64,000 bases of DNA, taken from NCBI GenBank assembly GCA_021741155.1, contig JAIOYP010000017.1, positions 1-64,000 on the forward strand, read 5' to 3'. How positions within the stretch are numbered: position 1 is the stretch's first letter; each line of letters opens with the position of its first letter. The notes beneath the pieces were generated by a model. It made no database searches, had not been told where the DNA came from, and saw nothing but the letters and a program-made list of their open reading frames with translations. Below are positions 1 through 64,000 of the stretch, in pieces. The stretch comes from Flavobacteriales bacterium (GTDB lineage Bacteria > Bacteroidota > Bacteroidia > UBA10329). The position numbers and the translations under genes are program-made.

Positions 1-13
1 ATTTTACGATTCT

Positions 14-27
14 AAGCGTTAACGCTT
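14..27. promoter_or_regulatory. Perfect 14-bp palindrome upstream of tdk
   Basis: The sequence AAGCGTTAACGCTT reads the same on both strands and lies about 65 bases before the chosen tdk start. It could be an operator, or the tail of a terminator belonging to a gene left of the window. The sequence shows only the symmetry; any role is inferred. Confidence 0.4.
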
Positions 28-31
28 TTCT

Positions 32-39
32 TAGTTTTG
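32..39 (+). promoter_or_regulatory. Candidate -7 promoter element (TAnnTTTG) for tdk-murF/alr
   Basis: TAGTTTTG fits the Bacteroidota sigma-A -7 consensus TAnnTTTG and would give a leader of roughly 45-50 bases before the ATG at 93. No clear -33 TTTG was found at the usual spacing, so the assignment is tentative. Confidence 0.35.
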
Positions 40-92
40 TATTGCTGCGGGGCGCATTCAAAAGTAATCATCAAAAGACCCCGACCAAGGGA

Positions 93-707
93 ATGTTCTT
101 AGAGAATTCACGGAATAGATCGACAAAAAAGGGCTGGATCGAAGTCATCTGCGGTTCCATGTTCTCTGGAAAAACGGAAGAGCTTATCCGTAGGCTCAAG
201 CGTGCGCAATTTGCAAAGCAAAAGGTGGAGATTTTCAAACCTGCCATTGATACACGCTACGATGAAACAGAAGTTGTATCGCACGATGCGAATGCGATTC
301 ACTCCACGCCTGTTCCAAACTCATCAAACATTCTCATTTTGGCCGATGACGTGGATGTGGTGGGCATTGACGAAGCCCAATTCTTCGACATGGGTTTGGT
401 GGATGTGTGCAATCAGCTTGCTAATAGAGGCGTTCGAGTCATTATTGCGGGGCTTGATATGGATTATTTGGGCAAGCCTTTTGGTCCGATTCCGAATCTG
501 TTGGCTACGGCCGAGTACGTAACTAAAGTGCATGCCATTTGCATGCGTTGTGGCGAATTGGCCAATCATTCGCATCGCTTTAGCGAAGAAAGCAATTTGG
601 TTGCGCTTGGAGAAAAGGACAGCTACGAACCGCTTTGCCGCAGCTGCTTTCGGAAAACCACCGTGCACCACATGAAAGACGCGGCACCAACCAAAAAAGA
701 AGAATGA
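93..707 (+). CDS. tdk: Thymidine kinase
   Basis: This 204-residue protein phosphorylates thymidine to dTMP with ATP in the cytoplasm, in the pyrimidine salvage pathway. The P-loop [10 protein letters not shown] lies near the N-terminus. The DEAQFF motif (Walker B-like, with the catalytic Glu) follows in the middle. Two Cys pairs, CMRCG and CRSC, form the zinc-binding lasso of type II thymidine kinases. Reading can begin as early as 42, but the ATG at 93 gives the N-terminus usual in Bacteroidota (MFLEN... leading into [14 protein letters not shown]). The stop overlaps the start of murF-alr in an ATGA, so the two genes are translationally coupled. The family assignment is secure; the exact start is a little less so. 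Confidence 0.93.
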
Positions 708-3187
708 GCCAACTGGAAACATTGCGCGGCATTGCATCTGTGCTTGAGGTTCCATGTCCGTTCGAGTTTCAAGACGTTTACATTAAGGAACTGGCAATAG
801 ACAGCCGCAAGGTGGTGTTGCCAGCGCAATCGTTGTTTTTTGCGATTGCGGGAGACAGGCATGATGGCCACAACTTCATCGAGCAATTGTATGAAAATGG
901 CGTGCGGGTTTTTGTGGTGAAGGCCGACTATTCGGCACCTGCCAAGTTAGATGACGCCTTCTTTATTCGCGTAGAGAATCCGCTGGCTGCATTGCAAACG
1001 GTGGCCGCTGCCAAACGGGCGCAATTCAATTATCCTCTCATTGGAATTACGGGTAGCAATGGCAAAACCATTGTGAAAGAGTGGCTGTATCAACTGCTCA
1101 ATCAGAACTATAATATTATACGAAGCCCGAAGAGTTACAACTCGCAAGTGGGTGTTCCGCTTTCGGTTTGGAGGATGAAATCTGGCAACGATTTGGCCAT
1201 TATTGAGGCGGGTATTTCGATGCCTGGCGAGATGGTGAAGTTGGAACGCATCGTGAAACCGACCATTGGCATCTTTACCAATCTGGGACAGGCGCACGAT
1301 GAGAATTTTACGGATGCCAATCAGAAGGCGCGGGAGAAACTCGACTTGTTTCAGAATGTGAATACGCTGATTTATTGCAAGGATTACCTCATCATTCAGG
1401 AGGAACTAGAGCACTACCCTTTTGCTTCATCGCCCAAGCTTTTTTCGTGGAGCAGACGCACCGCTGCCGACCTGCAAATTGGGAGGATTGAGAAGAAAGA
1501 CGGACAGACCGAGATTCAGGGAATTTATCAGCATAACTTTCTTCGGATTCGGATTCCGTTTACGGATGAGGCTTCTATTGAGAATGCCATCCATTGCTGG
1601 GCAACGTTGCTGTATTTGGAGATTCATTCGGACGACATCAGCAGGCGCATGGAGCAGCTGGTGCCGGTGGCCATGCGACTGGAGTTGAAGCAGGGCATCA
1701 ACAATTGCTCGGTGATTAACGATTCGTATAACTCCGATTTGCAGTCGATTTCGATTGCGTTGGATTTTCTTTCGCAGCAACATCAGCATCCCAAGCGGAC
1801 GCTCATCTTGTCTGACATCCTTCAAACGGGGCGAACGGACGAGGAGCTGTATGCCGAGGTTTCGCAACTCATTAAGGAGAAGAAAGTCGATAGGCTTATT
1901 GGCATTGGAAAGCATATTTCTAGTCAGGCCGAACTGTTTGAAGAAACGAGTGAGTTCTTCGATTCTACTGAGGCTTTTTTGGCGGCTTATCATCACGATA
2001 AATTCTACAACGAGACCATTCTTTTAAAGGGCGCTCGGAGTTTTGGGTTTGAGGCCATCAGTCGCATCATTCAGCATAAGACGCACCAAACCGTGCTCGA
2101 AATTGACCTTGGGGCGATGGTGCATAACCTGAATTTGATTCGGTCGATGATTAACCCAAGCACCAAGCTAATGGCGATGGTGAAGGCCTTTGGCTACGGT
2201 AGCGGCAGTTTTGAGATTGCGAACGTGTTGCAATTTCATCATGTAGATTATTTGGCGGTGGCCTATGCAGACGAAGGAATTGAGCTTCGGAAGGCGGGCA
2301 TCTCGCTGCCTATTATGGTGATTAGTCCCGAAGAGCAAAGCTTTGATGCCATGATACAATACGGGTTGGAGCCTGAGATTTTTAGCGTGCGGTCGTTTCA
2401 ATTGCTGGAGAACGCCATCAAACGCAAGGGCACGCTCGACAGTCCGCTGAAGATTCATATCAAACTGAACACGGGCATGAACCGTTTGGGTTTCTCTGAG
2501 CGGGACATTAACCAACTGGTTGTGCGCATCAAGAATAACCCATTGATAAAGGTGGCTTCGGTGTTCTCTCATCTCGCGGCCAGCGAAAATGAGGCGGAGG
2601 ACGCTTTCAGTCGGAAACAAATCGCCTCCTTAGACGAAATGAGCGCCCGCATTTTAGAACACTTCGACTACCCTATTCTGCGGCACATCTGCAATTCGTT
2701 TGGGATCATCCGTTTTCCGGAAGCGCAGTTCGACATGGTGCGACTGGGCATTGGGCTTTATGGCGTGGCGCCCGAAAGCTCAATCAAAGGCAAATTTCGC
2801 AACGTAAGCACCCTCCGCACGACCATTACGCAGATGCACGATTTGAATAAGGGAGACACCATTGGCTACGGACGCATGGAAAAGGTAGAAGCAGAAATGC
2901 GCTCGGCCACATTGCCGATTGGGTATGCCGATGGCCTCAGTCGGAAGAACGGAAATCGCCAAGGGAGCGTGCTTATTAACGGTCACCGGGCGCCCATTGT
3001 GGGCAATGTGTGCATGGATATGTGCATGGTGGATGTAACGGGCATTCCGTGCAAGGAGGGCGATGATGTGGTAATTTTTGGGGAGGATTATCCTATTGAG
3101 GAGTTTGCCAGGAACTCAGAAACGATTCCGTATGAAGTGCTGACGAACGTGTCGGAACGGGTGAAGCGGGTTTATTTTCAGGAGTAG
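704..3187 (+). CDS. murF-alr: Bifunctional UDP-MurNAc-tripeptide:D-Ala-D-Ala ligase / alanine racemase
   Basis: This 827-residue fusion makes D-alanine (C-terminal half) and adds D-Ala-D-Ala to the UDP-MurNAc tripeptide (N-terminal half), both cytoplasmic steps of peptidoglycan synthesis. The MurF half has the ATP-binding GSNGKT loop, with Lys near residue 121. The Alr half begins around residue 465 and has the PLP lysine in MVKAFGYGS (about Lys494), a DTIGYGR segment holding the catalytic Tyr region, and the [14 protein letters not shown] motif. The MurF-Alr fusion is standard in Bacteroidota. The ATG at 704 overlaps the tdk stop by four bases, which fixes the start better than an in-frame codon at 635. 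The last 34 bases are duplicated about 690 bases downstream, behind the toxin-antitoxin pair. Confidence 0.95.
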
Positions 3188-3265
3188 GGGCTTTGGGATA
3201 GAACACGGATTCTCGCGATGCTCGAATACGCAGATGGGACGGATGAACGCTGATTTAGGGAGTCT
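3154..3265 (+). repeat. Direct repeat, left copy (end of murF-alr plus downstream)
   Basis: A 112-base segment covering the last 11 codons and stop of murF-alr plus 78 bases of flank. It matches 3848-3959 without gaps and with about nine mismatches by eye (roughly 92%). The two copies bracket the toxin-antitoxin genes. The downstream part contains the phrase ATTCTCGCGATGCTCGAATA, seen again at 3903 and, degenerate, near 4029. Confidence 0.85.
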
Positions 3266-3312
3266 TCGGTTTGAGGATTGCTTTCTGTATCTTTAAAACC
3301 CAAATTGGAGCT

Positions 3313-3549
3313 ATGAAAACTGCTGAACTAAAGAACATTCTCATTCATCGCATATCAGAAATTGATGATGTTTCCTTCTTAGAAGCGATACGGACCATTC
3401 TCGACTCTAAGACGGACAAAGAGGTTATTTCATTGACCGAAGCACAACTTGACGACATCCGAGCATCCAAAAAAGAGATAGCGGAAGGTTTATTCGTGGA
3501 GCAAGAAACCCTTGATAAGGACGTAGCGAAATGGCTCAGCGGAAAGTAA
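3313..3549 (+). CDS. Putative antitoxin of a ParE/RelE-type module
   Basis: A 78-residue, charged, mainly helical protein that lies directly before, and overlaps by 19 bases, a RelE/ParE-like toxin gene. This is the usual antitoxin-first order. The C-terminal half (ASKKEIAEGLFVEQETLDKD) resembles the toxin-wrapping tail of small Bacteroidota antitoxins of the addiction-module type, which bind and neutralise the toxin and may repress their own operon. The ATG at 3313 is preceded by a GGAG ribosome-binding site, and I prefer it to an in-frame upstream codon at 3271. No classic DNA-binding motif is obvious by eye. The antitoxin role is inferred mainly from context. Confidence 0.75.
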   Translation: MKTAELKNILIHRISEIDDVSFLEAIRTILDSKTDKEVISLTEAQLDDIRASKKEIAEGLFVEQETLDKDVAKWLSGK

Positions 3550-3830
3550 TCTGGTCGCCTAGAGCGCAAATACGCCTCTACGATATCCTCGAATATTTTG
3601 CACAGCGGAACAAAAGCCGTTCTTATTCTGCCAAGCTCTACCGAACATTCACCAAAGAACTTGCCTTTGTCAGCAAACAACCCGACATAGGCATCCGAAC
3701 AGAATTGGACGACATTCGGGGTCTTATCGTTGGAGATTACATCCTTTTCTACGAAACCACTCCGGACCAAATCATTGTCCACACACTCTGGGACTGTCGG
3801 CAAGACCCGAACAGTTTGAAGATAAAATAA
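3531..3830 (+). CDS. RelE/ParE superfamily toxin
   Basis: This 99-residue basic protein has the features of the RelE/ParE fold. The N-terminal VIWSPRAQIRLYDILEYF segment is the usual first strand and helix. A central region with KQPDIG and RTELDDIRGLIVGDYILFYE gives the conserved Arg and the GDYxLFYE strand. The end is the IIVHTLWDCRQDP strand typical of ParE-type toxins. Members either poison gyrase (ParE) or cleave ribosome-bound mRNA (RelE); the sequence alone does not decide which. The start overlaps the antitoxin gene by 19 bases, so translation is probably coupled. The whole module sits between two copies of the murF-alr 3' end. Confidence 0.85.
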   Translation: MAQRKVIWSPRAQIRLYDILEYFAQRNKSRSYSAKLYRTFTKELAFVSKQPDIGIRTELDDIRGLIVGDYILFYETTPDQIIVHTLWDCRQDPNSLKIK

Positions 3831-3847
3831 AGGCGTAGGTCTGGCTA

Positions 3848-3959
3848 GGAACGGGTGAAGCGGGTTTATTATCAGGAGTAGGGGCTTCGGGATAGCACAC
3901 TGATTCTCGCGATGCTCGAATACACGGGTCGGACGGATGAACACTGATTTAGGGAGTCT
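3848..3959 (+). repeat. Direct repeat, right copy (duplicated murF-alr 3' end)
   Basis: Second copy of the 112-base segment. It still encodes the last residues of MurF-Alr and its stop (one change, Phe to Tyr) but has no reading frame leading into it, so it is a non-functional duplicate. Its position directly behind the toxin stop suggests that the toxin-antitoxin cassette came in, or was copied, together with the gene end. Confidence 0.85.
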
Positions 3960-4134
3960 GTGGATAGTTGCATGCAGAGAAAAGGAGGGTGAGAGAATCG
4001 CTACGCTCTGGGGATGATTGGAACATTGATTCTCGCAATGCTCGAATACACAAATGAGCTCAAACAACAGCCATTTATCGCTGTGGCACAGACGGATTGA
4101 AGCCGAAATATTGCTTGGATACCATCTGTGCGCC

Positions 4135-4405
4135 CGTACCGTAGCCAAGCACTTGCCGCAGTGCATATTGGGCAGGCGTACCGCACTCAGGCATTTGCCG
4201 CAGTGCATGTTGGGAAGACGTACCGCATTCAGGCACTTGCCGCAATACATGTTGGGTAAACGTATCGTACTCAAGCACTTGCTGTAATGTATGTTGGACA
4301 GACGTACCGAACTCAAGCATTTGCCGCAATAGAAGATTGGTAAACGTACCGTACTCAGGCACTTGCCGCAATGCATAGTGGGCAGACGTACCGCACTCAA
4401 GCAAT
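4135..4405 (+). repeat. 42-bp minisatellite, six full units plus a partial one
   Basis: Head-to-tail units start at 4135, 4177, 4219, 4261, 4303 and 4345, with a partial unit from 4387. Each starts CGTACCG and contains ACTTGCCGCA. Units differ from one another at several positions, so the array is not a recent expansion. The length of 42 is a multiple of three, so frames stay open on both strands through the array. On the minus strand one frame would read a 14-residue repeat containing CGKCL. No start signal or coding bias outside the repeat supports a protein. The array ends about 47 bases before the next gene. Confidence 0.9.
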
Positions 4406-4451
4406 TTCCTTATCTTGCAAACGTCAATCACAACCCTTAAAACGACCCCAC

Positions 4452-5447
4452 ATGAATGCCCCTTGGCACTATCTCGTCAACCAATTTGTGAGCGTTACTC
4501 GGAAGAACTTCACCAAAGCCTTTAAACTGAGCAATTACCACGATGCCTATCTCAATAGGATGAAGAATGAAGATCCAGCAGACCCCGACTGGGCTCTGCT
4601 CTACAACCGCTACCATCCCGTTCACCTCGACTTCGTGACCATCTACACCGCGTGGAAGAACGCGGGAGGCCAACAACAAGGGCAGACTCTCAATGTAGAT
4701 CAATTGCTCGAACTCCTTAATGCCAAGGTGAACAAATGGGATGCGCTTATCCAATCTGAAACGGGCTTCGAAAAAGGAACGGCAAATTATGTGAGCATCT
4801 TTCCGCAAGGACGCTATCCCTTTAACAACGGAGGCAAAACCGAACGCGTGGAGGCCGTAAATGTGCTGGCAATGAATATTGCCGCTTACCCGCCACTTAA
4901 TGCGGTGAAGCTTTTGGTAGCCGATTACTTTCAGTTGCTGGAGGCTGCACACGATGGGCAGGAAGGTGCCAAGGGCAGTACCAAAAGCAAGGGCCAAGAG
5001 GTGGATATCCAGCGTATGGAAACCATGGCCCAACAGTACCGGAACCTAGGTTTTCTGATGGACAAGTACTTCCGGACCCCTCAGTTTGTTCAGCCCTTCT
5101 TCGATCTAAACGTGCTGCGCGAATCGCGTCAAACCGAGTTTACAGGCACCCTCCATCCGAAGGAGAACGAGGCCATCCTTATCCACACCTTTGTGGCCGA
5201 TGATGAATTGCAATTACAGATCACGGCAGAGGCTTCTTCGAGCAATTCACCTCACCTTCCTGTAGAATTCTACCTGGCCACCATGGCCAATGGTACCGAT
5301 AGCGTGGCGGCAATTGTCATTCCCAATGCCGCTGCCATCACCATCAGCGCAGCAGATTTTGGCATCGTAAACTACGGCACGCACCGCTACCTGACTGTTG
5401 TCAATCCCAACTCAGAAGTAATGCGTTACGTGGTGCAGCTTTTGTGA
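4452..5447 (+). CDS. Conserved hypothetical protein
   Basis: This 331-residue protein has no signal peptide or membrane segment that I can see. The first two thirds (to about residue 225) look helical and rich in aromatic and charged residues, with pieces such as NYHDAYLNRMKNEDP. The last 100 residues look beta-rich (HTFVADDELQLQITAEA onward), resembling a small carbohydrate-binding or Ig-like sandwich. I do not recognise the family. The ATG at 4452 is chosen because the upstream in-frame codons fall inside the 42-bp minisatellite. The gene stands alone between that array and a cluster of palindromes. No function can be assigned. Confidence 0.75.
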   Translation: MNAPWHYLVNQFVSVTRKNFTKAFKLSNYHDAYLNRMKNEDPADPDWALLYNRYHPVHLDFVTIYTAWKNAGGQQQGQTLNVDQLLELLNAKVNKWDALIQSETGFEKGTANYVSIFPQGRYPFNNGGKTERVEAVNVLAMNIAAYPPLNAVKLLVADYFQLLEAAHDGQEGAKGSTKSKGQEVDIQRMETMAQQYRNLGFLMDKYFRTPQFVQPFFDLNVLRESRQTEFTGTLHPKENEAILIHTFVADDELQLQITAEASSSNSPHLPVEFYLATMANGTDSVAAIVIPNAAAITISAADFGIVNYGTHRYLTVVNPNSEVMRYVVQLL

Positions 5448-5456
5448 GGATGATCC

Positions 5457-5486
5457 GTGTAGAGACGCGATTTATCGCGTCTCCAC
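5457..5486. repeat. REP-like palindrome (GAGACGCGAT family)
   Basis: GAGACGCGAT and its exact complement are separated by two bases (5462-5483), with further partial pairing outside. It lies just after the stop of the preceding gene. Similar palindromes recur as dispersed elements in environmental Bacteroidota genomes. It could also act as a terminator, although no T-tract follows. Confidence 0.75.
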
Positions 5487-5513
5487 TGCCTGCGTCTCCA
5501 AAGCATCCGTATT

Positions 5514-5529
5514 CCCCTCCTTGGAGGGG
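5514..5529. repeat. Short palindrome (CCCCTCC/GGAGGGG)
   Basis: A seven-base perfect inverted repeat with a two-base loop, followed by a G-rich stretch (GGGGTGGG). It lies between two other palindromes in the same intergenic gap and is probably another dispersed element. Confidence 0.55.
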
Positions 5530-5585
5530 CTAGGGGTGGGTTCATTCACAAAACCCGTGGAGAGCGGAAGGTGTCAATTGACTGC

Positions 5586-5605
5586 GGGCGTATTTCCATA
5601 CGCCC
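5586..5605. repeat. REP-like palindrome (GGGCGTAT family)
   Basis: GGGCGTAT and ATACGCCC flank a TTCC loop, 21 bases beyond the end of the minus-strand sprE gene. It may serve as the sprE terminator hairpin, but its sequence looks like a dispersed element. Confidence 0.65.
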
Positions 5606-5626
5606 CTACGGATTGGGGAAACCGAA

Positions 5627-8251
5627 TCAATCCTTCTTCAGGATGTACTTCGTAATAAAGAACTCCACGTAAGGCGGCACTTCCTTTTTCATGTAGAACT
5701 TGGTGAAGTTTTCTTGCGAGATAATGAACTGGTCGGTCTTGTTAAGGTCGATTCCTTGCCAAACGGTGGTATCGGCAAGAATGGCGTTGTAGTAGTCCAT
5801 GGCCTTTTTGGTTTCCTTAAAACCTTGCACGAAGAGAAGTTTCTTATCGGGCCCAAACTGAAGGTCTTTGATGGTGAGCACTTCCAACGAGAATACGGTA
5901 CTGTTAAAGTTGGAGATGCGGCCTTTGAGTGCGGACAAGTCTGGTAAGTCCGATGCCACGAGGGTGTAGTAGTGGTTAGCGTTCATGTCCAGCAGGTACT
6001 CATCGCTGGTTGGTGGCACTTCTGGCTTAGGCTCTTCTTTTACTGGTTCGTCCGCCACCGTTTCGCCCATCAAGGTTTTCACGTATTCGAGTAGTGCTTC
6101 GGCACGTTCCTTCTCTGGTGCAGCGGTGTATCTGGCGATGTACTCTTCCAACGCCTGGCGATACACAATCAGCTTTTCGGTTGCTCCAATAGACATCACC
6201 TTTAGCAAGGCAAATTTGGACAGAATCTTTCCGTCTTTAAACTTGGTGAGGGCGCTATCTGCCGCTTCAATTACACGCTCGTATTTACCAGCGTTGAAGT
6301 TGGTAAACGCCATGTCGTACATCTGCCCAAGGCGACCACGCATGACTTCCAGTTTCTCCAAATACTTCGGGTCTTTGATGATTTTGGCGTATTCGCTGTC
6401 TGGGTACTCCTTGAGAATGCGGTTGGCGTATTCCTGTGCCTTGCGGTCGTCTCCAACGGCCTTGTAAAGTCTGTAAAGCTGATAGAACGTCTCCAAGTTC
6501 CAAACGCCACGAGGGTAGCGTTTAAGCAATTCTTCAAACGTGTTGATGGAACGTTGATTCTCGGCAAGCTGTTCCTTGTAAATGGTTCCTAAGTCGTAGA
6601 ACGCATTCTGAATTTTGATATTGGCACTATCGCGCTCAGCATCGGTTCTTGGAATTCCCTTCTTGTAAAAGGCAGGGTCCATCAATTGAGCCGTGGTAAC
6701 GTTGGTAGTGTCGGCAGCACTGCCCGGAAGCTGCGAAATGGCATTGGCTTGCTTGTTCTTGCGTCTCCAATCATCCTCGCGTTTACGGTCTCCCCACTTC
6801 TGACGGAAGTTATTGGCACCAAAACTCAACGTGGTTGGATTGTAGAAATACCAACCAGTTCCGCTACCGGGCAAGGTTGTAGCGTTCTGATTCTGATTGA
6901 GTTGTTGCAGCTGCTGCTGATTAGTTGGCTTATTCGCCTCATCAAACTTGCGTTCTTCTTCGGCCACTCGAACACCTTCTACGATTTCTTCGATGTAGGC
7001 GTTGAGCTCACTATCGCTCATGTTGCCAAGGCGAAGAAGGCTGTCTTGCAACGCAATGATGCGAATGTTCTTGACCAATTCGGCCAAGCTCTGTTGCCGC
7101 GCCTGCACACGTTTGTATTCCTTATTGGGAACGGGAAGCAGCGCCAACGAACTATCGTAATAAGCAGATGCCATCTCGTATTCAGGTTTATCGAAATAAA
7201 CATCCGCCATGGTGTAGTACGAAACGGCCTTCTGCGTAAAGTTTTGGGTGGATGATGCCACCGAAACCTTGAAGTATTCCAACGCGAGGTCTTTCTCATC
7301 CTCCTTCATGGCAATCTCGCCAAGGGCGTAATAGATTCGATCGAAATAGTCCGTGTTCTTATCGTCTTTCGACATTTTAAGAAGCTCCTTTTTGATGGCA
7401 ACCAACGTTCCCGACTCTGCACTGGCCATAAGCGCACGGTTGATGCGTGCGTTGAACTCCATCACATACGGCACGTTCTTCTTCAGCACTTGGGTGTAGA
7501 AGAAGGCTGCGCTGTCTTTGTTGTTCAGTTCCTCATAAAGCTGCGCCAAAATGTAGGTGTAACGCGCCTTGTGCTTCTTGTTTTTGGTGGCTTTAATGGC
7601 AGCGTTCAGTTGGTCTTTCGCCATTTCGAAATCGCCTTTCTTGATGAAATAATCGGCTTTTACGGCTGCCAACTCGGCCAACTTCTTCTTTGGGAACTTC
7701 TTTTCTTCTTCCAAAAGAAGAATAATCGTTTCGCCATCCTTGAATCGCGCCAGCTCGGTATTGGTACGTATCAACCACAAATACCCATCAAATCGGATAT
7801 CGCTGGTTTTATACTGCTTAATTACGTAGTTGAACATCTCCAACGCCAACACATAATCGCGTTTGTAGAAATGCGCCTTGCCAATGAGCATGTACGCATC
7901 GTCAATAGACGCCACATATTCCTTGCCCTTGAAAAGCATGGAATGGCGTGCAATGGTAAGTGAGGCTTTTTCAATTCCTCGGTCCATTTCGGCATAAACC
8001 GACTTGGCAGATTCGGATGTGCCCACTGGGAAAACGTCCAATATTTGTTCGTAATCGTCAGAATGGCTTTTCTCTAGCTTCTCCACGCCTTCCTTCATCG
8101 CCTCTTTACCGTTCCAATACACGTTATACTTGGCGGTGAGGTTGTGGTAGCCACGACTCAAGAAGTTTTTCTTCTTGGTAGAGCAGCCGCTAACGAGCAT
8201 CAGGCCGATGGCAAGAAAGAATAGGGGGATATAACGGTTAATCCGATTCAA
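5627..8251 (-). CDS. sprE: Type IX secretion system TPR lipoprotein SprE/PorW
   Basis: This 874-residue lipoprotein has a signal peptide ending in the lipobox LVSGCS (Cys about residue 23), so it should be anchored in a membrane facing the periplasm. The region after it, NLTAKYNVYWNGKEAMKEG, matches the conserved start of SprE/PorW proteins. The body is a series of TPR-like helical pairs (for example around residues 115-390 and 545-720) and includes a Gln/Asn-rich spacer near residue 445. SprE/PorW is required for T9SS secretion and gliding in Flavobacteriia and for gingipain export in Porphyromonas. The six T9SS-tagged cargo genes in this window fit that role. It is divergent from an M23 peptidase gene. 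Confidence 0.88.
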   Translation of the reverse strand: MNRINRYIPLFFLAIGLMLVSGCSTKKKNFLSRGYHNLTAKYNVYWNGKEAMKEGVEKLEKSHSDDYEQILDVFPVGTSESAKSVYAEMDRGIEKASLTIARHSMLFKGKEYVASIDDAYMLIGKAHFYKRDYVLALEMFNYVIKQYKTSDIRFDGYLWLIRTNTELARFKDGETIILLLEEEKKFPKKKLAELAAVKADYFIKKGDFEMAKDQLNAAIKATKNKKHKARYTYILAQLYEELNNKDSAAFFYTQVLKKNVPYVMEFNARINRALMASAESGTLVAIKKELLKMSKDDKNTDYFDRIYYALGEIAMKEDEKDLALEYFKVSVASSTQNFTQKAVSYYTMADVYFDKPEYEMASAYYDSSLALLPVPNKEYKRVQARQQSLAELVKNIRIIALQDSLLRLGNMSDSELNAYIEEIVEGVRVAEEERKFDEANKPTNQQQLQQLNQNQNATTLPGSGTGWYFYNPTTLSFGANNFRQKWGDRKREDDWRRKNKQANAISQLPGSAADTTNVTTAQLMDPAFYKKGIPRTDAERDSANIKIQNAFYDLGTIYKEQLAENQRSINTFEELLKRYPRGVWNLETFYQLYRLYKAVGDDRKAQEYANRILKEYPDSEYAKIIKDPKYLEKLEVMRGRLGQMYDMAFTNFNAGKYERVIEAADSALTKFKDGKILSKFALLKVMSIGATEKLIVYRQALEEYIARYTAAPEKERAEALLEYVKTLMGETVADEPVKEEPKPEVPPTSDEYLLDMNANHYYTLVASDLPDLSALKGRISNFNSTVFSLEVLTIKDLQFGPDKKLLFVQGFKETKKAMDYYNAILADTTVWQGIDLNKTDQFIISQENFTKFYMKKEVPPYVEFFITKYILKKD

Positions 8252-8343
8252 ATTAAATATGTGCCGATTTCGTAACTGACGAGGTTCAAATTTATTGTAT
8301 TCTTGCTTTAATATCCTTTAATCGGCAAGGTAGAAACGAGGAG

Positions 8344-8351
8344 CAAAGGTA
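8344..8351 (-). promoter_or_regulatory. Candidate -7 element for sprE
   Basis: On the minus strand this reads TACCTTTG, a full match to TAnnTTTG, about 90 bases before the sprE start. A TTTG on the same strand at 8376-8379 is a possible -33 box, though the gap of 24 bases is longer than usual. Confidence 0.4.
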
Positions 8352-8382
8352 ACATCCTTTTATTCCGATATTTGGCAAATTG

Positions 8383-9261
8383 ATGGCTGATAATAAGGAA
8401 AGGAAAGGAAACTGGCGAAACCGACTGCGTGTAAAGTACCGGTTGGTAATTATGAATGAAGAAACGTTCAAGGAAAGAGCGAGCCTTCTTCTCACACCAA
8501 TGAATGTGATTGTACTAGGTGGTTCGTTGGCAATTTTTCTTGTGGTGGCGGTTACGTACATCATCGCTTTCACTCCTTTAAAGGAATATATTCCTGGTTA
8601 TTCGGATTCTGATTTGCGGATGCAGGTGTACCACAACACGCTTAGAACCGATTCGTTGGAGAAGGAATTGGCCATGAAGGACCTCTACCTTCAGAACATC
8701 AATCTGATTATTTCGGGCGGAGTGCCTGATCAGCAAACACAGGAACCCGACACTACGAAGGATTACGAGGGAATTGAGTTTACCAATTCGCAGGAGGATT
8801 CGGCCATGCGCGCCATGGTGGAGCAGGAAGAGCGTTACAACATTCAAAACTTGCAATTGGGCGTTCAGGCATCGGTAGAAAGCAACATCCGCAGCCTGTT
8901 TTTCTTTGCTCCGATAAAAGGAGACGTGACTGCTGGTTTCGACTCAAGGGAACGACATTATGCGGTTGATGTGGTGGCCAAGGAAAACGAGCCGATTAAA
9001 GCAACATTAGACGGAACTGTGATTCTTTCTACATGGACTTACGAAGCTGGAAACGTGATTGGTATTCAACATTCGAGCAATCTCACTTCATTCTACAAAC
9101 ATTGCTCTGCGCTATTGAAGAAAACAGGCGAATCTGTAAAGGCTGGCGAGGTAATTGGCATTGTGGGCAACTCTGGCGAGCTGAGCACTGGCCCTCACCT
9201 ACACTTTGAACTTTGGTTTAGTGGACGCCCAGTAAATCCGCAGGATTATATTGTGTTTTGA
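8383..9261 (+). CDS. M23 family metallopeptidase, membrane-anchored
   Basis: This 292-residue protein has a cytoplasmic basic N-terminus, one membrane segment (about residues 42-65, VIVLGGSLAIFLVVAVTYII), a short helical linker and a C-terminal LytM/M23 zinc peptidase domain (about 170-292). The metal ligands are present: His and Asp in RHYAVDVVA and the HxH in GPHLHFELW. It is therefore probably an active endopeptidase acting on peptidoglycan cross-links, not one of the degenerate activators. The ATG at 8383 follows an adjoining TTG. It is transcribed away from sprE from a shared intergenic region of about 130 bases. Confidence 0.9.
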   Translation: MADNKERKGNWRNRLRVKYRLVIMNEETFKERASLLLTPMNVIVLGGSLAIFLVVAVTYIIAFTPLKEYIPGYSDSDLRMQVYHNTLRTDSLEKELAMKDLYLQNINLIISGGVPDQQTQEPDTTKDYEGIEFTNSQEDSAMRAMVEQEERYNIQNLQLGVQASVESNIRSLFFFAPIKGDVTAGFDSRERHYAVDVVAKENEPIKATLDGTVILSTWTYEAGNVIGIQHSSNLTSFYKHCSALLKKTGESVKAGEVIGIVGNSGELSTGPHLHFELWFSGRPVNPQDYIVF

Positions 9262-9399
9262 GTTGCGGGTTCAGCGGCCCCATAGCCCAATGTCATTAAG
9301 TTAAGCCGGTTGAGATTGCTTCGTTCCACGAAAAACGGGGCAGGCTCTCGCAATTGTAGAAGTCAACTAATTCGGTAACAAACCAGTAAAGGTTTAGCT
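9262..9399 (+). other. Leader of the decayed IS110 element; dispersed-repeat remnant
   Basis: A 138-base non-coding stretch between the M23 gene and the transposase pseudogene. It contains GAGATTGCTTCGTTCC (about 9310) and, 20-odd bases later, CTCTCGCAAT, the two halves of a common hairpin-forming repeat of Bacteroidota. In IS110-family elements a structured guide (bridge) RNA is often encoded in the non-coding end beside the transposase. Whether any of it remains here cannot be told by eye. Confidence 0.35.
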
Positions 9400-10305
9400 A
9401 TGCGAATAAAAAAGTGTATTTATTGGTGTGGATATTTCTAAAGATTGGCTGGATGTTGCTATTTGTGCCGATGTCACAGAGCCGGTCACAGAAGTGTTTC
9501 AAGTGGAGAACAACCTCAAAGGCATCGGCAAGCTCATTAAGAAGTGTACAAAACTCAAGCTCCGACCTTGGGTCTGTTATTCAGCCGTTCCGGCATTAGA
9601 GATTAAGAACTCCATTGGGGTGACACGTGGTAAAACTGACCGCGTTGATGCCATCAGAATAGCCGTCTATGCAGCCACACACGTTCACAAACTGAAGCCG
9701 AGCAAGCTACCAGTGCCGTTCTGTTACAATTGAAATCAACGCTCACCTATCGTAATCAGTTGGGCAATATGTCCCGTCAGTGGCAGAACATGCTCAAAAG
9801 CCACCAGATCTCAACGGCCGTGATCGATAACAAGAAGATCGTCAGAGACATCGGAAAACAGGTCGTACAGCTCAAAAAGAAGGTCGTTGTGCTTAAAGCC
9901 CAGCTCATGGAGCTTATCCATGGGCAGGCCAATCTGGCCAAGAAATAGGATCAAGCAATAACAGTCAAAGGCGTTGGGCCGATAATCGCTTCACAGATGC
10001 TTGTGTTGACCAACAACTTTGCATCGTTCGAGAACGCCAGGAAATTCAACTGCTATGCAGGTCTAGCACCTTTTGAACATAGCTCGGGCAGCAGTATAAA
10101 AAGCAAGACCAGAACCAGCCCACTGCGCAACCGCAAGACCAAAGCGCTTTTATTGAACCGGGCCAACTCTGCAGCCGTTCACGATACTGAACTACGTAGC
10201 TATTTTAAACGCAAGACGGGTGAGGGAAAACACAGAATGGTTGTTCTCAACGCCATCGCTTGCAAACTTGTTTATCGCATTTTTGCAGTGGTGAACAGAC
10301 CTTAG
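9400..10305 (+). pseudogene. IS110-family transposase, multiply broken
   Basis: The pieces align end to end with an IS110 DEDD transposase. First comes the RuvC-like N-terminus (GVDISKDWLDV, then VPALEIKNS and GKTDRVDA). A middle helical part follows, and then the C-terminal Transposase_20 domain (VKGVGPIIASQML to LYAGLAPFEHSSGSS-like FNCYAGLAPFEHSSGSS). It is dead by several lesions. One surplus A in the run at 9408-9413 puts the ATG at 9400 out of frame. About 25 residues are missing between WVCY and SAVPALE, which removes the motif with the catalytic Glu. One base is missing near 9700. A TAG stands at 9946. Open segments remain at about 9428-9733, 9730-9948 and 9997-10305. Confidence 0.88.
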
Positions 10306-10364
10306 CCTTATGTTCAATCAGTCACTAAAAAAAAAGTTGCACAGGTCTTAGAATACACTGACCG

Positions 10365-10378
10365 GCCTGCCGGCAGGC
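10365..10378. repeat. Palindrome GCCTGCCGGCAGGC
   Basis: A perfect 14-base GC-rich palindrome in otherwise AT-rich intergenic sequence. It resembles dispersed CCTGCCGGCAGG elements of Bacteroidota and lies 60 bases after the IS110 remnant. Confidence 0.6.
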
Positions 10379-10381
10379 AGG

Positions 10382-10450
10382 GGTTTTCACAGAGAAAAGG
10401 AAAAATTTTCTGTGTCCATTCTGCGAATTCTGTGTTTCTGTGGCTATAAA
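10382..10450. repeat. Dispersed CACAGAG...CTGTGTTTCTGTGGCT element, copy 1
   Basis: CACAGAGAAAA (10388) pairs with TTTTCTGTG (10406) to form a hairpin, followed by two CTGTG repeats and TGTGGCTA. The same order of parts occurs at 59381-59442, and the tail also occurs at 28301-28337. It is therefore a short dispersed repeat of this genome, not chance. Confidence 0.6.
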
Positions 10451-10494
10451 AGTGTGTTTTCGAAAATACAGGTCATCATTTTTTTTAGTGCGTT

Positions 10495-10641
10495 TGCCCT
10501 GCAAGTTTCGCATTGAGTTGTGCCTAATTGGAAAAGCCCGTGTTTCTTTGGGAAAATCCTGTGCTAAATTGAAATAAACCCGCGCTTCTTCGAGAAAAAC
10601 ACGGGTTTCTTCGGCAAAAGCGGGAGTGTTCTAAAAAGTGT
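10495..10641 (-). repeat. Degenerate 21-bp tandem array downstream of the 10662 gene
   Basis: Units of exactly 21 bases begin at 10495, 10516, 10537, 10558, 10579, 10600 and 10621. The best conserved are CCCGTGTTTCTTTGGGAAAA, CCCGCGCTTCTTCGAGAAAA and CACGGGTTTCTTCGGCAAAA, while others keep only the CCTGTG...AAA outline. The array ends 21 bases from the stop codon of the minus-strand gene at 10662. No reading frame or spacer structure is associated, so it is not a CRISPR. Confidence 0.7.
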
Positions 10642-10659
10642 ATCACCCCTTTTTAGAAC
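10628..10659 (-). terminator. Hairpin after the minus-strand gene ending at 10662
   Basis: GTTCTAAAAAG and CTTTTTAGAAC form a perfect 11-base inverted repeat with a ten-base loop, immediately behind the stop codon. It is a good candidate for a terminator. It overlaps the last unit of the 21-bp array. Confidence 0.6.
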
Positions 10660-10661
10660 AG

Positions 10662-11255
10662 CTACTTGAAATTCTGGAACTTGCTCATCTTGTTCATGTG
10701 GGTCAACTTATTGAAGTAGTTACCCATGTTGACGGCAACTCCAAGCGCATGGCTATGATAGCCCGTGCCTTGAACATTCAAGTGAAAAAGATACCGAAAA
10801 GTTAGACTGCCTTTGAAAAACCACGTTCGAGCAGCCAACGTGGCGACAAATCCTGATGAAATATTTTCTCCATTTATCTGAACCCCGTACCCAACGCCTA
10901 GCCCCATTCCAATATCTGAACGAAAATCTCTTGTAGAATAATGACCGATATTGGCTTCTAGCACTGCGGGAATGTGGCCGTAGAAATAGGTCTTCTTAAT
11001 CCAAGTGTCTTTAATGTGAACTCCCAACGTGAGTGGCATGGTGGCCGCAAGCGAAAAATCTCCGTATTTGTTAACGAGATTTATCTGTGGATTGTAGAAA
11101 AGCCCAAATGCTGGAGACACGTTCTTCCTAATCATCAGAAGATGAGCCGATGCTCCAATGGAGTTTCTCCAACGGTCCTTTAGCGTTGCCTTTTTCTGCG
11201 CAAAACCAATGCTCGGAAGCATTAGAATGGCAATGAAGATTACCAGACGATTCAA
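10662..11255 (-). CDS. Hypothetical secreted, probably outer-membrane beta-barrel protein
   Basis: This 197-residue protein has a clear signal peptide (MNRLVIFIAILMLPSIGFAQ). The remainder alternates hydrophobic and polar residues with aromatic strand ends and many glycines (for example DIGMGLGVGYGVQINGENIS), as in small outer-membrane barrels of Bacteroidota. The last residues (KMSKFQNFK) show no T9SS sorting domain. I do not recognise a named family. It lies downstream of the giant T9SS cargo genes on the same strand, 64 bases from the nearest, so it may be the last gene of that transcription unit. A hairpin follows its stop. Confidence 0.7.
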   Translation of the reverse strand: MNRLVIFIAILMLPSIGFAQKKATLKDRWRNSIGASAHLLMIRKNVSPAFGLFYNPQINLVNKYGDFSLAATMPLTLGVHIKDTWIKKTYFYGHIPAVLEANIGHYSTRDFRSDIGMGLGVGYGVQINGENISSGFVATLAARTWFFKGSLTFRYLFHLNVQGTGYHSHALGVAVNMGNYFNKLTHMNKMSKFQNFK

Positions 11256-11318
11256 ACTATTTAGGTTTTTGGTCGACCCTTACAACGAAGAGAATGTGGA
11301 ATTGTTACCTAAGCCAAT

Positions 11319-14300
11319 TCAGCGGCTGCCCAAAACATGCAGAAATCCAGCTTCGCGAATGGGTTTCTCCGCATAATCGCAGAAGTCGAGCAAATAGTAG
11401 TAAACGCCATCATTAACCAGCGCACCGCTGACCTGAATGGTTCCGTCCCAGCCTTGATTCTGGTCTTCCCATTCATAAAGCAAGCGCCCCCAGCGACTGT
11501 AAATACGGCAACGGAAACAGGTTCCGCCCTTCTGTGGAAAATAGAACACATCATTAACCCCATCACCGTTAGGAGTGAATACGTTTGAAACCTCAATTCC
11601 CTCACAATCATCAATAGTGACATGAACAGAAGCCTTGTCGCTTGGACAATACGCGCTTTTCTGCTGAACGTAATACGTTGCTTCTGATGAAAGATGAGGT
11701 GTGATGTACACCGAACCCGTCTCGATGGGCGATTCCGAGAGTTCATCGTCATACCAATAAATAGTGCCATTTGCGGTGGCGATTAACTCGGCATAGCCGT
11801 CAGGACAAATGGCGGTATCGCTGACCAAGGGCGGCATCAGCGTGTTCTCGATCATCGTCACCGTGACAGGTGCAGAAACCATGGAGCAACCATTGGCATC
11901 AAAGGTTGTGAGCGAATACGTTCCTGATTCGTAAACCACCCATGCTGTGCCATCACCACCGTTCGGATTCCATTGATAAGAGGTCTGTCCGTCATTTGCC
12001 TCAAGGAGAATGGAATCACCCTCACACACGGTGGATGGCCCAACAACTGAGACTTCTGCCATTACTTCGGAAGCCACTACCACTACACTTGCTGGAGTTT
12101 GAATTCCGCACGAGGCGATTAAACAGGTGTAGATTCCAGCCTGACTGACGGTTTGCACAGGATTGCTTCCCGAAAGTGGTGGCTGCCATTCCAAGGCACT
12201 TCCAGGATTGGTGGTTGCCGTGAGTTCAATACTTGCTCCATCACACAGAATGGGTACAGTTTCAGTAAGAATGAAAGGTGTGGCATATTGCTCCACCTCC
12301 ACCGAATTGGAAACGATTTCGCATCCGTATTGATCGGTACGAATACAATAATAGATGCCCGAAGTGTTGACCGTTACGGTTGGATTATTGGCACCAAACG
12401 GCCCTGAAGGTCCTTCCCATTGGAACATTCCATTTCCGTTGCAGGTGAGGATGACGGAATCTTGTGGGCAGATGACTCCATTGCCAGGCGTGGTTATAAT
12501 TTCTGGCTGGGAAGCCACAGTAATCATAATCGACACGGTATCACCCGCACTTGCTATACATCCATATTCGTTGGAGTCCGAAATGGACGAAGAAACTGTG
12601 TAAAGTCCCACCAAACTGAGCCAAATACTATCATTTTCGACCATATCAACTCCGGGGCCGCTCCACACATAATTTGGGGCTTGTGACGCTATGAGCAATG
12701 TCGAATCTCCAGGACAAATATGATTCTCGCCTATGACCAACATGTCAATCGGGCTGATGTTTGGCAACGGATGCAACTCAACATATATCGAACGGGTTAT
12801 TTGCACAATATCCGTATCGCAATGATTGATTCTGATAACGGTGGCCTGTATCAGATAATTACCAGATTCCTCTGGAAAAAACTCGTTGTAAAAGGGTGCT
12901 AGACATGGCGTATTGGTAAGGTAATTAATCGTTTCGGGCGTTACCAACCACGCAACTTCCGCATCTTCAATGCACGCAGTAAGTCCAATTGGGTCCGTGA
13001 TTGTATCAAAGACATGAATCGCAAACGATTCTCCCTCACATATAGTGATGGAGTCATTCCCATCTTCATCTGTCAAGAAATCCATTTCAGGAACAATGAT
13101 TGGATAAAGACTATCGATGTTCACGCTGATATTATTTCCAGCCAAACAGTCATTCTCATCTTGATAATAGAACGAATAAATACCTCCTACGGAAGCCCAA
13201 ATCGAATCTGTATTTGAAGTAACTACCCCAGCCCAATGCGGTTCATAATTCCCGTATCCGCTACCAGTAAGTAATACCGAATCAGGCGAACATAGCTGTA
13301 TCTCATCGGGATTCAATGCCTGATTATTCACCACCACGTTATCCGAAATAAGCGGAGTCGGTGGATTTGGATTAATGATTACATGAATCGTATCGTCACT
13401 CACAAAACAGCCGTCAACGGAAGATTGTGTCACCCAATAATTGCCAGTTTGCCCCGCTTGGATTCCAAAGCCCGTACTTCCGTTCGACCATTGATAGGTG
13501 AAATCTGGACCAACACCTATTACGTTGGAGTATCTTCGAATAACGCCCAAAGAACAGAAGGTCAACGTGTCAGGACAGGTGATTCCACCAATACATACGC
13601 CTACAAACGGACGGTTGCAAGCTGAGCCCGACCTTCCGTAATAATCAAAAGGCGCTCTGGCTGTATCAAATATCTTGGTGATGTATGCATCGGAATTGCC
13701 TGCTGCTACCAGCTTCCGAAATTGCCGATATTCCGAATCACCGCAATACCCAGCATACAAGATGGGCAAAACCGTGTCGGTGCTGTGCAACTCAAAATCA
13801 TCAGGAACGGGAAGGAAAATCTTTTCAATATAGCTTCCAGCGATGATTGGCTGTCCGAAGGAATTGACGGTGATACCATTTCCAAAATCGTCCTTTCTGC
13901 CACCGAGCGAACGGCTCCATTGCCATTGCCCAGCCGCGCTATACTTGGCAGCAAACACATCCCAAAACCCAACGCTGTTGAATGTTCCTTCTCCGTACTC
14001 ATCGGCATAGGAGCCGAGTTTACACTTGAAATTTCCGACAATGAACGGATTATCGCTATTGTCCAAGGCCAGATTTCGTGATGAAACTTCACTGTCCGAA
14101 CCGTCTGAGGTTGTCCACAGCAGCGAACCGCTCGAACTGTATTTTGCCAAGAAGATTCCGTTGGGATATGGGTCAGAAAGTGTGACGTCAGGCGAACCGA
14201 AGAAAATCACATCCCCTTCAAAATCGCCCGTTAGATAAACGTTGCTGCTGGCATCTACGGCAATGCCATGAACCACATTCATTGCACCCGCACCAATCCG

Positions 14301-15125
14301 TTTGAACCATTGTTCGCTGCCGCTGCTGTTGTACTTCACCACGAAAATGGCGTTGTAGGTGTTGTTCAAATGGGTGTTATCAAAGGTGATGGTATCGGTA
14401 AACTGCCCCGTGACATAGACATTTCCCGAAGGGTCGCAGGCCACATCAATTCCCCTATCGGTTAAATGGGCCGAACCTTTCTTGGCCCAAAGGAAGTTGC
14501 CGTTTGCGTCCAACTTGGAGGTAAAGACATCCACCGAACCATTCATACTGGTTAGCGTTTGTGAACCGAAAGTGGCTGTTCCAGCAAACTCACCCGTGAT
14601 GACCACGTTGCCTGCGTTATCCACATTTATCCCGTTACCAATGTCCGATCCTGTTCCACCCGCACTTGTTGCCCACACGAATGTTCCAGCATTATCATAC
14701 TTCGCTACGAACACATCTTGAACACCAATAGAGGTTAAGGTCTGCGTTCCGAAAGTGGCCGTTCCGTAAAAGAAACCCGTGATGTAGCTGTTTCCTGAAG
14801 CATCGGTCTTTATGGAAAGTGCGCGATCCGAACCCGTACCTCCAGCCTTGATGGCCCATTGGAAAAATCCCGAAGGGTCGGTCTTGCAAATGAAGGCATC
14901 CGTCACTCCTGAAGAAGAAAGGGTAGTTGAACCGAACGCGGACGAGGCTGAAAAATAGCCCGTTGTGTAGGTGTTTCCATCTGAATCGATGGAAATGTCC
15001 ATTGCTTCATCTGTAGTTGCTCCGCCTGCCTGTTGCGCCCAGTATGGGGCTTGAGCAAAAGCCCCTCCACATACCGCGCACCACATGCACAGGCTGAAAA
15101 AAAACAAACTTGAACTGCGTATCAA
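11319..15125 (-). CDS. Giant secreted protein: SBBP beta-propeller repeats, Ig-like domains, type B T9SS sorting domain
   Basis: A 1268-residue cargo protein. A signal peptide ends at about residue 24 (GGAFAQ). Residues 28-480 carry a series of SBBP-type repeats, each near 50 residues with a core such as DNAGNVVITGEFAGTATFG. These fold as a beta-propeller. Residues 520-1170 hold Ig-like or PKD-like modules rich in paired Cys, with phrases such as CPDTLTFCS and GENHICPGDSTLL. The C-terminus VSNVFTPNGDGVNDVF ... WGRLLYEW ... GVYYYLLDF is the gliding-motility-type (CHU_C, type B) T9SS sorting domain. The protein should cross the outer membrane through T9SS and stay on or near the surface; a ligand cannot be named. 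It follows a similar giant on the same strand, 119 bases downstream. Confidence 0.88.
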   Translation of the reverse strand: MIRSSSLFFFSLCMWCAVCGGAFAQAPYWAQQAGGATTDEAMDISIDSDGNTYTTGYFSASSAFGSTTLSSSGVTDAFICKTDPSGFFQWAIKAGGTGSDRALSIKTDASGNSYITGFFYGTATFGTQTLTSIGVQDVFVAKYDNAGTFVWATSAGGTGSDIGNGINVDNAGNVVITGEFAGTATFGSQTLTSMNGSVDVFTSKLDANGNFLWAKKGSAHLTDRGIDVACDPSGNVYVTGQFTDTITFDNTHLNNTYNAIFVVKYNSSGSEQWFKRIGAGAMNVVHGIAVDASSNVYLTGDFEGDVIFFGSPDVTLSDPYPNGIFLAKYSSSGSLLWTTSDGSDSEVSSRNLALDNSDNPFIVGNFKCKLGSYADEYGEGTFNSVGFWDVFAAKYSAAGQWQWSRSLGGRKDDFGNGITVNSFGQPIIAGSYIEKIFLPVPDDFELHSTDTVLPILYAGYCGDSEYRQFRKLVAAGNSDAYITKIFDTARAPFDYYGRSGSACNRPFVGVCIGGITCPDTLTFCSLGVIRRYSNVIGVGPDFTYQWSNGSTGFGIQAGQTGNYWVTQSSVDGCFVSDDTIHVIINPNPPTPLISDNVVVNNQALNPDEIQLCSPDSVLLTGSGYGNYEPHWAGVVTSNTDSIWASVGGIYSFYYQDENDCLAGNNISVNIDSLYPIIVPEMDFLTDEDGNDSITICEGESFAIHVFDTITDPIGLTACIEDAEVAWLVTPETINYLTNTPCLAPFYNEFFPEESGNYLIQATVIRINHCDTDIVQITRSIYVELHPLPNISPIDMLVIGENHICPGDSTLLIASQAPNYVWSGPGVDMVENDSIWLSLVGLYTVSSSISDSNEYGCIASAGDTVSIMITVASQPEIITTPGNGVICPQDSVILTCNGNGMFQWEGPSGPFGANNPTVTVNTSGIYYCIRTDQYGCEIVSNSVEVEQYATPFILTETVPILCDGASIELTATTNPGSALEWQPPLSGSNPVQTVSQAGIYTCLIASCGIQTPASVVVVASEVMAEVSVVGPSTVCEGDSILLEANDGQTSYQWNPNGGDGTAWVVYESGTYSLTTFDANGCSMVSAPVTVTMIENTLMPPLVSDTAICPDGYAELIATANGTIYWYDDELSESPIETGSVYITPHLSSEATYYVQQKSAYCPSDKASVHVTIDDCEGIEVSNVFTPNGDGVNDVFYFPQKGGTCFRCRIYSRWGRLLYEWEDQNQGWDGTIQVSGALVNDGVYYYLLDFCDYAEKPIREAGFLHVLGSR

Positions 15126-15244
15126 CTGATGTCTGATTAGGCGATGTTAAAGAAAGTAGAACATTTTAATTTCTACCTAACCGTCAACAGATGTAACAAA
15201 CCAGTGAATAGTTACAATACAACCCGAAATAACTAAAGGGCGGT

Positions 15245-18200
15245 TTATCTCAGCAGGTTTACCCCTCCCGTGTATTGATGTTGATTACCATCCCAATCGA
15301 GCACCACAAACCGATAGACGTACTGCCCCGCCTCAACCTGTGCGCCTTTGTACGAGCCATCCCAATGAAAATCCTGTTCGTTAGATTCGAAAATCATTTC
15401 TCCCCAACGGTTAAATATCTGCATGTTATACTCAGTCAGATGCTCTCCAGCACCAAAAAAACTTTCGTTGCGGCCATCTCCGTTTGGGGTGAATGCAGAT
15501 GGAATGTAGAAGGAGAAATAAGGCTCCACCTTGACGATGTAAGAGACTCTATCTGTGCAGCCGAAATCTGTATTGACGATTAGCGTAATTACATACGTTC
15601 CTGTATCGGGATAAGTATGTTCTGGATTTTGGTCACTTGAAATCTGCCCGTCACCAAATGCCCAACTCCAAGTTGAAACGTTCTCGGTACTTAGGTCTGT
15701 AAACAAAAACAACGGATTGACGATGGAGGCCAATTTCTCAGGATCCGTACTGAATTTCGCTTGCGGAACGGGATGTACCGTAATCAACTCCAATTGTGAA
15801 AGCGAATCGACACAGCCATTCACGCTGGTCACATATAGGGTGACATCATACGTTGCAGAATCATGCGGCAAGGCCAAAATCGGGTCATAAAGGTGAACAG
15901 GATTTGGACTCAGCACATCGTCTGATTCATCACCTACATTCCATCTCCAACTTCCGATGGAATAAGGCGCAGGAATAGAAGATTGGTCTATCAAATTGAC
16001 AAGCAGTGGGTCGCATCCTTCCTGCGGATCGGCAGTGAATGCAACAGTTGGCAACGGCCAAACCTCCACCGTTTTTGTAATCGCATCTTCACAACCATGG
16101 TTGGTGATAATTGTAAGCTCTAAATTGTAGAAACCTGCCAAGGCATAATCATGTGTGCCATCAGGCGAGTTGGAAGTGCTGGCATCACCGAAATTGTATT
16201 GCCAAGAAACAATCTGGTCGTTAGATAGAACGGGCAAGGTTGATTGGTCAGTGTAAATAAGCGTTTGCAAATGGCAGTGCTGCAAATTGGCGGTATAATC
16301 TGCCACGGGCAATGGATGCACCAACGCATTGCCAAGCGAAATCACATCCTTGCAGCCCGCTGTATTGGTTATGGTAAGCGTAGCCCCGTAAGCTCCAAAC
16401 TGAGGGAAAGCAATTGCTGGAGATTGAATCTGAGAAGATTGTCCGTTTGAAAACGCCCACGCCCATTGACTAATGGCATACGAACCATTGGGATCCGATA
16501 AATCGGTGAACTGAACCGCCAACGGATAGCACACACTATCGAACGTAAAATTGGCAATCGGGGTCGGATAAACCTCTATCACATCATCAAACACATGCAC
16601 GCAACCACTGTCGGATGTCACCGTAAGTTGAATTGGATACGTTCCATCTGCCGCATAAGATTGATACCCGGGGTTGCTGCCGTAAAAAGTCTGTCCGTTG
16701 CCAAAACTCCATTGCCAAGTGGTAATATTCCCTTGCGGAATTGTTGACTGATCTGCGAAAAGGACAGAATCGGTTTCGCAGATATTGGTGAAACTGAAAT
16801 CAGCAGTTGGAACGGCATGAACAGAGATTAGATAATTCTCCGAATCGGTGCATCCGTGCTGCGTTTCAACCGAAAGCTGAACGGAATAATCGCCAAATCC
16901 AGCATAAAGATGGTTGGGAACTTGAGTGTCGTTGAGAATAGTGCCATCGCCCATGTTCCAATCGGAGGCCAATAATTGCCCAGGTGCTGCAACCGCTGTG
17001 GTTTCTGTGAACGTTATCGCTGCTCCATCGCACTGGTTTTGCCATTGCAATCCAGCCACAGGGTTTGGATATGCTTCCACCTGAAAAGTGGTATCAGTAG
17101 CGCAGCCAAGGTCGCTTTCCATGTAAAGAATCACGTTGTAAACACCTGCATTCACATAGGTATTCGTGGGAGAAACCGTGTTTGAAGTGTTGCCATCGCC
17201 AAAATCCCAATGGGTAGAAGCAATAGTGCCAGATTGTATGGAAGATGAATTAGTGAACGCGAACTGAGTACCAGCACACGCATCATTCACCGCAACCGAC
17301 ATAGATGGTCTCACACTTATAATGACCTGACGCGTGATGCTATCCGTACATCCGAACTGATCCTGCACAAGCAATTGAACTGGGAATGTTCCTGCGGCCG
17401 AGAATGTGTGCTGAACGGAAGCTCCATTTAAGGTTGAACCTTCCACATCCCATTGCCACGAATTAATGGTTCCGTCTCCTGCCACGGAAGCGTCCAAAAG
17501 ATTGGTTGGGTCGTTGACGCAAGTTGTAGGATAGGTGAAATCTGCTTGCGGCAATACAAAAACCACTGCGCTACTTTGGGTGGACGCTGAACAGCCATTG
17601 GCAGAGGTCACGGTCAAATCTACTGTATGAGTTGCCGCTGTTGTAAATTGATGTGTAGGGTTTTGTGCCGAGCTCGTATTCCCATCGCCAAAATCCCAAC
17701 TCCAAGCGGTAATCGTTCCTGAAGCAATGGTGGTTCCATCCACGAAATCGCTTGAAACGCCAAGACACTCATCGGCAACCGTAAAATCGGCTGATGGCAA
17801 CGGGTCTACTGTTACTTGCAGCGGAATACTATCTAAGCAACCAAAGCTTGTTTCTACCACCAAAAGCACATCGAAGGTTCCTGCGGTGGCATAGGTATGT
17901 GTCGGATTCTGAACAGAACTTGTGTTCCCATCGCCAAAATCCCAATCCCACGAAACGATGGTGCCATCGTTGGCGATGGAGTTATCGGCAAAAGCAACTT
18001 CCTCACCCAAACAGACCGAATTGGGGTTGACGTTGGTTGTATTTACTCCAGAAACTGTAAACGTTGGGGTCGGAATCTCATAGATTTCGACCGAATCGAT
18101 AAACGTGCGGCAAAAAGCATCATTTACCGTATAGGTATAAACTCCCGCTGGCAATCCTGAAATAGGATTAGTGGTCAGTCCGCCTGGTTGCCATTCATAA

Positions 18201-20050
18201 GTATATGGAGCCAGACCTCCAGCCACGTTTATGCTTATGCTTCCCGTGCCATCGCACGCGTTATTGGCTGAAGCGACAATAGGCGGTGGTGTTGTACAGT
18301 TGATGGCAAAACTTCCAATGAATCCTGCTCCGCAAACCAGCAATTCACCCGTTGTGCCGAAAATAATATCATAGACTGCTCCTGGAGTTGGAATGGTTTC
18401 GATGTAGTTCAGTAAAGAATCATACTTCGCGATTCCATTAAGCGAACCAGCATAGATATTTCCGCACAAATCGGCAGCCAAACCACCGTTTCCAAGTTTA
18501 ACACCACCTACAAGCGGTGTGCTGTTCAAAATGGCCAGCGAATTTTTATTCACTCTTTTCACAGTAGTTCCATCCGTCATGTAGAGATACGGGCCGCTCA
18601 CCACAAGACCATTAAATCCTTGATAAATCACGCTGGGATTGTAGACGGGATTGGGCACATAGCCAGCTGCAGCCTCAAACTCAGCCAGCAAGAAACCCGT
18701 TTGAATGGAACCTGCAGGAGTAAAATTGGCATTGGTCTTTTTAAGGAGATTGGAAGCGGCCACCCCCGTACCTCCAAAAGTTACGTGCATAGAATACATA
18801 TCTCCATTACAATCGGTGGCAATGGCTCGGGTTTCGGCACCATAAATAATCTCGTTAGAAATGGCGCCAGAATTCACATCAAATAGTGCCAAATTATTGG
18901 CACCTGGATCCTGAAAATAACCGCCAATGGTGAGCACGGTTTTGGAATAGTTGAACGCCAATCGCCATTCCTCTACCAGACCTGCGAATGTCCAAAGTTG
19001 AACGCCTGCGGGATCTAATTTTTGTCGCTTGCCAGCAGAATATCCTCCAACGATATAAACGTTGCCTGGATCATCAACTGCTATATCTCCAAGAAATTGC
19101 GAATAGCTTACATAGGTCCACTGCAACACTCCAACGGCAGTGAATTTCTGAACTTGAAAGTTGGTGTGATTCCCATGCACAACGATATTGCCAGCGGCAT
19201 CTTCCTGAATATCGTGAGCACGATTAATGGCAGGATAACTTGTGTTGTAAATCCATGGATCGATGATAAAACCATCAGACAGGTCGATATCGTTGGACGC
19301 AATCTTGATAGAAACAACATTTCCATCAAGGACATACGAAACAGGAACATCATTCTTGTTCTCTAGCGTTTCGGCTGATGGAGCATGATCTACAAGTACG
19401 GTAGTTGGCGTCTTGATTTGCAGATTTCCTTTCCCATCTAATGAGAGCGACACTTCTCCACCCCAACGCATAGCAATCTGGGGAATGGTTGCGCCAGCAG
19501 CAACTTCAAAACGGTATTTGATTCCTCCTTCTTTGGGTAGTTCAAAAATGACATCAACCCCTGGGTAAATATCCTTGTAAATAATCTCAGAATACGCAGC
19601 GGCAAAATTGATGGTCTCATCCGTACCATTAAGCGCGTAGTTGTAATACTCATGCAACTTGTCTCCGAAAAGAATCTGGACTTCTGGGTCAGCGTTTTCC
19701 CAAAGCATATCTACAGAATGCCATGTGGTTTCTAATCCACGACTTTCAGGTTCATTTTCTACGAGTTGACGTTTCCCTTTTGGAACGGTCTTGTATTCCG
19801 CAAATCGGAAATGGATGCCGCTTTGAGTGAAATAGGCGTTGAACTCTGCGTTCTCAACCCCGAACAGAATTGGTTCATCAAACGCAACGCTTTGTCTTTC
19901 TATACGGTTCTTGAACTGCCCCTTTTCTTCAATGAAAACCTTATTGACAAATGGCTCTATTATCAAACCTTTGCTTGCGGTCTGGCATACGGCCATGCCT
20001 TGAGTCAAGGTCATGAAAGCAGCAAGTAAAAACCAAACTATTCGGTTCAT
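15245..20050 (-). CDS. Giant secreted PKD-repeat protein with DUF7948-like N-terminus and type B T9SS sorting domain
   Basis: A 1601-residue cargo protein. The signal peptide (about 1-22) is followed by a domain starting VFIEEKGQFKNRIERQSV and running to about residue 255, which matches the DUF7948-type module found before SBBP propellers. Residues 265-590 look like propeller repeats (DDPGNVYIVGGYSAGKRQKL). A SprB-type repeat follows near 600-660 (GGLAPYTYEWQPGGLTTNPI). Then come ten PKD domains, most with WDFGDGNTSS-like cores. The end is the type B sorting domain (PSAFTPNGDGRNESFF, NRWGEMIFES, GQYVYRFVVLDWDG). Proteins of this plan are surface adhesins or matrix components exported by T9SS. 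It heads a minus-strand unit with the 1268-residue protein. Confidence 0.9.
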   Translation of the reverse strand: MNRIVWFLLAAFMTLTQGMAVCQTASKGLIIEPFVNKVFIEEKGQFKNRIERQSVAFDEPILFGVENAEFNAYFTQSGIHFRFAEYKTVPKGKRQLVENEPESRGLETTWHSVDMLWENADPEVQILFGDKLHEYYNYALNGTDETINFAAAYSEIIYKDIYPGVDVIFELPKEGGIKYRFEVAAGATIPQIAMRWGGEVSLSLDGKGNLQIKTPTTVLVDHAPSAETLENKNDVPVSYVLDGNVVSIKIASNDIDLSDGFIIDPWIYNTSYPAINRAHDIQEDAAGNIVVHGNHTNFQVQKFTAVGVLQWTYVSYSQFLGDIAVDDPGNVYIVGGYSAGKRQKLDPAGVQLWTFAGLVEEWRLAFNYSKTVLTIGGYFQDPGANNLALFDVNSGAISNEIIYGAETRAIATDCNGDMYSMHVTFGGTGVAASNLLKKTNANFTPAGSIQTGFLLAEFEAAAGYVPNPVYNPSVIYQGFNGLVVSGPYLYMTDGTTVKRVNKNSLAILNSTPLVGGVKLGNGGLAADLCGNIYAGSLNGIAKYDSLLNYIETIPTPGAVYDIIFGTTGELLVCGAGFIGSFAINCTTPPPIVASANNACDGTGSISINVAGGLAPYTYEWQPGGLTTNPISGLPAGVYTYTVNDAFCRTFIDSVEIYEIPTPTFTVSGVNTTNVNPNSVCLGEEVAFADNSIANDGTIVSWDWDFGDGNTSSVQNPTHTYATAGTFDVLLVVETSFGCLDSIPLQVTVDPLPSADFTVADECLGVSSDFVDGTTIASGTITAWSWDFGDGNTSSAQNPTHQFTTAATHTVDLTVTSANGCSASTQSSAVVFVLPQADFTYPTTCVNDPTNLLDASVAGDGTINSWQWDVEGSTLNGASVQHTFSAAGTFPVQLLVQDQFGCTDSITRQVIISVRPSMSVAVNDACAGTQFAFTNSSSIQSGTIASTHWDFGDGNTSNTVSPTNTYVNAGVYNVILYMESDLGCATDTTFQVEAYPNPVAGLQWQNQCDGAAITFTETTAVAAPGQLLASDWNMGDGTILNDTQVPNHLYAGFGDYSVQLSVETQHGCTDSENYLISVHAVPTADFSFTNICETDSVLFADQSTIPQGNITTWQWSFGNGQTFYGSNPGYQSYAADGTYPIQLTVTSDSGCVHVFDDVIEVYPTPIANFTFDSVCYPLAVQFTDLSDPNGSYAISQWAWAFSNGQSSQIQSPAIAFPQFGAYGATLTITNTAGCKDVISLGNALVHPLPVADYTANLQHCHLQTLIYTDQSTLPVLSNDQIVSWQYNFGDASTSNSPDGTHDYALAGFYNLELTIITNHGCEDAITKTVEVWPLPTVAFTADPQEGCDPLLVNLIDQSSIPAPYSIGSWRWNVGDESDDVLSPNPVHLYDPILALPHDSATYDVTLYVTSVNGCVDSLSQLELITVHPVPQAKFSTDPEKLASIVNPLFLFTDLSTENVSTWSWAFGDGQISSDQNPEHTYPDTGTYVITLIVNTDFGCTDRVSYIVKVEPYFSFYIPSAFTPNGDGRNESFFGAGEHLTEYNMQIFNRWGEMIFESNEQDFHWDGSYKGAQVEAGQYVYRFVVLDWDGNQHQYTGGVNLLR

Positions 20051-20200
20051 ATCGGGGTTGAAATGAGACGATAAAGTGTAAAAATAACCTTTTGCGCGTG
20101 TCCGCTAAGACTCAAGAATATAGATGTGGTTGCTGAAAAATCGGTTGAACACTCTCGGCTCTTCGAACAACACTCGTTTGATCAGGGCCGTTCTTCCCTA

Positions 20201-21019
20201 CTATTTACGAATATGCAAATCTCGCTGAGGGAATGGGATGGTGATTCCGTTTTCTCGGAATGCCTTATCAATGGCAAAGCGGATATCGCTCTTTACAAAT
20301 TCAATACGAAAAACCGAACGCGAAAAAAAGTGAAGAGAGAAGGTTAGTTGAGAATCTGCGAAATCAGAAAAGAACACGAATGGCTCTGGATTTTTGACCA
20401 CTTCGGAATGTTGTTTAGCGCATTCAACAAGTACTCTGCGAACCTTTTCCACGTCAGAACCATAGGCAACACCTACCACAATGGTGAACCGAGTCAGCTT
20501 ATGATTGTGGGTCCAGTTGACCACATTTCCTGTAATAAAGCGAGAGTTGGGAACAATCATAATAATACCATCACGCATTTCCATTTCGGAGGCGCGCAAA
20601 CGAATTTCGGTTACGCGACCAACTTTGCCTTCCACCTCAATAATATCAGACACGCGAATGGTGCCATCAAACAACAGGATGATGCCACTTACAAAATCCT
20701 TAAACACTTCTTGCAGTCCAAGACCAATACCGACCAACAGCGCTGCCGAACCAGCTAACAGAACCGTAATCTGAAATCCCATTGATTCCATTCCTACCAA
20801 CAAGGCAAGAATCCACAGTACGTATTGTATCAATTTAAATACCGATAGGCGTCTTCCCTTTTCCAGTTCAGAAATGTTCTTACGGTAAACTACTACCTTT
20901 TTCAGCACCCAAGAGAGGCCCCATGTAAACACAACGATAAACGTGAGCACCACCAACTGAAACATGCTCAGATGATGATTTCCGAATCCAATAAGTTCGA
21001 GCTGAAGGAATTCTTCCAT
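20201..21019 (-). CDS. MscS family mechanosensitive ion channel
   Basis: This 272-residue inner-membrane protein has about three membrane segments in the first 120 residues. The pore-lining helix is well conserved, with alternating Gly and Ala (LLAGSAALLVGIGLGLQEVF). The MscS beta domain follows (GTIRVSDIIEVEGKVGRVTE, then IIMIVPNSRFITGNVVNW) and then the alpha/beta C-terminal domain. MscS channels open under membrane tension and release solutes on osmotic downshock. The length is that of a minimal MscS. The gene stands alone, convergent with nothing and divergent from the TonB-dependent receptor operon. Confidence 0.93.
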   Translation of the reverse strand: MEEFLQLELIGFGNHHLSMFQLVVLTFIVVFTWGLSWVLKKVVVYRKNISELEKGRRLSVFKLIQYVLWILALLVGMESMGFQITVLLAGSAALLVGIGLGLQEVFKDFVSGIILLFDGTIRVSDIIEVEGKVGRVTEIRLRASEMEMRDGIIMIVPNSRFITGNVVNWTHNHKLTRFTIVVGVAYGSDVEKVRRVLVECAKQHSEVVKNPEPFVFFSDFADSQLTFSLHFFSRSVFRIEFVKSDIRFAIDKAFRENGITIPFPQRDLHIRK

Positions 21020-21195
21020 TCTTGTTTACTACAGTGCAAATGTAGGTGCTAATACTGGGCGCATGATTTAGCCAACCATTGACCATCCTGTTTTGACAGC
21101 ATTATATATGCCTACCGAATGCAAATTCAAGTGTTACACATTTACGTCCATTACAAAAATTGATGTCGTGGTCTTGACAAGTATTAAAAACTTCG

Positions 21196-21203
21196 TAATC
21201 TTG
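21196..21203 (+). promoter_or_regulatory. Candidate -7 element for the receptor-hydrolase operon
   Basis: TAATCTTG matches TAnnTTTG at seven of eight positions. A TTG in CTTGACAA lies about 20 bases upstream, at the spacing expected of the -33 box. The start codon follows 36 bases later. Confidence 0.4.
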
Positions 21204-21238
21204 GTGCGCATTAACAAAAGTTAACTAACCCCCATCGA

Positions 21239-24091
21239 ATGAGAAAAGTTTTTACGCTCCTCTCCATTTTCTTGTTGTTCACACTCGTATCCATGGCTCA
21301 AACCAAGACGATAACGGGTGTAATTAAAGACAAAAAGAACGGAGAAACGCTCATCTCCGCGTCCGTAATTGTAAAAGGTACATCCACGGGTGTAACCACG
21401 GACGTCAACGGAAAGTTCTCCATTGAACTAGATCTTACAGAACCAAAAACCCTCGTAGTATCTTACTTAGGCTATCAAGATTTTGAGTTTGCGGTAGATA
21501 AATCTTCCTCCAATTTAACCGTGGAAATGGAAACAGTGAACATGATTGGACAAGAGGTTGTCGTTTCAGGTTCGAGGGTTTCAGAAACCATTTTGGAATC
21601 AACAGCCACCATTCAAAAGATGAATACCAAGGAGATTAGCGAGATTGCTTCTGGAGACTTTTATTCTGGTTTGAGCACGCTGCAAGGTGTGGATGTAACC
21701 ACTTCGAGCCTTGGGTTTCAGGTAATCAACATGCGCGGTTTCAACACTACCGCGCCAGTACGTGTGGTTCAATTTATTGATGGAATGGACAATCAAGCGC
21801 CAGGTTTGAACTTCCCAGTAGGAAACATGGTTGGCGCAAACGATCTTGACCTTGAGAATGTGGAAGTAATTACCGGTGCCGCTTCTGCTCTTTATGGCCC
21901 CAATGCCTTCCAAGGGGTTGTTAGTATGACAACCAAAAACCCGTACGATTATCAAGGTCTTTCATTCAAACTTCAAGGTGGATCTCGTGATTATCTTGAT
22001 GCCCAAGTGCGTTATGCCGGAACCTTCGGAAAGGAAAAACGATTTGGTCTGAAGATTACCGGTCAATACAAACGTGCTTACGACTGGGAGGCCAACGACA
22101 CCAAATACAAGCAAGATTACAATGACCATTCAGATAGTACAGCAGCCAACCTTTATGGTGATATTCAAACAGACATCGACCTGTCGCAAATCGTTGAGCA
22201 AGCACAAACAGACCCAGAAAACTCGCAGGAGCAGCGAGATGATTACATAAAACTAAACAACTGGCTTGGATTGGTTTCTCCGAATGCCTATCCAGGAACT
22301 ATCAATGTAAGAGCACCGGGCTACGCTGAAAAAGACCTTGCCGATTACAACACCTTTAGTGCAAAAGCAACTGCAAGTTTGTACTACCGATTTAAGGGAG
22401 GAATCGAAGCATCGTTGACTTACAAGTTCGGTCTTGGAACGGCCATCTATCAAGCATCTAACCGTTACAGCATCAACAATATTCTTTTTCAGCAGGTAAA
22501 GGCAGAAGTAAAAGGACGAAACTGGTTGGTGAAAGCATATTCAACCTTTGAGGATGCGGGAGATTCTTACGATATCGTTTTTACAGGAATCAACATCTCT
22601 AAAGAAGGAATTGCTGATTACGTGGGAGAATATTTAGGAGCCTATTTCGATACGCTTAAAGTAATGACGGAGGATTTTGATGATGATGCCACAACCGCTG
22701 AGGTTCAGGTTGCACACCAACATGCCCGAGACGTTGCAGATGCCAATGGTTGGATTGCTGCTGGTTCGGTTAAGTTCGATTCGCTGCGCAATGAAATCAT
22801 CAACAATGCCGACCTTCAGAGAGGCTCCAAGTTTACTGACAAATCAAACCTTCAGCATTTAGAGGCACAATACAATTTTGATTGGCCATGGATGGATGTT
22901 TTAGTAGGAGCAAGTGGCAGGCGCTATGACCCGCAATCGTTCGGAACCATTTTTGCCGACACGCTTGTAAATGCAGGCGATACGCTCGCCAATGGTTCTG
23001 CTGATATGAATGCCAAGTTTGTTGACCTTTCGCTTTGGGAGGTTGGAGGTTTTCTTCAGTTGAGCAAAAAGTTTTTTGACGACAAGTTCAAGGTAACCGC
23101 ATCTGTTAGAGTTGATAAGAACATGAACTTTCCTGTTCAGTTCTCGCCAAGAGTCTCGTTGATGTACAACCTGAAAGGTCACGTGTTCCGTGTTTCTGGT
23201 CAAAGCGCTTTCCGTACACCAACGTTGCAGAATCAATACATCCGCCTAGATGTTGGTCCACTTACCATTGCTGGAAACCTGAACGGTTGGGACAATCTTT
23301 ACACGCTTGAATCAGTTACCGATTTTGAAAACTACCTAGACAGTGTAGAAACCGAAGGTGTTTGGTATGATTCGGTTTATGACGATGCTTCGGGCAAATT
23401 GAAAACCTTCTCTGCTAAGAAAATCCGGCCAGAGCAGGTTCGTACCATTGAGTTTGGCTACCGAGGTGTTGTATTTAAGAAGCTTTACATCGACCTTAAC
23501 TTCTATTACAACTGGTACACCGATTTTATCGGAGAAATTCGGGTTGTACAACCAGAAGGAGCCGTTGCAGGTGAGCAAAGTGGTGTAGATCAGCTTCTGT
23601 CTTATTCAGAAAGCAATGAGTCTTACACCCGTTACCAGATTCCTGTAAATGCTACAGAGCAAGTTCGTTCAACTGGTGTAACCGTTGGATTGGTTTATTA
23701 CCTCAACGATAAGTATTCTGCTTCTATGAATTATAACTGGGCAAAATTGATTGATGATGATTTGGACGACCCAATCATTCCGGGATTCAACACACCAGAG
23801 CACAAGATTAACTTCGGTATCAAAGGCCGCAAAGTTTGGAAAGGACTTGGCTTCGCAGCCAACTTCCAATGGGTTGATTCCTATCTGTGGCAAAGCACCT
23901 TTGGAACTGGAAATGTTCCATCTTATTCTTTCCTCGACCTTCAACTTAGCTACGAAGTGCCGAAATGGTATTCTACATTCCGTGTAGGAGCCTCAAATGT
24001 TTATAACTTGCAGAGGCAAGAAGCCTATGGCGCTCCAAAAATTGGCGCTATGATTTACGGCTCTGTTGTCTTTGATATCATCAAACTCTAA
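21239..24091 (+). CDS. TonB-dependent outer-membrane receptor
   Basis: This 950-residue outer-membrane transporter has a signal peptide of about 20 residues (ending SMAQ). A carboxypeptidase-regulatory-like domain of the SusC-family type follows at about 23-100 (TITGVIKDKKNGETLISASV), then a plug near 125-230 (STLQGVDVTTSSLGFQVINMRGF, AASALYGPNAFQGVVSMTT) and a long beta-barrel. It imports a substrate using TonB energy. No SusD partner follows. Instead, a secreted CocE/S15-type hydrolase gene starts 12 bases downstream, so the pair is almost certainly one operon that cuts and takes up the same kind of compound, perhaps a peptide or an ester. The substrate is an inference without direct evidence. 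Confidence 0.92.
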   Translation: MRKVFTLLSIFLLFTLVSMAQTKTITGVIKDKKNGETLISASVIVKGTSTGVTTDVNGKFSIELDLTEPKTLVVSYLGYQDFEFAVDKSSSNLTVEMETVNMIGQEVVVSGSRVSETILESTATIQKMNTKEISEIASGDFYSGLSTLQGVDVTTSSLGFQVINMRGFNTTAPVRVVQFIDGMDNQAPGLNFPVGNMVGANDLDLENVEVITGAASALYGPNAFQGVVSMTTKNPYDYQGLSFKLQGGSRDYLDAQVRYAGTFGKEKRFGLKITGQYKRAYDWEANDTKYKQDYNDHSDSTAANLYGDIQTDIDLSQIVEQAQTDPENSQEQRDDYIKLNNWLGLVSPNAYPGTINVRAPGYAEKDLADYNTFSAKATASLYYRFKGGIEASLTYKFGLGTAIYQASNRYSINNILFQQVKAEVKGRNWLVKAYSTFEDAGDSYDIVFTGINISKEGIADYVGEYLGAYFDTLKVMTEDFDDDATTAEVQVAHQHARDVADANGWIAAGSVKFDSLRNEIINNADLQRGSKFTDKSNLQHLEAQYNFDWPWMDVLVGASGRRYDPQSFGTIFADTLVNAGDTLANGSADMNAKFVDLSLWEVGGFLQLSKKFFDDKFKVTASVRVDKNMNFPVQFSPRVSLMYNLKGHVFRVSGQSAFRTPTLQNQYIRLDVGPLTIAGNLNGWDNLYTLESVTDFENYLDSVETEGVWYDSVYDDASGKLKTFSAKKIRPEQVRTIEFGYRGVVFKKLYIDLNFYYNWYTDFIGEIRVVQPEGAVAGEQSGVDQLLSYSESNESYTRYQIPVNATEQVRSTGVTVGLVYYLNDKYSASMNYNWAKLIDDDLDDPIIPGFNTPEHKINFGIKGRKVWKGLGFAANFQWVDSYLWQSTFGTGNVPSYSFLDLQLSYEVPKWYSTFRVGASNVYNLQRQEAYGAPKIGAMIYGSVVFDIIKL

Positions 24092-24103
24092 CCCTAAAAT
24101 ACC

Positions 24104-27100
24104 ATGAAAAGAGTTCTTCTTTCACTTGTTCTCGTTGGTTCACTATTCAATTCTGCTAACTCGCAGGATTTAATTCTCAACGGTAAAATCGATAACCTTC
24201 TTGAATTCTGTACTCCGATTTCGGAAGAGTTCATCATGCACGACAGCGTAAAGCTGATGACGGATGTTTATCTGCCAGTAATGCGCGATTGCTTGCTGGT
24301 GCCGATAAGCATTCCAATTCCTGATCAACTTCAAGGCATTTTTGGTAGCACGCCAATTGATTTCAATTTGGAGTTGATTCCTAGAAACACACAATATGTA
24401 ATCTACGATTCCATCAACGGGCAACCGAATCCAAATCCTTACAAGCTTCCGTTGGTACTAACCAGAACGCCTTACGACAAAGGTGATTTGGATGCAGAAG
24501 AAGCACCGATTATGTGTCTGTTGGGCTATGCGTTTGCTAAGCAAGATCAACGTGGGCGGTATGCATCAGAAGGTGTTTATCTTCCTTTAACCAGTGATGG
24601 TTGGGATAAAGGTGTTTATCACCCGAATTTCCAGCACGTTTTGGACAACACAGCCCCAAACGATCCGAAAAACGGAAACCGCCACGAGGATGGTTACGAT
24701 ACCAAAGAATACATCAAGCATCGCTTATTGCGCGATTACGACCTTGATGGCGATGGAATTAACGAGACCACTGACCTACTCTACACAGGTCGTTATGCCA
24801 TGTTTGGTGCATCGGCTTTGGGATACAACCAGTATCAAGCTGCAGCTGCACACATGATTGATGAGAATGAGCCGGGTCTTAAATGCATCATGCCAATTGT
24901 GGCTCCTGCCGATTTCTACAAAGGCGTAGGTTATCCAAACGGTGTGCTTCGCGATAGATTGGTAACAGGTTGGTTGAAAGGACAGATTTTCTCTGGAACA
25001 GATGATGATTTGATTCCGATTGATAATGATGAGCAGAACAACATCCACAGTTCTGCCGATTACAAACTACCACAAACAATGACTGTTAATGGCGTTGAGC
25101 GAACGTATCAACAAAACAAGTTTGATGCTGCCAACTTGGCCATCGACCACTTTGCTGCGGTTCAATATCCTGACCCAGAGACAGGAATTCCTACGTGTGG
25201 GTATTACCCAAATGCATCTGGCCGTCCAGAGATTGACATCAGCCGTGCGGTAACCGACATCAATGGTGAAGGACAGTTAGGAGGGCAATACAGCCGATTC
25301 AGAAACATGGAGGTTCCAGGATATCACCTTTGTGGATGGTGGGACATTTTTGTGGATTCTCAGACAGAAAGCTGGGCAAACATGAGAAGACACTTGAGCA
25401 ACAACAAGTTCAATCGTCCGGGAGTAACGAATCGTGAGTTGCAGAAACTGGTTCTTGGCCCATGGGCTCACCAAACTATCGGTTCTACCACTACTGGCGA
25501 TAGAACGTATCCTGAAAACGTGAATGATTTGATTGGACTCAACTTCGATGATTTTAGCGAAACCAACATTCCGATTGATAGGGCATTGAATTCTGAAATT
25601 ATTGGTTGGTTCCGTTACAACCTAAACTACCATCCAGATGAGTACATCGGAGAGCCAAAATTCGTTCTTCCCGAATCTCAGAATCTTTATCCGGTAGCCG
25701 ACCTTGGACTGTTGGGCACTCTTTCGTTGCGTGTTCCAGCAGAAGAAGTTCGTTTGCCTTACGATAAACTGATTGGTGTTCTTACTGGTGCAACACCCCT
25801 ATCTGGACTGAAGGCCGAGCTTGTGGTTACTGGTCTCCTAGCAGGTTCATTCCCAATTGACCTTCCAGATATTCCGTTGGATAACGTTATTCCGGGATTG
25901 AACGCACAGCACATCGACCCAATTCCTTACCGCGATTTTGCTGACCCGAACGAGATTGCTAACGTGCGTCTTTACGTTATCGGACCAAACGATGACACTG
26001 AGGCGCAAAACCTAGATCTTGGAAACTATTGGCTTCCTGCCGATACGTTCCCATTACCAGAAGGTCGCCCTTGGGATGCCGTGCAGCGCGAAGTTTTCTA
26101 CATGCACCAGAACGGTGCATTGGACAATACCGCTCCAACTACGGATGAAGGCTTTAAAATGTATGTACACGATCCAGATGATCCGATTAGAACAGTTGGT
26201 GGAGCAAACATGATTGTAAAAACGCCTGATGGGGAGCGCGATGCGCAAGGTCAGTTTAACTTGAAAGACCCGCGTTACGAGCCATATACTATGAACCGTC
26301 CGGGCGTTATCAGTTTTGAGACCGCACCCGTAAAAGATTCGCTTTGTATAGTCGGTTTCCCACAAGTAAAACTCTATGCTAAGAGTAACATTGGAGGTTT
26401 GACAGAAGGCCCTACCGATACCGATTTCATGGTAAGAATTGTTGACGTTTATCCTGATGGACGTGAGTATTTCGTTCAGTGCGGTACCGTTAACGCTCGT
26501 GCTCGTGACTATGTAAGAATGTTGGTAGAAGAGCCTTGGAAAGATTACCAAATTCCGTTTGTGGGAGATGATATTCCATTCACCAACATCAACATTGGAG
26601 AGATTTACGAATACGTGTTTGACCTACTTCCTATCGGTTACACGTTTGGAGATGGACATAAGGTGAAGATTCTTATTAGCAGTAGTAACTACAACCGTTA
26701 CCAAGTGAATGCGAATGTGCCAATTATGCCGCGCGAATTCTTTAGAAGAAAGCCGGGCGATGGTCAGACCTACATCTTTGAAGGTGAGGAGTATTCTCCA
26801 CGTATTGCCATCCAACGCGTTCATTTCTCAGGTGGTGAGGGTAATCTAGACCACGCCTCTCAGATTTCGTTGCCTGTTTACACCAAATTGTATACGGGTG
26901 TTGAAGATATTGCTGTAGAAGCTACGGGTCCAGATATGTTGCTTTTCCCAAATCCTGCAATGGATGTGGTAAGTGTGTACATGGATAACGGTGGTCAATA
27001 CACCATCAACATTTTGAATATTGATGGTTCGTTAATCAGAAGCGAAAGCGCTTTTAGAGACAACATTAACCTAGATGTTTCTACCTTGAGCCAAGGCATC

Positions 27101-27166
27101 TATTTCGTTGAATTAACGGATGTTGATACCAAAGAACGATTTGTGAAGAAGCTAACCAAGCTTTAA
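24104..27166 (+). CDS. Secreted CocE/NonD (X-Pro dipeptidyl-peptidase S15) family hydrolase with type A T9SS domain
   Basis: This 1020-residue protein has a signal peptide (about 1-20, NSANSQ). An S15-type alpha/beta hydrolase domain follows, with a readable triad: Ser237 in MFGASALGY, Asp414 in HLCGWWDIF and His456 in GPWAHQ. After about residue 690 comes the jelly-roll X-Pro-peptidase C-terminal domain. The last 80 residues are a type A T9SS sorting domain (LLFPNPAMDVVSVYM ... LSQGIYFVELTD). Family members cleave X-Pro dipeptides, cocaine-like esters or acylated antibiotics. The nucleophile region is GASALG where the family usually has a GGSYGG-like form, so substrate choice may differ. It is co-transcribed with the TonB-dependent receptor. 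Confidence 0.88.
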   Translation: MKRVLLSLVLVGSLFNSANSQDLILNGKIDNLLEFCTPISEEFIMHDSVKLMTDVYLPVMRDCLLVPISIPIPDQLQGIFGSTPIDFNLELIPRNTQYVIYDSINGQPNPNPYKLPLVLTRTPYDKGDLDAEEAPIMCLLGYAFAKQDQRGRYASEGVYLPLTSDGWDKGVYHPNFQHVLDNTAPNDPKNGNRHEDGYDTKEYIKHRLLRDYDLDGDGINETTDLLYTGRYAMFGASALGYNQYQAAAAHMIDENEPGLKCIMPIVAPADFYKGVGYPNGVLRDRLVTGWLKGQIFSGTDDDLIPIDNDEQNNIHSSADYKLPQTMTVNGVERTYQQNKFDAANLAIDHFAAVQYPDPETGIPTCGYYPNASGRPEIDISRAVTDINGEGQLGGQYSRFRNMEVPGYHLCGWWDIFVDSQTESWANMRRHLSNNKFNRPGVTNRELQKLVLGPWAHQTIGSTTTGDRTYPENVNDLIGLNFDDFSETNIPIDRALNSEIIGWFRYNLNYHPDEYIGEPKFVLPESQNLYPVADLGLLGTLSLRVPAEEVRLPYDKLIGVLTGATPLSGLKAELVVTGLLAGSFPIDLPDIPLDNVIPGLNAQHIDPIPYRDFADPNEIANVRLYVIGPNDDTEAQNLDLGNYWLPADTFPLPEGRPWDAVQREVFYMHQNGALDNTAPTTDEGFKMYVHDPDDPIRTVGGANMIVKTPDGERDAQGQFNLKDPRYEPYTMNRPGVISFETAPVKDSLCIVGFPQVKLYAKSNIGGLTEGPTDTDFMVRIVDVYPDGREYFVQCGTVNARARDYVRMLVEEPWKDYQIPFVGDDIPFTNINIGEIYEYVFDLLPIGYTFGDGHKVKILISSSNYNRYQVNANVPIMPREFFRRKPGDGQTYIFEGEEYSPRIAIQRVHFSGGEGNLDHASQISLPVYTKLYTGVEDIAVEATGPDMLLFPNPAMDVVSVYMDNGGQYTINILNIDGSLIRSESAFRDNINLDVSTLSQGIYFVELTDVDTKERFVKKLTKL

Positions 27167-27188
27167 AAAACCTTCTCCAACTCTGAAT

Positions 27189-27222
27189 AAAGCCCTGCTG
27201 TTCAATTGAACGGTGGGGCTTT
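27189..27222 (+). terminator. Terminator hairpin after the CocE-type hydrolase gene
   Basis: AAAGCCCTGCTGTTCA pairs with TGAACGGTGGGGCTTT (two non-matching positions) around a two-base loop. The end of the hairpin runs directly into a promoter-like TATCTTTG, so terminator and next promoter are packed together. Confidence 0.7.
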
Positions 27223-27229
27223 ATCTTTG
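27222..27229 (+). promoter_or_regulatory. Candidate -7 element for the thioesterase gene
   Basis: TATCTTTG is a full match to TAnnTTTG and starts on the last base of the terminator hairpin, 16 bases before the ATG. The leader would be very short. Confidence 0.45.
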
Positions 27230-27244
27230 CGCAAAATTTGAAGC

Positions 27245-27763
27245 ATGTCTAAGAATAAGCGAACGCCCGAATCTACCCTTGCCATCAACACCGAAATTGT
27301 GTTGCCCAACGATACCAATACGCTCGGAAACCTAATGGGTGGCAAGCTTTTGCATTGGATGGATGTGATTGCGGCCATATCTTCTCACAGATTATGCAAA
27401 CGCGTATGCGTAACCGCTGCGGTCAATAGCGTAACGTTTCCGAAGCCCATCAAACTGGGAGATATTGTAACGCTTAAATCCAAAGTATCCCGAACGTTTA
27501 ACTCCAGCATGGAAATTTTTATTGACGTGTTTGTAGAAGACCGAACCACCTCCGAACAGATAAAAGTGAATGAAGCCATCTACACCTTTGTGGCTGTAGA
27601 TCAGTTGGGAAACACGATAACTGTTCCTGAGGTTGAACCACAAACCGAAGAAGAAAAATCGCGGTATGAAGGCGCCCTGCGCAGAAAACAACTCAGTCTC
27701 ATTCTTGCGGGTAAAATGAAACCAAGTGAGGCGCATGAGCTAAAGGCGTTGTTTGAAGAATGA
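27245..27763 (+). CDS. Acyl-CoA thioesterase (hotdog fold)
   Basis: This 172-residue cytoplasmic enzyme hydrolyses acyl-CoA to fatty acid and CoA. It shows the YciA/BACH-type hotdog features: N-terminal EIVLPNDTNTLGNLMGGKLLHWMD, with the catalytic Asn/Asp region and the hot-dog helix, then AAVNSVTFPKPIKLGDIVTL and NEAIYTFVAVD strands. The C-terminal tail is helical (RRKQLSLILAGKMKP), as in cytosolic members. It stands alone behind the receptor-hydrolase operon, with its own promoter-like element. The acyl chain preferred cannot be told from sequence. Confidence 0.9.
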   Translation: MSKNKRTPESTLAINTEIVLPNDTNTLGNLMGGKLLHWMDVIAAISSHRLCKRVCVTAAVNSVTFPKPIKLGDIVTLKSKVSRTFNSSMEIFIDVFVEDRTTSEQIKVNEAIYTFVAVDQLGNTITVPEVEPQTEEEKSRYEGALRRKQLSLILAGKMKPSEAHELKALFEE

Positions 27764-27859
27764 ACTATTAGCAGTTAGGGTGATGTATTTATTGTTACGA
27801 AGTTGGGCCAGCCTTAAGCCCCGCGTACTCGGAATAAAATTAATCGGGGGACTAGGCAA

Positions 27860-28250
27860 CAAAAAGACAAGCTAAACAGGAAGAAAGTAGTATCAGTAAA
27901 ACCTCGAAGGTTGGCCCTAAAGAGCTTTATTTTAGAGTTCAAAGACTCGGCACTGGCGATTGTACTTCTATGTGTTAAAGAAGTTGAGAATATTGGATTT
28001 GTTGTTCTGGATGGTGTTTGCCGTAGAGTTGAACTCTTTGATTCCAATAGTCCTTGATTCACTGGTCCACTTGTTCATTTGGTTTTCTGCGCGAATCTTG
28101 TCTGTCACTTCAAAGATGGCCCTTAGTTTCACTGTGGTCGTGTGCCTTTTTGATGTCGGGGTATCTGTGGAAAAGGATTGAAGCTTTTTCTTGCTGATTC
28201 TGGGTTCAATTCTTCCTGTCTTTTGCCAATATGTATCTCAATCTCTTCCT
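27860..28250 (-). pseudogene. ISL3-family transposase, C-terminal remnant with frameshifts
   Basis: Read on the minus strand, three frames in turn give recognisable ISL3 (IS204/IS1001-type DDE) transposase pieces. First is HRYPDIKKAHDHS (near 28175). Next is KLRAIFEVTDKIRAENQMNK and IKEFNSTANTIQ through NILNFFN (about 28130-27970). Last is RSTIASAESLNSKIKLFRAN then LRGFTDTTFFLF (27970-27870). The last piece holds the conserved Glu of the DDE triad in SAESLNSKIK. At least two frameshifts separate the pieces and the N-terminal half is missing, so the gene is dead. Upstream sequence to 28330 may include more of it (RVQEEIEIHIGKRQEELN). Confidence 0.8.
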
Positions 28251-28300
28251 GAACGCGGAAAACAACAGGACAATCATTTATTCTATTCAGGAATAAGCGT

Positions 28301-28343
28301 GGGTTTCTGTGGCTAAAAAACAAGCTCACTTGTCAAAATATGA
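28301..28343. repeat. Dispersed CTGTGGCTAAAAAACAAG element, copy 3
   Basis: GGTTTCTGTGGCTAAAAAAC and the following AAGCTCACTTGTCAAAAT match the stretch at 59428-59462 with few changes, and contain an ACAAG/CTTGT inverted repeat. It lies just upstream of the ISL3 remnant. Confidence 0.5.
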
Positions 28344-28467
28344 ATCAGAGATTACCTCATATCAAACAAGTAGGTTGCTAAAAGATTAATGCGTTTGCCC
28401 TAACTGGCGGTTACATTTTTGGTAAACCGAATCTGTGCGTATTACATTCGCGGCCAAATTCCAACCC

Positions 28468-28824
28468 ATGCGCAAAATCCACCACCTTTCTACCTGCGAT
28501 ACGTGTCAACGCATCATCAAAGAATTAGAATTGAAGGAAGAAGGGTTCGAGTTTCAAGACATCAAGATTCAGAACATCTCTACCAATGAGCTGGATGTCG
28601 CCAAGGAGAAGATTGGCTCATACGAAGCCCTGTTTAGCAAGCGCGCTCAAAAATTCCGTTCGATGGGATTGAATGATATGAAGCTGACCGAAGCCGATTA
28701 TCGCAAGTATATTTTAGAGGAATACACCTTTCTAAAACGCCCATTTATTTGGATTGGTAACGAGGTATTTGTTGGCAATGCCAAAAAAATCGTTGAAGCC
28801 GCCAAGGCTGCGCTCAATGAATAA
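28468..28824 (+). CDS. ArsC/Spx-like thioredoxin-fold protein
   Basis: This 118-residue cytoplasmic protein has the thioredoxin-fold ArsC/Spx outline: a first strand with the cysteine motif STCDTCQRI, a helix, then EEYTFLKRPFIWIGNEVFVG, which carries the RP/cis-Pro segment of the family. Bona fide ArsC reduces arsenate; Spx-like relatives bind RNA polymerase. The CxxC motif and the lack of other arsenic genes mean the reaction is not proven. The ATG at 28468 is preferred to an in-frame GTG at 28435. The stop overlaps the next gene by eight bases. Confidence 0.82.
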   Translation: MRKIHHLSTCDTCQRIIKELELKEEGFEFQDIKIQNISTNELDVAKEKIGSYEALFSKRAQKFRSMGLNDMKLTEADYRKYILEEYTFLKRPFIWIGNEVFVGNAKKIVEAAKAALNE

Positions 28825-29722
28825 ACAACTACTTGCGCATCTTCTTCTTTTTGTTGCACAGTTTCTTTACGGTGCCAACTACACCATTGCCAAAGAGGCG
28901 ATGCCCGAATTTATTCAGCCATTCGGATTCGTTTTGCTGCGTTGTTTAGGAGGTACCGCGCTGTTTTGGTTGGTAAGCCTTTTTGTCAAGGAAAAAATAG
29001 ATTGGAAAGACCTTCCCAAGCTGATGTTGGTGGCAGTTTTCGGTATTGTTATTAATCAGCTGATGTTTTTTAAGGGGTTGAGTTTGACCCATCCCATCAA
29101 CGCAGCGGTGGTCATGATTTCAACACCAATCATGGTGTTGATAATGGCTGCCATCCTTATTAAGGAACGCATTACTTCCAGAAAGGCGTTGGGAATCGGA
29201 ATTGGGCTGGTGGGAACGCTCATGATTCTAGTGGTGGGCAAGAAACTGTCGTTCAGTTCCGACACTTTTTTGGGCGATGTCTTCATCTTCATAAACGCAA
29301 CTGCCTACGGAGTTTATCTGGTGCTTATTTCTCCCCTGATGAAAAAGTATCATCCCGTTACGGTAATCAAATGGGTCTTCCTGTTGGGACTTTTCATGGT
29401 ATTGCCATTCGGATACGAGCAGTTTTCGGAGGTAGCATGGAGTACCCTTCCTCCCAAGGCAATGTGGGCCATGGGCTATGTAGTGGTCGGTCTCAGTTTC
29501 TTCGCATATCTGTTCAATACCGTTGCGCTGAAATATGTGAGCCCATCGGTTGTAAGCAGCTATATCTACTTGCAGCCCATCATTGCATCGTTGGTTGCCA
29601 TTTGGATGGGAAAAGACCACCTAGATTGGATAAAAGTGCTCTCTGCCGTGCTTATCTGTATCGGTGTTTATCTGGTTAGTGCCAAACCAAAACATTCTCA
29701 GACCGCAGGAAAGGAGGTATAA
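28817..29722 (+). CDS. EamA-family (DMT superfamily) transporter
   Basis: This 301-residue inner-membrane protein has ten hydrophobic helices arranged as two EamA repeats (about 5-140 and 155-290), including VMISTPIMVLIMAAILIKER, which is typical of the repeat end. DMT transporters export or import small metabolites such as amino acids. The substrate is unknown here. The start at 28817 overlaps the ArsC-like gene, so the two are probably co-translated. The 3' end overlaps the convergent histidine kinase gene by 25 bases (29698-29722). Confidence 0.88.
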   Translation: MNKQLLAHLLLFVAQFLYGANYTIAKEAMPEFIQPFGFVLLRCLGGTALFWLVSLFVKEKIDWKDLPKLMLVAVFGIVINQLMFFKGLSLTHPINAAVVMISTPIMVLIMAAILIKERITSRKALGIGIGLVGTLMILVVGKKLSFSSDTFLGDVFIFINATAYGVYLVLISPLMKKYHPVTVIKWVFLLGLFMVLPFGYEQFSEVAWSTLPPKAMWAMGYVVVGLSFFAYLFNTVALKYVSPSVVSSYIYLQPIIASLVAIWMGKDHLDWIKVLSAVLICIGVYLVSAKPKHSQTAGKEV

Positions 29723-32700
29723 AAAACGGTACCTCGACCGAGTTCAGTTTCGAACCAAATCTTGCCATTTGCAGATTCAACGATATTTTTCACCATCGCC
29801 AATCCCAACCCCATGCCTGATGATTTGGTGGTGAAGTTGGGCACGAAGATTCTTTCACGAAGGTCTTCTGCAATGCCTGAACCGTTATCTCTGACGGATA
29901 CAACCCACTGACTATTATCGCGTACCAGGCCAAGCGTGATCTTCGGTTCTGTACCATCCTCAACGGCCTGAATTCCGTTTTTGATAAGGTTGTTGAACAC
30001 ACGAAGCATCTGTTCTTTATCAGCCTGAACCGTTGCATCTGAATCTATCTGTAGTTTCAGTTCAATCGCGGCTTCGGAGTTACGATAAAGCTCGGCCACG
30101 CTTTCTAATAGCTGTTTCAAATCAACCTTTTCGATGTTCGATTTTGGCATCTGCGCAAACGAAGAAAACTCAGAAGCAATGTTTGATAGCGTATCAATCT
30201 GCTCAATCAACGTAGCCGTGACTTTATCAATACGTTCACCTAAATCCTCCACGCCATCGTTCTTACTTCGCTGTAGTATTTGAATGCTCAGTTTCATTGG
30301 CGTCAAAGGATTTTTAATCTCGTGCGCCACCTGTTTCGCCATTTCGCGCCAAGCACTTTCCCGCTCCGATTTGGCAAGTAATTCGGCACTTCGTACCAAT
30401 TCATTCAACGTTCTATTGTATTCTTCAACCAATTCTCCAATCTCGTCCTTGCTGTTCCATTCAATGGCACGATTGGCTTCATCTAGCTTTAAGTTTTTGA
30501 GACTTTCTCGAATAAAACGAAGTGGTTCGGTAATACGGTTTGATACGAACAACGCCAGCATTACTGAAATCAGAATGAGAAAAACATAGATGTTGGTGAG
30601 GGCGGCAAGCAGGGAGAAAATCTCTTGTTGCAGGCCGTATTGCCGCGCGAAATAAGGAAGGCTCATGAATGCTATTACTTCTCGTTTTTCATTTCGGAAA
30701 GGCACGTAGGCCGTGAGATAGCTCAGATTGCCAATGGTTTCCTCCTGAATAAAGCTCGATTTCTGTTCGAAGCGCATTTGGGTGTACGCAGTCGGGTCAA
30801 TGACTTCAGCCATCAGGCCTTCATCAAACAACCGTGGTCGCGAAGTGGCAAGCAATCTTCCATCCAAATAATAGAGGTTGATGTCCGTGAAAAACACTTT
30901 TGAGAATTTGGCAAGCAAGGCCGAAAGCATCGGTTCGTCTTCATCGTCAAAAGAATGCCTATCACGCAGCTTATGCTCCAATTCAATGAGGACAGACTTC
31001 GATTTTTCGGAAATCATTTCCTCGTTACGATTATGGTATTCGCGTACCACGTAATACACCGTAAGTAAGCCGATGAGCAGCAACGAAATGAACGAAACCG
31101 CGCTCATGGCCAAGTTTATCCGATTGCGAAAACTCTTCTTGCCCCAAATTCCAGCAACCAACTGGCCGCTTACAATCGAAGCCAAAATGGAGCAAATGAG
31201 GTAGAGGAAAAACAAGTAGGAAAAGGTGGTCAAGTAGCCTAGGAAACCCACTGATTTCTGGCTTACCACTACCACGGTTCCTTCTTGCGGCCGCGATACC
31301 AAATGGCTGTACCTGTCCTTTTCAAAAAAGCAGTTCTCTTGCTCAAACTCATCGTAAACTTGATCGGAAAGACTATACGAAAAATCGCCATGCTCCTCTT
31401 GTAACTCACCATGGTGGTAAAGCGCGTAGGAATAGCCCTCAAACTCTTTGGCGGTGCTTATTTCTTCAGACACAAAAAGGTCGGTGAAGCCGAGAATATC
31501 ATCTGTTTTTTCGGGAACAAGACGAATGAAAACCACCAGATTCTTCTGATTTCGTTTGCCATCCATTTCAATTCTAGCTAAGTAGCCGCCTTCCGAATTC
31601 CAGTTTCCAACGTATCTCAAACCGTCTGAAATGGTTGGCCGCGAGTTGTCGTATTCGGTTTGAATCTCGAAGTAATTGGGCCCTGTCAATTCACGGTCAG
31701 AAACCATAAGGCCACCTTCGTTAGTGAACACATCTACAATTCCGAGATAGCGGTTCCAATGGTCGTAGCCCAACTTATCGTGAAGGATTTGCAACACATT
31801 TTCCGCATCAATCGGTGAATTTGTCAAACTCAGACGTAGCTTTCTGTCCGCTTGAATATCAGCGACTAGGTCTCCAAAAAGATACTCCGTGATGGGGTCC
31901 TGTTGCTGATCAATTTTGCGCGCAATGCCAATTCTCAGCTGTTGCTCGTTCAAGGTATTCTCACCTATGAACATCACACTTGCTAGGATGGAAAACGCTA
32001 GCACATTTGGCGCATGGCGGTAGATTCCGCTTTTGTCTTTCGTCCAGTTTTGCGTGAGCATTAAAAATGAGAGTACGATTCCAGCTGCGATTGCTACTAA
32101 AACGGCATGAGCGTTGGCTCCGAGAAGGAGAATGAGCGCCAACACAGACAGAGTTACAGGAATAAAAATTCCTTTCAACGTCTGCTGCTTTTCATCCAAC
32201 GAATTGAACAATGCGCGGAAAATGACGTGGTAATTGAGCAGAATGAGGAAGCTGGAAAAAAGACCGATAAAGCTGTGGCGGTCAAGCGAAAAAGGACTGT
32301 TTAAATCGAGCGAAAAGGAGGAGTTGACAACTAGTATTTCAAAAAGGTGATGCACTGGTACCATCAACAGAATTGGAACACCTACAGCCACGAATTTTTG
32401 TAGCCATATGTTTTTTAAATGGAACGTTATGCGCGATAATCGGAGAATGATAAGCAGAAGAAACGCCAAATGCAGAATGAAATCTCCCAGCGAAGGAATG
32501 AAGGCGGAAGTGGCGTGCTGTGTCGGTCCGAACAATTCCAGTTGGTAGATGCCTTGCGGTAATTCGAGCCAAAGCATCAAAGCGCGTAGCGAAATTGCCA
32601 GTGAAACGAATACTACAGTACCAACCTTTGGAGAAGTGGTTTCATCCAACCAGTTGCCGGCATGCCATAGGCTCAAAAGAACCAACAGCAGAAAGACCAG

Positions 32701-33306
32701 CCAAATAAACGAGTTCCATGAGATGTCTGTTCCGCCATCATTGGGTACAAATCGTAGTCCGATTTGACTCGAACCATCCGTCAATTCAATCGAATTTTCG
32801 GAATCTAAGTTCGTGAACGTGAACCGCGAATCTGCGTGAACACTCGGACTCCATCTATTAGAAATGTATCGGTTCTCAAAGTCATAATTAGTTCGGAGCA
32901 GCGCATAAGCCACTAGCAACTGGTCGCCATTCTGAATGGATCGGCACAGATACCACGAATTCTTAAGGTTGATGATTCCCTGTTTGGGCGGTTGTCGGCT
33001 ATCAAATTCTACCTCAAATGGAATACCGCTGGTGGTCCAGTCGGCCACTTGGTTCTCGTTGTAGATGACAAATCCGATTCCTCGTTTCTCCCACTTGCCG
33101 CAGAGGCTTTGTAGTCCGATATCACTCTCGTTGATCTCTTTGAGCTGTGCTTGAATCGATTCATCCAACGCAAGAATATCCGCTTGAATCTGCTCTGCAC
33201 TATGCTGCTCAATCTGGTGCACCATGCGCCTGCTTTGATAGGAGGCAAATAGGCCAATGACCAATGTCAATCCAAGAAAAAAGAGGAGTTTTCTCACAGT
33301 AGGCAA
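29698..33306 (-). CDS. Large membrane sensor histidine kinase
   Basis: A 1202-residue kinase with an unusually large sensor part. After a first membrane helix (5-22), an extracytoplasmic stretch reaches about residue 200. A bundle of seven or so membrane helices follows (about 205-430), then a second soluble region, more membrane helices near 690-760 and 895-925, and a HAMP-like linker. The catalytic core is complete: H-box with His995 in AHEIKNPLTPMKLS, N-box NLIKNGIQAVEDG, G1 VRDNGSGI and G2 TKSSGMGLGLAM. The core most resembles NtrY-type kinases. No response regulator gene lies nearby, so its partner is elsewhere. Confidence 0.9.
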   Translation of the reverse strand: MPTVRKLLFFLGLTLVIGLFASYQSRRMVHQIEQHSAEQIQADILALDESIQAQLKEINESDIGLQSLCGKWEKRGIGFVIYNENQVADWTTSGIPFEVEFDSRQPPKQGIINLKNSWYLCRSIQNGDQLLVAYALLRTNYDFENRYISNRWSPSVHADSRFTFTNLDSENSIELTDGSSQIGLRFVPNDGGTDISWNSFIWLVFLLLVLLSLWHAGNWLDETTSPKVGTVVFVSLAISLRALMLWLELPQGIYQLELFGPTQHATSAFIPSLGDFILHLAFLLLIILRLSRITFHLKNIWLQKFVAVGVPILLMVPVHHLFEILVVNSSFSLDLNSPFSLDRHSFIGLFSSFLILLNYHVIFRALFNSLDEKQQTLKGIFIPVTLSVLALILLLGANAHAVLVAIAAGIVLSFLMLTQNWTKDKSGIYRHAPNVLAFSILASVMFIGENTLNEQQLRIGIARKIDQQQDPITEYLFGDLVADIQADRKLRLSLTNSPIDAENVLQILHDKLGYDHWNRYLGIVDVFTNEGGLMVSDRELTGPNYFEIQTEYDNSRPTISDGLRYVGNWNSEGGYLARIEMDGKRNQKNLVVFIRLVPEKTDDILGFTDLFVSEEISTAKEFEGYSYALYHHGELQEEHGDFSYSLSDQVYDEFEQENCFFEKDRYSHLVSRPQEGTVVVVSQKSVGFLGYLTTFSYLFFLYLICSILASIVSGQLVAGIWGKKSFRNRINLAMSAVSFISLLLIGLLTVYYVVREYHNRNEEMISEKSKSVLIELEHKLRDRHSFDDEDEPMLSALLAKFSKVFFTDINLYYLDGRLLATSRPRLFDEGLMAEVIDPTAYTQMRFEQKSSFIQEETIGNLSYLTAYVPFRNEKREVIAFMSLPYFARQYGLQQEIFSLLAALTNIYVFLILISVMLALFVSNRITEPLRFIRESLKNLKLDEANRAIEWNSKDEIGELVEEYNRTLNELVRSAELLAKSERESAWREMAKQVAHEIKNPLTPMKLSIQILQRSKNDGVEDLGERIDKVTATLIEQIDTLSNIASEFSSFAQMPKSNIEKVDLKQLLESVAELYRNSEAAIELKLQIDSDATVQADKEQMLRVFNNLIKNGIQAVEDGTEPKITLGLVRDNSQWVVSVRDNGSGIAEDLRERIFVPNFTTKSSGMGLGLAMVKNIVESANGKIWFETELGRGTVFYTSFPAV

Positions 33307-33317
33307 ACGCGTTTGTC

Positions 33318-33325
33318 CAAAGATA
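33318..33325 (-). promoter_or_regulatory. Candidate -7 element for the histidine kinase gene
   Basis: On the minus strand this reads TATCTTTG, a full match to TAnnTTTG, 11 bases before the start codon of the kinase. Confidence 0.35.
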
Positions 33326-33426
33326 GGGTTTGAACAAAGGCCATTCCGTTTTGACTTATGGCTTAAGAAAAAGTTGAATGCGTCCTTCCCAAAAATAGTG
33401 GGTCGCCAGATTGACCTACTTTAGGA

Positions 33427-34200
33427 CTACACATATTCAATGAACTTCTTTACCGCCTTCACAAAACCCTCTGGGTCTTGCGCATGAACCCAATGTCCCG
33501 TGTTTAAACTCTTGAAAGTTGTATTCGGGAACAGAGATAGAATTTCGGGCTTGTCGCCTTCCAAAACGTACTTAGATTGCGTTCCGTATAAGAAGAGCGT
33601 TTCCACATCAGAGCCTGTTAAGATTGGCAATCCCATTTCCTCAATGTCGTTTGCTAAAACATCCAAATTGAAACGCCAAGCGTAGTTTGCAGAACCATCT
33701 TCCTGTTTCTCGCGATAGATGTTTTTTAGTAGAAACTGAATGGTGCTTTCTTCTTCGTCAAGCAAAAAGTGAAGTTGTTCTTCCGCTTCACTTCTCGATG
33801 AAATGTTGTGGAGGTCGAGTGCTTGCATGGCTCGAATAATTAGGTCATGATGCACTGGAAACGTCTTAACTCCCATATCTACAATCACAAGTTTCTCAAG
33901 CAAATCAGAATGCTTAGCTGCGAATTTCAAGGCGGTTTTTCCACCCATAGAATGACCAATTAGAACGGCATCTTTCAGATTATTTTGCTGAAAAAATTCG
34001 AATAGGTCTTCCGCCATTTCATCATACGTGTGCGAATCGGTGTGTGGCGATTGCCCATGATTGCGTTGATCCACCAAATACACATGATGCTTATCTGCAA
34101 ACGCTTTTGCCAACGAAAACCAATTATCCAACGAACCGAAAAGTCCGTGAAGGATAACCAACGGTTTCCCTTCTCCATATTCTTTAAAATTCAATTTCAA
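33427..34200 (-). CDS. Alpha/beta hydrolase, YbfF-like esterase
   Basis: A 257-residue cytoplasmic alpha/beta hydrolase. LHGLFGSLDNW gives the oxyanion HG motif, GHSMGG gives the nucleophile Ser84, and NTGHWVHAQDPEGF gives the C-terminal catalytic His region. The Asp is probably in the preceding strand. This is close to the YbfF/abhydrolase-11 group of acyl-CoA or ester hydrolases. It begins within the last four bases of pdxJ, so the two are coupled. Confidence 0.88.
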   Translation of the reverse strand: MKLNFKEYGEGKPLVILHGLFGSLDNWFSLAKAFADKHHVYLVDQRNHGQSPHTDSHTYDEMAEDLFEFFQQNNLKDAVLIGHSMGGKTALKFAAKHSDLLEKLVIVDMGVKTFPVHHDLIIRAMQALDLHNISSRSEAEEQLHFLLDEEESTIQFLLKNIYREKQEDGSANYAWRFNLDVLANDIEEMGLPILTGSDVETLFLYGTQSKYVLEGDKPEILSLFPNTTFKSLNTGHWVHAQDPEGFVKAVKKFIEYV

Positions 34201-34916
34201 CGTAGACAGTTCTTGTACATTTTCACAGCATTGCTCATTCCAAAATAAAGTGAATCAGAAATGAGTGCATGTCCAATGCTAACCTCCAAAAGGTTTGGAA
34301 TGTTCTGATTGAAATAGGCAAGATTCTCCAAACTCAAGTCATGTCCCGCGTTGATTCCTAAACCTATTTCGTTGGCAATTTCGGCAGCTTTTACAAATGG
34401 TGTAATCGCTTTTTTCTGATTTGTTGAAAAGTCAACCGCGTAACTTTCGGTGTAAAATTCAACACGGTCGGTTCCTGTTTCTTTGGCTGCTCTGATGAGC
34501 TCTTCATCCGTTCCGATGAAAATGGAGGTTCTAATTCCAGCGCTTTTCAAATCGGCAACAATCTTTTTCAAAAAGGAAGCGTGTGCTATTGTGTCCCAAC
34601 CCGCATTGGAAGTTAAAACACCAGGCAAATCAGGCACCAACGTTACTTGCGTGGGTTTTACATCCAGCACAATCTGCATGAATTTGGTATTCGGATAGCC
34701 TTCAATATTATACTCGGTATGCACAACAGGTTTTAGGTCGTAAACATCCTGATAACGAATATGGCGCTCGTCTGGGCGCGGATGGATAGTGATTCCATCA
34801 GCCCCAAACTGCTGCGCCTTTATGGCAGCTTCCACCACGCTTGGGTTTATACCGCCACGACTATTGCGCAGCGTTGCAATCTTATTGATGTTGACACTCA
34901 GTTTGGTCTGATTCAT
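34197..34916 (-). CDS. pdxJ: Pyridoxine 5'-phosphate synthase
   Basis: This 239-residue TIM-barrel enzyme joins 1-deoxyxylulose 5-phosphate and 3-amino-1-hydroxyacetone phosphate to pyridoxine 5'-phosphate, in vitamin B6 synthesis. Signature pieces are the N-terminal SVNINKIATLRNSRGG, ITIHPRPDERHI (with the conserved His and Arg residues), VTLVPD, FYTESYA and GLGINAGHDLSLENL near the C-terminus. The ATG at 34916 fits the family N-terminus (MNQTKLSVNINK) better than an upstream codon at 34943. Its stop overlaps the alpha/beta hydrolase start. It is divergent from the CBS-protein gene. Confidence 0.95.
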   Translation of the reverse strand: MNQTKLSVNINKIATLRNSRGGINPSVVEAAIKAQQFGADGITIHPRPDERHIRYQDVYDLKPVVHTEYNIEGYPNTKFMQIVLDVKPTQVTLVPDLPGVLTSNAGWDTIAHASFLKKIVADLKSAGIRTSIFIGTDEELIRAAKETGTDRVEFYTESYAVDFSTNQKKAITPFVKAAEIANEIGLGINAGHDLSLENLAYFNQNIPNLLEVSIGHALISDSLYFGMSNAVKMYKNCLR

Positions 34917-35036
34917 GTACAGTTGTGATTGAAAGCGGGTCAAAATTAGGTTTCATAGGCAAACCAGAAGGCTCAAACTTCCGTAGGTATAACAAATCAA
35001 TGCAGTTTACGTTTACTTTGCACGCAATTCAAGAAA

Positions 35037-35696
35037 ATGCTCGCCAGAGAACTCATATCTAAAGTTGTTCCGCCTCTCAGACCAAATGACGAGGTGGCAA
35101 GGGCTTTGGCTTGGATGGACGAGTTTAAAGTGTCGCATCTTCCAGTTGTTGACGGAACCGAATATCTCGGTCTAATAAGCGAAGACAACATCATGGATGG
35201 TGAAAAGGGCGATACGGTCATTGCCTCCAAGGATGCATTTAGTCATGCTTCCGTGCTTGAATCACAACATATTTACTATGTGATTAGGAAGTTGTCGGCT
35301 ACCGATCTTTCGGTGGTGGCTGTCGTGGATACGGAAGGAAAATATCTAGGATGTATCACACTTTCAGACTTGGTTACCAAGTTTGAAGAGTTGGCAGTAA
35401 TCAATCAACCGGGCGGAATTATTGTTCTAAGTATGAACAAGAAAGATTATTCGCTGGCACAGGTGGCGCACGTGATTGAATCAAACAACGCTAAAATCCT
35501 TAGCAGCTACATTTTCGAGCGTCCTCAAACAGGAATGTTGGAGCTGACCTTGAAGGTTAACCGAGAGGAAGTTGGTTCAATTGTGCAAAGTTTGGAGCGT
35601 TACGATTTTCAGGTAATTGCGTATTTCCAAGAAAGTGCGCACCTTGAAGACCTCAAAGGCCGCTATGACGAATTGATGCGGTACATCAATATTTAG
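35037..35696 (+). CDS. CBS-domain protein with C-terminal ACT-like domain
   Basis: A 219-residue cytoplasmic protein. Two CBS motifs fill residues 5-125 (HLPVVDGTEYLGLISEDNIM and VVAVVDTEGKYLGCITLSDL), forming one Bateman module that binds adenine nucleotides. The C-terminal 80 residues (GGIIVLSMNKKDYSLAQVAH onward) look like an ACT-type regulatory domain. No catalytic part is present, so it probably senses a ligand and regulates a partner. The TAG stop shares its last G with the GTG start of the next gene. This gene opens the block that runs to the skp genes in many Bacteroidota. Confidence 0.85.
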   Translation: MLARELISKVVPPLRPNDEVARALAWMDEFKVSHLPVVDGTEYLGLISEDNIMDGEKGDTVIASKDAFSHASVLESQHIYYVIRKLSATDLSVVAVVDTEGKYLGCITLSDLVTKFEELAVINQPGGIIVLSMNKKDYSLAQVAHVIESNNAKILSSYIFERPQTGMLELTLKVNREEVGSIVQSLERYDFQVIAYFQESAHLEDLKGRYDELMRYINI

Positions 35697-37087
35697 TGAC
35701 GCGTATTTTAATCCGTTTTCTCTTTTACCCCCTTTTACTTCTTTCATTCCTAGCGCAGGCGCAGGATGATGTGACCATTTCTTCACTTACGTTTGAAGGA
35801 AACAAGATTACGCGAGAGCGCATTCTGCTTCGCGAAATGACCATTAGAGAGGGTCAAACCATTCCTAGAAGTCAGCTTGCGTATCATCTTAATCGTTCCA
35901 AAGGAAATGTCTGGAATCTTCAGCTTTTCAACTTCGTGGAGATTGATACCTGCTGGTATTCGGAAAATGAAATTGATGTGGTGGTCAGAGTTACCGAACG
36001 ATGGTATGTTTGGCCTGTTCCATTCGTAGAGTTTGCCGACCGCAATTTCAGCGAATGGCTAGAAACCATGCGCTGGGACCGCCTAGACTACGGAACCCTC
36101 ATTAAATGGAGCAATTTCCGTGGAAGACGAGAAGAGTTGACTTTGCATCTTCGTTTTGGCTACAATAATCAGTATGAATTGCGATACGAAATCCCGTATC
36201 TCGATCACGCCCAGAAATGGGGAATTGAGTTTCAGGGAGGATATAGGCAAGGCCACGAAGTTGCTTATGCCACGGTTGATAACAAGCGCGTTTTTTACAA
36301 GAACCCGAACCGAAATATTCGGAAAGAAGCTTTCGGAACTATAACGCCAAGGTGGCGGCCAAACCTGTACAATGTCCACAAGTTGGAGATTGGCTACACC
36401 CATTTTTGGATTTTGGATTCAGTGGCCAAACTCCAGCCCGAATATTTTGGAGCAGGAGAAAATATGGTCAAGTATTTTTCCATGGAGTATGAGGTTGAAC
36501 GTGATGTGACCGATTATAAGGATTACCCTCTCAAGGGCTATCGATTTGAACTTAGGTTGAGAAAGGATGGTTTTAGAATTTTTGATAGTCCCATAGACAT
36601 TTGGTCATTTGAGATTGCTTATGCCAAATATTGGCAATTGCATAAGCGATGGTATTTTGCTCATGCTCAAAAGATAAAAGTGTCCTCCACTAATGGGCAA
36701 GCATACTCGCTTCAAAAAGGACTGGGGTATGAGAATGATTTTGTTCGAGGATATGAACATTATGTGATTGACGGCCAGCATTACGGACTACTCAAAACAT
36801 CACTTAGATGGGCCATTCTGCCATTCCGAAAAGTAAAACTGAAGTTCTTGAAATCGAACAAGTTCAACACATTACCGTTGGCATTTTATGCAAATTTTAA
36901 TGTGGATATGGGCTATGTAATAGACCAGCAGTTCAACGTTGGAAACCCACTTGCCGGAAGCCTTTTGTTGGGAGGGGGCTTGGGGATTGATGTAGTTACG
37001 TTTTATGATATTTCGTGGCGGGCAGAATACTCAATCAACAAGAATTTCGAGCACGGTTTTTTCCTACATTTCACAAAACACATTTAG
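35696..37087 (+). CDS. POTRA-domain outer-membrane barrel protein
   Basis: A 463-residue outer-membrane protein. A signal peptide (about 1-22, LLSFLAQAQ) is followed by a single POTRA-like domain (DVTISSLTFEGNKITRERIL, with RSKGNVWNLQLFNFVEIDT). A beta-barrel rich in aromatic strand ends takes the rest and finishes FEHGFFLHFTKHI. It looks like a reduced Omp85-type protein; BamA itself is encoded 5 kb downstream. The GTG at 35696 overlaps the CBS gene stop. The role is probably in outer-membrane assembly or export, by domain only. Confidence 0.8.
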   Translation: MTRILIRFLFYPLLLLSFLAQAQDDVTISSLTFEGNKITRERILLREMTIREGQTIPRSQLAYHLNRSKGNVWNLQLFNFVEIDTCWYSENEIDVVVRVTERWYVWPVPFVEFADRNFSEWLETMRWDRLDYGTLIKWSNFRGRREELTLHLRFGYNNQYELRYEIPYLDHAQKWGIEFQGGYRQGHEVAYATVDNKRVFYKNPNRNIRKEAFGTITPRWRPNLYNVHKLEIGYTHFWILDSVAKLQPEYFGAGENMVKYFSMEYEVERDVTDYKDYPLKGYRFELRLRKDGFRIFDSPIDIWSFEIAYAKYWQLHKRWYFAHAQKIKVSSTNGQAYSLQKGLGYENDFVRGYEHYVIDGQHYGLLKTSLRWAILPFRKVKLKFLKSNKFNTLPLAFYANFNVDMGYVIDQQFNVGNPLAGSLLLGGGLGIDVVTFYDISWRAEYSINKNFEHGFFLHFTKHI

Positions 37088-37090
37088 CCC

Positions 37091-37954
37091 ATGCGGATTG
37101 CTGTACACGGAAGACTGCGTTTTGACACCGACCGACCTAAATTGGAATCGGTTCTCAATGTGCTCAATAAAAAATTCGAATCTGTTTCCTACACTCGGAG
37201 TCTAGCTGAAGTTGGCGGTGTTCAGGCAGATCGAATTTTGGATAATGACAAATTTCAACAGGGACAATTTGACGCGCTTGTTTGTATTGGTGGAGATGGA
37301 ACAATCCTAGAATCAGTAAGAAAAGTGGGTCGATCAGGAATTCCAATTTTAGGAGTGAATGCAGGTAGACTTGGCTTTTTGGCGAGTACACCTTTTGAAG
37401 AATTGGATCAAGCACTTGCAAAGCTGGTTAGCGGGAACTTCCAGATTGACCGAAGAACACTGGTTCAGGCCGAGACCGATGGAAACCTGTTTGGTGAGGA
37501 CAACTTTGCACTTAACGAAGTGAGCGTTCACAAAAACTCTACATCTTCCATGATTGTAGTTAACGCCTATCTGGATGATTTTTTCTTGAATACCTATTGG
37601 GCAGATGGACTCATCATATCAACCCCAACAGGTTCTACTGGTTATTCACTAAGTGCTGGCGGACCAATTATAGCACCAGGAACGAGTAACTTTATCGTTA
37701 CGCCCATTGCTCCACACAACCTGAATGTTCGTCCGTTGGTGATTAGCGATGATAGAATAATCACGCTTAGAATTGGAGAAGCCGACCCAGATTTTATGAT
37801 GTCGCTCGATTCGCAATCAGTAATTGTTGGACCAGAGACAGAGATTCGTATTTCCAAGGCAGATTTTGAGGTTGGATTAGTGAGGTTCGGTGCAAATGAT
37901 TATTTCGACACGTTACGTGGAAAGCTCATGTGGGGCCACGACAGACGTAACTAG
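37091..37954 (+). CDS. nadK: NAD kinase
   Basis: This 287-residue cytoplasmic enzyme makes NADP from NAD and ATP. The GGDGTILES motif, the NEVSVHK segment (NE/D-type NAD-binding loop) and TPTGSTGYSLSAGGPI are all present and in order. The gene begins three bases after the POTRA-protein stop, in the operon led by the CBS gene. A TAnnTTTG element follows it, before the DUF6089 genes. Confidence 0.95.
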   Translation: MRIAVHGRLRFDTDRPKLESVLNVLNKKFESVSYTRSLAEVGGVQADRILDNDKFQQGQFDALVCIGGDGTILESVRKVGRSGIPILGVNAGRLGFLASTPFEELDQALAKLVSGNFQIDRRTLVQAETDGNLFGEDNFALNEVSVHKNSTSSMIVVNAYLDDFFLNTYWADGLIISTPTGSTGYSLSAGGPIIAPGTSNFIVTPIAPHNLNVRPLVISDDRIITLRIGEADPDFMMSLDSQSVIVGPETEIRISKADFEVGLVRFGANDYFDTLRGKLMWGHDRRN

Positions 37955-37987
37955 CAGACTCTCAAAAACCAAGCTTGATATTTTAGT

Positions 37988-37995
37988 TATATTTG
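37988..37995 (+). promoter_or_regulatory. Candidate -7 element for the DUF6089 genes
   Basis: TATATTTG matches TAnnTTTG fully, 29 bases before the ATG at 38025. It suggests an extra promoter inside the nadK to bamA block. Confidence 0.45.
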
Positions 37996-38024
37996 CAATC
38001 TTCGCTCAACTGGATTAGCACAAT

Positions 38025-38975
38025 ATGCGGACAAAAGCATTTTTACTTCTTCTTCTCATTCTTCCAACTTTGGTAACAGCTCAACGCTGGAAACGCCAAC
38101 GTTATGAATGGGTTACTGGTGTTGGCGCAACCCAGTTTTTGGGTGATGTGGGTGGACGCGATCAAATCGGTTCCGACTTTTTCTTTGACATGGATGCCGC
38201 TTCTACGCGGTATGTGGTCAATTTAGGAATGCGGTACAAGATATCCCAGTATGTTTCTGCAAAAACGAGTTTTAGTTTTGGCGAGATTGCTGGTGATGAT
38301 AAATTCACCAAAGAACCTTTTAGACAGAATAGAAACATCCATTTCCGCTCACCTATTGTCGAATGGGCCACCCAGATTGAGGCTTCTTGGATGAAGGAAT
38401 CCACAGGAAGCCGCTACAAGATTAGAAGGGTTAGAGGTAAGGGAAGAAAAGGCAGTCAAGTCTACGTTTATGGATTTGCTGGAGTCGGATTGCTTTATAT
38501 GAACCCGATGGCTCAGTACAATGGAAAGTGGCATGCACTGAAGCCACTTCACACCGAAGGTCAGGAATTTGTTCCTTCAAGAAAAGAATACGCCAACTGG
38601 CAATTCGTTATCCCATTTGGGGTTGGAATGAAGTATTCCATAGACAAATCAAGCAGTATCGGGTTGGAGTATGGCTTGAGAAAGACTTTTACAGATTATA
38701 TGGATGATGTGAGCACGTCATATGTATACACTAAAGAAGGAGAGGCCAGAGGAGCTTATTCCCCTGCATTGTTGGCACAATGGGATGCTGTTTCTAGAGC
38801 GTTGGCAGACCCGTCACTGGACATTGTTCCTAGCGAGGGATCATATTCTGGCGCATGTTCAGCTTGCCCTGGACAACAGAGAGGAGATCCAAGTGATCTT
38901 GACTCCTACATGTTTATGATGATTACATATCAACGGAAAATCCGCACAACAAGAAAGGGGCTTCCGAAGTTCTAA
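38025..38975 (+). CDS. DUF6089 family protein (first copy)
   Basis: A 316-residue secreted or outer-membrane barrel-like protein. A signal peptide (1-19, LPTLVTAQ) is followed by the motifs typical of this Bacteroidota family: GVGATQFLGDVGG near the N-terminus and GLEYGLRKTFTDYMDDVST near the C-terminus. Function is unknown; the family is regularly found just before uppS and bamA, which suggests a role in envelope biogenesis. The C-terminal part has a short Cys pair (CSACPGQ). It is followed by a paralogue 22 bases downstream. Confidence 0.83.
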   Translation: MRTKAFLLLLLILPTLVTAQRWKRQRYEWVTGVGATQFLGDVGGRDQIGSDFFFDMDAASTRYVVNLGMRYKISQYVSAKTSFSFGEIAGDDKFTKEPFRQNRNIHFRSPIVEWATQIEASWMKESTGSRYKIRRVRGKGRKGSQVYVYGFAGVGLLYMNPMAQYNGKWHALKPLHTEGQEFVPSRKEYANWQFVIPFGVGMKYSIDKSSSIGLEYGLRKTFTDYMDDVSTSYVYTKEGEARGAYSPALLAQWDAVSRALADPSLDIVPSEGSYSGACSACPGQQRGDPSDLDSYMFMMITYQRKIRTTRKGLPKF

Positions 38976-38997
38976 TGACGTAAGGTCATAACTTGTG

Positions 38998-39822
38998 ATG
39001 AAAAAGTCAATCGTTTTTCTCTTTCTTACTCTTGTAGTCTCTACAAACACTAAGGCTCAGTTCTCTGAATTTGGCTTAATGGGAGGGATTTCGTACTACA
39101 TGGGAGACTTGAATCCCGATGTTCCATTCAAGAAAGTACTTCCTGCAGGAGGGCTTTTCTATAAGTATAATTTCAACGAGCGATTTTCGGTAAGAGGAGC
39201 ATTTACCTTGGGTTATGTTATGGGAGACGACAACAAATCAAAGGTTCAATCACAATTAGATAGAAACCTTCGGTTTGAATCTTGGCTCTATGAATTTGCC
39301 ATCACTGGAGAATTCAATTTTTTCAAGTACGCTCCAGGTGATATGAATCACTTCATCACGCCATTTCTTTTTGGTGGAATTGCGATATTTAAGTTCAATC
39401 CTACTACTGAAGCAGCTGATGGGAATAAATATGAGCTTCAGCCTTTGGGAACTGAAGGTCAGGGAACAACCTATTATCCAGATAGAAAAAAGTACTCGCT
39501 TACCACCGCTTCCATTCCTTTTGGGCTTGGGGTGAAATGCAATATCTCCAAAACATTTGCCGTGGGTTTGGAATGGGGAATGCGTTATACGTTCACCGAT
39601 TACTTAGATGATGTGAGTGGAACATATGCCTCTCCTGATGTTATTCAGGCCGAGAGAGGAAACATAGCTTATGAGTTGGCCAACCGTTCAAATCTGACCG
39701 ATGAAACCTTAGAAGGAAGACAACGCGGCAACTCAAAAACAAACGATTGGTACTCATTTGCGCTCGTTACTTTTTCTATGAACATCAAGGCTCGACCGGC
39801 CAAATGCCCAGCTTATCAGTAA
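38998..39822 (+). CDS. DUF6089 family protein (second copy)
   Basis: A 274-residue paralogue of the preceding protein, with a signal peptide (STNTKAQ), MGGISYYMGDLNPD in place of GATQFLGDVGG, and GLEWGMRYTFTDYLDDVSG. The two DUF6089 genes share only the family motifs, so the duplication is old. The start at 38998 is the ATG; a GTG lies just before it. Probably it is an outer-membrane barrel in the same envelope pathway. It ends 56 bases before uppS. Confidence 0.83.
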   Translation: MKKSIVFLFLTLVVSTNTKAQFSEFGLMGGISYYMGDLNPDVPFKKVLPAGGLFYKYNFNERFSVRGAFTLGYVMGDDNKSKVQSQLDRNLRFESWLYEFAITGEFNFFKYAPGDMNHFITPFLFGGIAIFKFNPTTEAADGNKYELQPLGTEGQGTTYYPDRKKYSLTTASIPFGLGVKCNISKTFAVGLEWGMRYTFTDYLDDVSGTYASPDVIQAERGNIAYELANRSNLTDETLEGRQRGNSKTNDWYSFALVTFSMNIKARPAKCPAYQ

Positions 39823-39838
39823 GTCCAAATCAGTAGAG

Positions 39839-39846
39839 TACATTTG
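39839..39846 (+). promoter_or_regulatory. Candidate -7 element for uppS-bamA
   Basis: TACATTTG fits TAnnTTTG, 32 bases before the uppS ATG. No strong -33 box is visible. A short GC-rich hairpin (TCGCCTTTCGGGGCGA) follows at about 39849-39864. Confidence 0.4.
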
Positions 39847-39878
39847 CATCGCCTTTCGGGGCGATTTTTAATTTGTTA

Positions 39879-40622
39879 ATGGCCATAGATACCCGTATAA
39901 ATCAGAGCAAGTTGCCCAAGCATGTGGCCGTCATTATGGACGGTAACGGACGTTGGGCAAAGCAACGGGGCAAACTGCGAACCTTTGGTCATGGTAAAGG
40001 AGTGAAAGCTGTTCGTGAAACAGTTGAGACAGCAGCGGAGATGGGAATCGAATATCTAACGTTGTATGCCTTCTCTACAGAAAATTGGAATCGCCCAAAG
40101 TTTGAGGTAAATGCCTTGATGACCCTTTTGGTGAAAACCATCAACAAGGAGACCAAGACATTAACTGAAAATAATATCAGACTAAATGCGATTGGAGACC
40201 TTCAAAGCCTTCCTTCTTCGTGCTTGAAAGAGCTGAATGAAGCCATCGAGAAAACAAAAGGCAATACGCGCATGACTTTGACGTTGGCGCTAAGCTATTC
40301 GTCAAAATGGGAGATGACAGAGGCGATAAAGGCGATTGCAAAAAATGTTAAATCAGGAAAATTGGATGTTGAGGCTATCAATGAATCAACCATTGATGAG
40401 CATCTTTGCACGCTTGGAATTCCTGACCCTGAACTACTTATTAGAACAAGCGGAGAGCACCGTATCTCCAACTTTCTGCTGTGGCAAATTGCCTATGCGG
40501 AACTGTATTTTACAGACAAATTGTGGCCCGATTTTGAAAAAATCGATTTTGAAGCGGCAATAATTGACTATCAAGGACGAGAAAGAAGATTTGGAAAGAT
40601 TAGTGAGCAGGTTAGCGCGTAG
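39879..40622 (+). CDS. uppS: Isoprenyl (undecaprenyl) diphosphate synthase
   Basis: This 247-residue enzyme elongates farnesyl diphosphate with isopentenyl diphosphate in cis to give the lipid carrier used for peptidoglycan and O-antigen. HVAVIMDGNGRWAKQRG holds the catalytic Asp21. YLTLYAFSTENW, TLALSYSSKWEM and RTSGEHRISNFLLWQ are the other conserved regions. The ATG at 39879 is preferred to the TTG at 39873. The end overlaps the probable start of bamA. Confidence 0.95.
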   Translation: MAIDTRINQSKLPKHVAVIMDGNGRWAKQRGKLRTFGHGKGVKAVRETVETAAEMGIEYLTLYAFSTENWNRPKFEVNALMTLLVKTINKETKTLTENNIRLNAIGDLQSLPSSCLKELNEAIEKTKGNTRMTLTLALSYSSKWEMTEAIKAIAKNVKSGKLDVEAINESTIDEHLCTLGIPDPELLIRTSGEHRISNFLLWQIAYAELYFTDKLWPDFEKIDFEAAIIDYQGRERRFGKISEQVSA

Positions 40623-43101
40623 CCGCAGTCAAATATTGTTGGTAATGCTTTCGGTGCTAATGTTGCTGTCCGCAGTTGCGAGTGCACAAATATCAGTAGG
40701 TGGAGACACCAAGTTGGATTATGCATCTCCTAAACAGTATGAACTTGGGCCGATAACAGTTTCTGGCACAAAGTATCTTGATAAGAAAGTGCTCATTCTT
40801 CTATCTGGACTGAGTGTTGGAGAGAAGATTCAAGTTCCAGGTGAGGCAATTACGGAAGCAATCCATAAACTGTGGGATCAAGGCCTTTTCAGCGATATTG
40901 AGATTACGGCAACCAAAATTGTTGACGATAAAATCTTCTTAGACATCCGTCTTCAAGAAAGACCAAGGTTGAGCAAGTATGCCTTGAAAGGCGTGAAGAA
41001 AGGCGATGCGAATGACATTCGTGAATCCATCAGCCTCATCAAAGGAAAGGTGGTCACAGATAACCTTATCGTGACTTCGGAAAACATTATCAAAGACCAC
41101 TACATCGATAAGGGATTCTTGAATGTGGCTGTGGAATCGGTTATGGAAGAAGATACCACGTTGCCAAACAATGTCATACTCACTTTCAACATCAAGAAGA
41201 AAAAGAAGGTGAAGATTGGCAAAATCATTTTCCGAGGTAACGAGGAAGTGAAAACTGGCAAGCTGAAACGTTCAATGAAGGAAACCAAGCAACGTCAATG
41301 GTGGCGGGTTTGGAAAACCTCCAAGTTTCTCGATTTTGAGTACGAGACAGACAAGAAGGCCATTATTGCCAAGTACAACCAAATGGGCTACCGCGATGCA
41401 CGGATTATCAGTGATACTATTTATCCGAACAGAGACGGTTCTATCAACATTGAAATCAATTTTGAAGAGGGTCGCAAGTATTATTTCCGCAACATTACAT
41501 GGGCAGGAAACACCAAGTATTCGGCTGACGTGTTGGATAAGATTCTCGGAATTAAGAAAGGAGACGTTTACGATCAAGCACGATTGGACGCCAATCTAAT
41601 GATGAACCCGAATGGAAGAGACGTAAGCTCACTATATTTAGATGATGGTTATTTGTTCTTCAACGTGGAGCCTGTAGAGGTGTTGGTGGTTAATGATAGC
41701 ATTGACCTTGAGATGAGAATTCGAGAGGGAAAGCAAGCCACTATCAACAAGGTTTCGGTTGTAGGGAACTCCAAAACAAATGACCACGTTATTCTACGCG
41801 AACTCAGAACCAAACCAGGTCAATTATTCAGTCGTGAAGACATCATTCGTTCGCAGCGACAGCTTTCTCAATTGGGTTATTTCAATGCAGAAACGTTGGG
41901 CGTTGAGCCAAAGCCAAATCCAGTTGATGGAACGGTAGATATCGTTTACACCGTTGAAGAAAAACCTTCTGACCAGATTGAGCTTTCTGGAGGTTGGGGT
42001 GCTGGCCGTATTGTGGGAACGCTTGGTGTGACGTTCAATAACTTCTCACTCCGTAACGTGGTGAAGAAAGGAGCATGGCGACCATTGCCTGCTGGTGATG
42101 GACAACGTTTGAGCATTCGTGCACAATCAAACGGTCTTTATTTCCAATCCTACAACTTCTCATTTATGGAGCCATGGTTAGGAGGAAATAAACCAAATGC
42201 GTTGAGCATCTCGGCTTATCACTCGGTTCAGTCGAATGGTATAAAAATCGGAGAAGCAAATCGGCAGGCTATTCGAATTACTGGTGTATCACTTGGATTG
42301 GGAACGCGACTGAAATGGCCGGATGACTACTTCTTGATGCAACATGAGATAAGCTACCAAAACTACATTTTGGACAATTATCAGCTTATTCCTGGCTTTA
42401 ATGATGGTACTTCAAATACGGTTAGCTATACGCTTTCAATTTCCCGTAACTCCATTGGTGACCCAATTTTCCCAACCTACGGGTCAGTCATTTCTGGAAG
42501 TGTTGAGTTAACTCCTCCATTCTCAGCGTTCACGGGTATCGATTATTCAACTGCTCCCTCTTCTGAGAAATATAAGCTTATCGAATACCACAAGTGGAAG
42601 TTTGATGCCAAGTGGTATATCAGTTTGGCAAAGAATTTGGTTATACAGACCAAAATGCAGTTCGGATTTCTCGGACTTTACAACAAACAACTTGGAATTT
42701 CACCGTTTGAACGTTTTTATGTGGGAGGAGATGGTCTTAGTGGCTTCGGCCTTGATGGACGTGAAATCGTTGCACTTCGTGGTTACGACAACAACTCCCT
42801 TTCTGCATCTTACGGTGGAACCATCTTCACTAAATACAGTGCAGAACTTCGCTATCGAATTTCGCCAAACCCTCAAGCAACGGTCTACGTTTTGGCGTTT
42901 GCCGAAGCAGGAGACTCTTGGCTCACATTCAACGAATTCAAACCGTTTCAGCTTAAAAAATCAGCTGGGGTTGGGGTTCGTATCTTCCTACCGATGTTCG
43001 GACTCTTGGGACTGGATTATGGTTGGAGGTTTGACGATGTGCCGGGCAGACCAGACATGGCACCAGGTCAATTCCACTTCTCTATCGGACAACAATTCTA
43101 A
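40603..43101 (+). CDS. bamA: Outer-membrane protein assembly factor BamA
   Basis: An Omp85-family protein of about 832 residues that folds and inserts beta-barrels. Five POTRA domains occupy roughly residues 50-440 (GPITVSGTKYLDKKVLILLS, KIGKIIFRGNEEVKTGKL, ATINKVSVVGNSKTNDHVIL and so on). The C-terminal barrel includes the lid-loop motif, here YVGGDGLSGFGLDGREIVALRGY, and ends HFSIGQQF, with a terminal aromatic. The start is uncertain. The first ATG (40645) would give a signal peptide without a basic n-region, while GTG at 40603 or TTG at 40591 gives SRLARSRSQ before the hydrophobic core. I chose 40603, which overlaps uppS by 20 bases. Confidence 0.92.
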   Translation: MSRLARSRSQILLVMLSVLMLLSAVASAQISVGGDTKLDYASPKQYELGPITVSGTKYLDKKVLILLSGLSVGEKIQVPGEAITEAIHKLWDQGLFSDIEITATKIVDDKIFLDIRLQERPRLSKYALKGVKKGDANDIRESISLIKGKVVTDNLIVTSENIIKDHYIDKGFLNVAVESVMEEDTTLPNNVILTFNIKKKKKVKIGKIIFRGNEEVKTGKLKRSMKETKQRQWWRVWKTSKFLDFEYETDKKAIIAKYNQMGYRDARIISDTIYPNRDGSINIEINFEEGRKYYFRNITWAGNTKYSADVLDKILGIKKGDVYDQARLDANLMMNPNGRDVSSLYLDDGYLFFNVEPVEVLVVNDSIDLEMRIREGKQATINKVSVVGNSKTNDHVILRELRTKPGQLFSREDIIRSQRQLSQLGYFNAETLGVEPKPNPVDGTVDIVYTVEEKPSDQIELSGGWGAGRIVGTLGVTFNNFSLRNVVKKGAWRPLPAGDGQRLSIRAQSNGLYFQSYNFSFMEPWLGGNKPNALSISAYHSVQSNGIKIGEANRQAIRITGVSLGLGTRLKWPDDYFLMQHEISYQNYILDNYQLIPGFNDGTSNTVSYTLSISRNSIGDPIFPTYGSVISGSVELTPPFSAFTGIDYSTAPSSEKYKLIEYHKWKFDAKWYISLAKNLVIQTKMQFGFLGLYNKQLGISPFERFYVGGDGLSGFGLDGREIVALRGYDNNSLSASYGGTIFTKYSAELRYRISPNPQATVYVLAFAEAGDSWLTFNEFKPFQLKKSAGVGVRIFLPMFGLLGLDYGWRFDDVPGRPDMAPGQFHFSIGQQF

Positions 43102-43113
43102 TACCTTATCAGC

Positions 43114-43647
43114 ATGAAAAGAATAGCACTAATCCTAATAGCATTCGGTTTTGTTCTCAGTGCAAGTGCACAGCGCTTTGGCTATGTAGATTCAAATTAC
43201 ATACTAGAGAGCATCCCAGAATATCAGAACAAGCAGAAAGAACTCAACGAGATTTCTGTTCAGTGGCAAGATGAAATTGAAAAGATGTATGCCGAGATTG
43301 ATCGGATGTACAAAGATTTTCAGGCAGAGCAGATTCTTCTTACAGATGACATGAAGCGCAAGCGCGAAGATCAAATCATCGAGAAGGAAAAAGAGGCCAA
43401 GGAAAAGCAGAAGCAACGCTTCGGATTCCAAGGTGATTTGTTCCAAAAAAGACAACAGTTTACCAAACCAATTCAGGATAAGGTATATGCTGCCATCAAG
43501 GAGATTGCCGATGCACGTGGCTATGCCGTCATATTTGACAAGGCTGGAACACTTACTATGCTTTACACCTCAGAGAAATACGACCTGAGCGAAGATATTT
43601 TGGATGCGTTAGGGCACTCATCCAAGACAACCAAGACCGATAAATAA
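43114..43647 (+). CDS. OmpH/Skp-family periplasmic chaperone (first copy)
   Basis: A 177-residue periplasmic chaperone: signal peptide (about 1-19, SASAQ), FGYVDSNYILESIPEYQNKQ as the family N-terminus, a long charged coiled coil (residues 35-125, rich in Lys, Glu and Gln) and a C-terminal strand region RGYAVIFDKAGTLTML. Skp trimers hold unfolded outer-membrane proteins for BamA, which is encoded directly upstream. A second copy follows. Confidence 0.92.
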   Translation: MKRIALILIAFGFVLSASAQRFGYVDSNYILESIPEYQNKQKELNEISVQWQDEIEKMYAEIDRMYKDFQAEQILLTDDMKRKREDQIIEKEKEAKEKQKQRFGFQGDLFQKRQQFTKPIQDKVYAAIKEIADARGYAVIFDKAGTLTMLYTSEKYDLSEDILDALGHSSKTTKTDK

Positions 43648-43679
43648 TTTCTAATATTGCGCCCCGAAAAACACGAAAA

Positions 43680-44177
43680 ATGAAGAAGATACTAGTTGTA
43701 ATTATTGCCCTTGTGGTAGCTGTGCCAACCTTTGCTCAGCAAAAGTTCGGACATATTGATTCTGCTGCTTTGCTTGAATTGATGCCAGAGAAAGCAAAAG
43801 CCGAAAAAGACCTTGAAGGTTTCGCAAAAGAATTCCAAACTGCTTTGGAGGCAATGGGTAAAGAATACGAAACGAAAGTGGCTAGCTTTCAACAGACAGA
43901 AAAAGACATGATTCCAACGGTGAGAAACACTAAGGTTCGTGAAATTTCTGAATTGGAAAGAAGAATCCAAGAGTTCCAACAACAAGCTCAAGATGAAATA
44001 GCTAAAAAAGAGCAAGAAGTGTTGACGCCAATCATCGATAAGGCTAGAAAAGCAATTGATGAAGTAGCTGTTGCAAAGAACTACACCTACGTGTTTGATA
44101 GCTCTGTAGGTGTGCTTCTTTATGCCAAAGACACGGAAGATATTATGGCAGATGTGAAGGCCAAATTGGGTCTTTAA
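43680..44177 (+). CDS. OmpH/Skp-family periplasmic chaperone (second copy)
   Basis: A 165-residue paralogue of the preceding gene: signal peptide (PTFAQ), FGHIDSAALLELMPEKAKAE, a coiled coil to about residue 110 and NYTYVFDSSVGVLLYAKD at the end. Two Skp-like genes behind bamA are usual in Bacteroidota. It is the last gene before a strong terminator. Confidence 0.92.
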   Translation: MKKILVVIIALVVAVPTFAQQKFGHIDSAALLELMPEKAKAEKDLEGFAKEFQTALEAMGKEYETKVASFQQTEKDMIPTVRNTKVREISELERRIQEFQQQAQDEIAKKEQEVLTPIIDKARKAIDEVAVAKNYTYVFDSSVGVLLYAKDTEDIMADVKAKLGL

Positions 44178-44207
44178 TCCACACAAAATCAAACATTGAC
44201 TATAATT

Positions 44208-44240
44208 AGACCCGTCTTACCAAAGACGGGTCTTTTTTTT
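44208..44240 (+). terminator. Intrinsic terminator of the bamA-skp operon
   Basis: AGACCCGTCTT pairs with AAGACGGGTCT around a four-base loop and is followed by eight T residues. This is a textbook intrinsic terminator 31 bases after the last skp stop. Confidence 0.92.
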
Positions 44241-44339
44241 AATCAGGAATTGAGAAATTTGTTCATGCCGTCTGCCTTTGGCGGATGAAGCAGTTGAACA
44301 CAAGCCCGAACCAAGTTCAGGGTCAAACGGATAAACGAA

Positions 44340-45170
44340 ATGAACGGACCAATAGGCGTTTTCGATTCGGGTTATGGAGGCCTCACGGTGCTGAAAGAAA
44401 TGACGGCCCTCCTTCCGCAGTACGATTATCTCTACTTGGGAGATAATGCGCGTGCGCCTTACGGTACACGGTCTTTCGAGAGTGTTTATGCTTACACGCG
44501 CGAATGTGTATTCAAACTGTTTGATGCGGGTTGTCCGTTGGTCATTTTGGCTTGCAATACGGCATCTGCCAAAGCATTGAGAACCATCCAACAAAAAGAT
44601 TTGCCAAAGATGGACCCTAGACTTCGGGTGCTTGGCGTCATACGGCCAACGGCCGAAGTAATTGGCAATTACACCTCCACCGGCAAGGTTGGGGTTTTGG
44701 GCACTCGCGGAACAATTCTATCCGAATCGTATCCCATCGAAATTGGCAAGACCTTCCCACAGCTTGAGGTGCATCAGCAGGCCTGTCCTATGTGGGTGCC
44801 TTTAATTGAGAATAATGAGCACCTCGGTGCGGGCGCAGATTATTTCGTGAAAAAGTATGTGAATCAGCTCTTGGATAAGGAATCCGACATCGACACCATC
44901 CTGCTCGGTTGTACGCATTATCCATTGCTAGCCGATAAGATTGCGCAACACATTCCTGCACAGATTAGCATCGTTTCGCAGGGAGAGATTGTAGCGGCAA
45001 GTCTCAAAGACTACCTTAATCGGCATCCCGAAATGGAGCATGCGTGCAGCAAGGATGGTTCGCGTAGGTTTCTGACTACAGATGATACGACCACATTCGA
45101 TGAGCATGCTTCCATCTTCTTTGGCAGCGAGGTCAAATCTGAATTCTGCTCCATTCCGCATGTGGGGTGA
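44340..45170 (+). CDS. murI: Glutamate racemase
   Basis: This 276-residue cytoplasmic enzyme makes D-glutamate for peptidoglycan. FDSGYGGLTV opens the protein. The two catalytic cysteines are in ILACNTASAKAL and LLGCTHYPLL, and GDNARAPYG is the conserved substrate loop. The gene is separated from the skp genes by the terminator, so it has its own promoter. It marks the end of the conserved envelope block, and the restriction-modification island starts right after it. Confidence 0.95.
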   Translation: MNGPIGVFDSGYGGLTVLKEMTALLPQYDYLYLGDNARAPYGTRSFESVYAYTRECVFKLFDAGCPLVILACNTASAKALRTIQQKDLPKMDPRLRVLGVIRPTAEVIGNYTSTGKVGVLGTRGTILSESYPIEIGKTFPQLEVHQQACPMWVPLIENNEHLGAGADYFVKKYVNQLLDKESDIDTILLGCTHYPLLADKIAQHIPAQISIVSQGEIVAASLKDYLNRHPEMEHACSKDGSRRFLTTDDTTTFDEHASIFFGSEVKSEFCSIPHVG

Positions 45171-45307
45171 GGGCGTGTCCAAGATATTCTTGTCTGTAAA
45201 TTAGTGTAGAAAGTCCTCTTGTTATATAGAGAACTTTTTGGGTAAGTTTTTTTGGATATAGATTGATTACGGAGAGAGACATAATAATTGTTGCACGATT
45301 CGAATGT

Positions 45308-45345
45308 GTCCGTAAATTTGTCCGTGTCCGTAAAAACGTCCGTAA
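45308..45345 (+). repeat. Iterated GTCCGT boxes before the methyltransferase ATG
   Basis: GTCCGTAA occurs at 45308, 45326 and 45338, with a variant GTCCGTGT at 45320, so offsets are 12, 6 and 12. The stretch also stays open in the methyltransferase frame, so it may be coding if translation starts upstream. As DNA it looks like an iterated protein-binding site. Confidence 0.5.
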
Positions 45346-45347
45346 CC

Positions 45348-47555
45348 ATGGCCTCCTGCAATTTCTACTTAGATAAGCCCGATAAGAAAGGCTTCAGTCC
45401 AATTCATTTGAGAATAATCTGTGATGGCGAACAAGTTAAAGTGGCAACCAAAGAGAAGGTTGTCCCAAGCGACTTCGACAAACGAAAGCAGCGAGTGATA
45501 GAAGAAGCCGATAGGGCGACAATCATCAACCATTACCTCGGTCAACTGGAGCAGACGGTTAAGCAGCTATTCGGTAAGTCCACCAAAAAGAAGGTGACCG
45601 TTGAAGAAGTGAAATCTTCTCTAATCGATGTCGTTAGCTCCTATCAAGCCCATTCAACCGTTCAGATGGTTAAAGAACAGGTTTCGCTCTATGGGAAATC
45701 GTTTGCCTTTATCGACTTATTTGCTGGTGCTGGTGGGTTCAGCGAGGGTTTTCTACAAGCTGATCACAACAATAAGTTCTTCGACTTTATTGCTGCCAGC
45801 GACATCAATGAGAATTGCGAACTGACGCATGAGGTTCGCTATAATCACCAATTGGGACTTGACATGAAGTTCTTAAGGCAAGACATTACAGAACCGAACT
45901 TCTTAGATAATCTGCTTGCTCAAATCGGTGATAGAAAAGTTGATGTGGTTTGCGGAGGACCTCCCTGCCAAAGTTTTAGTCTTGCTGGTAAACGCAGGAA
46001 ATATGACAAGAAGGACGACCTCTTTTCACACTATCTAGAAGTGATTCGGGCATTGCGCCCGAAATATTTCGTGATGGAAAACGTAAAAGGAATCCTTACC
46101 AAAGAGCAAGGCAGAATTGCTGAGCAAATTCTCAAAGAGATGCAAAGCATCATCGACATGGAGGCGCTACCAAAACTGACCAAGTTCATTAAAGGGATGA
46201 AACCATCGTCCGCAAACAGTTTCGTATTCGATTGTATTGCTAATAGATTAGGTCACGAGGGATTGAAAGATAGTGAGTTAGACAAGGTGCGAGAGGAATA
46301 CATCGCCACTATGGATTCCTACTTCAAGCAGGTGACTCCAAAGATTGCGGACTACAAGACCAGCAAGACAGATAACTGTATCGCGACTATCCGCCATGGG
46401 CTCAATCTTTTACAGAGGCGTTCACGATTAATGAAGCTACAGCAAGAGGTTATCAAGGAAAAAGACCTGAACTACCTAGATAATGATGCCTTTGTGAACG
46501 ACTTCAACCATTTCATCGAAGTGCTTGAACCGGAAACGGTCATCAACAAGATGGAAGAGGCAATTGATGTTTTGGAGGTGCCAAAAGCACATCGTGTGAT
46601 GGTGGATGGCTTCAAGGAGGGACTTCGTATTTATGTGTCGTCCTTCGATGAATGCATCAGTCGTTTGCGACAACTTTGTTCCGAGTCCGAGGCTAAAAAA
46701 CTTGACACACTTTTGGATGAGATAACGCTTTACCGTATTGATGCTCCTTTCGTAGCCAACTCATCAAACTATGGTGTACCTCAGAATCGTGAGCGTGTGC
46801 TTTTTATAGGATGTCGAAAGGATCAGAAGATGATTACTTCCATACCAGCTACTGTGAAGGAAGACGAAAAGGTTTCGGTTTTTGAGGCGTTGCATGATTT
46901 AGATTTCCTAGGAAATAACGAAACGGCCTCCAACTATCTTGACATCAATCTAAAGGCTCGATACAATGGTAAAACGGAACACATGACCGCTCTTTTAAAA
47001 GAAAGGTCAGTGGATGGTTCTGTGAACGGTAAGGAGAAAAAGACCTATGCGCAATGGAGCAGACAGGGAAGGCTTATGTCTCAGCACGATCCGGCTCCGC
47101 CAGTTTACGTGCGTAACGCAGACGAACTTGCTCAAGGAAGATTGGTTCATGAACGACTTCCGAATCATCAGACCAGCAATCAGAACGAAACGGTGGTAAA
47201 GCGGCTGGAAGTGATACGCAGAACGGGCGATTACAAACAAGCACAGCCCGAACTTATTGAAAAAGGCCTTGCTTCAGAAAAGCGCAACTATAATGTGCTG
47301 AATCCTGAGAAGCAAAGCCCAACTGTGATGACCATTGCAGACGATTATATCCATTACCGCGTACCCCGCGCATTAACTGTAAGGGAAATGGCTCGACTAC
47401 AGTCATTTGATGATTCGTTTGTTTTTCAGGGCAAACGCTCTACAGGCGGAAATGGCCGTAAGTTTGAGGTTCCACAATTCACGCTAGTTGGGAATGCGGT
47501 GCCTCCTTTGATGGCGCGAGCCGTTGCCATGGAAATTCTAAGGAATATTCGTTAA
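45348..47555 (+). CDS. DNA (cytosine-5) methyltransferase with N-terminal integrase-arm-like domain
   Basis: A 735-residue methyltransferase moving a methyl group from SAM to C5 of cytosine. Motif I is FIDLFAGAGGFSEGF (about 121-135). Motif IV is GGPPCQSFSLAGKR with catalytic Cys207. Motif VI is MENVKG, VIII QNRERVLFIG, IX RALTVREMARLQSF and X LVGNAVPPLMARAVA. Two oddities stand out. Residues 1-90 (FYLDKPDKKGFSPIHLRI, SDFDKRKQRV) read like the arm DNA-binding domain of Bacteroidota tyrosine integrases. About 235 residues separate motifs VI and VIII, where classical enzymes have about 40. The extra 200 look helical and charged. In-frame GTG and TTG codons upstream (45288-45324) are alternative starts. 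It is convergent with, and overlaps by four bases, a candidate nuclease gene. Confidence 0.9.
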   Translation: MASCNFYLDKPDKKGFSPIHLRIICDGEQVKVATKEKVVPSDFDKRKQRVIEEADRATIINHYLGQLEQTVKQLFGKSTKKKVTVEEVKSSLIDVVSSYQAHSTVQMVKEQVSLYGKSFAFIDLFAGAGGFSEGFLQADHNNKFFDFIAASDINENCELTHEVRYNHQLGLDMKFLRQDITEPNFLDNLLAQIGDRKVDVVCGGPPCQSFSLAGKRRKYDKKDDLFSHYLEVIRALRPKYFVMENVKGILTKEQGRIAEQILKEMQSIIDMEALPKLTKFIKGMKPSSANSFVFDCIANRLGHEGLKDSELDKVREEYIATMDSYFKQVTPKIADYKTSKTDNCIATIRHGLNLLQRRSRLMKLQQEVIKEKDLNYLDNDAFVNDFNHFIEVLEPETVINKMEEAIDVLEVPKAHRVMVDGFKEGLRIYVSSFDECISRLRQLCSESEAKKLDTLLDEITLYRIDAPFVANSSNYGVPQNRERVLFIGCRKDQKMITSIPATVKEDEKVSVFEALHDLDFLGNNETASNYLDINLKARYNGKTEHMTALLKERSVDGSVNGKEKKTYAQWSRQGRLMSQHDPAPPVYVRNADELAQGRLVHERLPNHQTSNQNETVVKRLEVIRRTGDYKQAQPELIEKGLASEKRNYNVLNPEKQSPTVMTIADDYIHYRVPRALTVREMARLQSFDDSFVFQGKRSTGGNGRKFEVPQFTLVGNAVPPLMARAVAMEILRNIR

Positions 47556-48463
47556 AGAAGTCTGAAATACTCGAATCGACCCCCTTCTGAGAACTCAGAA
47601 AGATTTGAATTGATGTCCTCCAAAATGGAGCGATTGTAACCATCCAAATAATTATTTGCAAAAATCTCCTTGATCGAGCGTGCCACATGTTCCTTTGTCT
47701 CTTTGCCCCAATAGTTGCCACCAGAAAGACTTGTCACTCGCTTTACTGCCACTGAGTTGGCTTTGTAGACTGTCCTAACATTTGAGGGCACGGTAATGAA
47801 CGAATAGCTGAAATATGCACACTTCTGTATACTGAACGAGTTTCGACCGATAGTGATGTTCCTGTCTCGAAAGCCACCAGCTGAATAAATCATGTCCCAT
47901 AGCATGGGCACTTGTGCGTTATCGTTCCAATTGGTCTTGCACTGAATGATGCCAATTCTGAAATCGGAGAAGCTGTTGACAACGGCCTGATTGAGTGCAG
48001 CGTAATCTATCTGCCCCTTACTATTCAAAAGTCCCTGACTTGCAGCCGACTCTGTGAAAACAGGTTTATCTGGAAAGATGATGACTGTAATATCAGATTC
48101 CGTATTGCATGAGAAGTTCCCGTAGTTGACCGTAATGGCATCTTGAATAGGACTTGGCACGAGACTCATCTTCTTAATGGCAACCCCTCGTGTTCCGGCA
48201 GTGCAAAGATTAACGTACCAGGCAACAAGAGATTCCCATGCTGTACCTCCTGCCGACACTTCGCCCTGTCCGCGACCAGTTCCACCCGTGCTGGTGAAGA
48301 TGGCTGATAAGTGGTTGCCAAGGTTTAGTAAATCTTCCGCTCTCGGATTCTCACCAAGCAATTCCTTCATGGCTTCGCTCCAAATCGGCCAGCATCCTTG
48401 TACCGTATTCGTTGAGAAGATGGATTCAAGAGAGTTCCTTCGCAGGGCTTCGATTATGTTCAT
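47552..48463 (-). CDS. Putative type II restriction endonuclease
   Basis: A 303-residue protein with no family I can name with confidence. A Glu (E77 in TAWESLVAWYVN), Asp124 in NTESDITVII and Q174-C-K176 in FRIGIIQCKTNWND are spaced like the PD-(D/E)xK nuclease core, with Gln at the usual Glu. A glycine-rich loop (TGGTGRGQGEVSAGG) lies before it. The gene is convergent with the C5 methyltransferase and the two stop codons share TTAA (47552-47555). That arrangement and the core motif make it the probable partner nuclease. The ATG at 48463 is chosen over a TTG at 48514. Confidence 0.7.
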   Translation of the reverse strand: MNIIEALRRNSLESIFSTNTVQGCWPIWSEAMKELLGENPRAEDLLNLGNHLSAIFTSTGGTGRGQGEVSAGGTAWESLVAWYVNLCTAGTRGVAIKKMSLVPSPIQDAITVNYGNFSCNTESDITVIIFPDKPVFTESAASQGLLNSKGQIDYAALNQAVVNSFSDFRIGIIQCKTNWNDNAQVPMLWDMIYSAGGFRDRNITIGRNSFSIQKCAYFSYSFITVPSNVRTVYKANSVAVKRVTSLSGGNYWGKETKEHVARSIKEIFANNYLDGYNRSILEDINSNLSEFSEGGRFEYFRLL

Positions 48464-48556
48464 GGTGGGTTTGTATGTGGACAAAGTAACAGACTTTACG
48501 GTTACATAGTGCAAAACATCACACTTGTTTGATCAGCGTTCGCTTCCTGATTGCTG

Positions 48557-48703
48557 CAACCCAAATCCCAAAGCGGCACCACCCCAAAACCCTGCGGTCA
48601 CTCCGTAACTCAACGCGGAAGGTTCATAGATTAACGCGGTCACTGAGTAGAACGCTGCGGTCAGTCAATAACTCAACGCGGCATGCCGAAACCCAACGCG
48701 GCA
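48557..48703 (-). repeat. Degenerate 21-bp tandem array between nuclease gene and hexapeptide-protein gene
   Basis: Seven units of 21 bases begin at 48557, 48578, 48599, 48620, 48641, 48662 and 48683. Nearly all end in AACGCGG or a variant (CTGCGG, AAGCGG); CACTCCGTAACTCAACGCGG and CAGTCAATAACTCAACGCGG are the closest pair. The array reaches to within one base of the stop codon of the minus-strand gene at 48705. There are no spacers, so it is not a CRISPR. Confidence 0.8.
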
Positions 48704-48704
48704 G

Positions 48705-49226
48705 CTACTTCCCACTCGCATACCACCCCGAATACATCACATACTTACCGGCAATCGCTTTTAGCATTTCGGGAGCGGTAGTTGGGTCAAGTTGCTTCAC
48801 CTTCTTGGCAGGCGCACCCGCGTAGATGCAGTTGGGTTCGATGATGGTACCTTCAAGCACCACAGCCCCAGCCGCCACAATAGAACCTGAGTGCACCACG
48901 GCATCATCCATCACAATGGCGCCCATTCCTATCAAAACATTATCGTGCAGCACACAACCATGCACAATGGCGTTGTGCCCTACGGTCACATCATTGCCAA
49001 TACGAGTCGGATTTTTCTGATACGTGCCATGCACCACCGCCCCGTCCTGAATGTTTACCCTATCGCCCAGAATGAGGTGGTTTACATCGCCTCGCAGCAC
49101 GCAATTGTACCAGAAACTGCAATTGTCTCCCGCCACTACTTGGCCAATTAGTGTGGCATTCTCAGCCACAAAACAATCCTTTCCGAGTGTTGGCGTTACG
49201 CCATTTAACGTTCTAATAAGTCCCAT
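48705..49226 (-). CDS. Gamma-carbonic-anhydrase-like hexapeptide-repeat protein
   Basis: A 173-residue left-handed beta-helix protein of the YrdA/PaaY group. Hexapeptide repeats run through residues 15-140 (for example GDRVNIQDGAVVHGTYQKNP, GNDVTVGHNAIVHGC). Histidines in VVHGT, VGHNAIVHG are placed like the zinc ligands of gamma-class carbonic anhydrases. Homologues may hydrate CO2 or only bind metal. It probably forms a trimer in the cytoplasm. A 21-bp repeat array starts one base after its stop. Confidence 0.9.
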   Translation of the reverse strand: MGLIRTLNGVTPTLGKDCFVAENATLIGQVVAGDNCSFWYNCVLRGDVNHLILGDRVNIQDGAVVHGTYQKNPTRIGNDVTVGHNAIVHGCVLHDNVLIGMGAIVMDDAVVHSGSIVAAGAVVLEGTIIEPNCIYAGAPAKKVKQLDPTTAPEMLKAIAGKYVMYSGWYASGK

Positions 49227-49332
49227 CTAAAAACAACCGTATATGAATATGAGCGTTAAATAAACGAAACGCTGGTCGAACTGACATCTCATTGACCCGA
49301 AAGGCGATGGAATTTGTGTAAAATTGTAGCGC

Positions 49333-52300
49333 GTGAAAAATAGCTCATTTACATTCGTTAAAAATGCACTCTTGGCAGCCTTCGTGCTGCTGGTTTCTAC
49401 AGCTTCGGCACAAGAGTGCGGCATCATCTACGTTTCTCCGACAGGAGCAACAACTGGTGCAACAGGAACAAAGGCCAACCCAGCCGAATTGCAACACGCG
49501 TTCACGCTGGTCAATCCAGCAAACAACCACCTACGTTTGGCGCACGGAGTTTATCAACTCACCGCTCCACTTCCAATTCCTTCGGATATTGTTGTTGAAG
49601 GAGGATTTGAAGAAGCGACTTGGTATAAAACTAATGCTGATTCAACCATTTTCCATAGGAATGCAAGTAATTATGATGTGGTGAACAAGGCTTTAGTCGG
49701 CATCAGCGCCATCAACAGCACCAATTTCCGACTGCAAGACATCACCCTTAAGGTGGATAATGCACCAAGCAATGGCGTAAGCATTTACGGCATCTACATT
49801 TCTGGCTGTTCGGAATATTATGTTTCCCGATGTATTGTCAAAACGGGTAATGGTTCCAATGGCATCAACGGCACTCCGGGACAACAAGGCTTTCCGGGTA
49901 CCATTGGATTGAACGGGGATACTGGACAAGACGAAGGACCGTGCTGCAGAGATGGCGGTCTAGGAGGTTCAGGCTCTTTCGCGGGTAGCAATGCTGGCGG
50001 AAAAGGTGGTGATGGAGGCGAATGGGGCGGTTTTGTGGTGATGGAGGTATGTGCGCCCATTATCAATCTTTGCGAATGGCTGGTAGAGCCAGATAGTGAG
50101 TTTACCAATCCGGGAGAGGACGGGGAAGACGGTCAAGGTTCGGGCTCAGGACAAGGAGCGCAGCACGGAACTGGATTATGCGAGCTGACCTACGCCAACA
50201 CGAATTGTCAGGCCACTAACTTGAACCATGGTGCTGATGGCACCGATGGATTGGAAGGAGTTGATGGTGGCCCAGGAATTCAAGGATATGCTTCTTACGG
50301 TGCAGGGTTTTACCTACCGGGAATTGGCGAAGACGGAGATCCAGGACAAACCCACGGAGCCGGTGGTGGTGGCGGAGGTGGCGGTGGAGCCAAAGGCTGC
50401 GAACCAGCCGCGTTGGACCCCGTGTTTCCGACATTCGGCCCAAGTCCTTATGATGCTGATACAGCTTACAACACGGCTGGCACAGGAGCTGGTGGTGGTG
50501 GCGGTGGAGAAGGTGGCCAAAACGGAACAGGTGGTCTTGGTGGCGAAGGCGGTGGCGGTGTCTTCTGCATTTTCACGTACAACAACGGTATCAATGGCGT
50601 AGTTCAGGATTGTCAGTACCTGCCAGGTTATGGCGGACAAGGCGGACAAGGCGGCCCTGGAGGCCCCGGTGGATTTGGTGGTGATGGTGGTTTAGGTGGC
50701 TTTTTAGCCGACAATGGCCCAAGCCACAGTTGCAATAATGGCGAAGGAGGCAATGGTGGTCGTGGTGGCGATGGTGGCATCGGAGGGCAAGGCGGAAAAG
50801 GTTCAGATGGTGCACGTAAAGGACTCTATCAATTGGACGGAACACTTGTACTCGACCCGAACATTTATAACCCGTGGGAGCCAGAGATTCGAGTAGAGTA
50901 TTTCGGTTGTACCAACTCCAATGTGCGTGTAGAAACCGATGCGGTAGGTGTCATTAACTGGATTTTCGGATTCGGTGCCGAGCCGCAGAACAGCACACTT
51001 CAGATTGACACGGTACAATATTCAGGTCTGCTAGGTTCGCGAAACCTGACGCTTATTGTTGATGGTGTGCCTTACTTCTATGCAAACTACATTCTGGTTG
51101 AGGAGGATTTTGATCCACCAGTTATCGATGCTACCCGAACAACGCTGTGCGCTGGAGAATCGACAGATTTCTCCACTACATTCGTGGGAGATACATATCA
51201 ATGGACAATTCCCGGAGGGTCAATGGCTTCGTCTACAAGTCAGAACCCGGGAACCGTGACATTTGCCACAGCAGGAGATTATATCGTGGAGTTGGTTACT
51301 ACAAGTTGCTGCGGAACATCTAAAACAACCGATACCATTCATGTACTTGATCAGGTAGTGGTTGACCTTGGCCCAGACATCCGCGCCTGCTTCCTTGGCG
51401 ACCTTCCTGTTTTAGACGGAAACGGAAACGATGGCGCCACTTACGCTTGGACATTGAATGGCTTCCCAACTGGGCTTCCATTCCAAACGCTCGAAACAAC
51501 AGTTACAGGAACCTATGGCGTAACCATTAGCTATGGCCCTAGCTGTTCAGGGTCAGATGATATGGAGGTGCTGATTTATACTATTTCGCCCGTTGAGCTT
51601 GGCTCAGATCAGGCGCTCTGCCCCGGAAACCCACTACCAATCTTGAATGCTGGAATTGATGATGCTGATTACGCTTGGACGGTTGGCGGAAACCCAATTG
51701 GCACCAACGATATTGAACTAGAGGTCAGTGTTCCCGGAAACTATGCCGTTACGGTGATTGAAGAAGATGGCTGTACGGGTACAGATGAATTGCAAGTTTT
51801 GGTAAGCGAGCCAAGCGTGTTTCTTGGTGCGGATATCAACATCTGCGCAAACGAGGCGTATCCAGTATTGAATGCCTTGAACCAAGGGTCAACATACCAA
51901 TGGTTCTTCGAAGGTGTTCTAATTCCGGGTCAAACAGCTCAGACGCTTCAAACTTCGCAAGGAGGAACGTATGAGGCTATTATCACTAACATTTACGGAT
52001 GTCAGGCTACGGATGATTTGGACGTCAACACGTTTCCATCGTTGAATGCTTCCTTCTCAGGACCTACTACAGCCACACTTGGCGCAACCGTTTCCTTTCA
52101 AGATCAAACCACTCCAGCCGTTAATTCATGGACATGGAACTTTGGCGATGGAACGGCACTCGTCAATCAGCAGAATCCAAGCCATGCGTTTGCTGCCGTT
52201 GGTCCACGCCCCGTATTCCTCATCTCATCAAACGGAATCTGTTCTGATACGGCCTATAGCATAGTCGATGTAAAATGGGATTGTCCGCAGGTTGGTCTCA

Positions 52301-52818
52301 CGGCTGGATTTAGCATGAACACGGATACAGTTGTGCTTTCTGGTTTCGGAAACGTGCAGGTGACTAATACAAGCTCAAATGCAAACCAATATTCATGGGA
52401 TTTCGGTGATGGAACCAGCTCAGTTCCAACCGTCAATCCGATTCATGTCTATTCAGAAGTTGGCACGTACACCATCACGCTTACTGCCATCAATTACAAT
52501 TGCACAACCACTACCACGCAGACCATCATCGTTGTAGAGTTTGGTGTTGGCATTGATGAGAACCTTTCTAACGGACATCTCACGGTCTATCCAAATCCAA
52601 ACACTGGTTTGTTTGCAGTAGAAGTTGAGCTAGAATCTGCCTCCAAAATGCAAATTGAGTTGAACAATGTTCTGGGACAACGGGTTTATCAAACCGAGTT
52701 GCAGTCGCAGTCGTATTGGAGAAAGGAATTTGACCTCAATTCGTACGTAAAGGGAGTTTACCTTCTAAGGGTGACAACCGAGCACGGCAGTATGCAGCGA
52801 AAAATCATCATACAGTAA
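49333..52818 (+). CDS. Glycine-rich secreted protein with PKD domains and type A T9SS sorting domain
   Basis: A 1161-residue cargo protein starting at GTG. The signal peptide (1-26, LLVSTASAQ) is followed by a parallel-beta-helix-like region to about residue 165 (HGVYQLTAPLPIPSDIVVEG). Residues about 170-500 are extremely glycine-rich, with collagen-like triplets (NGTPGQQGFPGTIGLNGDTG) and runs of six or more Gly. Ig-like modules follow, with repeated LGPDI or LGSDQALCPG phrases, then two PKD domains (WNFGDGTALV, WDFGDGTSSV). The end is a type A sorting domain (LTVYPNPNTGLFAVEVE, GQRVYQTEL, YVKGVYLLRV). It is probably a surface or matrix structural protein. The Nfu gene starts two bases after its stop. 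Confidence 0.88.
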   Translation: MKNSSFTFVKNALLAAFVLLVSTASAQECGIIYVSPTGATTGATGTKANPAELQHAFTLVNPANNHLRLAHGVYQLTAPLPIPSDIVVEGGFEEATWYKTNADSTIFHRNASNYDVVNKALVGISAINSTNFRLQDITLKVDNAPSNGVSIYGIYISGCSEYYVSRCIVKTGNGSNGINGTPGQQGFPGTIGLNGDTGQDEGPCCRDGGLGGSGSFAGSNAGGKGGDGGEWGGFVVMEVCAPIINLCEWLVEPDSEFTNPGEDGEDGQGSGSGQGAQHGTGLCELTYANTNCQATNLNHGADGTDGLEGVDGGPGIQGYASYGAGFYLPGIGEDGDPGQTHGAGGGGGGGGGAKGCEPAALDPVFPTFGPSPYDADTAYNTAGTGAGGGGGGEGGQNGTGGLGGEGGGGVFCIFTYNNGINGVVQDCQYLPGYGGQGGQGGPGGPGGFGGDGGLGGFLADNGPSHSCNNGEGGNGGRGGDGGIGGQGGKGSDGARKGLYQLDGTLVLDPNIYNPWEPEIRVEYFGCTNSNVRVETDAVGVINWIFGFGAEPQNSTLQIDTVQYSGLLGSRNLTLIVDGVPYFYANYILVEEDFDPPVIDATRTTLCAGESTDFSTTFVGDTYQWTIPGGSMASSTSQNPGTVTFATAGDYIVELVTTSCCGTSKTTDTIHVLDQVVVDLGPDIRACFLGDLPVLDGNGNDGATYAWTLNGFPTGLPFQTLETTVTGTYGVTISYGPSCSGSDDMEVLIYTISPVELGSDQALCPGNPLPILNAGIDDADYAWTVGGNPIGTNDIELEVSVPGNYAVTVIEEDGCTGTDELQVLVSEPSVFLGADINICANEAYPVLNALNQGSTYQWFFEGVLIPGQTAQTLQTSQGGTYEAIITNIYGCQATDDLDVNTFPSLNASFSGPTTATLGATVSFQDQTTPAVNSWTWNFGDGTALVNQQNPSHAFAAVGPRPVFLISSNGICSDTAYSIVDVKWDCPQVGLTAGFSMNTDTVVLSGFGNVQVTNTSSNANQYSWDFGDGTSSVPTVNPIHVYSEVGTYTITLTAINYNCTTTTTQTIIVVEFGVGIDENLSNGHLTVYPNPNTGLFAVEVELESASKMQIELNNVLGQRVYQTELQSQSYWRKEFDLNSYVKGVYLLRVTTEHGSMQRKIIIQ

Positions 52819-52820
52819 TC

Positions 52821-53426
52821 ATGTTAAAGACAATACCATATTCTGTTTACGCAGAAACCACGCCCAACCCAACCACAATGAAGTTTGTGGCCAACCGCGT
52901 TCTTCTTGAGCAAGGACTTGCGGAATACACCGGAATGGATGAAGCAAAAGGAAGCCCAATGGCAATGAAATTGTTCAGCTTTCCATTCGTGACGGGGGTT
53001 TTTATTCAGTCAAACTTCATCACCGTTATGAAGTCAGACATGATTTCTTGGGAAGATGTGGTGATGGAACTACGTGAGTTCATCCGTGATTATCTCAATA
53101 GTGGAGGTGCGGTTGTTACCGAGTTGGTGGAGGGTACGTATCAAACGGATGAGGAGATTGCTGCCACATCAGTACACACGCAGCCATCAACAGATCTTGA
53201 ACAACAGATTATCGCCATTTTGGATGCAGAGATTGCTCCAGCGGTAGCACAAGATGGAGGCAATATCACCTTTAAAAGCTTCGAGAATGGAGTGGTAAGT
53301 GTGGTGCTTCGTGGTGCTTGCAGCGGTTGCCCATCATCAAAGGTTACCCTCAAAAATGGTATCGAAACACTGCTAAAGAATCGTCTTCCTGGTGAGGTGA
53401 CTGAAGTTGTGGCCGTTAATGGCTAA
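52821..53426 (+). CDS. Nfu-type iron-sulfur cluster carrier
   Basis: A 201-residue cytoplasmic scaffold or carrier for Fe-S clusters. An Nfu N-terminal domain (about 6-95, YAETTPNPTTMKFVANRVLL) precedes a NifU-like C-terminal domain (about 120-200) with the cluster-binding pair in RGACSGCPSSKVTLKNG. It delivers [4Fe-4S] clusters to target proteins. The gene lies only two bases after a large T9SS cargo gene, an unexpected partner. It may also be read from a promoter within that gene. Confidence 0.93.
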   Translation: MLKTIPYSVYAETTPNPTTMKFVANRVLLEQGLAEYTGMDEAKGSPMAMKLFSFPFVTGVFIQSNFITVMKSDMISWEDVVMELREFIRDYLNSGGAVVTELVEGTYQTDEEIAATSVHTQPSTDLEQQIIAILDAEIAPAVAQDGGNITFKSFENGVVSVVLRGACSGCPSSKVTLKNGIETLLKNRLPGEVTEVVAVNG

Positions 53427-53497
53427 GGAGTAGCTGGTCTTTCGAATGGTATAGCGTTCAAAAGCTAATCCGTAGCTCGATTAACTCTTTCCCAATC

Positions 53498-53977
53498 ATG
53501 TCGAAGAAAAAGCAAGCGGAAAACGAAGCCTTAAAGTTGGTTGCTCAACTGAAATGGAAGAACCCGCGTCAGTTAGATTCATTATTTCATGAAGCACATG
53601 AAAAAGCCTTTTCGTGTATCGATTGCCTCCAGTGCGCCAATTGCTGCACTACCACTGGTCCATTACTGACTGATACAGACATCAAGCGTGTTGCCAAACA
53701 TCTGCGGATGAAAGATGCTCAGTTTGTGGCTCAATACGTTCGAGAAGATGAGGATGGCGATCAGGTTTTTAAATCGATGCCGTGTCCGTTTTTAGGAGCC
53801 GATAAGGATTGCTCCATCTACGAACATCGGCCAAAAGCATGCAGAGATTATCCGCATACAGATAGAGTAAAGCAGCATCAACTGCTTGATTTGCATTTGA
53901 AAAACGCGAGCATTTGTCCTGCGGTGGAGCAGGTGCTAAAAGATGTTGCGGAAAAAGTTGTTCAGGCTAAGTTCTAG
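53498..53977 (+). CDS. YkgJ-family cysteine-cluster protein
   Basis: A 159-residue cytoplasmic protein with the metal-binding Cys set of the YkgJ/CxxCxxCC family: CIDCLQCANCC near residue 33, then CPFLGADKDCSIYEHRPKAC and RDYPH. Such proteins bind zinc or iron; a precise reaction is not known. It lies 71 bases after the Nfu gene, which fits a link to iron-sulfur or metal handling. The C-terminal end is helical. Confidence 0.88.
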   Translation: MSKKKQAENEALKLVAQLKWKNPRQLDSLFHEAHEKAFSCIDCLQCANCCTTTGPLLTDTDIKRVAKHLRMKDAQFVAQYVREDEDGDQVFKSMPCPFLGADKDCSIYEHRPKACRDYPHTDRVKQHQLLDLHLKNASICPAVEQVLKDVAEKVVQAKF

Positions 53978-54005
53978 AACTTCTAATGTGTATGGTTTGC
54001 ACAGG

Positions 54006-54039
54006 TTTTTATACAATCATCAGCTGACGTGTATAAAAA
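54006..54039. terminator. Inverted repeat between convergent genes
   Basis: TTTTTATACA and TGTATAAAAA form a perfect ten-base inverted repeat around a 14-base loop, between the YkgJ gene and the convergent HEPN-like gene. The T- and A-rich arms suit a terminator usable from both sides. An operator is also possible. Confidence 0.5.
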
Positions 54040-54135
54040 ATGCAGATATTTATACATGTTCGCATGAATATGCATAGCTAAGTTTCTGCCTAGTGGTGTG
54101 GTGGGTTTAGAACCTGTTCGTAATGATAATTTTAC

Positions 54136-54738
54136 TTAGCTCTTTTTTAATCCGCTTCTGAAATTCTGGAAGGCAATATTTTTAAGAAGAGCTTCAGCAT
54201 CATTGAGATTTGAAATTGAACCAAATCCAACCAAAACTGTAGCAATATCAAAACTCACTAAAGCCAAATTGTCAATCCATTCAATTGTTTTGCTCAGGTC
54301 TCCTAGTAGAATTTCTAATTGGTCGATATCTCCTTCCGATCCTCTAATTTTTATTCTCTCAGCCTCAAGTCGAAGTTCATCGTAGATGTTGGTGATTTTC
54401 CAACTGGAATGAACTATGTCATTTCGTAATTGTGATGCGTCATTAATAGCATTTCTGGTTTTGTCCAAGAGTTTCTGAATGAAATCAACTTCGTCTGGAT
54501 TTAGCGAAGTTTTCGGCTGATTTTTTAAAAAATCAGCCGAAATAGAAAAAAAGTAATCACAAATAGATTTAGCCGTAGAATCTGATAACAGCAGTTTCGT
54601 TAGTTTATCATTTGTTAGTCCAGACTCCTCGAGGTAGATGCAAATGCATTCCTTTTGAATTTCTTGAAGACCTTCAAAGTGAGCAACAAACTTTCCTAGT
54701 TCGGAAAACAGTTCTTGCTGTTTTGATTCCTTGTCCAT
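54136..54738 (-). CDS. Hypothetical HEPN-like helical protein
   Basis: A 200-residue, almost wholly helical protein without signal or membrane segment. Near residue 104 it has RNDIVHSSW, which fits the RX4-6H motif of HEPN domains, many of which are RNases in toxin-antitoxin and abortive-infection systems. The preceding helix (VDFIQKLLDKTRNAINDASQ) is placed as expected. No nucleotidyltransferase (MNT) partner is adjacent. It starts 33 bases after sucB on the same strand, so it may ride on the sucAB transcript. Base composition is more AT-rich than its neighbours, which suggests transfer. A defence role is inference only. Confidence 0.65.
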   Translation of the reverse strand: MDKESKQQELFSELGKFVAHFEGLQEIQKECICIYLEESGLTNDKLTKLLLSDSTAKSICDYFFSISADFLKNQPKTSLNPDEVDFIQKLLDKTRNAINDASQLRNDIVHSSWKITNIYDELRLEAERIKIRGSEGDIDQLEILLGDLSKTIEWIDNLALVSFDIATVLVGFGSISNLNDAEALLKNIAFQNFRSGLKKS

Positions 54739-54771
54739 TCTAAGTCATCGAAATCATTAAACGGAGTTTGA

Positions 54772-56028
54772 TCACAACCCTAGCAGAATCTCTTCCCCCG
54801 TCTTACCACCAAACAGCATAGTAGAAGGATTTTCGAGCATGTTCTTCACTTTAACAAGGAAGGAAACAGATTCTTTTCCATCAATAATGCGGTGATCGTA
54901 GCTTAGTGCCAAGTACATCATTGGACGTGCAACGATTTGTCCGTCTTCTACAACCGCACGCTCTACTATATTGTGCATTCCTAGGATTGCACTTTGAGGT
55001 GGGTTGATAATCGGTGTGCTCATCATCGAACCGAAAACACCACCATTGGTGATGGTGAATGTTCCGCCTGTCATTTCATCAATAGAGATTTTCCCATCAC
55101 GGGCTTTGATGGCCAAACGCTTGATTTCAGCTTCAATTTCGGCCAAACTCATTTGTTCTGCATTGCGCACAATAGGAACCATCAATCCTTTAGGAGAACT
55201 TACAGCGATACCGATGTCGCAATAATCATGGAATACCATCTCTTGACCGTCAATCATGGCATTTACCGCTGGATAATGATAAAGAGCCTCTGTCACAGCT
55301 TTGGTGAAGAAGCCCATGAATCCAAGATTGATTCCGTGAGAATCTGCGAATTTTCCTTTGTATTGATTACGTAAATCCATGATTGGCTTCATGTTCACCT
55401 CGTTGAAGGTGGTGAGCATGGCCATTTCGTTCTTTACAGAAACCAATCGTTCTGCCACTTTTCTGCGGAGCATGCTCATTTTTTCTCTGTGCTGCTCGCG
55501 ACCGCCTGCCCAACTCTGACCTGCATCGCCAAGTGCAAAACCTGAAGACATGGCAGAAAGAACGTCTTGTTTTGTAATGCGTCCGTCCTTTCCCGTTGCT
55601 TTTACCTGATTGGCAGAAACGCCATTCTCAGACATCATTTTCTTGGCCGCTGGCGAAGGTGTTCCGCTTGCGTAAGATTCTTGTTTTGGAGCTGCTGGCG
55701 CTTCCGCTTTAGCTGGAGCCACAGCTTTTTTCTCTTCCACTACTGCTTCTTCCTTCTTCGCCTTTGGAGCGTTTCCCTCAGGGGCTTTCGCATCTGTATC
55801 AATCGTACAGATTACCTGTCCAACTTGCACTACATCGCCTTCGGCAGCAATTCGTTTGATGACACCCGCTTGTTCGGCTGGGATAGCCAATGTGGCCTTG
55901 TCAGAATCTACTTCGCAGATTTCCTCATCAAGAAAAACGTAATCACCATCTTCTTTCAACCAAGAAGCGATTTCTACTTCGCTAATCGATTCTCCTGGAC
56001 TCGGTACTTTAATCTCTACTATTGGCAT
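54772..56028 (-). CDS. sucB: 2-oxoglutarate dehydrogenase E2 (dihydrolipoyl succinyltransferase)
   Basis: A 418-residue core subunit of the 2-oxoglutarate dehydrogenase complex in the TCA cycle. It transfers the succinyl group from lipoate to CoA. One lipoyl domain (1-75) holds the lipoylated Lys in [10 protein letters not shown]. An Ala/Glu/Lys-rich linker follows, then a peripheral-subunit-binding domain (about 120-160, [14 protein letters not shown]) and the catalytic domain, with the active His in [12 protein letters not shown] and a closing GEEILLGL. It lies 21 bases after sucA and is co-transcribed with it. Confidence 0.95.
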
Positions 56029-56049
56029 GTCGGCAATCTTATGTTTTGG

Positions 56050-58785
56050 TTAGGCGGTTACCGCAATATCGGCAAACGCTTGATTAATCAATTTAGCTTG
56101 TTCTGCACGATGGCGCTGACCAGAACCTGTGGCCGGAGCACCTGAAGATGGTCGAGAAACGAGTTCCAAATGAACTTGGCGGAGTTTGCGCAACAGATGC
56201 GACCATGCTCCACTGTTGGCTGGTTCTTCTTGAACCCAAACCCACTTGGCTTTTGAGTATTTCTTCTGAAGCGCAGCGATCTGAGTTCGTGGTAGTGGAT
56301 CCAATTGCTCTAAACGTACAATTGCCACTTCCTCGGCATTCAATTCTTCTTTCTTTTCGAGAAGATCGTAATACACTTTTCCGCTGCAAAGAAGCACACG
56401 CTCGATTTTTTTCGCATCGGCTGTTTCGTCATCAATCACTTCTTTGAAACCGCCTGTAGCGAGTTCTTTCAGCGATGAAACACAACGTGGATGGCGCAAC
56501 AAACTTTTTGGAGTGAAAACAACTAATGGTTTTCTGAACTCACGTTTCATCTGTCTTCTTAACACATGGAAGAAGTTGGCAGGCGTGGTGCAATTCACCA
56601 TTTGCATGTTGTCGTCTGCACAAAGCAGAAGGAAACGTTCCATTCGTGCGCTGCTGTGCTCGGCCCCCATTCCTTCATATCCGTGAGGAAGAAGCATAGT
56701 AATACCATTCATTCCTTTCCATTTTTCTTCTGCGGATGAAATGAATTGGTCAATGATAATCTGTGCGCCATTGTTGAAATCACCGAACTGTGCTTCCCAA
56801 ATGGTAAGGGCGTTTGGCGTGCCAAAAGCATAACCGTAATCAAATCCGAGAACCGCATATTCTGAAAGGAATGAGTTGAAGATATTGAATTCTCCTTGTC
56901 CTTTTCCTAGATGACGAAGCGGAACGTATTCTGCTCCAGAATCTTCTAAAACAAGCACAGCATGGCGGTGAGAGAACGTGCCTCGCTCTACATCCTGACC
57001 AGAAATACGAACCTCATGACCTTCTTTAAGCAAGGAGCCGTAAGCCAAAAGCTCGGCCATTCCCCAATCGAGCTGATCCGATTCAAAAACCATGGTTTCA
57101 CGGTCTTTTAGAATCTTCTCCATCTTACGGAACACGTTAATTTCTTTAGGAACGGTGGTCAACACTTTTGAAATTCCCTTCAGCGTAGCTTCATCAACGC
57201 CTGTGTCTAACGAGCTCTCAAACTCCGCCTTCTTGGCATAACGATAGCCTTGCCAAGTGTCTTCTAAGAATTGTGTAACCGTTGCTTTCTGAATCTCTTT
57301 GGCTTCCAACAAACGCTCTTGTAGCATATCGCTGAATTCTTGTTCCATCGAACTTACAAGGTCAGCGCCAACCACACCCGAAGAGGTCAGTTTTCTGGCA
57401 TAAATGCTCAGTGGATTTTCGTGCTTTGCAATAAGGTCGTAGAGGTTTGGTTGCGTAAAGCGTGGCTCATCGCCTTCGTTATGACCGTATTTTCGGTAGC
57501 AAAGCAAATCAACAAACACATCGCCCTTGAAGACTTGTCGGAACTTCATGGCCATGCGCATGGTGTGCGAAACGGCTTCCACATCATCTCCATTCACGTG
57601 GAAAACGGGAGAATGGGTCACTTTGGCCACATCTGTGCAGTAAATGCTTGATCGGCCATCCGTATAATTGGTTGTAAATCCAACCTGATTATTGATGACA
57701 ATATGTATGGTTCCACCTGTTTTGTAGCCATCCAATTTGGCCATCTGCACCACTTCATACACCACACCTTGCCCTGCTATGGCTGCATCACCATGAATCA
57801 GAATTGGGCACAACTTGCTGTCGTCTCCCTTAAATTTTCGATCAATCTTGGCGCGCGAAATTCCTTCTACAACCGGTCCAACAGCTTCTAAATGCGATGG
57901 ATTTGGGCAAAGGTTCATCTTCACATCCTTGCCATTGTCGCAGGTCATAGAAGAGGTGTAACCCATGTGATATTTCACATCGCCTTCAATATCGGCATCT
58001 TCATAATCCTTCCCTTCAAATTCGGAGAATATGTCTTTGTATGTCTTGTTTAGAATATTGGCTAAGACGTTCAGTCTGCCACGGTGAGCCATACCAATAA
58101 CGAACTCTTCAATTCCTAAAGCAGCTCCTTCCTCAATTACCATATCCATGGCTGGAATGAGCGATTCGGCTCCTTCCAATGAGAATCGTTTCTGACCGGT
58201 GAATTTTTTTCCGAGGAATTCTTCAAAAAGAACAGCTTGACTCAATTTTTTCAGAATCTGAGTTCGTTCTCCCAACGTAAAATCAGGTTGATTTCTGTTC
58301 GTTTCGAGCAGTTTCTGCATCCATTCAACCACTTCTGGTCTACGGATGTACATGTATTCTACGCCAATGCTTTGGCAGTAGGTAGCTTCGAGATGTTCAA
58401 TAATCTGGCGCAACGGAGCTGGGCCAATGCCAATCATGGTTCCAGCACGGAATGTAGTGTCGAGGTCAGCATCGCTCAACTCAAAATTTTCCTTTGCAAG
58501 AGTAGGTGTGTATTTTCTCCTTTCGCGAACTGGATTTGTCTTGGTGAAAAGATGACCGCTTTTTCGGTAACCATCAATCAGATTGATGACATCAAACTCC
58601 TTTTTTACGTTGGCAGGGATACCAAAACTGGCACCATCTTGATCGTAGAGTTGTTCGGCAAAGTCAAAGCCTGCAAAAAACTGTTGCCAGTCTTCGGCTA
58701 CCGATGAAGGATCTGATTTGTACGATTGATAAAGATGTTCCACTGTAGAAACATCCATGTTTGAGAGGTATGAGAACTTATCCAT
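56050..58785 (-). CDS. sucA: 2-oxoglutarate dehydrogenase E1
   Basis: A 911-residue thiamine-diphosphate enzyme that decarboxylates 2-oxoglutarate and passes the succinyl group to E2. The short N-terminal E2-binding segment (SVAEDWQQFFAGF) is present. EEFVIGMAHRGRLNVLANIL, HGDAAIAGQGVVYEV and VINNQVGFTTN are the cofactor and substrate regions, and SHRHAVLVLED with LPHGYEGMGAEHSSAR lies in the second half. The length is usual. The gene heads the operon with sucB; a TAnnTTTG element lies 34 bases upstream. Confidence 0.95.
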   Translation of the reverse strand: MDKFSYLSNMDVSTVEHLYQSYKSDPSSVAEDWQQFFAGFDFAEQLYDQDGASFGIPANVKKEFDVINLIDGYRKSGHLFTKTNPVRERRKYTPTLAKENFELSDADLDTTFRAGTMIGIGPAPLRQIIEHLEATYCQSIGVEYMYIRRPEVVEWMQKLLETNRNQPDFTLGERTQILKKLSQAVLFEEFLGKKFTGQKRFSLEGAESLIPAMDMVIEEGAALGIEEFVIGMAHRGRLNVLANILNKTYKDIFSEFEGKDYEDADIEGDVKYHMGYTSSMTCDNGKDVKMNLCPNPSHLEAVGPVVEGISRAKIDRKFKGDDSKLCPILIHGDAAIAGQGVVYEVVQMAKLDGYKTGGTIHIVINNQVGFTTNYTDGRSSIYCTDVAKVTHSPVFHVNGDDVEAVSHTMRMAMKFRQVFKGDVFVDLLCYRKYGHNEGDEPRFTQPNLYDLIAKHENPLSIYARKLTSSGVVGADLVSSMEQEFSDMLQERLLEAKEIQKATVTQFLEDTWQGYRYAKKAEFESSLDTGVDEATLKGISKVLTTVPKEINVFRKMEKILKDRETMVFESDQLDWGMAELLAYGSLLKEGHEVRISGQDVERGTFSHRHAVLVLEDSGAEYVPLRHLGKGQGEFNIFNSFLSEYAVLGFDYGYAFGTPNALTIWEAQFGDFNNGAQIIIDQFISSAEEKWKGMNGITMLLPHGYEGMGAEHSSARMERFLLLCADDNMQMVNCTTPANFFHVLRRQMKREFRKPLVVFTPKSLLRHPRCVSSLKELATGGFKEVIDDETADAKKIERVLLCSGKVYYDLLEKKEELNAEEVAIVRLEQLDPLPRTQIAALQKKYSKAKWVWVQEEPANSGAWSHLLRKLRQVHLELVSRPSSGAPATGSGQRHRAEQAKLINQAFADIAVTA

Positions 58786-58819
58786 TATGGGAGAACGGTC
58801 TCTGTGTGTTAAATTTGGG

Positions 58820-58827
58820 CAAAGATA
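58820..58827 (-). promoter_or_regulatory. Candidate -7 element for sucAB
   Basis: On the minus strand this reads TATCTTTG, a full TAnnTTTG match, 34 bases before the sucA start. Confidence 0.5.
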
Positions 58828-59065
58828 GGATTATCGTAGTGCGTTAAAGTCACGAAATGACTTAGAAACATATTTTTCATGTCAAAGTATTTAAGAAGTC
58901 AAAATATTTTAACAATGTTTTGATTATTCCATTTCTTTTTTCAATTTAACCCCCGAAACTGGAATTGGGGAAAGCCGAAAACCATTGTTAGAGTAGGCGC
59001 ACTAAACTGTAAACCATGAATTCTTCTTGTAACCAACATTCTCTTTTAGGGGGTGAACCATGTTG

Positions 59066-59089
59066 TGGCGCATTTTTACGAGTGCGCCA
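59066..59089. promoter_or_regulatory. Palindrome TGGCGCA/TGCGCCA before the HTH gene
   Basis: Two seven-base arms at 59066-59072 and 59083-59089 are perfectly complementary around a ten-base spacer, ending 19 bases before the ATG. It is well placed to be the binding site of the encoded HTH protein. Confidence 0.6.
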
Positions 59090-59108
59090 AATCACAAAAC
59101 CGTAGGCC

Positions 59109-59306
59109 ATGACGTTTGCAGAACGAAAACGGCAACTAGAATACTTGCTAGAAATGGTGGAGGAAGGCCGATGTATTTCTACACAGCAGGTGGCCGAAAA
59201 ATTTGATTGCAGCAAACGCACAGCTAAGCGCATGTTAGATGAGCTGCGCGATGATGGCAACGAGATTGTTTACTGCAAGCAGACGAAAAAATTTAGGGTG
59301 GGGTGA
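59109..59306 (+). CDS. Small HTH (HTH_11/DeoR-like) DNA-binding protein
   Basis: A 65-residue protein that is almost entirely one winged-helix domain: ERKRQLEYLLEMVEEGRCIS, then the helix-turn-helix QQVAEKFDCSKRTAKRMLDE and a short wing YCKQTKKFRVG. Small proteins of this kind are widespread in Bacteroidota, often in several copies, and lack any sensor or catalytic part. The palindrome directly upstream suggests self-regulation or a selfish DNA-binding role. It stands alone between sucA and a repeat-rich gap. Confidence 0.78.
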   Translation: MTFAERKRQLEYLLEMVEEGRCISTQQVAEKFDCSKRTAKRMLDELRDDGNEIVYCKQTKKFRVG

Positions 59307-59380
59307 TTGTTTGATGAAACATCAATTACCCACTAAAACACACCTGCTCGACCATGTCATTCAGGCGGGGAAGGTACTGA

Positions 59381-59462
59381 AGGTTTCACAGAAAAATATT
59401 CTTCTTTTTTTCTCTGTGTGTTCTGTGTCTCAGTGGCTAAAAACAAGTTTACTTGTAAAAAT
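59381..59462. repeat. Dispersed CACAGA...CTGTG...GTGGCTAAAAACAAG element, copy 2
   Basis: The most complete copy in the window. It has GGTTTCACAGAAAAA, then TTTTTCTCTGTGTG, TTCTGTGTCTCAGTGGCTAA and ACAAGTTTACTTGT. The first part matches 10382-10450 and the tail matches 28301-28343. Confidence 0.6.
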
Positions 59463-59533
59463 TACAACGAATTTCTTCATCTTAAAATCAATCATTTGAA
59501 AAACACGCCCTCAAAAAAAACAAAGAAAAATAG

Positions 59534-59558
59534 CAGAGTGTCATTTTTTGACACTCTG
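59534..59558. terminator. Hairpin CAGAGTGTCA/TGACACTCTG
   Basis: A perfect ten-base stem around a five-base T loop, followed by ATGTTTTTAG. It could terminate transcription of the HTH gene 228 bases upstream, or be a free-standing repeat. Confidence 0.55.
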
Positions 59559-59675
59559 ATGTTTTTAGTTTGCTCCTGTCAAAAAAGTTTTCGCGAAACA
59601 AAATGGCACGGGCGTACGAACTGCAGCATCCCGTAAAACGTGTGGCGGATATTTTACCAACTAAATTTTAATGAC

Positions 59676-60677
59676 ATGAAAAAGTTATTGATTGCCGCTG
59701 CATTCATATGCAGTATTACGAGCTATGCTCAAAATAAGGGAGGGGCTGTTATGTTCTCACCTGATAACGCACAGGGTTATCTTGTGCTGAACAAGGCCAA
59801 AAACCCTAGTGTGACCACTTGGAGTATTAAGGTGAAGGAAAGAACATTTAATGCGCAGGGAACACCTACCGATGTTCAGAGAGATAAGGTCGCTTTGCAG
59901 AATAACATCAACTTTTGGCGGGTTCCGAATAAGTACCTCAATTCCGAATCAACATTCTTTTTGGAAGTAACGGGTCTTACTTCGGGCGGTTCCACGGTGG
60001 TTACGGAAGAGCCCTTTGTGGTGTCTGATGCTCCTTCTACCGCACTGGAATCAGGAGGTACAGAACCTTCGCTTCTTGGCTGCAACTGGTTGTGCAACGG
60101 CTCTTATTACGCTTGGGAGATTCAGCAATATGTTAGTCCTGACCTTCCGACTGCTGGTCCGAGTAGGTTGGAGGTGAGAACCGCGCTCAATTTTAACACA
60201 GGAACACAAACCGCGCTTCCGAATTATCGGTATATTACCCAAAATGAGTTTTCAAATTCATCGTGTTTTGATCAGAATGGAAATAATTTGGGAGGGTATT
60301 TCATCCCAGGAGTACCATGTAATCCAGACGGTGTTTGGATGACGGGTTCGATTAGTGTGCCTTTAGGTTCAACTGACTATCGAGACATGGACGGAAATGT
60401 TATCCCAGGTCCCTCCTTTGTTCGGGGCGTAGGCAAACCATTGGGTGTTTGGGACGGAGGAAATTCGATTACGACACCCGAACTGAATTTCGGTAACACT
60501 GTTTGCGGAAACGACACTTGGTGGGCGATGGACAAAGTTAATAGTAATGCACCTCCGGTTAATGGATACCCGAAGGATGGCACGGGCACCAATTTCTATC
60601 CAGATCTGGAATGTAATCAACTCACAGAGGGCGGTGTGGACGACCCAGATATAGACCATAGAATTCGGAGAACCTGA
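59676..60677 (+). CDS. Secreted protein, N-terminal part of a frameshifted T9SS cargo gene
   Basis: 333 residues with a signal peptide (1-19, CSITSYAQ) and a beta-rich body of unknown family with several Cys (LLGCNWLCNGSYYAWEIQQY). The frame ends after DDPDIDHRIRRT. The sequence clearly continues in the next frame (EFGEPEFLGELLEWLDEQNN and on to 61287), so one surplus base near 60655 splits what was a protein of about 537 residues. Removing one C from GACC at 60654-60657 joins the parts. Either the gene is a recent pseudogene or the base is a sequencing error. The function is not known. Confidence 0.75.
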   Translation: MKKLLIAAAFICSITSYAQNKGGAVMFSPDNAQGYLVLNKAKNPSVTTWSIKVKERTFNAQGTPTDVQRDKVALQNNINFWRVPNKYLNSESTFFLEVTGLTSGGSTVVTEEPFVVSDAPSTALESGGTEPSLLGCNWLCNGSYYAWEIQQYVSPDLPTAGPSRLEVRTALNFNTGTQTALPNYRYITQNEFSNSSCFDQNGNNLGGYFIPGVPCNPDGVWMTGSISVPLGSTDYRDMDGNVIPGPSFVRGVGKPLGVWDGGNSITTPELNFGNTVCGNDTWWAMDKVNSNAPPVNGYPKDGTGTNFYPDLECNQLTEGGVDDPDIDHRIRRT

Positions 60678-60777
60678 ATTTCTTGGCGAACTACTGGAAT
60701 GGCTGGATGAGCAGAATAATGGAGGCAGCGAAGGGGGTCGTTGGGACAATTTTGTACATGCAGTAGTAAGGCGCGCC

Positions 60778-61287
60778 TTGGATGACCCTTACTTCGGCAG
60801 CGGCCAATCGTGGCACGAACTGATTGACGCCTGCACAATTAGCAATTTGAACAACCCCACAGCACCTGCGATTAGTATTGACCCGAACAATCCGTCCACA
60901 TTCACAAGAGGTCTTTCCTTAGAACCGAGCCTCTACACCTTCGGATTTGCTATAAAGGGTATGGGATACATTCCTTTTATTTTGGAGGTGGAAAAGAAAT
61001 TGAACGTTAGCATGGCAATGGCCGACCTTCTGAGTGTAAATATCTACCCTGTGCCAATTACAGGCAATGCGTTCACAATTGATATGACCGCTAGCGATGC
61101 GCTCAACTTCACGTATGAATTCAGAAATGGTAATGGAACATTGCTCTACACCCAGAAGTTCAAACTGAAGAAGAACCAGCAATGGACTCACGTAGTAAAG
61201 CCTAGTCAGGGAGTGCCGAACGGTAACCACATCAACCGTTTCGTGTTCACAGACGGTTCGGTCCTATCTTTACAGACAATTAAATAA
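60778..61287 (+). CDS. C-terminal part of the same frameshifted cargo gene
   Basis: The frame is open from about 60661, although its first usable start codon (TTG) is at 60778. It carries HELIDACTISNLNNPTAP and a C-terminal region resembling a type A T9SS sorting domain (LLSVNIYPVPITGNAFTIDM, then the RFVFTDGSVLSLQTIK end). No ribosome-binding site or signal peptide supports independent translation, so it should be read as the rest of the 59676 gene. Confidence 0.65.
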   Translation: MDDPYFGSGQSWHELIDACTISNLNNPTAPAISIDPNNPSTFTRGLSLEPSLYTFGFAIKGMGYIPFILEVEKKLNVSMAMADLLSVNIYPVPITGNAFTIDMTASDALNFTYEFRNGNGTLLYTQKFKLKKNQQWTHVVKPSQGVPNGNHINRFVFTDGSVLSLQTIK

Positions 61288-61296
61288 GTTGAACCC

Positions 61297-61343
61297 GACC
61301 CGTGTCCCTACCGCTATTTGTTTATCGCGGTAGGGACACAGGT
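61297..61343. repeat. REP-like palindrome (GTGTCCCTACCGC family)
   Basis: GTGTCCCTACCGC (61302-61314) and GCGGTAGGGACAC (61327-61339) are exact complements around a 12-base loop, with extra pairing outside one mismatch. It lies between two T9SS cargo genes and may also end transcription of the first. Confidence 0.75.
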
Positions 61344-61358
61344 CATTTTCTGCCTCGC

Positions 61359-62891
61359 ATGAAAAAGCAATCTATATACCTTGGTTTATCTGTAATTCTG
61401 TTTACGCACGTTGCACTGGCACAGCAACCAGGAGATTTGGATCTAGCCTTCGGAACAGATGGAATAGCGACATACCATATATCAGATTCTGAGGATCAAA
61501 TAGTGAAACTATTGGTCCAGACTGATGGTAATATCCTGTGTCTTGGCAAGACGCAGGCGAGTCTTCAAGTGGGCAATATTTTCTTGACCAGATTTCTTAC
61601 TTCTGGAGAAATGGACGCTTCCTTCGGGCAAGATGGAGTCACTGTCATTGACCCAAGTACTGGTATTGATGTTGGCAACGACATGGTTATTCAAGGTGAT
61701 GGCCGGATTGTTGTCGCAGGTTACGCTTCTCCGCAGATTGGCATTGGCCCCCTCCTTGCTCGTTTTAACGCAAACGGACAACTGGATAATTCGTTCGGTG
61801 ACAATGGAATTGTAGTCATTAACACGCTGGAATTTGCCATAATACAAAAGGTAGAAATTCTACAGAATGGAAAGCTACTTTGTATTGCAAAAGTAGGGGA
61901 TGACATCGCACTATTTCGCTTCGTTTCAGACGGAACGTGGGACCAAAGTTTCGGTATTGGAGGTATTGTAATTGTTGACATAGGTTCTGAGTATCATACG
62001 TGTACAGACCTCATGGTTGTGGAAAATTCCGGGTTCTTTGTAAGTGGATCGAGCGGTTTGGTCGTAACTGAACAAGCGGCCTTGGTCTGTAAATTCTTGG
62101 CTGATGGCACTCTCGACTCAGATTTCAATTCTGTTGGTTGGTCGGAATTTACAGTCAATCAAAGTTATCTTACTAATCAGGCAAGACATATTGGGATGAC
62201 GTTAGCAGGCGACCTGATTGTGGCTGGAGACCTTTATGGTTCCAGTTCTGGAGAAGGGTTTGTCACAAGACTGAATTCAGGTGGTCCGATTGACATGACG
62301 TTTGGGAATGCTGGTGTTTTTGGTGTTGAACTGGGCACGGGTTATGACCTTATGAATGCAATGACGCTACAACCGGATGAGAAAATCTTGTTTAGCGGAG
62401 GGACATCAGATATTGGAAGTGAAAATGATTTTTTTGTTTTGAGAATAAATGAAGACGGCTCACCTGACCCGACTTTCGGAGACAACGGAGTCGTGATAAC
62501 CGAGGTGAGTTCGGGGAACAATCAGATAAACGACATGAAATTGCAACCGGACGGGAAACTTGTGGTTGGCGGAACGGCTAGAATAGGGAACAACGATGAG
62601 ATTGTCCTTGCCCGCTACCACACAGGGCTTAACACTTCGGTGAAAGAGCCTTCCCACGAGGGACGCCTTTCGTTATACCCCAACCCGACATCGGGAACAT
62701 TGACCATCACTGCTGAAACGGGTCTGGATTACGTGGAACTGCTGGATGCTCTGGGCAGTACGGTACTGACGACCTGGACGATCAACACCGACCATCTGCA
62801 ATTGGACCTTTCCGATCTCCCTGATGGCATGTATCTGTTACGCGCCTCGGACGGCAAACAAATAACCTCCCAAAAAGTAGTGAAACAATAG
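61359..62891 (+). CDS. Delta-60-repeat secreted protein with type A T9SS sorting domain
   Basis: A 510-residue cargo protein. The signal peptide (1-21, THVALAQ) is followed by seven delta-60 repeats (TIGR02608-like), each near 55-60 residues with a core such as GQLDNSFGDNGIVVI, GTWDQSFGIGGIVIV and GSPDPTFGDNGVVIT. Together they should form a beta-propeller. The C-terminal 80 residues are a type A sorting domain (LSLYPNPTSGTLTITAE, DLPDGMYLLRASDG). It is exported through T9SS to the surface or medium. The ATG at 61359 lies just after a palindrome and is preferred to an in-frame start at 61302. Confidence 0.88.
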   Translation: MKKQSIYLGLSVILFTHVALAQQPGDLDLAFGTDGIATYHISDSEDQIVKLLVQTDGNILCLGKTQASLQVGNIFLTRFLTSGEMDASFGQDGVTVIDPSTGIDVGNDMVIQGDGRIVVAGYASPQIGIGPLLARFNANGQLDNSFGDNGIVVINTLEFAIIQKVEILQNGKLLCIAKVGDDIALFRFVSDGTWDQSFGIGGIVIVDIGSEYHTCTDLMVVENSGFFVSGSSGLVVTEQAALVCKFLADGTLDSDFNSVGWSEFTVNQSYLTNQARHIGMTLAGDLIVAGDLYGSSSGEGFVTRLNSGGPIDMTFGNAGVFGVELGTGYDLMNAMTLQPDEKILFSGGTSDIGSENDFFVLRINEDGSPDPTFGDNGVVITEVSSGNNQINDMKLQPDGKLVVGGTARIGNNDEIVLARYHTGLNTSVKEPSHEGRLSLYPNPTSGTLTITAETGLDYVELLDALGSTVLTTWTINTDHLQLDLSDLPDGMYLLRASDGKQITSQKVVKQ

Positions 62892-62900
62892 TTGAAAATC

Positions 62901-63281
62901 CTACGGCAATTCTCTACCCGAATAAAAATGCCTTATGACCACCTTTTGCAATTCGCGTTTTAGGATGAGGTCTGTAAGTTGGCCAATGGCGTTATCAACC
63001 TCTTCTTTTCCAAAAAGGATCTGCTTCACTTTGGTTTCGTTTAGGTCGATACTATAGATGAGATTCCAGAAGGTTTCCGTCTGATTTTCAAGCATGTATT
63101 CGATAACGGGAGCAAGCTGGTCGGAAAGTTCTCTGTAAGCCGTTTCGCCAGACCCAGAAAACGCAACATCAAAACCGTGTAAGCGGAAATCCTTGTTAAT
63201 CTGCGCAACTACTTCTTGAAGAAGCGTTACGCTTCGTTCGTAGCGGTCAAAATCTGGTTTGGAAAGTGGAAGGTTGTCCAT
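62901..63281 (-). CDS. Hypothetical protein
   Basis: A 126-residue soluble, mostly helical protein with no signal or membrane segment (for example LLQEVVAQINKDFRLHGFDV and VDNAIGQLTDLILKRELQKV). I do not recognise the family. It lies downstream of the polyprenyl synthetase remnant on the same strand, with a hairpin between, and converges on the delta-60-repeat gene with a nine-base gap. Confidence 0.7.
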   Translation of the reverse strand: MDNLPLSKPDFDRYERSVTLLQEVVAQINKDFRLHGFDVAFSGSGETAYRELSDQLAPVIEYMLENQTETFWNLIYSIDLNETKVKQILFGKEEVDNAIGQLTDLILKRELQKVVIRHFYSGRELP

Positions 63282-63296
63282 TTAAAGCTTATACAG

Positions 63297-63324
63297 ACCT
63301 CTGAGGTTTTCAAAACCTTGAAGG
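63297..63324. repeat. Palindrome ACCTCTGAGGTTTT/AAAACCTTGAAGGT
   Basis: Two 14-base arms match at 12 positions with no spacer of note. It follows the stop of the polyprenyl synthetase remnant on the minus strand. It resembles a known dispersed palindrome of Bacteroidota and may act as a terminator. Confidence 0.6.
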
Positions 63325-63337
63325 TTTAATCGTTTGG

Positions 63338-63635
63338 TTACGATTCGCGATGCATGAGGTTTTCTGAGAATGCCCGAAGGGTTCCAATCCATTGCTTATC
63401 GCCTTGCAGCTGATTTAAACTCGAAATTCCCTTGTTGTAATAATCCCACATCTGTTCTTCGGCCAACTTTCGTATTCCGAGCCGATTGTAGATTTCGGTT
63501 ATAGCTTTTACTTTTTCTGATTCTGAATCACTCGCCAGCCACTTTTTTAGGGAATCGGCTTCTTCTCCTTTGGCCAATTCCATCGCTTTCAAGAGCAGAA
63601 AAGTCTTTTTGCCAGAGATGATGTCGCCACCTTTC
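63338..63635 (-). pseudogene. Polyprenyl (isoprenyl) synthetase, C-terminal remnant
   Basis: Read on the minus strand, the sequence from about 63635 gives KGGDIISGKKTFLLLKAMEL and, later, EIYNRLGIRKLAEEQM and LRAFSENLMHRES. These match the last third of Bacteroidota trans-polyprenyl synthetases, whose usual text is GKQVGGDIIxxKKTFLL. Everything upstream, including both Asp-rich motifs, is missing. Further upstream the strand carries a different, divergent gene (thioredoxin family). The remnant is about 98 residues where the family has about 325, so it cannot be active. Confidence 0.8.
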
Positions 63636-64000
63636 ACTATCAACGAACAACTGAGCTTAGGCGATAAGGTACCGAAAACAGACCTCAAAATGGAATCTGT
63701 TGATGGAAAAAAAGCTTCTCTTGCTGATTTGGCGAAGGAGAACGGCCTTTGTGTCATCTTTTCTTGCAACACGTGCCCTTACGTTATTGGATGGGAAGAT
63801 CGTTACAATGAACTGGAAGCAGCTTGTGCTAAAAACAAGATTGGTTTTGTGCTTGTAAATTCAAACGAAGCAAAACGCGATGGAGATGATAGTTTGGACG
63901 AAATGAAAACACATGCCAAAGAAAAAGGCTATGGAAAATACGCGTATGTCGTGGATGAAAATCATGTTGTGGCAGATGCTTTTGGAGCAACAAAAACACC
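63618..64000 (+). CDS. Thioredoxin/AhpC-TSA family protein (partial, runs off the window)
   Basis: The readable part has the opening of a thioredoxin-fold redox protein: LSLGDKVPKTDLKMESVDGK, then a strand and the active-site-like VIFSCNTCPYVIGWEDR (CxxC written CNTC followed by PYV) and a long helical segment. In-frame ATGs at 63618 and 63621 lie inside the sequence that codes for the polyprenyl synthetase remnant on the other strand, so the true start may have been lost or replaced at the junction near 63635. No stop occurs before base 64000. Likely role: a thiol-based redox enzyme. Confidence 0.75.
   Translation, partial: MMSPPFTINEQLSLGDKVPKTDLKMESVDGKKASLADLAKENGLCVIFSCNTCPYVIGWEDRYNELEAACAKNKIGFVLVNSNEAKRDGDDSLDEMKTHAKEKGYGKYAYVVDENHVVADAFGATKT

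Follow-up and report, generated by a model that had tools for sequence, protein, structure and literature searches.

The window, a stretch of 64,000 nucleotides from a Flavobacteriales genome, contains on the minus strand, at positions 10503–10641, an array of about six degenerate 21-bp units that we term W1, recognized from the stack of its units, its block score and its consensus. The sense-strand consensus reads.TTTTccCaAagAAaC.CggG. Across 10495–10641 the identity at a lag of 21 bases is 0.50, the top value of all lags from 5 to 69, and the best block of five units, starting at 10528, has a mean unit identity of 0.59. When all the sampled intergenic DNA (97 kb) is shuffled 20 times under a first-order Markov model, the highest-scoring five-unit block reaches 0.49. 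Tandem Repeats Finder reports just 10519–10598, as 1.9 copies of 42 bp, catching the array only in part because its units are degenerate. There are no Rfam matches in the window.

W1 ends 20 bp from the stop codon of a minus-strand gene (10662–11255) encoding 197 amino acids with a signal-like N-terminus and no Pfam match, and the position behind a stop codon given in the sequence-only reading is therefore correct. Between this stop codon and W1, and extending into the last unit at the gene-proximal end, is a perfect 12-bp inverted repeat with a 10-nt loop (10627–10660, minus strand; arms 10627–10638 and 10649–10660). Two neighbouring units combine into a terminator-like stem of 14 pairs with a T-rich tail (10576–10608, minus strand); one such stem in W1 compares with a shuffle mean of 0.9, so there is no excess. 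The other end of W1 is abutted by an interspersed repeat of about 125 bp (10378–10502, plus strand), the terminal part of which, 10470–10502, is not array. Because the repeat reaches 10502, the first of the seven units counted earlier over 10495–10641, that at 10495–10515, is only partly array; the 21-bp array is real, with about six units. The interspersed repeat recurs in three further long copies at 90–94% identity, on C37, C40 and C36, all of them other contigs. It is of a CACAGAG type and MITE-like, with many partial copies as well and one end conserved over 33 bp. A broken transposase of the IS110 family, in two ORF pieces, is found at 9428–10305 on the plus strand. A link between W1 and this remnant was considered and rejected, since two other copies of the abutting repeat have no array in the next 167 bases.

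A companion array, W2, occupies 48557–48703 on the minus strand, with seven units and no unit dyad, and its lag identity peaks at 63, 42 and 21. The gene before it (48705–49226, minus strand) codes for a 173-residue hexapeptide-repeat protein according to Pfam, which we take to be gamma carbonic anhydrase-like. The W2 consensus is unlike that of W1, as had been proposed, and the patterns of W1, W2 and a further array, C1c, each occur at one locus, in this genome only, among nine genomes of the genus. W1 and W2 were searched for by sequence patterns and not by covariance models, since the alignment of overlapping windows was shifted by one unit. The proposed agreement in unit number holds for W1 (about six) and W2 (seven) and does not extend to the class, in which arrays have 4 to about 15 units. 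No 21-bp array follows, within 450 bases, the orthologues of the gene hosting W1 in five genomes of the genus and six more distant ones, or those of the gene hosting W2 in seven genomes of the genus. Arrays are thus not permanently tied to given genes.

Is the 21-bp unit general in this organism? The scan covered the window, which is positions 1–64,000 of contig 50, and 59 further stretches of this genome, in all 1,185,867 bases (1.19 Mb) or 31.6% of 3.76 Mb in 69 contigs, with genes called by our own hexamer-based caller (1008 genes, 90.7% coding). Unfiltered intergenic blocks of five units occur with period 21 at 18 places, with periods 19, 20 and 22 at none and with 23 and 25 at one each; periods 14 and 16 are also elevated (15 and 7), an excess owed mostly to simple repeats of 7 and 8 bp. 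When simple short-unit repeats are filtered out, period 21 is found in 10 of 417 gaps, period 13 in two, 14 and 28 in one each, and all other periods from 15 to 35 in none. The period-21 count is 9–10 under two slightly different filter rules, and the expectation from first-order Markov shuffles is 0.05. From two arrays alike in form and not in sequence, the sequence-only reading had suggested that some general process creates or maintains 21-base repeats behind genes; the scanned 31.6% of the genome supports this, as further arrays are present, no other period exceeds two gaps and other unit lengths are not equally frequent among non-simple arrays. By extrapolation the whole genome may hold some 30 period-21 arrays.

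The curated set excludes a block at window position 9812, inside the IS remnant, and four that are 7- or 14-bp repeats or of low complexity (L023 240, L051 3187, L051 18973 and L056 18941). L027 1774 and L051 5553 were retained, and L011 7501, of period 42, is outside the set. In the dyad, column, substitution and covariation tests two single arrays enter as halves, C36a/b and C60a/b, each half being one piece. Simple intergenic arrays with units of 7 bp (CCCGTAA and TTGTCTC types) and 8 bp (TTTGCTAA type) are also common in this genome, examples being L023 238–322, L051 17398–17468, L046 7433–7518 and L008 19206–19301.

Since 21 bp corresponds to seven codons, the arrays could be remains of coding sequence with a seven-residue repeat. 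The unit length is divisible by three and in some arrays, L026 for example, a frame is open over many units. All six frames of W1, however, are interrupted by stops, none of 14 array pieces has a codon phase in the variability of its columns (lowest p=0.066), and periods 15, 18 and 27, which are common within genes, are nearly absent from intergenic DNA. We consider a coding origin highly improbable.

The same filter applied to other genomes of the genus finds two arrays in 400 kb of G004 and three in 72 kb of G007, and none in the small samples of G008 (200 kb) and G005 (100 kb). With the array of G002 described below, period-21 arrays are present in G000 (the genome studied here), G004, G007 and G002. 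In other families G047 has one and G028 none, and periods 17, 22 or 23 are equally frequent there; outside the genus, in these two genomes, period 21 is not special. Within the sampled DNA, W1 is a member of a genus-restricted intergenic class with a fixed 21-bp unit, equal to two helical turns, in which every array has its own consensus.

Placement was assessed for 15 curated arrays of three species, 11 from G000 and two each from G004 and G007; outside this set are the G002 array and, for being simple or weak, L123 of G004 and L160 853 and L160 2030 of G007. Nine of the 15 lie within 50 bp of the 3′ end of a gene, compared with 2.95 expected from random placement in gaps (p=0.0017) and 5.2 if each array stays in its own gap (p=0.008). 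The corresponding figure for 5′ ends is 3 of 15, with 4.2 expected. Location behind genes is a preference in the DNA sampled so far and not a rule: C1c and C22 are in divergent gaps and C55 is far from any gene.

Whether each array has its own consensus was addressed by 171 comparisons of 19 array pieces. Strong likeness is confined to the halves of single arrays and to one cross-species family, the sole one known; weaker pairs, such as C60b with a G007 array, beat 60 of 60 permutations, uncorrected for multiple tests. Private consensuses are therefore general, with the exception of this one unit family common to three species. Its TTCCGATWGRAAT unit, that of the contig 36 array, occurs at one locus each in G000, G004 and G002, by pattern and by profile. 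The profile was made from those three arrays, with 150 of 643–2060 candidates scored per genome and some genomes incomplete. The unit occurs in none of the 386 genomes of other genera in a class sample of 395. The neighbours of the three arrays are unrelated: an ammonium transporter in G000 and a thiolase in G004 (both Pfam), with a presumed hexapeptide-type protein as the other G004 neighbour, whilst in G002 one gene starts a few tens of bases from the array and another, presumably acyl-carrier-like, is further off. Unit identity is 0.58–0.61 between species and 0.60–0.65 within arrays. Fourfold-degenerate sites of the ammonium transporter agree with those of G000 at 0.32 in G002 and 0.40 in G004, where random agreement is 0.26, and silent sites are near saturation between these species. 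In G002 a single intergenic gap (L167) contains both the TTCCGATWGRAAT-family array (1480–1752) and a perfect TGTCGCT heptamer array (1795–1900).

Three unrelated loci for one family could mean that arrays are themselves mobile elements, or travel with one, the unit being carried along. The ammonium-transporter gene that flanks the G000 array is at places other than that of the array in G002 and G004, and W1 itself abuts an interspersed repeat near an IS110 remnant. Against this, two other long copies of that repeat are array-free, as described, no common ends between arrays are seen, and a multi-locus family is known only once. Mobility of this kind appears improbable.

How the units vary bears on whether they are copies of one another or separately maintained. 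Over 11 arrays the mean identity is 0.52, 0.50 and 0.50 at lags of 21, 42 and 63, and there is no signal at sub-periods of 7, 10 or 11 bp. Distant units are as alike as neighbours, and this is unlike stepwise duplication. Taken singly, W1, C1a and C1b depart from the mean in that unit identity falls with distance, in W1 through 0.51, 0.45, 0.44, 0.36 and 0.14. Conservation is more uneven across columns than uniform decay predicts (Fisher p 8e-7, 15 array pieces), most strongly in long arrays; W1 alone has no significant column heterogeneity (p=0.40) and by itself is too short for proof of constraint. Of the changes from consensus 113 are transitions and 200 transversions, close to the 1:2 of random change. 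The controls are 20:7 for the interspersed repeat and 8:10 for an IS piece, and the array ratio differs from the former (Fisher 1.5e-4) and from both together (1.0e-3). Taken together with the identity between species, the patterns in distance, columns and substitutions are those expected of independently constrained sites and not of young, freely decaying duplicates; in the longer arrays, conservation is unit by unit, unlike that of decaying duplicates. Two particular origins were rejected, one from 7-bp repeats, as there is no lag-7 or lag-14 signal, and one by mutagenesis of A as in diversity-generating retroelements, as A, C, G and T mutate at similar rates (0.17–0.22).

A neutral account would have a lineage-specific mutational or replication process duplicate DNA in steps of 21 bp, that is two turns, with arrays surviving where they are harmless. 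It accommodates a single unit length with unrelated sequences, positions that are not conserved, the restriction of the W1, W2 and C1c patterns to single loci in the genus, the fall of W1 identity with distance and, as tolerance, the 3′ preference. It is less easily reconciled with the level identity of the pooled arrays, their heterogeneous columns, the missing transition bias, and one consensus at different loci of three species whose silent sites are near saturation. We nevertheless hold neutral duplication, the leading alternative to the explanation given below, to be a serious possibility, short of an even chance, because W1 is short, its identity does fall with distance and private consensuses would need many readers.

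A unit dyad stronger than in column-permuted copies is present in 10 of 13 pieces, W1 among them (p=0.015); the dyad is not significant in W2 (p=0.66), C1b (0.275) and C1a (0.07). Fold energies are lower than those of column-permuted copies in 12 of 13 pieces, and W2 folds worse than permuted. The arrays might then act in RNA, as rows of small hairpins in the 3′ untranslated region that end transcription or protect the message. This would fit the 3′-end preference, the fold energies, and the terminator-like stem and gene-proximal inverted repeat of W1. Compensatory changes, however, are no more frequent than expected (381 as opposed to 375.9, p=0.26, with the register picked blind to linkage), nor are they seen in the TTCCGATWGRAAT family; an earlier excess, 358 over 332.2, was discarded as biased since the register had been chosen on the same data. 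The poor folding of W2, a terminator count not above shuffles and the arrays in divergent gaps also speak against such a role, which we judge unlikely. The dyad is kept by sequence and not by pairing, and so is better matched by half-sites of a protein than by stems in RNA.

The best explanation, which we advance tentatively, is that the arrays are iteron-like rows of sequence-specific protein sites two helical turns apart, the units of each held to the consensus of that array. The binder would be an oligomeric DNA-binding protein, or a different protein for each array, contacting the same helix face at two-turn intervals, with each unit separately selected toward the array consensus. The arrays may sit mainly just behind genes because promoters and reading frames are undisturbed there. 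We count in favour of binding sites that period 21 stands out alone and that the TTCCGATWGRAAT consensus is kept in three species at unrelated loci. Counted against them are the lack of column heterogeneity in W1 and of a dyad in W2, the fall of W1 identity with distance, positions not conserved between species, the single cross-species family, the want of more than chance-like matches in plasmid and phage records, and the IS control (8:10), in which the transition bias is nearly as weak as in the arrays. A private consensus per array would also need many proteins.

Comparisons with known systems inform on this reading. Plasmid iterons are tandem direct repeats of some 17–22 bp that bind Rep proteins, with near two-turn spacing, a degenerate, system-specific consensus and often partial dyads. 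The arrays resemble them as tandem direct repeats of period 21 with no sub-period, a private consensus and frequent dyads, but are chromosomal and many per genome. Pfam identifies no replication initiator gene among the host genes of W1, W2 and two TTCCGATWGRAAT-family arrays. A plasmid or phage origin was rejected, the matches in plasmid and phage records being only short and chance-like, with E up to 1, and a single pattern scan of viral contigs gave nothing. REP and BIME elements are intergenic, bear dyads and are often found at gene 3′ ends, all of which the arrays share (the last as a preference), but have one consensus over hundreds of copies per genome, whereas the arrays are private and contiguous with a fixed 21-bp period, W1, W2 and C1c having one locus each in nine genomes. 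Bacterial minisatellites or VNTRs are likewise tandem and spacerless, but their unit length varies by locus; non-simple intergenic arrays here are nearly all of 21 bp, with units just about 50% alike. CRISPR arrays have a similarly regular tandem spacing; in the present arrays the units are contiguous, the whole 21-bp period being repeat, with no unique spacers. In the titles and abstract openings of the open-access literature we found no description of 21-bp intergenic arrays with a private consensus in Bacteroidota.

More speculatively, the genus may possess an unnamed class of dozens of iteron-like arrays per genome, each with a private, selected consensus and its own cognate factor, and mobile between species while keeping that consensus; we regard this broader proposal as doubtful. 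Such arrays might serve, for instance, as decoys or sites of incompatibility toward certain replicons, or as nucleoid anchors. The usual bacterial intergenic repeats share sequence, as REP elements and MITEs do, or nothing, whereas these arrays share length alone, two turns of the helix. A common length with differing sequences points to a physical ruler, be it the spacing of a protein or a duplication machine. The length of the unit makes helical phasing a testable prediction, and the TTCCGATWGRAAT family provides a consensus with which to retrieve the putative binding protein.

Two tandem repeats of 42 bp were also noted. One, with 6.4 copies, is in the window at 4135–4403 and spans the last part of a minus-strand ORF (3345–4400). 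The other, in G007 (L157, 13756–14007), is near-perfect, unlike the degenerate G000 arrays, and fills a gap between co-oriented genes.

Follow-up and report, generated by a model that had tools for sequence, protein, structure and literature searches.

An integrase-type arm domain and a conserved promoter repeat array point to a probably self-repressing C5 cytosine methyltransferase in Bacteroidota

Whether a restriction–modification system kills a new host is decided by the timing of its methyltransferase relative to its nuclease, and the known timing controls are helix-turn-helix proteins or promoter methylation. A locus within a 64,000-nucleotide stretch of DNA from a Flavobacteriales bacterium (hereafter the window) raises the question of what a cytosine methyltransferase might gain from a DNA-binding domain of the type carried by tyrosine integrases, and whether that domain could be such a control. 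We follow the question here from the protein to its relatives, its promoter, and its nuclease partners.

The gene (45348..47555, + strand, with its ATG at 45348) encodes a 735-amino-acid (aa) protein which, judged by its sequence, is a C5 cytosine methyltransferase, with methylation activity predicted. Pfam family PF00145 (DNA_methylase) matches it at 193 bits, split over two stretches of the open reading frame (ORF), and C5 motifs I, IV (PCQ), VI (ENV), VIII, IX, and X all occur in order, bearing out a preliminary description in which all catalytic motifs had been called readable. They can be read directly in the protein as DLFAGAGGFSEG, GGPPCQSFSLAG, ENVKG, QNRERVLFIG, RALTVREMARLQSF, and GNAVPP, and the catalytic motif positions are mostly invariant across 36 aligned family members. 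Based on Pfam and the alignment, the core with motifs I–VI occupies residues 117–268 (45696..46151, + strand); the target-recognition region, from motif VIII to motif IX, spans residues ~493–655 (46824..47312, + strand; boundaries by alignment), and motifs IX–X fill residues 656–735 (47313..47552, + strand; alignment).

An insertion of ~190 residues (residues ~269–458; 46152..46721, + strand) interrupts the catalytic domain; it begins past the helix that follows motif VI and ends ahead of motif VIII. AlphaFold folds residues ~247–459 into a bundle of some twelve helices, for the most part at a predicted confidence (pLDDT) of 75–94, while the catalytic core is poorly modelled because the alignment is shallow. 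Because of this poor core, a Foldseek search of the full-length model against the PDB returned weak C5 methyltransferase matches only, and the insertion was left without a fold match. The large helical insertion of the preliminary description is thus real, but it occurs without the arm as well: a methyltransferase that lacks the arm, encoded on a prophage-type contig (L188), carries one of about the same length (19% aligned identity), so the insertion is separable from the arm and, on this sequence comparison, probably predates it. A more distant methyltransferase (L186) has neither arm nor insertion.

The N-terminus had previously been likened, by resemblance, to the arm DNA-binding domain of integrases over its first ~90 residues, and both profile searches and structure prediction now substantiate this assignment. 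The arm family PF17293 (Arm-DNA-bind_5) matches residues 9–75 of the whole protein at 27.5 bits, above its cut-off of 22.6, and residues 1–105 by themselves at 31.8 bits; the same family matches 16 of 16 diverse N-termini of the methyltransferase family, and it scores above the cut-off in two other members scanned at full length. In the AlphaFold model, residues 1–105 (45348..45662, + strand) form a separate domain rather than an ordinary extension of the methyltransferase fold (mean pLDDT 84.8), with three strands (residues 3–8, 17–25, and 28–38) and two helices (55–75 and 85–98), which reproduces the three-stranded sheet followed by a helix of integrase arms. When this model was compared with a library of predicted viral structures, integrases took the first three places (E = 2.9e-6, 5.4e-4, and 9.3e-4), the third at a TM-score of 0.77 and an rmsd of 2.9 over 105 columns. 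Against the PDB, Foldseek with the arm model gave no meaningful match and recovered no arm domain, and the arm sequence profile hit PDB chains at chance level only. In the reverse direction, we searched 296 genomes with a profile of the methyltransferase N-termini; 71 of them contain matches, most of which are ORFs of ~400–475 aa, and all eight of those tested, as well as the integrase of the window's own genome, have arm, SAM-like, and Phage_integrase domains. Since the N-terminal profile retrieves Bacteroidota tyrosine integrases of this architecture, we take the methyltransferase N-terminus to be homologous to integrase arms, on the evidence of profiles and models. The 735-aa protein is itself no tyrosine integrase, as Pfam finds neither SAM-like nor recombinase domains in it; nor is any helix-turn-helix family detected by Pfam in the protein or in the N-termini.

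The arrangement is not peculiar to the window. We found 40 homologues with the same layout at 54%–73% identity (one, L037, is cut by a contig end), so that it is neither a product of chance nor of assembly, and recorded their neighbours; within a panel of 395 Bacteroidota genomes, some of which may coincide with named ones, five carry the arm-methyltransferase. In the window, the unit (45171–48704) has murI on one side and a hexapeptide-repeat (gamma-carbonic-anhydrase-like) gene on the other. These two flanking genes are adjacent in two congeners (about 67 bp apart in G399 and 33 bp in G398), so the unit is an insertion; in another genome, G397, the same place is taken by other sequence of about 2.7 kb. 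The neighbouring genes differ at nearly every other family locus, as would be expected of a mobile defence unit.

What does travel with the gene is a short block of DNA directly 5′ of its start codon, which the preliminary description does not mention and which is reported here as a putative operator. In the window it covers 37 bp (45307..45343, + strand) and contains four GTCCGT-type direct repeats (45308–45313, 45320–45325, 45326–45331, and 45338–45343, + strand) at fixed spacings of 12, 6, and 12 bases. A block of this kind, with consensus TGTCCGTAAATTTGTCCGTGTACGTAAAAACGTCCGT, precedes 41 of 41 genes, the window included, a count drawn mostly from closely related Flavobacteriia, with 18 distinct blocks and perhaps five independent lineages. 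Allowing one mismatch to GTCCGT, four hexamers are present in 29 of the 41 members, three in ten, and the first two only in the remaining two (L035 and L042). The putative operator is more conserved than the methyltransferase gene: across homologues of 54%–73% protein identity the block is mostly identical to that of the window at 33–36 of 37 positions (36 in L005 and in the congener, 34 in L043, whose protein is 54% identical), with 23 and 24 of 37 in the two short-form members, while the adjoining stretches agree at 8–19 of 37 positions, that is, at random level. We considered whether the repeats might be coding sequence and rejected this, because the block lies anywhere from 38 to 44 nt from the ATG among family members, and all three frames occur.

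The block also overlaps the promoter. A box TAAATTTG (45313..45320, + strand), lying inside the putative operator, fits the consensus TAnnTTTG, and such a box is found within the block in 39 of the 41 members. TAnnTTTG is the -7 box of Bacteroidota promoters and occupies positions -12 to -5 (PMC9723704), which puts the expected transcription start at about 45325, flanked by repeats. On the -33 side the signal is weak: of the 41 members, seven, the window among them, have a TTG at a spacing of 19 nt (45291..45293, + strand, in the window), a possible -33 element, and 28 have TAG.

A search of the window's own genome with the first half of the block, allowing up to three mismatches, returned the methyltransferase locus only, and the integrase of that genome has no array. 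A core pattern, GTCCGTNNNNTTGTCCGT, occurs at 20 places in the 395 genomes; at four of these an arm-methyltransferase gene follows, and nothing comparable to the array was seen at the remaining 16. Matches to the repeat pattern in viral contigs are, as far as read, unrelated chance matches. We also considered whether the site might be shared with integrases that have related arms, which is unsupported: at all 26 arm-profile loci listed, GTCCGT is absent from the 150 bp that precede the longest ORF, so that what links the arm to the repeats is their co-conservation alone. Several copies of a different short repeat, around AACTCAACGCGG, are seen in the intergenic stretch 48600–48705, beside the hexapeptide-repeat gene.

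The conserved repeats on the gene's own promoter throughout the family make it most likely that the enzyme turns down its own gene through the arm. We put at about 0.75 the probability that this type II modification enzyme doubles as its own transcription repressor by way of the arm on the GTCCGT repeats; the preliminary description had suggested self-repression or placement on specific repeats as roles for an arm, and the promoter array lends both ideas sequence support. In outline, the arm (residues 1–105) would bind the direct-repeat array at 45307–45343 and, once bound, cover the -7 box and the expected transcription start, so that with enough enzyme present RNA polymerase would be blocked and the gene repressed. 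The catalytic domain would meanwhile methylate the recognition sites of the system through its ordinary target-recognition region; if the MvaI/BcnI nucleases described below are a guide, the methylated sequence may resemble CCNGG. Both the binding of the repeats by the arm and the resulting repression are inferred from sequence and from analogy. The idea of self-repression lends itself to direct testing, as the putative operator is short, keeps one position, and is better conserved than the methyltransferase gene.

An array that overlaps a promoter could be read by any repressor. Under one such alternative, another host regulator binds the repeats, and the arm serves a different purpose, such as contact with the nuclease or additional non-specific DNA binding. 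However, the array follows the gene across genera in which all of its surroundings differ, it was not seen in the upstream sequence read for the arm-less relatives L186 and L188, and it is the only one in its own genome at up to three mismatches, whereas one would expect a regulator of the host to act at further sites; we consider this explanation unlikely. The arm could, instead, be a relic of gene fusion that no longer binds DNA, with the repeats conserved as promoter only; in keeping with this, arm identities (30%–63%) fall below those of the core (74%–87%). Yet seventeen arm positions are invariant among 16 diverse members, and the 37-bp block reaches past the promoter box into the leader, beyond what a promoter needs, which makes the relic quite improbable.

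Integrases themselves use arm domains on arm sites at attachment sites (PMC8138268), and the unit is evidently mobile, its window copy lying between genes that are adjacent in congeners. The arm might be imagined to steer the methyltransferase to attachment-site repeats of a mobile element and so to affect integration or excision. This we regard as very improbable, as there is no integrase beside the gene and no second array in the genome at up to three mismatches, and the array keeps a fixed place over the promoter and is lacking at the genome's own integrase; arm-like repeats at attachment sites are by and large absent here.

The gene that comes next in most of the family, co-directional and usually without a gap, codes for a protein of ~393 aa in which an MvaI_BcnI domain scores 229–266 bits and whose best PDB match is R.MvaI; the preliminary description mentions neither this nuclease nor its replacement. 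The nearest relative, the congener at 73% identity, has this nuclease, and no match to it turned up in the window genome. In its place, a convergent gene (47552..48463, - strand, ATG at 48463; 303 aa) overlaps the methyltransferase at their stop codons and is a putative restriction endonuclease partner. A linked endonuclease is present across the family (MvaI_BcnI), and in the window the linked gene is nuclease-like by association only. The convergent protein falls in no Pfam, NCBIfam, or PADLOC family, and a proposal that it is a diverged MvaI/BcnI enzyme is unsupported, with no BLAST or Pfam match. It has three relatives in viral contigs (43%–47% identical), and in both neighbourhoods read, L186 and L188, a relative of the gene stands tail-to-tail with a C5 methyltransferase. 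We read it as an unrelated nuclease in place of the usual one, its DNA cutting being presumed from this company, and it may possibly represent an undescribed restriction endonuclease family. Its motifs NTESDITVIIFPDKP and GIIQCKTNWNDNAQ could be a variant PD-(D/E)XK site. The target-recognition region of the methyltransferase has not been exchanged along with the nuclease (69% identity to the congener and 40% to arm-less L188), which suggests that the exchanged nuclease may share its recognition site with the methyltransferase. A degenerate operator-like site, AGTCTGTTACTTTGTCCAC (48477..48495, - strand), lies 13 nt before the nuclease start codon; leaving the operator aside, it ranks third among such sites in the window, and it was noticed after the fact, so that any meaning is only suggestive.

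Several further observations concern the nuclease side of these loci. A candidate second case of the window-type nuclease, in genome G440, proved to be a truncated remnant (L257, 7354–7686), and no methyltransferase was detected near that stretch. Two unrelated loci (L013, 4104–6313, and L040, 3714–5205) have a two-gene cassette between the methyltransferase and the MvaI/BcnI nuclease, one product being 381 aa long and weakly similar to GmrSD_N and the other 353 aa long, and single defence-like genes are inserted between methyltransferase and nuclease in L012 (8211–9925, GmrSD_N family) and L033 (8473–9288, Mrr family). The MvaI/BcnI-family nucleases of the family (L005, 8205–9386, among others) have ~160 additional N-terminal residues without a Pfam match.

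On balance, we lean towards a wider account as well, in which an integrase arm was recruited as the operator reader of a self-repressing methyltransferase and the resulting unit spread in Bacteroidota, keeping its operator while its nuclease was exchanged. If true, this would add a third kind of DNA reader to those that time methyltransferases, one drawn from the integrases of mobile elements, and it would place an arm domain at work outside recombination. Among the papers searched, none names an arm DNA-binding domain together with a cytosine methyltransferase.

The closest known parallel for the proposed control is M.SsoII, in which an N-terminal helix-turn-helix binds a quasipalindrome between the genes, repressing the methyltransferase gene and stimulating the nuclease gene (PMC3978073; PMC6100179); M.SsoII, M.Ecl18kI, M.EcoRII, M.MspI, and others repress their own genes (PMC3978073). 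Like M.SsoII, M.Ecl18kI, and M.EcoRII, the enzyme described here joins a C5 methyltransferase to an N-terminal DNA-binding domain (predicted in our case), and in the SsoII type a regulatory site distinct from the methylation site lies near the promoter, to which the conserved array over the promoter box would correspond here. It differs in having an integrase arm instead of a helix-turn-helix, a GTCCGT direct-repeat array instead of a 15-bp quasipalindrome, and the ~190-residue insertion in its catalytic domain; as a helix-turn-helix was sought and not found, the arm-methyltransferase falls outside the SsoII group despite its SsoII-like proposed control. With the PF17293 tyrosine integrases of Bacteroidota it shares a homologous N-terminal domain with the same order of strands and helix, but it is a methyltransferase without their SAM-like core-binding or recombinase domain, and their genes, at the 26 loci listed, lack the GTCCGT array upstream. 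With the MvaI/BcnI restriction–modification systems, finally, the family shares its usual MvaI_BcnI nuclease neighbour, differing from them in the extra N-terminal stretch of that nuclease and, in the window genome, in the loss of the MvaI/BcnI nuclease and the presence of an unrelated gene.
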